Shown one piece after another: positions 1-32,643 of a stretch of DNA of 32,643 bases (its first letter is position 1; every line of letters begins with the position of its first letter). A program made the position numbers and the translations under genes. The stretch comes from an uncultured bacterium. GTDB lineage: Bacteria > JAAXHH01. The stretch covers positions 1-32,643 of the forward strand of contig CAJXCW010000023.1 in the NCBI GenBank assembly GCA_913051705.1, given 5' to 3'. The notes beneath the pieces were generated by a model. That model did not search any database. It was not told the origin of the DNA and was given only the letters and a program-made list of their open reading frames with translations.

Positions 1-2
1 GA

Positions 3-131
3 CAGGATCAATCCGGTTTTACTACCGGTTTCCGTGCTCAATTTCACCCCTATCGCATCGACTATGCCTTTGTTCCGTTTAGTGCGGGGCTCGGCAACAC
101 GCATCGATTTGCTATAGGCATACGATGGTAA
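3..131 (+). CDS. C-terminal end of a PorV/PorQ-type outer-membrane protein (5' cut by window edge)
   Basis: Only the last 42 codons are present. The translation ends FVPFSAGLGNTHRFAIGIRW and then a TAA stop. The DYAFVPF...GNTHRF.I.IR plus terminal aromatic pattern is what I know from the last beta-strands of PorV/PorQ (UPF0164-like) proteins, which are outer-membrane barrels often linked to type IX secretion or surface-protein attachment. The terminal aromatic residue fits BAM-dependent insertion. The rest of the gene lies outside the window, so a PorV subtype cannot be assigned. The site-2 protease gene follows after 18 nt on the same strand. The family call rests on a short tail and is moderately sure. 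Confidence 0.6.
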   Translation, partial: QDQSGFTTGFRAQFHPYRIDYAFVPFSAGLGNTHRFAIGIRW

Positions 132-149
132 AGTTATAGGATATTTGTT

Positions 150-1136
150 ATGGATGATACGCATGACCGTGACCAGGTTCCTTTTCCTTCTGAAAGACCT
201 GCGATCACCTCTTCAAATGGTTCAACCCCGGGACCTCACACGATCTATTGGAAAAAACCATTGATTTTCTTTGTCTGCACCGTGCTGACCACACTTATAT
301 CCGGTGCGATTATGGAATATCCAAGGATTAACGTCGTCTATCTTATGTTCTCATATCCCTCCATCATTCTTAAAGGGGTGCCGTTTTCACTGTCCATGCT
401 GAGTATTTTAATGGCTCACGAGATGGGACACTATCTTTACGGCCGTTGGTACAATGTCCAAACATCCCTGCCCTATTTTCTTCCATCCCCTTTGTTCATA
501 CTGGGATTCAATCCGGGTACTTTCGGAGCGGTTATCGTCTCCCGGTCGCCCTATCCCAATCGGCAAGCTCTGATGGATATCGGGGCCGCGGGACCTATTG
601 CCGGGTTTCTGGTCGCCATTCCTATCATGGCGTATAGCCTGACCATATCGCGTGTAGATCTGATTCCTGATGGTCCTGGCGGTTTATATCTCGGCGAGCC
701 TCTTATCTTTCAATTTTTAAGCTATCTCGTCCACGGTCCGTTACCGGAAAACCATACCATCTATCTTGGCTCCGTCGGTGTGGCCGCCTGGTTTGGATGC
801 CTGGTTACCATGATCAATTTGTTACCGGTAGGCCAACTTGATGGGGGGCATATTTTATATGCATTCACTGGCAGCAACGAATCAGCGCGTCGTCTCCAGA
901 AACAGCTGATGCTGGGTAGTTTTCTTGCCCTGGCGGTTCTCGGGCTATTTTCTCCCGGATGGTGGTTTTTTGGTGTTATACTTATTATTATGATGCGCCG
1001 TTTCGGCGGGTTCAAACATCCAGTGCCGATCGATGATCACGCCCCTCTGCCGACACATAGTAAGGTATTGGGCCTCCTGGCCGTTATCGTCCTTGTCCTG
1101 ACCTTCATGCCCGTGCCGATCGATGTTGATTTTTGA
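150..1136 (+). CDS. Site-2 protease family (M50) integral membrane metalloprotease
   Basis: The product is 328 residues with an N-terminal hydrophilic tail of about 35 residues, followed by several membrane segments (roughly 36-53, 60-88, 140-165, 210-230, 255-280 and 308-322). The zinc site is visible: HEMGH at residues 90-94 inside a membrane helix, and the third ligand D231 in the NLLPVGQLDGGH segment (about 223-234). The GFNPGTFGAVI and GAAGPIAGF blocks are typical of the EGY1-like/S2P branch that lacks a PDZ domain. These enzymes cut membrane-embedded substrates; the substrate here is unknown. The ATG at 150 has a weak ribosome site (ATAGGA) upstream. The gene converges with the TPR gene and shares no obvious operon except possibly with the barrel gene before it. 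Confidence 0.88.
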   Translation: MDDTHDRDQVPFPSERPAITSSNGSTPGPHTIYWKKPLIFFVCTVLTTLISGAIMEYPRINVVYLMFSYPSIILKGVPFSLSMLSILMAHEMGHYLYGRWYNVQTSLPYFLPSPLFILGFNPGTFGAVIVSRSPYPNRQALMDIGAAGPIAGFLVAIPIMAYSLTISRVDLIPDGPGGLYLGEPLIFQFLSYLVHGPLPENHTIYLGSVGVAAWFGCLVTMINLLPVGQLDGGHILYAFTGSNESARRLQKQLMLGSFLALAVLGLFSPGWWFFGVILIIMMRRFGGFKHPVPIDDHAPLPTHSKVLGLLAVIVLVLTFMPVPIDVDF

Positions 1137-1181
1137 GGAGGTGTCGTTTACCTGGAAGAGATAAGACAGGAGAAAGACTGT

Positions 1182-1937
1182 TTAACTGATCAGGAGCCGT
1201 TCCAGTTTCTGCCGGGTCCGTTCATCATCATTGTCGAGCTGATGCGCTTTGAGCAGTTCATCTATGGCATGTGAATTCTTACCAAGGACCTCATATATCG
1301 ACCCCAACTGATAATGGGCGGAGAAATTGGAGCTATCGAGTTCAAGCACATGATGATATGCTTTAACCGCCAGGTCCCATTTCTCCTGACGGAAATAGAT
1401 CTCGGCCAGATGGGTGTGTTTATCGGGGGTTTCTCCACCCCACCGAATCGCCTGTTTATAGGTCACTATCGCTTCATCATACAACGCTCGCCGCTTATAG
1501 ACGGCGCCTAACAAATTATAGGCATCCGGGTGCTTCGGTGTGCGCCTGATGACTTCCCGAAAACAATTGGTGGCTTTCTCGAATTCACCGGTATAATAAT
1601 AGACACGTCCCAGATCCAGGAAAAGCACATCTGTACGGTATCCGCCTTCCAAAGCCACCAGCATATGGTCGCGGGCCTGGCTGTAGCATTCCTGCTTCAT
1701 ATATATCAGACCGATATCGTATTGGACGACGACCTTACGTGGATATTGGCGGACGCATTTACTCAACCATTCGAATGATTCACTGGTTCTGCCCATATAC
1801 ATGAGACTGAGGCCGAGGGCGCGGAACGTCCAGTATTCGGGTTGATGACGCTGCAACCGTTCGAAACACATCTCAATAATGGTCTCATACTCTTTTTTTG
1901 CGAGGAGAGTCTTGAGTTTATGGCTCCAAAACCACAT
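1182..1937 (-). CDS. TPR-repeat protein
   Basis: The 251-residue product is made almost wholly of tetratricopeptide helices. At least five repeat units can be seen, with signature pieces such as YWTFRALGLSLMYMGR, VVVQYDIGLIYMKQ, HPDAYNLLGAVYKRR, KHTHLAEIYFRQEKW and FSAHYQLGSIYEVLGK. There is no signal peptide and no enzymatic domain, so it is probably a cytoplasmic scaffold or adaptor. The start ATG at 1937 opens with MWFWSHKLKTLLAKKEY, which already forms the first helix. It stands alone between a convergent protease gene and the divergent mobA. TPR proteins are too generic to assign a partner from sequence. Confidence 0.85.
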   Translation of the reverse strand: MWFWSHKLKTLLAKKEYETIIEMCFERLQRHQPEYWTFRALGLSLMYMGRTSESFEWLSKCVRQYPRKVVVQYDIGLIYMKQECYSQARDHMLVALEGGYRTDVLFLDLGRVYYYTGEFEKATNCFREVIRRTPKHPDAYNLLGAVYKRRALYDEAIVTYKQAIRWGGETPDKHTHLAEIYFRQEKWDLAVKAYHHVLELDSSNFSAHYQLGSIYEVLGKNSHAIDELLKAHQLDNDDERTRQKLERLLIS

Positions 1938-2115
1938 GGTGAATAACTCTTTAAATTACTGACGGGCGCAGCAATTGGAAGGAGGTGAAATCTTTACGTG
2001 ATGAGGATGATTTTCCAATTTATTCATCCTGTCTTTCTTGTGATGAAATATACACCATGACGGTCTATCTGTCAAGTGAGAAGCATCGTTTACCGTGGTA
2101 TTTATAGGATGACCA

Positions 2116-2724
2116 ATGCAGAAAAGAGAAGCCATTACCGGCGTCATTCTGGCCGGTGGTCGCAGCAGCCGATTCGGAACGAACAAAGCCTTGAGCATGT
2201 TCAAAGGGGAACGATTAATAGAACGCCTCGTGCGGTCACTTGGTCAGGTAACCCAGTCCCTCTTTCTTGTGACCAATACGCCTGAAGCGTATCCCTTTTT
2301 AAATCTTCCAACAGGTAAGGACCTGATACCGGATTGTGGTCCTCTTGGTGGTATATATACGGCCTTGAAATCAATCGAAACGCCGCTATGCCTATGTATA
2401 GCGTGTGATATGCCGTTTGTACATCCGAATTTCATGGCCTATATGATACAGACAACAACCTCATATGATGTAGTCGTACCTATGAATGGTCAACGGGAGG
2501 AACCGTTGTGTGCCGTTTATCGAACCACCTGTATTCCCGCTATAGAAGAACGTATCCAAGCCAAACGGTATAAAATGATCGGGTTCTACGATCAGGTGCG
2601 CGTCAAACGGATTACGGCTTCAGATACGGATCACTACAATACCGATATGTTCTTCAACGTCAACACGCCAGGTGATTATGAAGAAGCGCTGAGGAGATTG
2701 GAGGGGAAAGGGAAATCCGCATAG
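2116..2724 (+). CDS. mobA: Molybdenum cofactor guanylyltransferase MobA
   Basis: MobA joins GMP from GTP to molybdopterin to make the guanine-dinucleotide form of the molybdenum cofactor. The 202-residue product has the family's order of motifs: the nucleotide-binding LAGGRSSRFGTNKAL near the N-terminus (about residues 11-25), the CGPLGGIYTAL segment (about 75-85), the metal-binding CDMPF (about 97-101), PLCAVY (about 131-136) and the closing FFNVNTPGDY (about 178-187). Its length matches the family. AGGA lies six bases before the ATG. No other molybdopterin genes are in the window. A related NTP-transferase role is possible but the LAGGxSxRxGxxKAL box favours MobA. Confidence 0.9.
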   Translation: MQKREAITGVILAGGRSSRFGTNKALSMFKGERLIERLVRSLGQVTQSLFLVTNTPEAYPFLNLPTGKDLIPDCGPLGGIYTALKSIETPLCLCIACDMPFVHPNFMAYMIQTTTSYDVVVPMNGQREEPLCAVYRTTCIPAIEERIQAKRYKMIGFYDQVRVKRITASDTDHYNTDMFFNVNTPGDYEEALRRLEGKGKSA

Positions 2725-2791
2725 GGTTAATCGAAACACTCTGGTGTTACGCAAAAGACTGCTTAACCTCAGTGTGCTTCACCGTTTCCTC

Positions 2792-3592
2792 TTATCGTTT
2801 ATCGATGATGTAAACCAGTTCAGAGGGATATATTATCTGGTGCAGGCTCCATGATTCATGCTGCACCATGTCTTCGAATCGGGCGGCATAATTTGAGGTC
2901 ATGCCTTTTTTGTGCCCACCAAGACTTGCCACCGGATAGGACACGACAAGCCATCGAACACGAAGCTGCTGTAATACATATAAAGCATCACAGTCGGGTA
3001 AATGATCCAGGAGGGGTAATACTTTTAATATCAGCCCTACATCTGCTTCGACCTGGGGTAGTTTGTCGGAGATATCACAAAGATAAGCTTCTCCATCACA
3101 CCCGGCTATTTGAAAAAAAGAGTTTAGAAAATCAATCTGGTCGATATAGATATCGAAAGCCTCATATCGGATGTCTTTCTCCACCGGCATCCAGAGTAAG
3201 GATAAAGGATTCAGGCCACACCCCAGATCCAGAATGGATGTTACCGGTCCGGTATGTGTGAATATCTCTCGATACATCTCCTGAAAACATCCCATTCTCT
3301 CTCTCGTTGAAGCGTGGCGCTGCATGAGTATTTTACAATGTGCTTTAAGCGCAACTAAACCCTCACATTGCTGCAATTCCTCTGCCCATCGCCCAAAGGA
3401 CATTTTTCTTTCAAAAAAAGCGCCGGCGACCTGATGCAGGGTTTTTTTTACGGCTTTCACGGTGCTTTTCATATTCCCCTGCTTTGCCAGCTCTTGTTCG
3501 GCAATTCGCCGAATCAGGGACGGCCATACGGTTCGATATTTTGCACTCCCATGAATTTTTGTGACAATATCTTCGGGCGTAGGGTTCATCAT
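2792..3592 (-). CDS. 16S rRNA methyltransferase of the ArmA/Rmt (FmrO, m7G1405) family
   Basis: The 266-residue product reads like the ArmA/RmtA-H aminoglycoside-resistance methyltransferases, which add an N7 methyl to G1405 of 16S rRNA. From memory of RmtB, matching blocks run in the same order: HASTRERM at 93-100 (RmtB HASTKERL), LDLGCGLNPLSL at 121-132 (LDIACGLNPLAL, the SAM loop), LILKVLPLLD at 187-196 (LIFKLLPLLE), SYPVASLGGHKKGM at 218-231 (SFPTRSLGGRGKGM), NYAARFE at 234-240 (NYAAWFE), and the C-terminal ELVYIIDKR (ELIYLIKKNG). Length fits the family (about 250). It is the last gene of a minus-strand run, 32 nt after the tgt gene and downstream of rsmI. There are no transposase or integron features nearby, so it looks chromosomal. 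Whether it confers resistance, and whether G1405 is the exact target, is inference. Confidence 0.88.
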   Translation of the reverse strand: MMNPTPEDIVTKIHGSAKYRTVWPSLIRRIAEQELAKQGNMKSTVKAVKKTLHQVAGAFFERKMSFGRWAEELQQCEGLVALKAHCKILMQRHASTRERMGCFQEMYREIFTHTGPVTSILDLGCGLNPLSLLWMPVEKDIRYEAFDIYIDQIDFLNSFFQIAGCDGEAYLCDISDKLPQVEADVGLILKVLPLLDHLPDCDALYVLQQLRVRWLVVSYPVASLGGHKKGMTSNYAARFEDMVQHESWSLHQIIYPSELVYIIDKR

Positions 3593-3624
3593 GATTGGTT
3601 ACCGGTGGGTAAAATCGGAGGGGG

Positions 3625-4710
3625 TCATACGCGTAGTTTTTTCATTAATGTATTCATAAACCAGAGATTATGCAACGTTGCCAATCGGGCGGAAACCATC
3701 TCTCGGCAGGCAAACAGATGGTGTAGATAACCGATAGAATAGTGGGTACAGGTGTAACAATCGCAATAGGGAGATATCGGCCTGTTCTGTTTGATATGTT
3801 TCCGATCCTCAATATACAACATATGTAACCAATTCGTTTCAGACCGGTATGATATGGTTTCGGGCGCCCTGTTAAACGTGTATAACCGTCCTCGACGGGC
3901 ATCTCGTGTGGGCAGGGCGCTATCAAACAGCGTATATCCCATGTTAACACAAGCCGCAATAGACTGTGGGTGGCCGACGCCCAGCGCGTGCATTGGATAT
4001 GTTGAAGGAATATAATCTCGTGTGGCTGCGAGCATATCCTTGAGCAATGCGCCTTTGCCGTCCAGCGGCCAGCCACCGTATCCGAAGCCGTCAAAACCAA
4101 TCTCCAGCAAGGCCTCCGCGCATCTCTTTCGAAGCTCAATCTCTCCACCGCCTTGAATGACCCCGAAAAGGAGCGGTTGACGGTCAGGGTTCCAGCCGCG
4201 CTGGTCAATCTGGTGCTCAAATTCTATTTTGCAGCGCGCAGCCCATCTGATGGTTCGATCTACGGCCTTAATCTGATCTTCGGGCGGCGCATCAACATGG
4301 GTGCATTCATCAAGACACATGACGATATCGGCACCATAGGTCATCTGAAGCTGGATACTTTTCTCCGGCGTGAGTAAAAAGCGCCGGCCTGTATGTTCGG
4401 ACTTAATACTCAGCCCTTTGTCGGTAATCGAACCATGTTTAGGTTGCTGATGAATTAAAGAATAGGCTTGAAAACCGCCTGAATCGGTGATGATCGGCCC
4501 GCTCCATCCGGTCATGGCATGCAATCCGCCCAGTGCTTGAACGGTAGAGGTCCCTGGTTTTTGCATCAGGTGAAACACGTTCATCACCAAACCCTGGACG
4601 CCGCACTGTTCAAGATCTGCCATATCCAGAGAGCGGACTACGCCCCGTGTGGCATCCGGCAGGAAGACAGGTGGGGTGATAACCCCATGATTCAGAGCAA
4701 GAGGGGACAT
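3625..4710 (-). CDS. tgt: tRNA-guanine transglycosylase (queuosine family), variant substrate loop
   Basis: The enzyme swaps guanine-34 of GUN-anticodon tRNAs for a 7-deazaguanine base. Numbering from the ATG at 4710, the catalytic set is present: D76 in TDSGGFQ, D134 in CLDEC, Q186 in GVIQGG, nucleophile D263 in FDSALPTR, and the zinc ligands C316, C318, C321 and H347 (CDCYTC...LHN). The substrate loop reads GYGGWPLDG where bacterial enzymes usually have IGGLAVGE, so base preference (preQ1, queuine or another) is open. The ATG at 4710 has AGGTGA eight bases upstream, overlapping the rsmI stop; a GTG at 4722 would add four residues. The gene lies between rsmI and the Rmt-like gene, making a three-gene RNA-modification block. 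Length (361) is near the usual 370. Confidence 0.88.
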   Translation of the reverse strand: MSPLALNHGVITPPVFLPDATRGVVRSLDMADLEQCGVQGLVMNVFHLMQKPGTSTVQALGGLHAMTGWSGPIITDSGGFQAYSLIHQQPKHGSITDKGLSIKSEHTGRRFLLTPEKSIQLQMTYGADIVMCLDECTHVDAPPEDQIKAVDRTIRWAARCKIEFEHQIDQRGWNPDRQPLLFGVIQGGGEIELRKRCAEALLEIGFDGFGYGGWPLDGKGALLKDMLAATRDYIPSTYPMHALGVGHPQSIAACVNMGYTLFDSALPTRDARRGRLYTFNRAPETISYRSETNWLHMLYIEDRKHIKQNRPISPYCDCYTCTHYSIGYLHHLFACREMVSARLATLHNLWFMNTLMKKLRV

Positions 4711-4722
4711 TGTTTTTTTCAC

Positions 4723-5397
4723 CTAACCCACTTCCATATTTCCTTCGATGACCAGGATATACTCGCCTCGGGGGCGTTTGGTTATTAGTTGTTCTAACAG
4801 GACCGATAAGGGGGCACGGCCGACCTGCTCGTACATTTTGGTCAGGTCATTGGCCAGAGCGGCTGGGCGATCGCCGAAAACGTCCAGGGCGGCGGTGATC
4901 AGCGCCTGAATTCTATGTGGACTTTCATAATAAATGAGCGTGTGCGGCGTGGCGCTGTCCCCCTCAAGAAATCGACGTCTTGCCCCCGGTTTTCTGGGCG
5001 GAAAACCACCAAAGGTAAATCGATGCAATGGCAAACCGGACACCACCAGCGCCATAATAAGCCCACACGGTCCCGGGGCCATGGTGACCTGAATATCTGC
5101 CTGGATAGCCGCCTGAATGAGTCGATACCCCGGATCGGCAATGCCGGGGGTACCCGCATTCGAAACCAGGGCTACTGTACGACCTTCCGTCAGCAACGAT
5201 AAAAGTCTGGTGGTTACCCGCCGCTCGTTGTGCTCATGATACGATATCTGGCGGGCATTGATATCAAAATGCTTGAGTAAACGGCCTGTCTTCCTCGTAT
5301 CCTCACTGGCAATTATATCTACCTGGCGCAGGACATTGAGCGCCCGTATGGTGATATCTTCAAGGTGGCCTATAGGGGTTGCTACCAGGTATAACAT
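4723..5397 (-). CDS. rsmI: 16S rRNA (cytidine-1402-2'-O)-methyltransferase RsmI, short form
   Basis: RsmI puts a 2'-O-methyl on C1402 in the decoding centre of 16S rRNA, using SAM. The 224-residue product carries the tetrapyrrole-methylase fold motifs: [12 protein letters not shown] at 5-16, SEDTRKTG at about 31-38, [14 protein letters not shown] at about 80-93, the PGPCGLI block, [16 protein letters not shown] and GEYILVIEG near the end. It stops about 60 residues before the E. coli enzyme (286), lacking the C-terminal helical domain. Two usual residues differ: VSDAGTP is VSNAGTP, and the REL before TK is NDL. It begins three bases after the upstream dehydrogenase stop and runs directly into tgt, so co-transcription is likely. 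Confidence 0.92.
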
Positions 5398-5400
5398 AGA

Positions 5401-6447
5401 TCAGGTCTGTTGTTCCGGGAAGGGTGCCCTGATATCATACCGACCAGGAACCTCTACCGGTAACGAGCCGTCTTCCACCAGCAGATCGAGGGGGTTTTCG
5501 CCTGTGGTCATCGGCAGTTCAACCACATCACGGATGCGGGCAGATTCATAAATCGCCATCATCAGTTCCATAATCAATCGGGCTTGTTTCCCGTTGTTAC
5601 GGTGGGTATCTATCGTCCCATCCATCCAGTCGATAAATTCATCATACTGGTCCTGTTCAACTGCAGGTGGGGTAATGGTGGTCCAACCGGAAGCCTGCGC
5701 ATTTAAAAGTAATAACGTGCCTTCCGGTCCTCTCTTTAAGATACCATCGGTACCATAAATGACATCACCCTGGAAACCGGGTTCAGGCAGGTCACTTTCG
5801 TAGGTGCCTCGTATACCACCTTCAAAACAGATGATCGCGGCGCATTTATCTTCACACCGCACCCGTCGCTCCCAGCGATCTGTTTTACGCGTTACCTGAC
5901 CGATCACCCACAGCGGCTTCGGATCACCAAGGACAAAATGCATCTCGTCGAGTTCATGCGTACCCCGATTCAACAAGCCATGCGCATCACGTCGCAGCAT
6001 AGCGGTAGGCGTTCCGATTGCGCCCGCCATTATGAGTCTTCGGGCTTCCACATTTTGTGGTGAAAACCGGCGTTGATGGCCGATGGCCAGGTTAACGCCG
6101 TGACGATCACATGCTTCCAGCATAAGATCGGATTCTCCCAGGCTGGCCGCCATCGGCTTTTCTCCCAGAATCCCTTTGATCCCTGCGCCTGCGGCGGCCA
6201 CGGTCACCTCCGCCCGTACATTCTGCCAGGTGGTAACACTCACGATATCGAGGGCGGCCTCTTGAAACATGGCGTGGTAGTCTGTATACACATCGGCGCT
6301 AAATTCCTCACCTAATTGTCGGGCGCTTTCCTCGTTGACATCCATGACTGCGACGACATCCGTCTTTTCCTTCGATGTCCATGTACGGGCATGGGAACGG
6401 CCCATACCACCACAACCGACAATGCCGACGCGATAGGCTCGTGACAT
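5401..6447 (-). CDS. Gfo/Idh/MocA family NAD(P)-dependent oxidoreductase (first of three)
   Basis: This family oxidises or reduces sugars, inositols and related polyols with NAD(P). The 348-residue product has the Rossmann glycine motif VGIVGCGGMG at about 6-15, the catalytic EKP in GEKPMAAS at about 95-102, and GHQRRFSPQN further on. I chose the ATG at 6447 because AAGGAG lies seven bases upstream; an upstream in-frame ATG at 6489 has no ribosome site and would place a tandem repeat inside the gene. It heads the minus-strand run that continues into rsmI, tgt and the Rmt-like gene, with a three-base gap to rsmI. The combination of a sugar dehydrogenase and rRNA modification genes looks incidental. 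The substrate cannot be told. Confidence 0.88.
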   Translation of the reverse strand: MSRAYRVGIVGCGGMGRSHARTWTSKEKTDVVAVMDVNEESARQLGEEFSADVYTDYHAMFQEAALDIVSVTTWQNVRAEVTVAAAGAGIKGILGEKPMAASLGESDLMLEACDRHGVNLAIGHQRRFSPQNVEARRLIMAGAIGTPTAMLRRDAHGLLNRGTHELDEMHFVLGDPKPLWVIGQVTRKTDRWERRVRCEDKCAAIICFEGGIRGTYESDLPEPGFQGDVIYGTDGILKRGPEGTLLLLNAQASGWTTITPPAVEQDQYDEFIDWMDGTIDTHRNNGKQARLIMELMMAIYESARIRDVVELPMTTGENPLDLLVEDGSLPVEVPGRYDIRAPFPEQQT

Positions 6448-6665
6448 AACCAAACTCCTTGTGGAAACAGGCATAAGGCAAACAGGCATAAGGCAAATAG
6501 TCGGGTATGTATTTATTTGCTATTTGCTTGTCAAATCGTGCGGCAATGTAGTCTCGATACTGAACCCTGTCAATGAAGATTGTCAATTCCACCTTCTGAA
6601 TTCTATTGCTCCTTTTTATATTATAACGTATGATGTAGGCAACTTTTAAGAATAAGGAAAACGGA
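6448..6665. promoter_or_regulatory. Divergent intergenic region between the Gfo/Idh-rsmI operon and hemE
   Basis: These 218 bp separate two divergent transcription units, so both promoters should lie here. The part near hemE is AT-rich (ttttatattataacg around 6613-6630) and fits a promoter for the plus strand. TAAGGAA sits seven bases before the hemE ATG. A 15-nt tandem repeat lies on the other side. No exact -35/-10 pair can be assigned with confidence. Confidence 0.5.
6465..6494. repeat. Perfect 15-nt tandem duplication
   Basis: The unit AAACAGGCATAAGGC occurs twice in tandem, just upstream of the dehydrogenase ribosome site on the minus strand. It lies within the divergent intergenic region and could be a paired regulator site or simple slippage; nothing in the sequence decides. 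Confidence 0.85.
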
Positions 6666-8198
6666 ATGCTTAGAGATTTCAACGGATTGTTTGTTGCGAC
6701 CATGGATTCGTCGTTACAAGATGATATACAGACGTATCACGGCCGGACCATGACAGCTTCAGCAGATGCTCCGGACACGCTGGACACCTTGATACAGATC
6801 ATATGCTCCGGTGATATTGACCTTCTCCTGTTTACTGAGGCGGATCAAGTTCGAGCTCTCCTGGACAGAGCAGCCGGTCAGGACTTGACGGCCCCACTCC
6901 GCGACGCCCTGCGGCAAATAGCCATCGGCTCAATCAATTCATCCTGTTCCGATGTATTACGCGAATATCATCTGACGGCGGACTTCGAGGCGGATCAGCC
7001 CGAAGCATCAGGTTTTGTCTTCGGGATGGCTCGCCTTGCCCATGAACTCGTTACCAAGAAACGAACAGCGGTAGATGCCGGGGTGGATACGGCATACTGG
7101 CAACGCATCGATATGCGATGGCCGCATGCTTCCGATCAGCATAATATCAATACCGAGTCGATGTTCCTCAGGGCTTGCAGACGTGAATCGACCGATTATA
7201 CGCCGGTCTGGTTGCTCAGACAGGCCGGTCGATATCAACGGGCGTATATGAATCTTAAAGGCGACATGGATTTCCTTGATATGTGTAAAATCCCTGAGCT
7301 GACGGCGGAAATCACCTTGATGGCGGTAGAACGGCTGGGTGTGGATGCCGCTATTATTTTTGCAGATATCCTGCCTATTTTACAGCCTATGGGATTTAGC
7401 CTGGAATATATAAAAGGGACAGGACCTGTGATACACAATCCGATACGGTCTGGTGGGGCTGTGGATCAGTTGGAAGAGGTCCATCCTGAATCTCAACATT
7501 ATGTCTATGAAGCGATTCGCCTGGTTCGTCCTGCCCTGCCGCCGACCATCCCTCTTATCGGGTTTTCAGGGGCGCCGTTTACCCTGGCTGCGTATGCGAT
7601 TGAAGGACGAAGTTCGAGAAATTTTCAATATGTCAAATCGTTTATGTACAGCGATCCGGGGGCATGGCATGCCTTTATGGAGAAGATCGCACGCGCGATA
7701 ACCGGTTATCTGAATGAACAGATCGAAGCCGGAGTACAGGCCATTCAACTTTTCGACAGTTGGGTAGGATGCCTCTCCCCTGATGATTATCGTGAGTTTG
7801 TACTCCCGCATACCGGCTATATTTTCTCCCACCTCATTCCCGGGGTCCCAACCATCCACTTTGGCACCAGCACCGGCGCGCTCCTTGAGTTGATGCGTGA
7901 AGCAGGTGGGGATGTGATCGGACTGGACTGGCGCGTGGACCTGGCTGAAGCCTGGCATCGGTTGGATTATGATGTGGCTGTTCAGGGAAATCTTGATCCC
8001 ATTATCTTATTTTCTTCACCGGAAGTTATCCGGAAACGTGCTGAAGCCATTCTGCACAAAGCGGATGGTAAAGCGGGCCATATATTTAACCTCGGCCACG
8101 GTATCTTACCCGGAACGCCGGAAGATCATGTCATCGCGCTGGTAGATGCCGTGCATGAAATGGGCACCAATCAGCAATTCGACCAATTATCCTATTGA
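6666..8198 (+). CDS. hemE: Uroporphyrinogen decarboxylase HemE with an N-terminal HemD-like lobe
   Basis: HemE removes four acetate carboxyls from uroporphyrinogen III to give coproporphyrinogen III in haem synthesis. Residues 166-505 are a full-length HemE: FLRACRR, VWLLRQAGRY at 181-190 (substrate arginines), FADIL with D234, FSGAPFTLAAYAIEG, LFDSWVG, VQGNLDP and FNLGHGILPGTP. Residues 1-150 are extra. They resemble a single lobe of uroporphyrinogen-III synthase (HemD): FNGLFVATMDSS, DIDLLLFTEADQVRALL, then AIGSINSSCSDVLREYHLTADF, which mimics the IGPxTAxALRELG...EP end of HemD. A standard HemD has two such lobes (about 250 residues), so this one is half-size and may be inactive or structural. 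The ATG at 6666 has TAAGGAA upstream and there is no internal ribosome site before the HemE part, so I treat it as one protein. Confidence 0.9.
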   Translation: MLRDFNGLFVATMDSSLQDDIQTYHGRTMTASADAPDTLDTLIQIICSGDIDLLLFTEADQVRALLDRAAGQDLTAPLRDALRQIAIGSINSSCSDVLREYHLTADFEADQPEASGFVFGMARLAHELVTKKRTAVDAGVDTAYWQRIDMRWPHASDQHNINTESMFLRACRRESTDYTPVWLLRQAGRYQRAYMNLKGDMDFLDMCKIPELTAEITLMAVERLGVDAAIIFADILPILQPMGFSLEYIKGTGPVIHNPIRSGGAVDQLEEVHPESQHYVYEAIRLVRPALPPTIPLIGFSGAPFTLAAYAIEGRSSRNFQYVKSFMYSDPGAWHAFMEKIARAITGYLNEQIEAGVQAIQLFDSWVGCLSPDDYREFVLPHTGYIFSHLIPGVPTIHFGTSTGALLELMREAGGDVIGLDWRVDLAEAWHRLDYDVAVQGNLDPIILFSSPEVIRKRAEAILHKADGKAGHIFNLGHGILPGTPEDHVIALVDAVHEMGTNQQFDQLSY

Positions 8199-8237
8199 AC
8201 AACTGTCTGGTCCCCCCACGCTCGAAGTGTTCCCAAA

Positions 8238-8292
8238 GGTAACCTGCCATCCGTACGACAGGTTACCCGCTTTCGCGGGTATGATCCATACC
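8238..8292. terminator. Three overlapping hairpins in a convergent intergenic region
   Basis: Three inverted repeats are chained. GGTAACCTG (8238-8246) pairs with CAGGTTACC (8259-8267). ACCCGC (8265-8270) pairs with GCGGGT (8275-8280). GGTATG (8278-8283) pairs with CATACC (8287-8292). Each shares three bases with the next, so neighbours cannot fully form together. The site lies between the convergent ends of hemE and the aminotransferase gene, where a bidirectional terminator is expected, but there is no T-run. A REP-like element is an alternative. Confidence 0.6.
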
Positions 8293-8298
8293 TAATTA

Positions 8299-9636
8299 TC
8301 ATTCTACAAAGACCTCTAAAGCGTTCTCGATGGCTTGAATCAATCCATCGATATGGGTTTCATTCATAGGAAGAGATAGACAATTCATGCCCAGACCGTT
8401 ACCCAGATAATACCCTTGATCCAGTAAGGCGAGGAAGACCTGGTGGACCTTTACCTGGTCTGATGCCACCGAATCGCGATAGGTCCGGACAGGATGCTCA
8501 GTAAAATAGAAACTGAATGTAGATGCGGAGCATGCTACCTGGACAGGGGTACTCGAATGGATAAATATATGGTTAAGCCCATCCGTCAGACGATCACTCA
8601 AAAAGGCCAGATGTTCGAATGCTGATTCATTCAGCTCGCCCAGTAAAGCCATGCCGGCGGCCATGGCCACCGGATGGGCGCTGAAGGTGCCGCTCTGAAA
8701 GAGTCTTGCGCCTTTATTGGTAGGGTCGAGAAGGGCCATCAGATCTTTTCTCCCACCGAATGCCCCTATAGGAAAGCCTCCGCCTATAATCTTTCCAAAA
8801 GTTGTCAGGTCCGGGCTGATATTATACTGAGACTGAATCCCGCCTCGCGCTGCACGAAATCCGACTATTTCATCGAGCATCAGCAGGATATCATTTTTTT
8901 CTGTAATCTCTCGGACAGTCCGAACAAATTCAGGGCGTTGCGGCATGATACCTGCTTTGGGATCAAGGAGTACACAGGCCAGATCCTGCTTGTGTTCAGC
9001 GATGATCCGCTCTACGACCTCTTCGTTATTATCGGGGAGAATAACAATATTTTCCGTGGCGTTAGGTGGCATGCCACCAGCAGTCGGTACGGCATTCGGC
9101 CTATCAGAAGGCCCGGCTTTCTGCAGGTCGGGCGCCACGCTGATTTCGACGGAATCATGGCTGCCATGATACCCGCCTTCAAACTTAGCGATTTTATACC
9201 TGCCCGTATATTCGCGGGCAAGACGAACAGCATGCAACGTCGCCTCGGTGCCTGAATTGCAGAACCTGATGGATTCAACGGAATCTACCCGTCGGCATAT
9301 TTCCGATGCCAATTGCGTCTCTACGCCCATGGGCCCTGCGACGGCGATCCCTTTTTTTAACTGTTGCGTAACGGCCTCATTGATAGCCGGATGATTATGA
9401 CCCAGAATCTGCGCGGTGTGATGGTTGGCGAAATCTACATACTGATTGCCGTCTATGTCGTATAGATAGCATCCATCTGCATGATCGATTGTAATCGGAT
9501 ACGGCGCATAATAATAGGCCCCTTTGGCGACGCCGGGCATGACCGAGCCCATCTGTTTGAAAGCATCATGAGACCTGGGAGTCTTAGACCTGTACCTCTC
9601 TTCAGCCGGAATCATATCTTTTATGTCCGTCGGCAT
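8299..9636 (-). CDS. Class III PLP aminotransferase, glutamate-1-semialdehyde aminomutase-like
   Basis: This is a fold-type I PLP enzyme of 445 residues. The PLP lysine is K282 in TFGKIIGGGFPIGAFGG; other family blocks are NSGTEAT at 127-133, KFEGGYHG at 151-158 and LDEIVGFRAARGG at 254-266. It is closest in pattern to HemL (PDLTTxGKIIGGG, RLAREYTGR), but the HemL EPVAGNMG block is DPKAGIMP here. The gene sits in an apparent operon behind a TIM-barrel isomerase and a Gfo/Idh dehydrogenase rather than with haem genes on its own strand. A role as a keto-sugar or amino-acid aminotransferase is therefore as likely as haem synthesis. The start at 9636 is the first ATG; its ribosome site is weak. 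I leave the symbol blank for this reason. Confidence 0.85.
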   Translation of the reverse strand: MPTDIKDMIPAEERYRSKTPRSHDAFKQMGSVMPGVAKGAYYYAPYPITIDHADGCYLYDIDGNQYVDFANHHTAQILGHNHPAINEAVTQQLKKGIAVAGPMGVETQLASEICRRVDSVESIRFCNSGTEATLHAVRLAREYTGRYKIAKFEGGYHGSHDSVEISVAPDLQKAGPSDRPNAVPTAGGMPPNATENIVILPDNNEEVVERIIAEHKQDLACVLLDPKAGIMPQRPEFVRTVREITEKNDILLMLDEIVGFRAARGGIQSQYNISPDLTTFGKIIGGGFPIGAFGGRKDLMALLDPTNKGARLFQSGTFSAHPVAMAAGMALLGELNESAFEHLAFLSDRLTDGLNHIFIHSSTPVQVACSASTFSFYFTEHPVRTYRDSVASDQVKVHQVFLALLDQGYYLGNGLGMNCLSLPMNETHIDGLIQAIENALEVFVE

Positions 9637-9684
9637 TATTTGCTCACTCTCACGTTTATTAAAGTTTGGACAATATCAGATCCT

Positions 9685-10449
9685 TCAGGATTGATACGCC
9701 TCCCAAAGTGCTTTATAATATCCCATGAACCGTTCCGGCTCCGGACTATCCGCTATCTCTGCCAGCGTATATCCCTCGTAGCCGATATCATGCAGCATGC
9801 GAAACAAATCGCGCCAAGGATATTCGGACTTATAAATTTCCGTGATGTGTACCAGTCCAATTTTATGCTTGAGCAAATCAAAATTTTCTTTAATCGAACC
9901 GTCGACCACTTCACCAAAGTTGGAGTTCCAGCACACGTATGCGTTCGGATGATCCGCATGATCCATGATGGTCCGCATATTCTTCGGGTCCTGGGTGTCG
10001 CGTCCGTGAACCTCTACACGTATTTGAACGCCGAGGCCGGCCGCCGCTTCCGCGCATTCCCGCACAGCTAGACCGATCTGTTCAAGTGTCTTCTCTCTGG
10101 GAACACCCTGATCCGTCTGTAAGCCGTTTGGCCGTACCTTTATGCCCGTACAGCCCAGATCAGCGGCCAGCCGGGCATATTCAAATGTGCCTTTGATATT
10201 CCGGCGAACCTCATCCGGATCGACGGCATGGTACTCAAAGGCTGTTCCAAGACCGACGATATCCACCTGCCCATCCGCAAACTGCTGTTTAACCTGTTCC
10301 CGCTGTGCCTGCGACAGATTTGTTTCCACACCGTGGGCGTGGGTCGTACGAAGCTCGACGCCTGTAAATCCGGTCTTATGACACATATCCAACATGGTGG
10401 GTATATTCCAATCTTTGCCGATCTGGTACGTCACAAATCCCAGTTTCAT
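9685..10449 (-). CDS. Sugar phosphate isomerase/epimerase (xylose isomerase-like TIM barrel)
   Basis: The 254-residue product has the AP-endonuclease-2/IolE-like TIM-barrel pattern: an N-terminal MKLGFVTYQIG strand, TGFTGVELRTTHAHG (about 26-40, with a metal-type Glu), VRVEVHG-like IRVEVHGRD (about 142-150), the CWNSNFGE segment, and the late strand LVHITEI followed by YEGYTLAEI. Such enzymes isomerise or dehydrate sugars and inositols using a divalent metal held by Glu, Asp and His residues. The ribosome site AAGGAGA lies four bases before the ATG. The gene lies between a dehydrogenase and an aminotransferase on the same strand with gaps of 64 and 48 nt, which suggests a joint sugar or amino-sugar pathway. 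The exact substrate is unknown. Confidence 0.85.
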   Translation of the reverse strand: MKLGFVTYQIGKDWNIPTMLDMCHKTGFTGVELRTTHAHGVETNLSQAQREQVKQQFADGQVDIVGLGTAFEYHAVDPDEVRRNIKGTFEYARLAADLGCTGIKVRPNGLQTDQGVPREKTLEQIGLAVRECAEAAAGLGVQIRVEVHGRDTQDPKNMRTIMDHADHPNAYVCWNSNFGEVVDGSIKENFDLLKHKIGLVHITEIYKSEYPWRDLFRMLHDIGYEGYTLAEIADSPEPERFMGYYKALWEAYQS

Positions 10450-10513
10450 GATGTCTCCTTAAGGGACTATCCGGTAAATTCTGCCTTCAAAATACGAGCC
10501 GATGAAAGTGTCT

Positions 10514-11617
10514 TTATTGCTGTAATCTTCGCACACGGGCGGGCACTATATCCTGATGAATCTCCTGAGATTGGATTCCCAGAATGCGATCCTTTATTGG
10601 CAGGTGGACTTTTACGCCTCCTCTACGGTGTGACTCACGCAGCGCCACGGCTACTTCAAAGGCTTCCCTCCCATCATCACCCGAACATCTGGGATCATGA
10701 CCGTTTTCAACGGACGAAATCAGATCATCGATGATGGTCAACCCCATACCGGGAAAGCGCGCGGGCCAGGGGAATGGGATTCTCGCCGGTATGCCTCTTC
10801 CCCGAACTCCTCCGGGATGGGTTTTTGTCAGTTCGACATCCTGGCCGTTGGCAAAGGATCGAAAGCGACCCTCCGTACCGATCACATCAATCTCCCAATT
10901 AGCTATCCCGCAGGGCATCCCTCTGATGTAGGCGCGCACCCCATTATCAAAGGCCAGATAGCCGTTCCCCATCAGGTCATTTTCACCGTCAGCTGCTTCA
11001 TCGGATTCCATCTCTCCATATACCCAGGATACATTGCCGCCGGCCATATAGCGTACGATATCAATCAGATGACTCCCGTTGTGCGACAGGCCGCACTGGC
11101 CATATCCTGTGACCTGTAAAATTTCTCCAAGCTCTCCCTGATCTATCATCTGCCGGGCCTGTGCGAAAAATGGATTCCATCGGCGTGCGCAATTGATGGC
11201 AAGCGCAACGCCTTTGTCCCGGCATATCCTGACCATATCATCCGCTTCGGCCAGGGTAAGCGCTATCGGTTTTTCCGCCCATATCGCCTTGACGCCGGAT
11301 TGGGCGATATCCTGTACGATCTGTGATCGAATACGAGTGGTCGTGCATACGCTCACCAGATCGAGTTTTTCGGCTTCAAGCATCTCCCGGTAGTCCGCAT
11401 AAAGCCGGTGGCCGTCAATGCCCCAACGCGCGCCGAAAATCGCCCGTTGCTCATCATGCGGGTCCGCCCCGGACACCAGTTCAACCTGGGGCGAAGCGTG
11501 ATAACTCGGGGCATGACAGTATGGTAGAAAAATCGTCCCACCCTGGTTGATCTCATCATCGAATGTGCTGCCCATCCGGCCCAGACCGATGACGGCAGCC
11601 TTGTAATGGTTCGGCAT
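10514..11617 (-). CDS. Gfo/Idh/MocA family oxidoreductase (second of three)
   Basis: The 367-residue product begins MPNHYKAAVIGLGRMGSTFDD, with a GLGRMG Rossmann loop that differs from the GCGG form of the other two copies. The catalytic lysine is in WAEKPIALT, followed by the NCARRWNP and GSHLIDIVRYM blocks, where the His is the usual active-site residue. I place the start at the ATG at 11617, which has AGGAG seven bases upstream; the frame stays open further upstream, but that extension encodes low-complexity sequence and includes a hairpin. It leads the minus arm of the divergent cluster. By family knowledge it should act on a sugar or cyclitol with NAD(P); the partner isomerase supports a multi-step catabolic route. 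Confidence 0.87.
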   Translation of the reverse strand: MPNHYKAAVIGLGRMGSTFDDEINQGGTIFLPYCHAPSYHASPQVELVSGADPHDEQRAIFGARWGIDGHRLYADYREMLEAEKLDLVSVCTTTRIRSQIVQDIAQSGVKAIWAEKPIALTLAEADDMVRICRDKGVALAINCARRWNPFFAQARQMIDQGELGEILQVTGYGQCGLSHNGSHLIDIVRYMAGGNVSWVYGEMESDEAADGENDLMGNGYLAFDNGVRAYIRGMPCGIANWEIDVIGTEGRFRSFANGQDVELTKTHPGGVRGRGIPARIPFPWPARFPGMGLTIIDDLISSVENGHDPRCSGDDGREAFEVAVALRESHRRGGVKVHLPIKDRILGIQSQEIHQDIVPARVRRLQQ

Positions 11618-11876
11618 AATAACTCCTGATTGATCAGCATAGCGACGCGCATACGCCGCAGCTTGCTGCGGAGAGTCTTCATTCCTGAACAGGGTAACGA
11701 AAAGAAACATCCCAGCTTATTTACACGCTTGCCATTTATTTATTTCAATATTAATTAATCGAAGCACACATAAGATAGTCATCTATCCTGATTTTCTCAA
11801 GCATGTTAAATGAAATAAATGATAAATAGATAGAAACATCCCTTGGTTAATCTTTTTGGAAAAGGATCCCTGCTTT
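11618..11876. promoter_or_regulatory. Divergent control region of the sugar-catabolism-like cluster
   Basis: This AT-rich region separates the minus arm from the plus arm. It holds an 11-nt direct repeat AGAAACATCCC (11703-11713 and 11832-11842), an inverted pair ATTTATTTCA/TGAAATAAAT (11738-11747, 11811-11820), a short hairpin GATAG-TCAT-CTATC (11774-11787), and a GC-rich hairpin CCGCAGC-TT-GCTGCGG (11656-11671) in the minus leader. The symmetry suggests one regulator controlling both directions, but no regulator gene lies in the window. Confidence 0.55.
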
Positions 11877-13118
11877 ATGAATAATAACGCTACCCGGAAC
11901 CGGCCCCTGACCACCCGATATGAACCCGAAATAACCATCGGCCCGCATGACGGCGATATTCGGGGGGACGATGACAAGGCGCTTCAGGCTGGTATGGAAT
12001 ACCTCCACCGGATGGGGGGCGGCCTACTGCATCTCTTGCCCGGTGAATATACCATGCATAATGCGTTATACCTGCGGCCTCATGTGACGATCCGAGGGGC
12101 AGGGCCAGGGACGGTTTTGAAAAAGTCTGCATCTTGCGTCACCCGTTTGGCGCAAGACGCGGACTGGTATGAAGCCTGCATCCATGTAGAGCATACAGAA
12201 GGGTTTAAAGTAGGGGGCGGGATTATGCTCCGGTCCTATCCGTCAGGTGGAGAATCCCCCGTTGATGTCGTGAAGGATACGGTTACAGCTATAGACGGTC
12301 AGGTGATCTCCCTTACCCGCAGGATGGAAAAGAATATGTGGCTTGCGCATAACGCGACGGCGGCGAGCGTATTTCCGATCATCACAGCAGAACGGGTAGA
12401 TGATGTAACGATAGAAAACCTTGTCCTGGATGGGAATAGAGATGAGAATGAAGAAATAAACGGGAATTATGCGGGGGCTGTGTTCATACAGTATTGCAAC
12501 AATTACACGTTTCGGAACGTGATAGCCCGGCATTATAATGGAGATGGATTCAGCTTTCAGGTGTGCGATGACATCCATCTCGAGGGTTGCAAAGCTGAAA
12601 ATAATGCCAATCTGGGATTTCATCCTGGAAGCGGGTCACAACGCCCGGTTTTTGCACGGTGTGAATCAAGAGGAAACAGCCAGGGCATTTTCTTTTGCTG
12701 GGGGGTATCAGATGGACTGGTAGACGCCTGTCGACTTACAGACAATCATGATTTCGGGCTGTCTATCGGCCATCGGGATACGGATACCCGCATTATCAAC
12801 AGTTTGATAGAAAATAATGCCCGGGGAGGGATTCTTTTTCGTGATGAAGGTAAAAGAGTCTTTCTGGCCGGCCATCGTACATCTATTGAATCTTCTATTA
12901 TCCGCGATAATGGATTTGCGGCGGAGGGCGCAGGTGTTGATATCCGGGGGGAAGTGCATGATACGATAATCAGACATAATCGATTAGAGGATTCCGGGCA
13001 GGCTAAACAAAAAATCGGTATTCGGATCCGGGGTAATATGGACCGTACACACATTGAGGATAATACATTTATCGGCCTGGAGGATGACATCCAGTCTGAA
13101 GGAAACCTTTCGTTTTAA
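11877..13118 (+). CDS. Right-handed parallel beta-helix (pectate-lyase-like) protein
   Basis: The 413-residue product opens with a GDIRGDDDKALQAGMEYL segment and a GGGLLHLLPGEYTMHNALYL block, typical of the cap of pectate-lyase-3/glycosyl-hydrolase-28-like proteins. From about residue 160 it has repeated coils ending in asparagine or glycine steps (VTIENLVLDGN, YTFRNVIARHYNGDG, IHLEGCKAENNANLG, RIINSLIENNARGG, TIIRHNRLEDSG). These proteins bind or cleave polysaccharides; the catalytic type is not visible. There is no signal peptide, so it appears cytoplasmic or exported another way. The ATG at 11877 has AAAAGGA ten bases upstream; a TTG at 11856 would add seven residues. It is followed after 17 nt by a Gfo/Idh gene. 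Confidence 0.83.
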   Translation: MNNNATRNRPLTTRYEPEITIGPHDGDIRGDDDKALQAGMEYLHRMGGGLLHLLPGEYTMHNALYLRPHVTIRGAGPGTVLKKSASCVTRLAQDADWYEACIHVEHTEGFKVGGGIMLRSYPSGGESPVDVVKDTVTAIDGQVISLTRRMEKNMWLAHNATAASVFPIITAERVDDVTIENLVLDGNRDENEEINGNYAGAVFIQYCNNYTFRNVIARHYNGDGFSFQVCDDIHLEGCKAENNANLGFHPGSGSQRPVFARCESRGNSQGIFFCWGVSDGLVDACRLTDNHDFGLSIGHRDTDTRIINSLIENNARGGILFRDEGKRVFLAGHRTSIESSIIRDNGFAAEGAGVDIRGEVHDTIIRHNRLEDSGQAKQKIGIRIRGNMDRTHIEDNTFIGLEDDIQSEGNLSF

Positions 13119-13135
13119 AATGGGGAGTAAAGGGT

Positions 13136-14152
13136 ATGTATAAAGTAGGTATTATTGGTTGTGGCGGTCGGGGGAAAGCGCATGCACGCGGCTATCAGGC
13201 GTCGGACGACGCTGAAATAATAGCCTGTGTCGATCCGGTCAGCGAAGCAAGATGGGATTTCCAGACCGAATTTGACATTGAACGAACCTATAAAGATTTT
13301 CGCGATATGCTGGAAAATGAGCAACTGGATATCGTGTCGATCTGCACCTGGCCTGAATACCACGCCGATATGGTTCTTGCCTCTGCTGGCAAGAAAGTTA
13401 AAGCCATACACTGTGAAAAACCAATGGCGCCTACGTGGGGCGCGTCCAAAACAATTATCCAGACATGCGTGGATCATAAAGTAAAAATTACCTTCTGCCA
13501 TCAAAGACGATTCGGCGCCTCGTTCCGTACGGCGAAACGTCTCTTGAAAGAAGGCGCTATAGGAGACCTGATCCGCGTTGAAGGCAGTTGCTCGAATCTG
13601 TTCGATTGGGGCACCCACTGGTTCGACATGTTTTTCTTTTACAATGATGATACGCCGGTAGATTGGGTGATGGGACAAATAGACGCCTCTGAGGATCTAT
13701 CTGTTTTCGGCGTTTCTTTAGACGCGGGCGGCCTGTCGTGGATTCGATGGAAAAACGGGGTGGAAGGCTTGCTGGCCACAGGAAATACGTCGCTTCAACA
13801 TGCCGCTAACCGTTTGATAGGCACGGAGGGACTTATCGAAGTGGGTGTGAGTGAAGAGATCCCTCTACGCATCTTACGTCACGACGCCTATGGGTGGGAA
13901 ATACCACCGCTGGACGGTCATGAGGAGGAAGATCTTACCATTTTAACGGTGCTGGATTTAATCGACGCCCTGAAGACGGGAAGAGAGCCTGAGCTGGACG
14001 GTCGCAAGGCCCTTCAAGCTACGGAACTTATTTTCGCCACGTACGAATCCAGCCGCCGCCGCGCAAGGATAAATCTGCCGCTTGATGTGGACGATTCAGC
14101 GTTGTTAACGATGTTGGCGGAGGGGGAGATTGGGGGAGGCAGAAAGCGGTAG
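13136..14152 (+). CDS. Gfo/Idh/MocA family oxidoreductase (third of three)
   Basis: The 338-residue product starts MYKVGIIGCGGRGKAHARGY (Rossmann loop) and has CEKPMAPT (catalytic Lys at about 99), FCHQRRFGASF and WGTHWFDMFFF, a THxxD-type active-site block. GGGGAG lies eight bases before the ATG. With the beta-helix gene it forms the plus arm of the cluster, suggesting oxidation of a sugar released from or bound on a polysaccharide. The C-terminal tail GGGRKR and the TAG stop run into a dispersed GGCGGTAGGC-type repeat, so the last residues may be acquired. A 41-nt piece of its 3' part (13984-14024) is copied at 15740-15780. Confidence 0.88.
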   Translation: MYKVGIIGCGGRGKAHARGYQASDDAEIIACVDPVSEARWDFQTEFDIERTYKDFRDMLENEQLDIVSICTWPEYHADMVLASAGKKVKAIHCEKPMAPTWGASKTIIQTCVDHKVKITFCHQRRFGASFRTAKRLLKEGAIGDLIRVEGSCSNLFDWGTHWFDMFFFYNDDTPVDWVMGQIDASEDLSVFGVSLDAGGLSWIRWKNGVEGLLATGNTSLQHAANRLIGTEGLIEVGVSEEIPLRILRHDAYGWEIPPLDGHEEEDLTILTVLDLIDALKTGREPELDGRKALQATELIFATYESSRRRARINLPLDVDDSALLTMLAEGEIGGGRKR

Positions 14153-14170
14153 GCAGTTGGCGGTAGGCGG
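14146..14170. repeat. Dispersed GCGGTAGGC-type intergenic repeat, copy 1
   Basis: GCGGTAGGCAGTTGGCGGTAG and following bases are a simple iterated motif. The same motif in reverse orientation occurs at 28361-28390 (CTGCCTACCGCCTACC). Here it overlaps the stop codon of the oxidoreductase gene. A short triple of GGTGAT(T/C)(T/G) units follows at about 14181-14205. Confidence 0.7.
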
Positions 14171-14305
14171 ATAGAGAATATGGTGATCTGGTGATTTGGT
14201 GATTTAAAAAAACTGAAATCTGTCAACCCCGAAGAGATCGAGGCAAGCATCATGAGCACAGGGGCACCTGTCACCAGAGGGCAGGCGTCCTTCACGCGGT
14301 CACTT

Positions 14306-14738
14306 TTAGCCCTCGAATTCTTTGATCCAGTTTTCAACTACCGTGATCGTGGTCTGTGGACGTTCTCCAGATTCACCACGCTGGACGGTCAGAAACCGCT
14401 GGCCATCAGATGATACAGCAAAAAAACGGATATCCACCCCCTGAGGGGCATTGAACAATTTGCGAGGACGCCCCGCTTTAAATGTGCCTTTCGTCTCCAC
14501 TGATACAATCATAAAGGACATACTTTTATCCTCGTTGTCCCACTTTTCATAAAACAACTCATTACCCTGCGGGCTCCAGCTGGCACTAGTTCCACCAAAA
14601 AAAGACACCTGACTTTTGCCTCCTCCATCAGGAAAAGGCATAACGTATACATCACGCCCTGACTCATTCCACTCCTCATACGCCAGGTGACGTCCGTTGG
14701 GCGACAGTTGGGCACTTTTCTCCTTATTGGGCGTCCGT
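14306..14738 (-). pseudogene. C-terminal fragment of a WD40-like/PD40 beta-propeller protein
   Basis: The translated fragment (about 140 residues to the stop) shows two TolB/PD40 blades: LSPNGRHLAYEEWNESGRDVYVMPFPDG and GTSASWSPQGNELFYEKW, then FAVSSDGQRFLTVQ and TTITVVENWIKEFEG. This tail is what I know from the C-terminus of large bacterial proteins with a Ser/Thr kinase plus beta-propeller. The N-terminal part is missing: upstream of about 14738 the homology stops and an acetyltransferase fragment begins in another frame. The open frame does extend upstream but only as antisense-like, low-quality sequence. Most likely a remnant after deletion. Confidence 0.7.
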
Positions 14739-14975
14739 AAAAATGCCGTCGGGCATGATGCTATTATCCTTGCTTGTTTCGATTTTTCCACGGATATAGC
14801 CAACGATCTTTCCTTCGAGTTCTGCGACCAGAAAATACGCACCGAGGGATTCGATGAGTTCAATCGGATTATCAGGAACATATCCATAGGTGATCTCGTC
14901 CTGTGCCCACTGTTTTTCCATATCACAGATGGCTTGTATATCGTTGTGTTCACAGGTTCGAATGAGGGGTTTCAT
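14724..14975 (-). pseudogene. N-terminal half of a GNAT N-acetyltransferase, truncated
   Basis: The 83-residue product begins MKPLIRTCEHNDIQAICDME and contains GAYFLVAELEGKIVGYIRGKI, the alpha1/beta strands of a GNAT domain. It stops just before where the acetyl-CoA-binding R/Q-x-x-G-x-G/A motif should come; normal family members are about 150 residues. The stop at 14724 is read in sequence that belongs, in another frame, to the beta-propeller fragment. The two partial genes are therefore joined at about 14725-14738. Neither should be functional. Confidence 0.68.
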
Positions 14976-15238
14976 ATGATATCATCAGCATGTGAGGATA
15001 TGTCCTCAGTAATAGAACGCTCCATAAAGCAAGATTAGACAGGCAATGCTTTTCAAGTGCGGAATGCTGCACAAAACACTCGAAAAATAAACTCACAATT
15101 ACCGGTGCGATAGGTTTGGGAAGATATTCGGATCATGAAGATTAGATCCGGGTTTTCCAAAATAAGATGATTTTATTGATTGTAACCCAACCGACAGCAG
15201 GTGATGGCGTAGGAGGGATCATTCTGATAAGGTTTTGC

Positions 15239-15439
15239 TTATAGATCTTGTTCAGTAAGATTGGATTCTTTCATTAATTTTCTCAGAGTTCCGGTTTTCA
15301 GGTTCCGATTCCCATGAACAGCCAGGATTGCAGGATAGGCAGAGTGGGTATAAATGTGATGGCTCCCGCTTATGCGTTGCAAGATCCATCCATGTCGTTC
15401 AAGAGTTTTACACAAACGCTTACCGGAAATCGATTTCAT
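15239..15439 (-). CDS. hicA: HicA-family toxin (mRNA interferase, YcfA-like)
   Basis: The 66-residue product has the double-stranded RNA-binding-like HicA fold pattern: a lysine-rich start (MKSISGKRLCKTLERHGW), then GSHHIY with the catalytic His at position 27, and a closing PAILAVHGNRNLKTGTLRKLMKE block. HicA toxins cut mRNA and are neutralised by HicB. Its start overlaps the stop of the HicB gene by four bases (ATGA), so translation is coupled. The antitoxin-first order is common in YcfA/HicB pairs. All usual residues are present and it seems intact. Confidence 0.88.
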   Translation of the reverse strand: MKSISGKRLCKTLERHGWILQRISGSHHIYTHSAYPAILAVHGNRNLKTGTLRKLMKESNLTEQDL

Positions 15440-15639
15440 AGTTCAAGCTCTACCACCTGGGCGTCTGTGTCGGTAACCGCCCGTTCGGTAGCAACAGTCA
15501 TCCACCCTTCGGCTGCTTCCCGAATATTCATGAGGATCTCCGAGACGGTCTCGCCTTCGGATATGCATCCAGGCAAAGCAGGTATTTCAGCCCCGAATCC
15601 ACCCTCGTCGGCAGGATGAACCAGAATAGTGAGTTTCAT
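15436..15639 (-). CDS. hicB: HicB-family antitoxin
   Basis: The 67-residue product is the short, partial RNase-H-like HicB form: MKLTILVHPADEGGFGAEIPALPGCISEGETVSEILMNI..., where the PALPGC.S.GET block is the family hallmark. It lacks a C-terminal helix-turn-helix or ribbon-helix-helix DNA-binding domain, although a strong palindrome lies upstream, so repression would need the HicAB complex or another factor. AAGGA lies eight bases before the ATG. It overlaps hicA by four bases. Confidence 0.88.
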   Translation of the reverse strand: MKLTILVHPADEGGFGAEIPALPGCISEGETVSEILMNIREAAEGWMTVATERAVTDTDAQVVELEL

Positions 15640-15662
15640 AATGGAGTCCTTTCATAATATAA

Positions 15663-15683
15663 TTATGGTACATTTTACCATAA
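15663..15683. promoter_or_regulatory. Palindromic operator candidate of the hicBA unit
   Basis: TTATGGTA and TACCATAA form a perfect 8-bp inverted repeat with the spacer CATTT. It lies 24 bp upstream of the hicB ATG in an AT-rich stretch, the usual place for an autoregulatory site. No protein contact can be shown from sequence. Confidence 0.6.
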
Positions 15684-15739
15684 GCGAATCGCGGCCTTCA
15701 GTCAAGCCCAACATCAACCGGTTTGGGTGGAAGGATTAC

Positions 15740-15780
15740 AGAGCCTGTGCTGGACGGTCGCAAGGCCCTTCAAGCTACGG
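15740..15780 (+). repeat. 41-nt copy of the 3' part of the oxidoreductase gene
   Basis: These 41 nt match 13984-14024 with one mismatch (15748 T against 13992 A). In the original frame both read EP(E/V)LDGRKALQAT. The copy abuts the dispersed repeat at 15782. Either it is a duplicated scrap or the last conserved piece of another, lost Gfo/Idh gene, since the LDGRKALQ block is conserved in that family. Confidence 0.85.
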
Positions 15781-15781
15781 T

Positions 15782-15863
15782 AGCATTTCAATCAACAAAT
15801 CAACAAAAAACACAGCGAGCGAAGCGGAGCGTGTTCTAATAATGCCTCGAAGAGGCGTTCATT
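15782..15863 (+). repeat. 82-nt dispersed repeat, copy A
   Basis: This segment matches the reverse complement of 28279-28360 over 82 nt with only two mismatches. It contains a small hairpin AATGCCTC-GAA-GAGGCGTT near one end (about 15841-15859) and an AGCGAGC(G/A)AAGCGGAGCG tract. The near identity of two copies 12 kb apart in non-coding DNA points to a mobile or structured element. With the 41-nt copy and the terminator it fills most of the gap between 15640 and 16014. Confidence 0.88.
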
Positions 15864-15912
15864 ACTTTCGATTGAGCGTAGCGAAATCAATCAACAAATA
15901 AGGATGGGTTTA

Positions 15913-15952
15913 AAAAACGCCAAGGAAAAATTGCATTTCTCTCGGCGTTTTT
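15913..15952. terminator. Rho-independent terminator, likely bidirectional
   Basis: AAAAACGCC (15913-15921) pairs with GGCGTTTTT (15944-15952) around a 22-nt loop. T-runs occur at the outer end on both strands. It lies downstream of the sorting-domain remnant on the minus strand. Confidence 0.6.
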
Positions 15953-16014
15953 AACTGGGTGAAGACTGCGGGCAGTATACGTTATCGCATACGTCCGCCT
16001 GCCGGAATACGATC

Positions 16015-16305
16015 CTATTTCAACAAGGTCATCCTGCGTGTCTCGATAAATCCATTTTCGGTAACCAGCCGATACAGGTACAAACCACTCGAAACTGAAT
16101 AGCCCCGGCTATCCCTTGCATTCCATATCGTAGAATGTTGACCTGGTGACTGAACTTGATCTACTAATTGAACGACTTCTCTACCCAAAATATTATAGAC
16201 CACCAGGAGGACGTGGGTCTGTTCCATGATATCGGAGATCATAAAAAATGTCTGGTTCATCGGCTTTGGAGGGTCTATAGTTTTCCTGGAAATAATGTAT
16301 TGCGA
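16015..16305 (-). pseudogene. Remnant C-terminal sorting/FlgD-like domain
   Basis: The open stretch encodes about 96 residues ending YNILGREVVQLVDQVQSPG, then HSTIWNARDSRGYSVSSGLYLYRL and RRMTLLK. This is the familiar C-terminal Ig-like domain of FlgD_ig/type IX secretion sorting signals. The usual opening YPNPFNPxTxI is worn down to DPPKPMNQTFFMI, and an in-frame stop (16306-16308) lies just upstream, so the parent surface or secreted protein is gone. An ATG at 16260 could start an 81-residue peptide but it lacks a ribosome site. It supports a lineage with this secretion route, together with the PorV-like end at the window start. Confidence 0.7.
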
Positions 16306-16343
16306 TCATTGCTGTCCAGCTTTGAAAAGCAAAAGGTGTACCA

Positions 16344-16746
16344 ATGGCGCCTAAATTAAATAGGCTTGACATACCTGGTATTGATGAATATCAATTGCTA
16401 TCCTACCGAAGCGCATCGGATAAACTGGCTATACTGGCGCCCAGCACAGGTCGAAAAATTATGGTCCTGGCGCAACAAGCGCTTCGTGCTCTAGCATCCC
16501 ATCGAGGAGAAGGAGATCAGGTTCTACTTTGTATTCCTGATGGGGCGGGATATTCGACAGACCACAGACAGTGTAGAAACGGAACGCAGACACAAGTCTC
16601 TGTTTTTGGCCTCTATCTTCTTTATGGTCGTGGTGATCATCGGATTGGCGGTTATCGGATTCGGGCTACTTTATGTCTTGAAATCGGAATTAGGGATTGA
16701 TATCTTTCCTGATCGGCACCTCTGGGATATCCTTCAAGGACAATGA
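16344..16746 (+). pseudogene. Small single-pass membrane protein gene with a frameshift
   Basis: AAAGGTG stands eight bases before the ATG at 16344. That frame encodes about 50 sensible residues (MAPKLNRLDIPGIDEYQLLS..., then ...LAQQALRALAS) and then turns into unlikely sequence. From about 16500 the +1 frame encodes IEEKEIRFYFVFLMGRDIRQ, a charged linker, a clear membrane helix (FLASIFFMVVVIIGLAVIGF) and the end FPDRHLWDILQGQ. Dropping one C from the CCC at 16498-16500 would join both into about 133 residues. If the second frame is used alone, an ATG at 16540 would give a 68-residue membrane peptide without a ribosome site. I do not recognise the family. It lies 23 nt before the aminopeptidase gene. 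Sequencing error, decay or programmed shift are all possible. Confidence 0.5.
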
Positions 16747-16769
16747 TGGACCATTAAAGGACTAAATAT

Positions 16770-19343
16770 ATGCACATGAGATATCTGATTACGGGAATAA
16801 CCATTATGATGCTGAGCGCCTGTGCACCATCCCCGCCGAACGACCTGGAACCCGGGGTCTCGTGGGATCTGGCGGAACGACGGGCACAGACCATTTCGGA
16901 TGTGCGTTATGATCTTTCATTGACGATCCCGGCCGATCGAAATGAACCTATCGAGGGGCTTGAAACCATTACGTTCTATCTATCGGATACAGCCGGCGGG
17001 GTCGTTCTAGATTTTCGTCAACCGGCAGAATATGTTCAGGGCATCCGCATCGATGAGGCGGAAATTGATTTTGATATGAGGGAGCAGCATATCCTCATTC
17101 CTGAATCGGTGATTAAGGTGGGTGCGAATCGCTTGACCATCACCTTCCGCGCCGGAGACATGTCTCTTAATCGCAACACTGAATTTCTGTATACGCTGTT
17201 TGTCCCGGACCGGGCGGCGACGGCCATCCCCTGTTTCGATCAGCCCAATCTGAAGGCGCGTTTCAAACTGACGTTGCATACCCCGCCCGATTGGGTCGCC
17301 GTTAGCAATGGAGCCCTGGACGAGGAGATGAAAGAAGAGACAGGACGTCTATTCCGGTTCAAGGAAACTAAGCCGATCAGCACCTACCTGTTTGCTTTTG
17401 CCGCGGGCGTGTTTCAAACCGAAACGGCTGAACGTAACGGCCGATCCATGACTATGTATCACCGGGAAACGGATGTAGAAAAAGTAGACCGCAACAAAGA
17501 TACCGTATTTGATTTACATGCTTCGGCGCTCACCTGGCTGGAAGATTACACCGACATACCCTATCCGTTCGGGAAATTCGATTTCGTACTCATTCCCGGA
17601 TTCCAATATGGCGGCATGGAGCATCCCGGCGCCATATTTTATCGGGACACCGGGCTGCTTCTGGATGAATCCGCGACTAAAAACCGGGTCCTGGGACGGG
17701 CCGGCGTGATTTCCCATGAAACCGCCCATATGTGGTTCGGGGATCTGGTGACCATGAACTGGTTCGATGATGTATGGACCAAAGAGGTTTTTGCCAATTT
17801 CATGGCCGCCAAAATCGTCAATCCTTCCTTCCCCGAAATCAACCATGACCTTCGGTTTCTGCTGCGTCATTATCCTTCTGCCTACGGCGTGGATCGCACC
17901 GACGGCGCCAACCCGATCCGGCAGCCGCTGGAAAATCTGAATATGGCCGGAACGCTCTACGGCGCCATTATCTACCAGAAGGCGCCCATTGTGATGAAAC
18001 ATCTGGAATTACTGGTCGGCGAGGATATGTTCAGGTCGGGGATGCACACCTATCTGGACCGGTTCAAGTTCGCCAATGCGACCTGGCCTGATCTGATCGA
18101 CATCCTGGACAGGCTATCCGATGAAGATCTGAAAACGTGGAGCCGGGTATGGGTTGAAGAACCCGGCCGACCAATAATAGAGGCCGATATACGGCTTAAT
18201 GAAGAGGATATGATAGAGGAACTGCGGTTGATGCAAACCGATCCATTAAAGCGGGGCCGTCTGTGGAATCAACGGCTCTCGGTCTTGCTCGGCTATCCGG
18301 ATCAGGACAGGATTTTAGCGGGGCATCTCAATGCATCATCAACTATTATACCCGATGCCGTCAATCTGTCGAAACCAGACTATATCCTGCCCAATGGACG
18401 TGGCCTCGCCTATGGCTATTTCAAGCTCGATCCTGACAGCCGGACCTATCTGCTCAATCATCTGCCGGAATTGGATGATCCGGTCCGTCGGGGCATCGCC
18501 TGGATGACCCTCTGGGAGGATATGCTGTATGGACATACGACCCCGGATGATCTGATTGATTTAGGCTTACGCACGCTGAACAGGGAAAAAGACGAACTCA
18601 ATATACAGCGGGTTTTGAGCTCTCTCTCCGGCGCCTATTGGAAATATCTGCCACTGGATCGACGTATGGCGCTTGCGTCAGACCTTGAAGATGTATTTTG
18701 GAAGCATATGGATCGCGCGGCGACCAGTTCGCTCAAAGCGGCGTTTTTCAATGCGCTCCGTTCGGTTACCCTGACGAAGGAAGGTCTTGCCCGGTTGCAT
18801 GATATCTGGGCACAAAAAGAGACGATAGCCGGTTTGAAACTATCCGAAAGGGATTTCATCGGGATGGCTGCTGGTCTGGTGTTGCGCGGCGCCTCGGCCC
18901 CGGACCGAATTCTCAAAACACAGCAGGAACGTATTCAAAATCCGGATCGAATAAACCGATTTGCCTTCGTGATGCCGGCCTTGTCCGCCGATCCTGAGGT
19001 TCGGAATGCTTTTTTTACCAGCCTGTTTGAAGAGAAAAATCGGGCGCGTGAGCCCTGGGTGCTGGAAGCGCTACGCTACATCCACCATCCGCTCCGAGCC
19101 CGTTCATCAGAATCGTATATTCGTCACGGCCTCGATCTGCTGGAAGAGATACAGCGGACAGGCGACATCTTCTTCCCCAAAAGATGGCTCGACGCCACTC
19201 TGGGCGGTCATCAGACGGGAACCGCCGCCGATATCGTACGTGATTTTTTAGCCGATCATCCGGACTACCCGCCCCGATTGCGCGCCAAAATCCTACAATC
19301 CGCCGACACCCTGTTTCGTGCCGCCCGGATCAATAGCCGATAA
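16770..19343 (+). CDS. Lipoprotein M1-family zinc aminopeptidase
   Basis: The 857-residue product begins with a lipoprotein signal, MHMRYLITGITIMMLSAC, with the lipobox cysteine at 18, so it should be anchored to a membrane outside the cytoplasm. The M1 hallmarks follow: the exopeptidase motif GGMEH at 281-285, and HETAH at 316-320 with the third zinc ligand E339 (HExxH-x18-E). The N-terminal beta-domain (about 40-240) and a long helical C-terminal half match PepN/ERAP-like enzymes. It would trim N-terminal residues from peptides outside the cell or in the periplasm. AAAGGA lies nine bases before the ATG. The sulfatase gene follows after 14 nt, so the two are probably co-transcribed. Confidence 0.93.
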   Translation: MHMRYLITGITIMMLSACAPSPPNDLEPGVSWDLAERRAQTISDVRYDLSLTIPADRNEPIEGLETITFYLSDTAGGVVLDFRQPAEYVQGIRIDEAEIDFDMREQHILIPESVIKVGANRLTITFRAGDMSLNRNTEFLYTLFVPDRAATAIPCFDQPNLKARFKLTLHTPPDWVAVSNGALDEEMKEETGRLFRFKETKPISTYLFAFAAGVFQTETAERNGRSMTMYHRETDVEKVDRNKDTVFDLHASALTWLEDYTDIPYPFGKFDFVLIPGFQYGGMEHPGAIFYRDTGLLLDESATKNRVLGRAGVISHETAHMWFGDLVTMNWFDDVWTKEVFANFMAAKIVNPSFPEINHDLRFLLRHYPSAYGVDRTDGANPIRQPLENLNMAGTLYGAIIYQKAPIVMKHLELLVGEDMFRSGMHTYLDRFKFANATWPDLIDILDRLSDEDLKTWSRVWVEEPGRPIIEADIRLNEEDMIEELRLMQTDPLKRGRLWNQRLSVLLGYPDQDRILAGHLNASSTIIPDAVNLSKPDYILPNGRGLAYGYFKLDPDSRTYLLNHLPELDDPVRRGIAWMTLWEDMLYGHTTPDDLIDLGLRTLNREKDELNIQRVLSSLSGAYWKYLPLDRRMALASDLEDVFWKHMDRAATSSLKAAFFNALRSVTLTKEGLARLHDIWAQKETIAGLKLSERDFIGMAAGLVLRGASAPDRILKTQQERIQNPDRINRFAFVMPALSADPEVRNAFFTSLFEEKNRAREPWVLEALRYIHHPLRARSSESYIRHGLDLLEEIQRTGDIFFPKRWLDATLGGHQTGTAADIVRDFLADHPDYPPRLRAKILQSADTLFRAARINSR

Positions 19344-19357
19344 TAAGAAGGAAAAAC

Positions 19358-20932
19358 ATGCCCCAACCCAACATCATCATTATCCTGAACGACGATATGG
19401 GCTACTCCGATTTAGGCTGTTACGGCGGAGAAGTGCAGACCCCTAACCTGGACCGCCTGGCATCCGGTGGGCTTCGCTTTACCCGATTTTATAATACAGC
19501 ACGATGCTGTCCTTCGCGCGCCTCCTTACTGACCGGCCTCTATCCGCATCAGGCGGACGTCGGTCATATGATGAATGACGATGGCGTGGATGGCTACCTC
19601 GGGGATCTCAATGCCAATACGGTCACGATCGCAGAAGCACTGAAACCGGCCGGATATGACACTTGCATGTCCGGAAAATGGCACGTCACCCGCCACGTCG
19701 ACGATCCGAAGCACAATTGGCCGTGTCAACGTGGATTCGATGATTTTTACGGGATCATTACAGGGGCATCTAACTTTTTTAATCCTTCGACACTGACACG
19801 TAACAACGAACGGATCGCCACACCACCCGGAGACTATTTCCTTACCGATGCGATCAGCGACGAAGCTGTCAGGCAGATTCGAGAACACAACCAATCCAAA
19901 CCCGATTCGCCGTTTTTCTCTTACGTCGCGTATACGGCCCCACACTGGCCGCTGCATGCCCATCTGGAAGATATCGAACGGTATAAAGGCCGTTTTGATG
20001 ACGGATGGGACGTCTTACGGGAAGAAAGGCTTTCGCGGATGACGGAAATGGGGCTCATTGATCCCCAATGGCGATTGACCCCGCGTGACCCGACCCAACC
20101 CCCCTGGGATGAAGCAGAACATAAAGCCTGGCAATGCCGGCGCATGGAGGTATATGCCGCCCAGATAGACCGAATGGATCAGGGTATTGGACGCATAGTA
20201 CAAGCGCTTGAAGACACCGGGCAGATGGACAACACGCTTATTCTTTTCCTCGCGGATAATGGCGGCTGTGCTGAGGAAATCAGTACGCGTTGGGGACAAA
20301 ATCTCAGGGGGCGTATCGCTCAGAAAACCACACGGGATGGAAGGCCGGTTCAATATGGGAACGATCCGTCTGTTATGCCGGGCGGGGAAGAGACCTATCA
20401 AAGTTACGGCGTACCGTGGGCGAATCTGAGCAATACGCCGTTTCGGGAATACAAACATTGGGTTCATGAAGGGGGCATCGCCACCCCGTTGATTGTGCAT
20501 TGGCCTGCGGGCATATCAGACCGGGGCGCCATGCGCCGACAACCCGCCCAGCTGCCGGACATTATGGCCACCTGTCTCGATGTTGCCGATATATGTTATC
20601 CGGATACCTATGAAGGACGAACAATCCAACCCGCCGAAGGATATAGCATGAGGCCTATATTAGAAGACCGTCCTTCTGAGAGGCCGGTCCTGTACTGGGA
20701 ACATGAAGGTAATAAAGCGGTTCAGCGAGAGAACTGGAAACTGGTGTGTAAATACCCAGGAGGTTGGGAACTGTACAATATGACCGAAGACCGTACGGAA
20801 CTGCATGATGTATCCGCACAATTCCCGGAAATCATCGGGGAACTGTCCGCATTATATGAGGTATGGGCAGCCCGGTGCAACGTCATGCCCTGGGACGAGG
20901 TGCTGGCCCTGCGTAACGAAAAACGCGGATAA
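19358..20932 (+). CDS. Sulfatase (arylsulfatase type, formylglycine-dependent)
   Basis: The 524-residue product starts with the metal-binding LNDDMGYSDLGCYGGEVQTP. The modification site is C50-C51-P52-S53-R54 (CxPSR) followed by ASLLTG, so C50 should be turned into formylglycine by an anaerobic or FGE-type maturase not seen here. Further family blocks are GKWHVTR (about 107-113), HWPLH, ADNGG and HEGGIATPLIVHWPAG. It cleaves sulfate esters, commonly on marine or host sulfated glycans. No N-terminal signal peptide is apparent, which is unusual for a glycan sulfatase and suggests cytoplasmic action on imported sugars. AAGGAAAAAC precedes the ATG. It is linked to the aminopeptidase gene. Confidence 0.93.
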   Translation: MPQPNIIIILNDDMGYSDLGCYGGEVQTPNLDRLASGGLRFTRFYNTARCCPSRASLLTGLYPHQADVGHMMNDDGVDGYLGDLNANTVTIAEALKPAGYDTCMSGKWHVTRHVDDPKHNWPCQRGFDDFYGIITGASNFFNPSTLTRNNERIATPPGDYFLTDAISDEAVRQIREHNQSKPDSPFFSYVAYTAPHWPLHAHLEDIERYKGRFDDGWDVLREERLSRMTEMGLIDPQWRLTPRDPTQPPWDEAEHKAWQCRRMEVYAAQIDRMDQGIGRIVQALEDTGQMDNTLILFLADNGGCAEEISTRWGQNLRGRIAQKTTRDGRPVQYGNDPSVMPGGEETYQSYGVPWANLSNTPFREYKHWVHEGGIATPLIVHWPAGISDRGAMRRQPAQLPDIMATCLDVADICYPDTYEGRTIQPAEGYSMRPILEDRPSERPVLYWEHEGNKAVQRENWKLVCKYPGGWELYNMTEDRTELHDVSAQFPEIIGELSALYEVWAARCNVMPWDEVLALRNEKRG

Positions 20933-21036
20933 CCCATGTATCTCCAATTGCCTTTATAAATGCACATTTATGCCCGGCAACAACCCGATGAAATAAAACT
21001 ATCGAGGTATAAAAGAACGCCTTGCATAACGGCTAT

Positions 21037-21651
21037 TTACACAATCACAAGCGCTTCTTTGAGGGTGCTGACGAACACTTCCAGCTCATCCTGTGTACCG
21101 ATCGAGACGCGAAAATGGTTTTTGATATCCCACCTATCGTGCGCATTTCGTACCAGCACTCTTTTTTTGCGTAGATAGCTGATGATATCCCCGGGATCTT
21201 TCCCCATATCGAGTACCAAGAAATTGGTTTCACTCGGCGTAAAGGGAATGCCCATTCCCTTTAATTGTTGCGCCAGATATTCCCGCCCCGCCCGTATGGC
21301 CTCTTTCGACCTGCGGACGTGTTCGGTATCTTTCAGGGCGGCCGTTGCAGCGTAAACACTCAATGTAGGCATCATCATCGTCCAGCCTGAATAGAGCCAG
21401 GAATCTTCGAAGTTCTGTGGGTCCCCGAACGCGTAACCCATACGAACGCCGGGAAGACCGTATACCTTGGAAAATGTACGGGACACCACCACGTTCGGGC
21501 GGGAGATGGCATAGGAAGCGGCGTTCTTATAGTCAGGACCTTTCACAAAATCGATATAGGCCTCATCAATAATAACGAGGACATCTTCCGAAACATTATC
21601 GAGGAACCAGCCTATGTCCTCATGCGACACCAGCGTAAAAGACCGGATCAT
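21037..21651 (-). pseudogene. C-terminal two thirds of a HisC-like aminotransferase, 5' part missing
   Basis: The 204-residue frame matches the later part of histidinol-phosphate/aromatic aminotransferases: VLVIIDEAYIDF (PLP Asp and Tyr), VVVSRTFSKVYGLPGVRMGYAFG (PLP Lys in TFSK), and the closing FRVSIGTQDELEVFVSTLKEAL. The first 150 or so residues, including the N-terminal arm and the NPNNPTG loop, are absent; homology begins at TLVSHEDIGWFLDN. The putative start ATG overlaps the stop of the alpha/beta hydrolase gene (ATGA), so a truncated polypeptide may be made, but it should be inactive without the cofactor-binding N-terminal part. Confidence 0.75.
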
Positions 21652-22445
21652 CCCGTAAACACTGTTTTAATAAACGCATCAACTAATCGGTTGAATGCGT
21701 CGGGGCGTTCCATATGGACCAGATGACCGGCATTAGGAAAAACGATGCGTTGGGCCTGGGCAATACCGGCCTGAATGGCGCCCGCGTGGGCATGGATGTC
21801 CGGATGATCTGATTCACCGGTGATGAGCAGCGTAGGCACATCAATCTCCGAGAGACGGGATAGGATGGGCGGGTCCATATTTTGCGCAAAGTGAGAGAGG
21901 TGTGATATATTTTGAGGATGGCTGGATAACAGCATCTGAAACAATTGACCGGCATGATCATTTCCGGGGGCGATCCAATAGGGATCGTGCGTCCAGTTCT
22001 CGATGGTGGTCTCTATATCCCCCTGTTCGACCAACGGTTTAAAATTAGCCTGTCCTCTATGAACAAAATGTTCGGACGGCGCCAACCCGCCTACCACCGG
22101 TCCGACCAGGATCAGACGTTCAACCATCCTCGGATACGTGACTGCGAATTCAAGGGCGATATTACTACCGGCAGAAGAGGCGACGATCACCGCGTCTATC
22201 ACTTCCAGGTATTCCAGCAACAGATGCAGGTCTTCTACATCTGAATAAGGCGCAGTAGGCTCATCGGAATGTCCGTAGCCACGTCGGTCATATCGGATCA
22301 AGGAATAGTGATCGGCAAACGCATCCCATTGCGCATCCCATGTAGCACGATGAATCAGACCATCATGAAGCCACACGATAACCGATCCATATCCCTGGTA
22401 TTCGTAGTAAATATGCGTATCTTCGTCGACCGACAGATATTCCAT
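21648..22445 (-). CDS. Alpha/beta hydrolase
   Basis: The product of about 265 residues has the fold's usual layout: VIVWLHDG near the oxyanion hole, YDRRGYGHSD, the nucleophile elbow VASSAGSN (Ser in Sm-x-S-x-G form), the acid in LLITGESDHPD and the catalytic His in PNAGHLVHMERP. The family is broad (esterases, haloperoxidase-like and meta-cleavage hydrolases), so no substrate is given. I prefer the ATG at 22445; an earlier ATG at 22502 would extend the protein through an AT-rich inverted repeat. The C-terminus seems complete. The truncated aminotransferase begins at its stop. Confidence 0.85.
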   Translation of the reverse strand: MEYLSVDEDTHIYYEYQGYGSVIVWLHDGLIHRATWDAQWDAFADHYSLIRYDRRGYGHSDEPTAPYSDVEDLHLLLEYLEVIDAVIVASSAGSNIALEFAVTYPRMVERLILVGPVVGGLAPSEHFVHRGQANFKPLVEQGDIETTIENWTHDPYWIAPGNDHAGQLFQMLLSSHPQNISHLSHFAQNMDPPILSRLSEIDVPTLLITGESDHPDIHAHAGAIQAGIAQAQRIVFPNAGHLVHMERPDAFNRLVDAFIKTVFTG

Positions 22446-22451
22446 AATTAT

Positions 22452-22515
22452 GATTGTTGAATTATGAATTATGATTGAAAGGCATTTCAATTCAACAATC
22501 ACAATTCATAATTCA
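22452..22515. repeat. AT-rich interleaved inverted repeats
   Basis: GATTGTTGAATT (22452-22463) pairs with AATTCAACAATC (22489-22500), and TGAATTATGAATT (22458-22470) pairs with AATTCATAATTCA (22503-22515). The two stems overlap, giving alternative folds. The same ATTATGAATTATGA words recur at 31030-31063, so this is a dispersed intergenic family. Confidence 0.75.
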
Positions 22516-22524
22516 CAAACGTCT

Positions 22525-23892
22525 TTAAAGTCTCACCCAGATCGCGTAGAAGGCAAAAACAGCCATGACCAGGGTGGCGATGGTCAGGAGAACAATAAAG
22601 GTGTTTGATGGGGCGATACCGACGTCTCGAGCCGTGGTTCGGCTGTAGTACAAGGCAGCCCAGCCGATGGCCGGCAGCAGGACGGTTTGCATTAAGCCTC
22701 CGATGATGACCATCATCACAGGAGCCGACCAGATGATGTAGAGCAACGCATACAACAACGGCAGGATGATGCTGATCGTTCGGATCATACGCTGCCGCAA
22801 TCGGGGGTCCTCATAGGAGGCCAGGCCAAGAACCCCGATGGCATCAGCCAGCATGCGCGACATACCGGCTATGGTCACAAAATAAGTGGAAAACAGAACC
22901 ACAAACGCACCGACACCGAATAGATAAAACGCCCATCCGCCTAACGTTTCCGTATACATGCTGGATAAGATCTGAACCGCATCAAACCCTTCCGGTATCA
23001 ATCCCTGTGTATGAAGGACGGTCGCTCCCAGAAAGAAGAAAGAGATGGTGGCTATGGTATACGTGGCCATGGACAGCCATACGTCTTTCTTCATCACGCC
23101 GATCCATCCGATGGCGCGCTGCCGCCAAGCTTCACTACCGTCATAGGCGCCCGTTGCACGGGCATATCCTTTTTCTAAACACCAATATGGATAAAGCAAT
23201 AGTTCCGTTGCGCCCACGCCGGTGATGCCGAATACGGCAAAGGCCGTCACCGCACCATTGGAAGGTAAAGCAAATTGTAATCCGTCGATAAGGACCTCCG
23301 GGGTAACAGCGTAAGGGGTCCAGAACAACATGATGGCGCTGCCCAGCGTGGTAAACGTGAACAATGCCACCAGAATCATAGTCGTTCGTTCTAACGCCGC
23401 ATAATGTCCAATCAACACAAGGGCCATACCCACGCCGGTAATGATGATCATCCAGAGCGTACCACTTATAAAAGGAAAAAGCAATTCCAGCGTTAGACCG
23501 ATGGCGCCCACAATACCACCGGTCTGCATGGTACTCCAGAAAATGAGGAACAGACATCCCCATACCAGCCAGGAAACACGCCATCGCGGTCCGGGCACCC
23601 GGTTGAAAGCTACGAAAGTGGTCTGCCCGGAGGCGATCGCATGACGACCTAACGCACTCTGCACCGGCACTTTTATCGCGCAACTGAGCAGGATAAGCCA
23701 GAGCACGACGAAGCCCACCTCAGCCCCCAGACGCGTTGTGGCAATGAGCTCACCCGATCCAACAATCGACCCGGTCAGAATTAATCCAGGGCCTAACTGT
23801 TTAATCGTCGCCCAACGTCCTTTGGGTGGTTCCTGAATATCTTCAGGATTTAAACGATAGGGGTCATCCGGATAAATTGATTGATCTGCCAT
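22525..23892 (-). CDS. Nramp-like divalent metal transporter family protein, non-canonical metal site
   Basis: The 455-residue product has about 11 membrane helices after a 30-residue hydrophilic start (MADQSIYPDDPYRLNPEDIQ). The first helix opens LGPGLILTGSIVGSGEL, which lines up with the Nramp start LGPG, but the metal-binding DPGN is replaced by VGSG. In the sixth helix the Nramp MPHN-like motif is also not present (GVGATELLLYPYW). So it belongs to the Nramp/LeuT-fold superfamily, but may carry another substrate than Mn or Fe. I chose the ATG at 23892, preceded by GTGAG; the frame could open at 23949. It lies downstream of the Trm112-like gene and upstream of the hydrolase on the same strand. 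Confidence 0.82.
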   Translation of the reverse strand: MADQSIYPDDPYRLNPEDIQEPPKGRWATIKQLGPGLILTGSIVGSGELIATTRLGAEVGFVVLWLILLSCAIKVPVQSALGRHAIASGQTTFVAFNRVPGPRWRVSWLVWGCLFLIFWSTMQTGGIVGAIGLTLELLFPFISGTLWMIIITGVGMALVLIGHYAALERTTMILVALFTFTTLGSAIMLFWTPYAVTPEVLIDGLQFALPSNGAVTAFAVFGITGVGATELLLYPYWCLEKGYARATGAYDGSEAWRQRAIGWIGVMKKDVWLSMATYTIATISFFFLGATVLHTQGLIPEGFDAVQILSSMYTETLGGWAFYLFGVGAFVVLFSTYFVTIAGMSRMLADAIGVLGLASYEDPRLRQRMIRTISIILPLLYALLYIIWSAPVMMVIIGGLMQTVLLPAIGWAALYYSRTTARDVGIAPSNTFIVLLTIATLVMAVFAFYAIWVRL

Positions 23893-23955
23893 ATAAATCT
23901 CACTGTAATGAGGCAATACCAGGCAGGAAACAGCGTACCACCTGCCCACCTGCTC

Positions 23956-24201
23956 TTATAGCGGTATCGCTTCATCAATCAACATAATGGGAATCTCATC
24001 CCGTATCGGATACATATATTTTCCGTCTGCACGCACCAGGCCGCCGTCGATGGACTCGCTGATCTCTTCACCACCTCGGTTTTTAAGCCCACCGGCTTTT
24101 ATTTTTTCATTTATCGAATCAATAAGTGATTGGTCAGCCAGCGAAACATCCTCTTTTGTTTCCGGACAGGCCAGAATGTCAAGTAGTTCCTGGTCGATCA
24201 T
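23956..24201 (-). CDS. Trm112-family small protein
   Basis: The 81-residue product begins MIDQELLDILACPETKEDV and ends YPIRDEIPIMLIDEAIPL, the start and end pattern of Trm112/YcaR proteins. In eukaryotes and archaea Trm112 activates methyltransferases; bacterial members are small zinc-ribbon-like proteins of unclear role. Only one Cys of the usual CPxC pair is present (CPETK), so metal binding is probably lost. GGAGG lies five bases before the ATG at 24201; an ATG at 24282 would add a tail encoded by a simple repeat. Sixty-three bases separate it from the transporter gene. Confidence 0.87.
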   Translation of the reverse strand: MIDQELLDILACPETKEDVSLADQSLIDSINEKIKAGGLKNRGGEEISESIDGGLVRADGKYMYPIRDEIPIMLIDEAIPL

Positions 24202-24425
24202 AACAACCTCCTGTGGCTCCATTTCCGATTGCGGGTTGCGGATTGCGGATTTTAAAAACGATCCGTATTTTCTATATGCCAAACTATAGCTTGAGCTATG
24301 CTATTGTGCAAGATATTTCTACTGTGGCATCGATATACGGAACCTCAACTCTTTAAAGACTGTTATGTAAGATAAACATCTAATAATCTGAAATCCGAAA
24401 TCCGAAATTGTAAAAGGGGTTTTCC

Positions 24426-25316
24426 ATGACGATAACCGAATTAATCAGATTACGATGGCCTTTGATCTTGGCAGGTTTGGTCTTCATGTTGGGTTTATGG
24501 ACGGCGGCCACAGCAGATCAGGGTTGGTTGCGTAAGGGCCCCGATATGGATGGGTTTCAGCAGATCATTCCCCGGGACGCTATTTCGTCTATCGACCGAC
24601 CGGAATTCAAGTCGGCGGCACAGGCTCGTATTCCGGATTCAGCATGGATTTTGGGCTTTGAGATGGACGGGCTGGCCTATGCCTATGACCTGAATCTCCT
24701 GAACACGCATGAGATCGTTAACCATACCGTGGGAGATCAACCCATTGCGGCTGTATGGTGACCATTGGCCCAGACGGCTGTAGTCTACAGTCGTGAAATC
24801 GATGACAAAACCTATACATTTGAAGCCAGCGGCGCCCTGCTCAACGCCAGTCTGGTCATGCAGGATAAGGAAACCGACTCTTACTGGTCTATTATGACCG
24901 AAGAAGCGGTGTATGGTGAAGCGAAAGGAAAGAAATTGGAGCTATTGCCCGGAGCAACCAAAACAACCTGGGGGATATGGAAAATAAAGCACCCGAATTC
25001 ACTTGTCCTGTCCTATGGCGGACGGGAACATGCCCCCGCCGATTCTTACCTGTCTTATTTCAGATCGAACCGTGGGTTTCGAGGCATTCAAACGAAAGAT
25101 GACCGTCTGGCGAATAAAGAGATGATTTACAGCTTTCATAGGAGCGGAGCGCCTCAAGCGATTCCTCACAAGAGTTTTATCGACGGTGGTGTGGTGCGCA
25201 TCAAGGACAGAGCACTCTTTTTATATCGTGAGGAACAAGATTCGTTCTATCAGGCGACCACATCATGGAAGCCCGCTAACCGTAGAGACGAAATACATGA
25301 GGTCTCTGTGGTGTAA
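24426..25316 (+). CDS. DUF3179 protein with an in-frame TGA: candidate selenoprotein
   Basis: Codons 1-111 encode a signal-like helix (about 12-28), the RDAISSIDRPEFKSA block and HEIVNHTVGDQPIAAVW. A TGA at 24759-24761 (codon 112) follows. The frame then stays open for 184 codons and continues the same family: PLAQTAVVYSREIDDKTYTF, SGALLNASLVMQDKETDSYWS, KLELLPG and TTWGIWKIKHPNSLVLS. In DUF3179 proteins I know, the segment reads VxVTxCPLCxxAVVF, so the TGA falls on the first conserved Cys, and the second Cys is Ala here. A hairpin with bSECIS-like geometry starts 12 nt after the TGA. The full product would be 296 residues with Sec112. AAAGGGG lies upstream of the ATG. The role of the family is unknown. 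A plain nonsense mutation is the alternative. Confidence 0.8.
24774..24794 (+). promoter_or_regulatory. Candidate bacterial SECIS hairpin
   Basis: ACGGCTGTA (24774-24782) pairs with TACAGTCGT (24786-24794) over nine pairs (one G-U) with loop GTC. The loop begins 21 nt after the TGA and its first base is G, within the spacing (about 16-37 nt) and loop rules reported for bacterial SECIS elements. It is in coding sequence, as bacterial elements are. Confidence 0.7.
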
Positions 25317-25327
25317 GATCAAACAAA

Positions 25328-25357
25328 ACAGCCCCTGGAATATCCACCAGGGGCTGT
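25328..25357. terminator. Strong GC-rich hairpin after the DUF3179 gene
   Basis: ACAGCCCCTGG (25328-25338) pairs perfectly with CCAGGGGCTGT (25347-25357) around an 8-nt loop. It begins 12 bases after the stop. The plus side lacks a clean T-run; on the minus strand TTTTGTTTG follows. It probably ends transcription in at least one direction. Confidence 0.7.
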
Positions 25358-25381
25358 ATCATTATCATCTTGAATTTTTGA

Positions 25382-25458
25382 TATTGGAACGGTCGACCAG
25401 GTGCAGCGTCTGGGAAGGCTTTGTAATACCTCGCCGCACCCGGCCGACCGTTCCAATA
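25382..25458. repeat. 77-nt structured inverted-repeat element
   Basis: TATTGGAACGGTCG (25382-25395) pairs with CGACCGTTCCAATA (25445-25458), followed inward by CC/GG and GGTGC/GCACC, with only two single A-C mismatches. That is 21 pairs around a 31-nt loop. It may be a MITE-like element or a structured RNA. The remaining sequence up to 25693 shows no gene or clear signal beyond an AT-rich upstream region of the next gene. Confidence 0.75.
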
Positions 25459-25693
25459 GGGTGTCTGTAAAGAGGATTTGTAGACAATAGTCATGCGTTA
25501 CAGTATCCGTATATATCTACGCTTTCGGCGTTAAAAAGTTCCATGGTATGGTCCCGGTTTCGTCAAGTGATGTAATATAGAAAAAGATTGACTTTGTTCA
25601 TGCCCATTTTGCATTATACACCTTTGATTTATGATGGTAACACCCGGATAGCAGAGCGAAATAAAGGCGTTGAATTATAGGATGAGGTAGGTG

Positions 25694-26728
25694 ATGGCAA
25701 ATCGTTTGACAACGTTAATCGGTAACATGACGTTGCTCACTGTGTTTATCGTATTGACGATGGGATTTTGTGAAATCGCAGTCAGAATATTATGTAAGGC
25801 CTATATTTTTTATGATATCGAAATGTGGCGTTATGCCGTAGATCTGAAACAACCCAGTAAAAGCGCCGAACTTTCTCATGAACATCGTCCGGGCGCATCT
25901 GGATATTTCATGGGAGTGGATGTCGCTATCAACTCAAAGGGCCTAAGGGATACCGAATACACGTATGAAAAACCGGATTCGACTTTCCGGATTTTGCTTC
26001 TTGGTGATTCGATCCCCTTGGGGTGGGGAGTTCGGCAGGGACATATTTACGCTGATGTGCTGGAAAAGCAGTTGAATCATAATTTAAATTTGCCCCGGTA
26101 CAAGCGGTTTGAAGTGATTAATGCCGGCGTTGGTAATTATAATACGGAGCATGAGCTGTATTATTTAGAGTCGGAGGGACTAAAATATCATCCCGATATG
26201 GTGATGATCTGTTTCTTTATTAATGATGGAGAGATTATTAAACACCGTGAATCCATCAGTTTTCTGGATCGAAATTCATATTTATGGACGATGATGAAAG
26301 GTCGTCTGGATATGATGGCACGGATGATGTCCGTAGAAAAGGATTATGTTGATTTCTACAATGATTTGTACATACCCGGCAGCCCGGAGCGCACTGCTTT
26401 TGATCTTGCGTTTAATCAAATACTCCAAAATTGCCGGCGGATTCAAATAGACCCTTTTGTGGTTCTCTATCCAGAATTACATGTCACCGATGAGACCTCC
26501 TATCCATTTAAAAAAGTACATCAACTTGTCCGGGACCTATCCGCTGCGTATGAGGCGCCTGTAGTCGATCTGCTCCCCATTTATCAGGGAGAAATACCGG
26601 AATCCCTTTGGGTCGCCCCCGACGACGCCCATCCCAATGCCCGAGCGCATAATATGGCTGCGGACGCCATTTATCAACATCTGGCATCCTATATCCAACG
26701 GTCAACAACTGAGGCAATATCCGACTGA
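25694..26728 (+). CDS. Membrane-anchored SGNH/GDSL hydrolase-like protein (first of tandem pair)
   Basis: The 344-residue product has an N-terminal membrane helix (about 8-35), then the SGNH blocks: LLLGDSIPLGWG with Ser at 106, NAGVGNYNTEHE (the Gly/Asn blocks), and PDDAHPNARAHN with the catalytic Asp/His near the C-terminus. GLRDTEYTYEKPDSTFRI precedes the GDS block, a lead-in shared with the next gene. Such anchored SGNH proteins often act as acyl-esterases or acetyl-transfer partners in envelope polysaccharide synthesis; that role is inference. The ATG at 25694 has GAGG six bases upstream; a GTG directly before it is also possible. The next gene follows after 45 nt. Confidence 0.83.
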   Translation: MANRLTTLIGNMTLLTVFIVLTMGFCEIAVRILCKAYIFYDIEMWRYAVDLKQPSKSAELSHEHRPGASGYFMGVDVAINSKGLRDTEYTYEKPDSTFRILLLGDSIPLGWGVRQGHIYADVLEKQLNHNLNLPRYKRFEVINAGVGNYNTEHELYYLESEGLKYHPDMVMICFFINDGEIIKHRESISFLDRNSYLWTMMKGRLDMMARMMSVEKDYVDFYNDLYIPGSPERTAFDLAFNQILQNCRRIQIDPFVVLYPELHVTDETSYPFKKVHQLVRDLSAAYEAPVVDLLPIYQGEIPESLWVAPDDAHPNARAHNMAADAIYQHLASYIQRSTTEAISD

Positions 26729-26773
26729 TACATTTTTTTATTGTCCAGAACAAAGAATAACAGGATACTAATT

Positions 26774-28030
26774 ATGTCGGTATGGACGAAACGTTTGTCG
26801 GCCCTGAGTATTAATATCTTACTTCTGGCCGGGATTATGGTTTTCATGTTGCTCTTGATGGAGGGGGGCGCGCGCCTGTTCGGTGTCAATAAAGTATATG
26901 GTTTTCACCAGTTCATTCAACCCTCACGGGTACTCCATAACGAGCTGATCCCCAACGCCGTCTCCCGGTATATATCCGAACAGGGTGAGTTTGATGTAGA
27001 TATTCGTATTAACAGCATGGGATTACGGGATCAGGAATATACGCTGGATAAACCGGAAGGCGTTTACCGTATCCTGGTGCTGGGAGACTCTCCAGTGGTC
27101 GGTATCGAAGTCCCTGGCGAGGAGACGTTCCCGAACCAAATGGAGCAATTATTAAATCAAGATAATCCCGGCCGGTTTGAAGTACTCAACGGAGGGATGC
27201 AAGGCTATTCGCCGATTTTATATTATCTGTTTCTAAAAGAAAAGGGATTGGACTTCAATCCGGATCTGGTTCTGATAAATTTCAGTGTAACTGATGTGAC
27301 AGATGACTATGATCATGCCAAACGTGCCAGGTTTGATGAGGAAGGGATGCCTGTTTCTGTAACAAAGGATGTGCAGCTTGAGGATCAGGTGTCTTATGTG
27401 CCTTTTAAGCAGTTTTTACGGAATAACTCCGTGTTGTACCATTTCATTCGGGATCGATATCATCGGTTTCAATACGAGATGAAAACCGAAGAAGCAAAGA
27501 TCATTGGGGATGGACAGACTACAAACGCACCGGCAAATAGTGAGGATAGCGAGATAGACCTTGCCCTCGCGACGCATCTGGCTCATCTCGCGGGGAAAGA
27601 TCTACGGGAAGATTTTTTTGCTATATTTAATGAGACATTTTTACCTGAAGAAGAATCGGCCTGGCAGCAGACGTTGGTCTGGCTGCGAGGCATCCACCAA
27701 CTCTGCCTCCAGAATGGGATAGCCATATCACTTATTCCCGTTCCCCAGCCTAATCAGGTCAGTACAGAAGAATGGAAAGAGGGCAAGCAGTTGTGGGGGT
27801 TCGATGCGGATCATATGATTACCTCTCCGCATTTCCAGGGTCGTTTGCAAGCCTTTTGTGAACAAGAACGTATTCCTTTTATAAACCCCTTGCCTCGATT
27901 TCGGGAGGTAAGTCTTCAAAAGCAACTCTTCTATCCCTATGATGGGCATTTCAACAAGGAAGGTCATCGGGTGATGGCCGAACATATCCTGGATGCATTG
28001 ACAACCCGGCAAATTTTTCCACAGAACTAA
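26774..28030 (+). CDS. Membrane-anchored SGNH/GDSL hydrolase-like protein (second of tandem pair)
   Basis: The 418-residue product repeats the plan of its neighbour: membrane helix at about 10-30, GLRDQEYTLDKPEGVYRILVLGDSPVVG (Ser106), NGGMQGYSP and a C-terminal YDGHFNKEGHRVMAE with Asp and His. It is longer because of an insert of about 80 residues (near 200-290) rich in charged residues. The two genes are probably an old tandem duplication, since only the framework is conserved. AGGA lies eight bases before the ATG at 26774; an upstream TTG at 26741 is less likely. Possible partners such as an MBOAT acyltransferase are not in the window. Confidence 0.82.
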   Translation: MSVWTKRLSALSINILLLAGIMVFMLLLMEGGARLFGVNKVYGFHQFIQPSRVLHNELIPNAVSRYISEQGEFDVDIRINSMGLRDQEYTLDKPEGVYRILVLGDSPVVGIEVPGEETFPNQMEQLLNQDNPGRFEVLNGGMQGYSPILYYLFLKEKGLDFNPDLVLINFSVTDVTDDYDHAKRARFDEEGMPVSVTKDVQLEDQVSYVPFKQFLRNNSVLYHFIRDRYHRFQYEMKTEEAKIIGDGQTTNAPANSEDSEIDLALATHLAHLAGKDLREDFFAIFNETFLPEEESAWQQTLVWLRGIHQLCLQNGIAISLIPVPQPNQVSTEEWKEGKQLWGFDADHMITSPHFQGRLQAFCEQERIPFINPLPRFREVSLQKQLFYPYDGHFNKEGHRVMAEHILDALTTRQIFPQN

Positions 28031-28060
28031 GATGCCGGAATGAAATGGAGGAGATGGGCT

Positions 28061-28219
28061 ATGCCTCGGTTGAACAAACCAAAAGATCCGGATAAAAAAA
28101 CAGCGGAAGACCAGTTGCAATCCGTTACCTTTGCTGCCAGAGGCGACAGAAACGCTTATCCAGGCCTATTGGAAGAAAGAAAGATCGTTCTGGCAGCGCC
28201 TGGCAAAAATCTGAAATAA
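28061..28219 (+). CDS. Very small hypothetical ORF after the SGNH pair
   Basis: A 52-codon frame (MPRLNKPKDPDKKTAEDQLQ...) starts behind GGAGGAGATGG, a good ribosome site. In its second half another frame reads LPEATETLIQAYWKKERSFW and QRLAKI before a stop at 28212, which looks more protein-like, so a one-base shift may have joined or split the gene. I recognise no family. It could be a small basic protein of the SGNH operon or a chance ORF. Confidence 0.35.
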   Translation: MPRLNKPKDPDKKTAEDQLQSVTFAARGDRNAYPGLLEERKIVLAAPGKNLK

Positions 28220-28278
28220 ATACTTTGTTAACACGTTCGTCATTGAGTCCGAGGTTGGATCGGGGTGACCCTTTTTTA

Positions 28279-28360
28279 AATGAACGCCTCTTCGAGGCAT
28301 TATTAGAACACGCTCCGCTTTGCTCGCTGTGCTTTTTGTTGATTTGTTGATTGAAATGCT
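28279..28360 (-). repeat. 82-nt dispersed repeat, copy B
   Basis: This is the reverse-oriented partner of 15782-15863, differing at two positions. The hairpin AACGCCTC-TTC-GAGGCATT sits at about 28283-28301. It lies between the tiny ORF and the PIG-L gene, again in non-coding DNA, and is followed directly by the GCCTACC-type repeat. Confidence 0.88.
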
Positions 28361-28390
28361 TACTGCCTACCGCCTACCTACTGCCTACTT
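28361..28390. repeat. Dispersed GCGGTAGGC-type intergenic repeat, copy 2
   Basis: TACTGCCTACCGCCTACCTA and the following bases are the reverse complement of the iterated motif at 14146-14170. It abuts copy B of the 82-nt repeat. Confidence 0.7.
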
Positions 28391-28406
28391 GTCCACCTGT
28401 AGCTCT

Positions 28407-29123
28407 TCACTGCCCTACCATACGACAAAACCCTTCCGCATATATACAAGTTTTCATATTAGCGGTCGTTTTTGCTTCCAGACCACGATATCGTGCAAGA
28501 ATAGCATAATTATCAGGTAACTGCGACTGAGAGGCCAGATGTCGTAATGCCTCCATTTTACGTTCGTATACAGAGGTAATATCTACATACAGGTCCGGTA
28601 GATACCTGGTAACCGGCGCTGTACCGAGCGTGGCCTCATAACACACGATATCCGGTTCTTCACACCAGTTGTGATCGGTCTTAACCCCCGGAGCATCACA
28701 ATATCTACAAGCCCATATAACAGCTTTCGTAGTCTCTACATGATCCGGATGAAGAACATCATTATGCCAGTGGGTAAGAACCAGATCAGGCTGAAATGAA
28801 CGAACGGCATCCGTAATCTGAAGGCGGCGATCCGTATCGAAAATCAGCGGACTGTCCCCGAAATCGAAGCATCGAATTTCGGCCCCGAGTGTACCTGCCG
28901 CCCCTTGCATTTCCTGCCAGCGTATTTTCTTGATTTCATCCAATGGAGGGGGTTCTGATCGGGCGTATATCCCCGGTGATTCACAACGTTCCCCATAAGT
29001 CATATCATAAACCAGGACCTCCCCACCGAGGTCAACCAAACGGGCAATCGTACCCCCTGCCCGAGAACAGAAATCAGCCGCGTGTGCGCTGAATACCATA
29101 ACACGTCGTCCTTCATGAAGCAT
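28407..29123 (-). CDS. PIG-L family protein, GalB (4-oxalomesaconate hydratase)-like
   Basis: The 238-residue product has the PIG-L/LmbE fold: VMVFSAHAADFCSRAGG at about 8-24, HWHNDVLHPDHVETT near the middle with the zinc His, and DITSVYERKMEALR late. PIG-L deacetylases have HPDD at the first site; here it is HAAD, which keeps the zinc Asp but loses the catalytic Asp. The SAHxADFxxRAGG form is that of GalB from Pseudomonas, a hydratase, so deacetylation is unlikely. The ATG at 29123 has GGAG nine bases upstream. It is the last gene of a PhyH-PfkB-PIG-L run, 28 nt after the kinase gene. Confidence 0.82.
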   Translation of the reverse strand: MLHEGRRVMVFSAHAADFCSRAGGTIARLVDLGGEVLVYDMTYGERCESPGIYARSEPPPLDEIKKIRWQEMQGAAGTLGAEIRCFDFGDSPLIFDTDRRLQITDAVRSFQPDLVLTHWHNDVLHPDHVETTKAVIWACRYCDAPGVKTDHNWCEEPDIVCYEATLGTAPVTRYLPDLYVDITSVYERKMEALRHLASQSQLPDNYAILARYRGLEAKTTANMKTCIYAEGFCRMVGQ

Positions 29124-29151
29124 AGTGCGCTCTCCTTTGCCGTTAATCCAT

Positions 29152-30105
29152 CTACCTGAACTGTTGGGTATTATTTCCATGCAGAAATTCCAGGGCTTCA
29201 TCAAGGGTGGGAATCCCGATCCGCCCACCTATCCTGGTGCATTTCATGGCCGCAACAGCAGACGCGAATTCAGTTGTTTTTTCTAGAGGCCAGTCCTGAA
29301 TAAGGCCGTAAATAAAAGCCCCATGATACACATCCCCGGCGCCTGTAGTATCCACCACATCCACCTGAAAGGCCGGGGCGCATATCACTTCATCCTCTGA
29401 GAAACAGATACTGCCCCTGTCACCCAATGTTACCGTGACTATTTCAGCGCCATATAAACGCAGTTTTTCAATCATATCTTCTGGTTTATCCATACCCGTG
29501 AATCGGCGTGCAAATCCTTCTGAGGTGATGAGAATATCCGTCATTCCCATTAATTGACTGATTTCGGCGTCATCAGCAAGGACATCCGCATCCAGAACGA
29601 CCTTTACCCCGTTTTTGCGCGCTGTAAAAGCGGCTGCCAGCGCAGCCTGTCGAGAGGTCCCGTCCAGATGTAGATATCGGACGGAATCGAGGAGGCATGG
29701 AGGTATCTCTGACGGCTCTAATTCACACAGGGAGAGATCACCGGCCAGAATAGTCCGTTTTCCTGAACGCTGATCAATGATGACCATACTGGCAATCGAG
29801 GTCGCATCAGGGTCGATCACCAGATGCCGCGTATCGACCCCATATTGTTCAAGCTCCTCCCGGATCATCCGACCCGCATGATCGTCCCCGACCTTACCCA
29901 GATAGACCGTTGATGCGCCCAGTTTAGACAGAGCGACCAGCGCCGTCGCTACCTCACCACCGCCTTGCTGGCTTGAGGTGACCATCCTGATTTCGTCATC
30001 CAGATCCGGCATCCGTGGGACCACGCAGAGAAAGTCCAGACAGGCACAACCGAGACCGAGGACGTCAAAGGTTGAAGATGGCAGATCGGGGGTTGGTTGA
30101 TTCAT
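29152..30105 (-). CDS. PfkB-family carbohydrate kinase
   Basis: The 317-residue product phosphorylates a sugar, nucleoside or similar alcohol with ATP. It shows LGLGCACLDFLCVVPRMP at the start, SQQGGGEVATALVALSKLG (about 45-63, the substrate-binding GG), and the catalytic signature DTTGAGD at 252-258 with base D258. Ribokinase-like length and order are complete. The start ATG at 30105 lacks a ribosome site and follows a run of ACTCA(C/T)-type short repeats (about 30107-30131), so translation may depend on the upstream PhyH gene 31 nt away. Its substrate cannot be named. Confidence 0.9.
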   Translation of the reverse strand: MNQPTPDLPSSTFDVLGLGCACLDFLCVVPRMPDLDDEIRMVTSSQQGGGEVATALVALSKLGASTVYLGKVGDDHAGRMIREELEQYGVDTRHLVIDPDATSIASMVIIDQRSGKRTILAGDLSLCELEPSEIPPCLLDSVRYLHLDGTSRQAALAAAFTARKNGVKVVLDADVLADDAEISQLMGMTDILITSEGFARRFTGMDKPEDMIEKLRLYGAEIVTVTLGDRGSICFSEDEVICAPAFQVDVVDTTGAGDVYHGAFIYGLIQDWPLEKTTEFASAVAAMKCTRIGGRIGIPTLDEALEFLHGNNTQQFR

Positions 30106-30136
30106 GGGTGAGTTGGTGAGTTGATGAGTTGTTTTT

Positions 30137-30976
30137 TCAATCAGTTAACCTCGGGTTACGTTTATAGTAGGTTCGATCGTATGGTATAGCATTGCCGTGG
30201 TATACCGGGTTTAAACGGGCGACCTTTTCTCTGGCGTCGGGTGGCCAGTCATCTGGGATGGTGTGGGTTTTATGTACCATCTGGGCTTTGATGCGTTCCG
30301 GTAAATCACAGAAGTCAGGCTGGAACCAGAGGGTGATGACAGTCCTTCTTTCGTTCGATGTGTTCGGATGGGTGGCGTGCAGGAGGCGGGCATCGCCGAT
30401 GAGCAGGTCCCCTGCGTAAATCGGCACATCGATTTCATCCGGTCGTCTCGAAAATTCAGGCCGGTCCAGGTCTTTTGCGGACGACAGCGCTTCGTCATGT
30501 GGTTTTGCCAGTATGTCGTGCAGGGGGTTATGATCCCGATGCGAACCGGGAATAACGCGTAAACAACCGTTTTCGGGACAGGTGTCGTCCAGATAATACA
30601 TTAAAAACACTTGTTGGGGGTGAGGGTCATAGGCCGTCGGATCTTCCCAGGCGAACCAGTCATAATGCCAGAAAAGACCTGGACTACCCGGCGGTTTGCT
30701 GATGATGTATCCATCCGTAAAGCTCGGATCCTTAAATCCCATGGCCTTCAGTTCATCCAACGCAGGCGGCCAGGCGATCAGCTCGGCAAATAAGGGATCA
30801 AGGCTGGTATGAAACATGCTGCCCTGCACTCTGAATCGTGCCTTATGTTCTTCCGTCATGGCATCACAAAGCCTTTGTGTCGTTTTGCGTAGCCGGCTTA
30901 TCAGGTCTGCGTGCAAGAGGTCAGGACATATACAGAATCCATCGCGTATAAGCTGGTCATATCGATTTTTTCGCAT
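30137..30976 (-). CDS. Phytanoyl-CoA dioxygenase (PhyH) family protein
   Basis: This is a 2-oxoglutarate/Fe(II) oxygenase of 279 residues. The iron site is visible: H104-x-D106 in FWHYDWF, and the distal H200 in ARLLHATHPN, followed by ERR, whose Arg would hold 2-oxoglutarate. GCLRVIPGSHRDHN is the usual family block before the C-terminal ligand. The family hydroxylates diverse small molecules, so the substrate is open. An ATG at 30976 is preceded by AGGTTGCCC; a TTG two codons earlier is less likely. It begins the minus-strand three-gene run with PfkB and the GalB-like gene. Confidence 0.9.
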   Translation of the reverse strand: MRKNRYDQLIRDGFCICPDLLHADLISRLRKTTQRLCDAMTEEHKARFRVQGSMFHTSLDPLFAELIAWPPALDELKAMGFKDPSFTDGYIISKPPGSPGLFWHYDWFAWEDPTAYDPHPQQVFLMYYLDDTCPENGCLRVIPGSHRDHNPLHDILAKPHDEALSSAKDLDRPEFSRRPDEIDVPIYAGDLLIGDARLLHATHPNTSNERRTVITLWFQPDFCDLPERIKAQMVHKTHTIPDDWPPDAREKVARLNPVYHGNAIPYDRTYYKRNPRLTD

Positions 30977-31049
30977 GGGCAACCTGAGAAAAGGATCAGG
31001 ACCGATCTATTGGCACATTTAACAAAATGCCATGTGATTATGAATTATG

Positions 31050-31147
31050 ATTTTTGAATTATGATCGGTAAACCAGGATAGACTTAGTGAATCATGTATT
31101 CCGCTTATATCTTCCAATTCATAAATCAAAAAACATAATTCAAAAAT
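31050..31147. repeat. AT-rich inverted repeat in the PhyH/HAL intergenic region
   Basis: ATTTTTGAATTATG (31050-31063) and CATAATTCAAAAAT (31134-31147) are perfect 14-nt inverted repeats 70 nt apart. The words match the element at 22452-22515. It fills the divergent gap between PhyH and the histidine ammonia-lyase gene. Confidence 0.75.
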
Positions 31148-31269
31148 GGATATGATACACATCAATCCGTAATTGGAAAGACTATATTCCCTATTGAATA
31201 AATATGATAAATGATATATGTTTATTAGACAACCCTCTATATCATTATTATTGGCTTTGGGAGATCATT

Positions 31270-32532
31270 ATGCGCGATCCATTGGTTATATCGGGGCAAA
31301 ATCTGACCGTCGATGATATTGCCGCCGTGGCTCAAGGGCGTCCGGTCGATATTCACCCTGATGCTATTCCCCGAATGGAGCGGTCGAGAAAGGCGGTCGA
31401 GCGCCTGGTGGCCGAAGGACGGATTGCTTACGGTATTACTACGGGTTTCGGCCGGTTTAAAGATAAGCTGATATCGGGTGAGCAGGTGGCTCAGTTACAG
31501 TTGAATCTCGTACGAAGCCACGCGTCCGGCGCCGGACCGGAATTGGACGAAGCCTCTGTCCGTGCGATGCTGGTCGTTCGTGCCAACACCCTGGCCCTGG
31601 GGTTTTCCGGCGTGCGCCCGGTCCTCGTACAATTGCTCATCGATCTGCTCAATCGCGGCGTATTTCCCTGTATCCCGAGCCGGGGATCACTGGGCGCAAG
31701 TGGTGATCTGGCGCCGTTGGCTCATATGGCCCTGGTCCTGATCGGTGAAGGGGAGGCGATCTTTCAAGGACACCGTTTAGACGGTGCTTCCGCGTTGCAA
31801 CAGGCGGATTTGAAACCGGTGGTGCTGGGCGCTAAGGAAGGCCTTGCCCTGACCAATGGCACGACGCTCATGGCCGGCATCGGCGCGTTGCTCGTGTGCA
31901 GAGCCTCAAATCTTGCGATTACGGCAGATGTGGCAGCTTCATTGGCTCTGGAGGCGTTACACGGTACCGCTCGGGCCTACGATGCCAGGGTACATGCCGT
32001 CCGACCCCATCCGAGGCAGATCGCCTGTGCCGCGCTCCTGAGGGCGTTATTGGATTCGAGTCGGTTTTTACGAACCGCCGACCCAAACAATGTCCAGGAT
32101 CCATATACTTTGCGGTGTGTGCCACAAGTCCACGGCGCGGTAAGGGATACCATTGATTATGCCAGGTGGGTGGTAAATATTGAATTGAATGCCGCCAATG
32201 ATAACCCGCTGGTGTTTGTTGACGAAGACACCGGGGAAGCAGATATCGTCAGCGCCGGAAATTTCCATGGTGAACCGATCTCGGTGGCGATGGACAGCAT
32301 GAAATTCACTCTGACCGACATGGGCAATATGAGCGAACGACGCACGGCACGGCTCGTTGATGCGGATTGTAACGAGGGGGTTCTACCCATGTTTCTTGCG
32401 AAAAATGGTGGTCTGGAAAGCGGCCTCATGATCGCCCAGTATACGGCCGCCGCCCTGGCCTCAGCCCTGGCTGCCGCCTCCTGCGACTGGACGCGCTTCG
32501 CATCCGCCTTGACGCCCAGCTTCCCAGCCTGA
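31270..32532 (+). CDS. hutH: Histidine ammonia-lyase, 3' end replaced by unrelated sequence
   Basis: The enzyme removes ammonia from histidine to form urocanate. From the ATG at 31270 (GGGAGA upstream) it shows YGITTGFG with Tyr54, SRGSLGASGDLAPLAH with the MIO-forming A143-S144-G145, and NAANDNPLVF, FHGEPISVAMD and FLAKNGGLESGLMIAQYTAAALAS. Homology holds to about 32463 (398 residues) and then stops; the frame ends at 32532 with ALAAASCDWTRFASALTPSF. A full enzyme has about 500 residues, so roughly 105 are missing, including the C-terminal helices needed for the tetramer. The short repeat GCCCTGGC occurs on both sides of the break. A phenylalanine or tyrosine lyase is possible, but HAL is likelier. 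Confidence 0.87.
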   Translation: MRDPLVISGQNLTVDDIAAVAQGRPVDIHPDAIPRMERSRKAVERLVAEGRIAYGITTGFGRFKDKLISGEQVAQLQLNLVRSHASGAGPELDEASVRAMLVVRANTLALGFSGVRPVLVQLLIDLLNRGVFPCIPSRGSLGASGDLAPLAHMALVLIGEGEAIFQGHRLDGASALQQADLKPVVLGAKEGLALTNGTTLMAGIGALLVCRASNLAITADVAASLALEALHGTARAYDARVHAVRPHPRQIACAALLRALLDSSRFLRTADPNNVQDPYTLRCVPQVHGAVRDTIDYARWVVNIELNAANDNPLVFVDEDTGEADIVSAGNFHGEPISVAMDSMKFTLTDMGNMSERRTARLVDADCNEGVLPMFLAKNGGLESGLMIAQYTAAALASALAAASCDWTRFASALTPSFPA

Positions 32533-32643
32533 GAACGCATCCCCTTAGCGCCCTTCTCAATGTCGCTCATCACCCCGTTGTAGGCACGCAAATCGGCGGC
32601 CTCCACAAAGATGCCGTGCTTAGCCAGGTTGCTTTCGATGGAA
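32464..32643 (-). CDS. Unrelated partial ORF at the window end
   Basis: On the minus strand the last 180 bases encode SIESNLAKHGIFVEAADLRA and continue with YNGVMSDIEKGAKGMRSQAG, KLGVKADAKRVQSQ and an alanine-rich stretch, a charged, probably coiled-coil protein. The segment looks richer in G and C than the HAL gene. The pattern recalls the accessory part of MobA/MobL relaxases or a phage structural protein, but I cannot assign either. It breaks the HAL gene, so it marks a join of unlike DNA. Confidence 0.4.

Follow-up and report, generated by a model that had tools for sequence, protein, structure and literature searches.

A probable selenocysteine-containing DUF3179 protein from an uncultured bacterium and its TGA-encoded relatives

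Results

A DUF3179 gene interrupted by a single TGA codon

The gene at positions 24426..25316 on the forward strand of the window, the 32,643-nucleotide stretch of DNA from an uncultured bacterium analysed here, is very likely a well-supported additional selenoprotein of the DUF3179 family, and so belongs to a known family rather than to a new kind. Judged from the sequence, insertion of selenocysteine (Sec) at residue 112 is highly probable. The earlier note's proposal that Sec112 replaces a cysteine gains strong support, because the genome encodes the Sec machinery, hairpins are kept downstream of the codon, at least 117 relatives carry TGA at the same codon, and TGA is found in 18 of 18 close relatives collected by searches blind to the codon.

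Between the ATG at 24426 and position 25316, the sole interruption of the reading frame is a TGA at 24759..24761. Read through, the product is 296 residues long and gives one match to Pfam model PF11376, spanning the TGA, at 167 bits against a cut-off of 27, while the halves on either side of the codon score 41.5 and 103.2 bits separately. The match covers profile positions 1-231 of 292, and membership in DUF3179 by Pfam score holds despite the absence of the end of the domain. The TGA position, the numbering of Sec112 and the length of the product had all been given correctly in the earlier note. The predicted product contains a single selenocysteine and no cysteine at all. Its N-terminal hydrophobic stretch looks like a signal peptide, and a structural model places a helix at residues 3-30. 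Searches returned no NCBIfam match for the protein and no Rfam match in the window.

In a first alignment with 11 cysteine-containing homologues, nine from plasmid records and two from genomes of the same order, the TGA codon aligns with cysteine in all 11. The codon lies in a core motif region, HEIVN-x12-UPLA (residues 95-115, 24708..24770, forward strand), of which it forms the first position of UPLA. Thirteen residues are invariant across 49 sequences: P59, H95, E96, V98, N99, Sec112, P113, L114, G136, L138, D147, W154 and G164. The column thus holds TGA or cysteine in relatives and is conserved, as the earlier note had supposed. That note had also aligned the TGA with the first cysteine of a CPxC segment; the placement at the first cysteine stands, but there is no CPxC pair, since the fourth residue of the window motif is alanine.

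Three other features of the window stand out. Right after the gene's stop, at 25330-25355, is a strong hairpin (agcccctgg/ccaggggct), terminator-like and with no good run of T. Just downstream, two 27-nt arms, 89% complementary and 23 nt apart, form an inverted repeat at 25382-25458 that may be a small element, either mobile or structured; the only fetched locus to contain the arm sequence is L001, and this is the same place. At 21037-21651, an ORF for an aminotransferase of class I/II matches its profile only from position 163 to 360 of 361; an alpha/beta hydrolase overlaps the start of this ORF, which looks like half a gene.

The genome encodes selenocysteine machinery

The presence of Sec machinery had been named in the earlier note as a check on its reading, and selA, selB, selC and selD are all found in the window's genome (5.45 Mb in 405 contigs, 97% complete, 5.7% contamination). 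SelA is encoded on contig C231 (506 bits) and SelD on contig C41 (285 bits); the gene for tRNA-Sec, selC, lies on contig C222 directly after selB (69.6 bits, anticodon TCA). The N-terminal part of SelB (409 residues, 316 bits) runs off the end of contig C156, and the C-terminal part starts contig C222, with a 17-nt in-frame overlap between the two contigs. The short tip of C222 ahead of selB (first bases of the reverse complement, L034) is chimeric-looking, and an assembly chimera splitting selB is probable; we take this tip to read like ribosomal protein L23 over about 70 nt.

SelA scores above the cut-off in 15 of 16 genomes of the phylum, and the Sec trait therefore belongs to the lineage. 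With this number of contigs and this level of contamination, it is conceivable that the gene and the machinery derive from two organisms, but similar G+C and the generality of selA in the phylum count against such a mixed origin. Two further genes in the same genome, candidates of AhpC/TSA type, have TGA at the position of a redox cysteine (SASWUPFC, contig C26, L190; WASWUACR, contig C72, L191), each followed 20-21 nt downstream by a hairpin with a G in its loop.

Two observations on the machinery genes stand apart. The SelD on C41 (L192) carries an NAD(P)/FAD oxidoreductase-like domain at its N-terminus, the fusion forming a single frame of 739 residues. Besides selA, the genome has a more distantly related SelA-like gene (C2:19438-20763), which scores 247.6 bits, below the cut-off, and is found in most genomes of the phylum as well.

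A SECIS-like hairpin downstream of the TGA

A hairpin at 24774..24794 on the forward strand pairs 24774-24782 with 24786-24794 in a 9-bp stem around the loop GUC (24783-24785), which begins after 21 nt from the TGA. Folding and the bacterial SECIS (bSECIS) criteria printed in PMC13188914 agree with the hairpin as the earlier note had described it. It resembles the general bSECIS model in its 3-nt loop of G then U, 9-bp stem, 21-nt spacing and energy below -7.5 kcal/mol; no difference from the model was noted, and the hairpin is a typical example. Alone it folds at -9.9 kcal/mol. The 50-nt region around it folds at -15.9 kcal/mol, a value that stands out modestly from dinucleotide shuffles (z -1.8, 9/200), and an equally stable, correctly placed hairpin arises in 0.9% of 2,000 synonymous recodings.

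A correctly placed hairpin of -7.5 kcal/mol or better occurs in 53% of the 118 listed loci with TGA (window included), against 5.5% of synonymous shuffles. Over 116 distinct sequences, 76.1% of cells form the window's own pairs; the figure is 64.4 +/- 0.8% (highest 66.3%) in a control of 300 permutations exchanging codons for the same residue among sequences, which preserves protein and column make-up and leaves relatedness aside, so that the margin is not to be read as a probability. The pairs are maintained beyond what the protein sequence explains, and the hairpin keeps a fixed distance from the TGA. Because about half of the listed Sec loci are without a strong perfect-stem hairpin by a simple criterion, and because one of three cysteine homologues (L212) has by chance a hairpin within the energy limit at another position, the hairpin criterion alone is not decisive.

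TGA-bearing relatives in many phyla

Relatives were sought over genome contigs with a degenerate DNA pattern, HE..N-x12-U-P-L, that requires the TGA and is TGA-biased by design. It returned at least 118 stretches, and after one stray match was dropped, what remained besides the window was at least 117 DUF3179 genes that carry the TGA at this codon. Among the matches listed, such loci occur in at least 18 named phyla, and of 19 genomes with DUF3179 TGA genes, 17 have a tRNA-Sec that scores above the cut-off. The residue three after Sec, over the 118 listed loci, is cysteine in 66 (UPLC), alanine in 32 (UPLA), threonine in 9 (UPLT), and valine, serine, aspartate, glutamate or leucine in the 11 others. 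A scan of genome contigs with the single protein found no relative, and phage records yielded no homologue. Comparison by eye of gene neighbours in 12 relatives found no shared partner. A DUF3179 gene is absent from all 13 other genomes searched in the same family, a distribution that would fit horizontal gain or wide loss.

In a tree of 91 sequences, the window protein falls in a clade of 13 members with SH-aLRT support of 100, all of them UPLA. Because the starting set for the tree had been chosen by TGA, two phyla, represented by 396 and 80 genomes, were searched with a profile of the clade in a manner blind to the codon, stops being read through. All 11 matches above 375 bits in the first phylum, and all seven above 299 bits in the second, have one TGA. 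Seventeen of these 18 matches, three of which were already in the tree, were read, and every one has the TGA at the same codon, in UPLA. Further down the ranking, from about 215 bits, TGA and cysteine genes are mixed. Whether the window clade constitutes a distinct DUF3179 subfamily, in which Sec is obligate, no cysteine version is seen and Sec stands alone without a resolving cysteine, in a putative exported enzyme spread across several phyla, is in our estimate evenly balanced.

Alternative readings of the TGA

The TGA might be a nonsense mutation or an assembly error in an ordinary cysteine gene: it lies one base away from a cysteine codon, and the C-terminus is shortened relative to relatives, as can happen in decaying genes. 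The earlier note had thought a chance mutation unlikely, and the relatives bear this out, since the same codon is TGA in all 18 codon-blind members of the clade and in more than 100 wider relatives. The 184 codons past the TGA, moreover, contain no stop and are conserved as protein, and the hairpin is correctly placed with its pairs kept across the family. A nonsense mutation is thereby largely refuted, and we give it, together with assembly error, very little chance. We hold to be similarly improbable a pair of proteins, namely a 111-residue product that stops at the TGA and a second that restarts at the TTG at 24765, where the mechanical ORF does begin. The division would fall inside one Pfam domain at its invariant cysteine and leave two partial folds, while the TGA and hairpin are kept by relatives across phyla; the split reading was rejected on these grounds.

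Reassignment of TGA to tryptophan or glycine in this genome would likewise keep the frame open, and nothing more speaks for it. TGA terminates 11 of 24 plausible genes of the window and is thus an ordinary stop there as well, which refutes a changed code; the column is cysteine in homologues, rather than tryptophan or glycine, and a tRNA-Sec with anticodon TCA is present. The chance of reassignment is, in our judgement, negligible. Insertion of Sec at the TGA is the reading carried forward below.

A shortened C-terminus

The window copy ends about 50 residues early compared with close relatives, every one of which, among those examined, has this C-terminal region; alignments show the segment GFDTFWYNW to be missing. 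The second DUF3179 repeat, at 25119..25316 on the forward strand, is accordingly short at its C-terminal end in alignments, and confidence in the structural model drops there. The copy may be impaired through this loss. It is conceivable, and in our view unlikely, that the Sec codon is real and the window copy a non-functional or altered remnant, perhaps left after horizontal acquisition. In a high-confidence model of a full-length relative, the missing residues make up the last strands of the second repeat, and the lack of a DUF3179 gene in the other genomes searched in the same family points the same way. Against a remnant, there is no further stop codon, the hairpin is intact, and the Sec-bearing first repeat is modelled with high confidence. 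Identity to the relative L200 is 59% before the TGA and 66% over the 118 codons after it, and most of the changes fall on third codon positions, the pattern that translation into protein would produce. Constraint at the protein level is at least as strong after the TGA as before it.

Structure and possible function

Profile comparison by hhalign (E 1.4e-29) identifies the two halves of DUF3179 as an internal duplication, and the model of a full-length relative, L151 (mean pLDDT 95.8), has two similar strand orders. The first repeat contains Sec112; no cysteine is conserved in the second. The model of the window protein has a mean pLDDT of 85.5, good over the first repeat and below 50 at residues 285-296.

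A search by sequence for a solved structure found none, and Foldseek against the PDB returned nothing below E 0.001 for either the window model or the full-length relative. The best solved structural matches are Rieske ferredoxins, on which the first repeat (81-185) superposes over 91-100 residues with rmsd 2.6-3.6 and Z about 7, the tool's stated background level for Z. The CxH...CxxH cluster ligands of the Rieske domain are not present as such, and profile comparison, with probabilities of 8.1% and 0.5%, lends the resemblance no support. Separately, a predicted protein of Indivirus ILV1 (A0A1V0SD44) matches the fold of the L151 model in Foldseek (E 4.6e-7, 214 columns), and a DUF3179-like protein in giant viruses is possible on the strength of these models.

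Beyond the computed features, which are the family assignment, the TGA at the cysteine position, the conserved hairpin, the machinery and the TGA-bearing relatives, we infer Sec insertion, export and redox chemistry along the following lines. With the hairpin that follows 21 nt later as its guide, SelB would deliver Sec-tRNA(Sec) to the UGA of codon 112, and translation past the UGA would give the 296-residue protein with one Sec and no cysteine. Sec112 would take the place of the family's invariant cysteine; it lies in the first of the two beta-rich tandem repeats, and the invariant residues His95, Glu96 and Asn99 are close by. The protein would be exported, and, because UPLA offers no partner cysteine, any selenium that became oxidised would need a thiol or reductant from outside the protein to resolve it. 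Sec is generally used at redox sites. Since the lone Sec adjoins the invariant histidine, glutamate and asparagine, the most likely role by analogy is that of a putative exported redox enzyme of thiol or peroxide type, or a selenol nucleophile, dependent on an external reductant. That Sec112 itself serves as catalytic nucleophile or redox residue is a tentative suggestion, to which we give somewhat less than even weight.

Discussion

The earlier note took the gene for an undescribed selenoprotein, and this was not borne out. Two reviews, PMC9312934 and PMC13188914, include DUF3179 (pfam11376/PF11376, motif UxxC/T) in their tables of selenoprotein families, and plasmid records are already named 'DUF3179 domain-containing (seleno)protein'. 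Both reviews cite a single earlier study for the family, given in PMC13188914 as Zhang and Gladyshev 2007, NAR 35:4952, on an Olavius algarvensis symbiont. The window protein shares with the tabulated selenoproteins the Pfam family, Sec at the same conserved cysteine of the CPxC segment, and a hairpin of bacterial SECIS type just downstream. It differs in that the tabulated proteins are UxxC/T, whereas the window clade is UPLA and entirely Sec, with no conserved second cysteine, and the window copy is C-terminally short. Cysteine-containing DUF3179 proteins, found in haloarchaeal and cyanobacterial plasmid records and in two genomes of the same order (G014, G015), have the same domain and the same HE..N / C-x-L segment, but they encode cysteine, mostly in CPLC or CPLT, and fall outside the window's clade.

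UPLA lies outside the printed motif UxxC/T, which describes examples and is not a definition. As a motif it is too narrow for the listed Sec loci. The literature examined gave no description of a UPLA clade with Sec only or of the broad spread over phyla, and a literature search found no paper joining 'selenoprotein' and 'Poribacteria'. What may be novel is the window clade itself, always UPLA, always Sec, and without a conserved partner cysteine.

Automatic annotation would break this gene into two truncated ORFs; the analysis supports reading it as a single selenoprotein. Sec-containing DUF3179 genes, in at least 18 named phyla, reach far beyond the one symbiont study that the reviews cite, and over a third of the listed cases fall outside the printed motif. 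A subfamily that seemingly always uses Sec would be a good place to ask why selenium is needed in place of sulphur.
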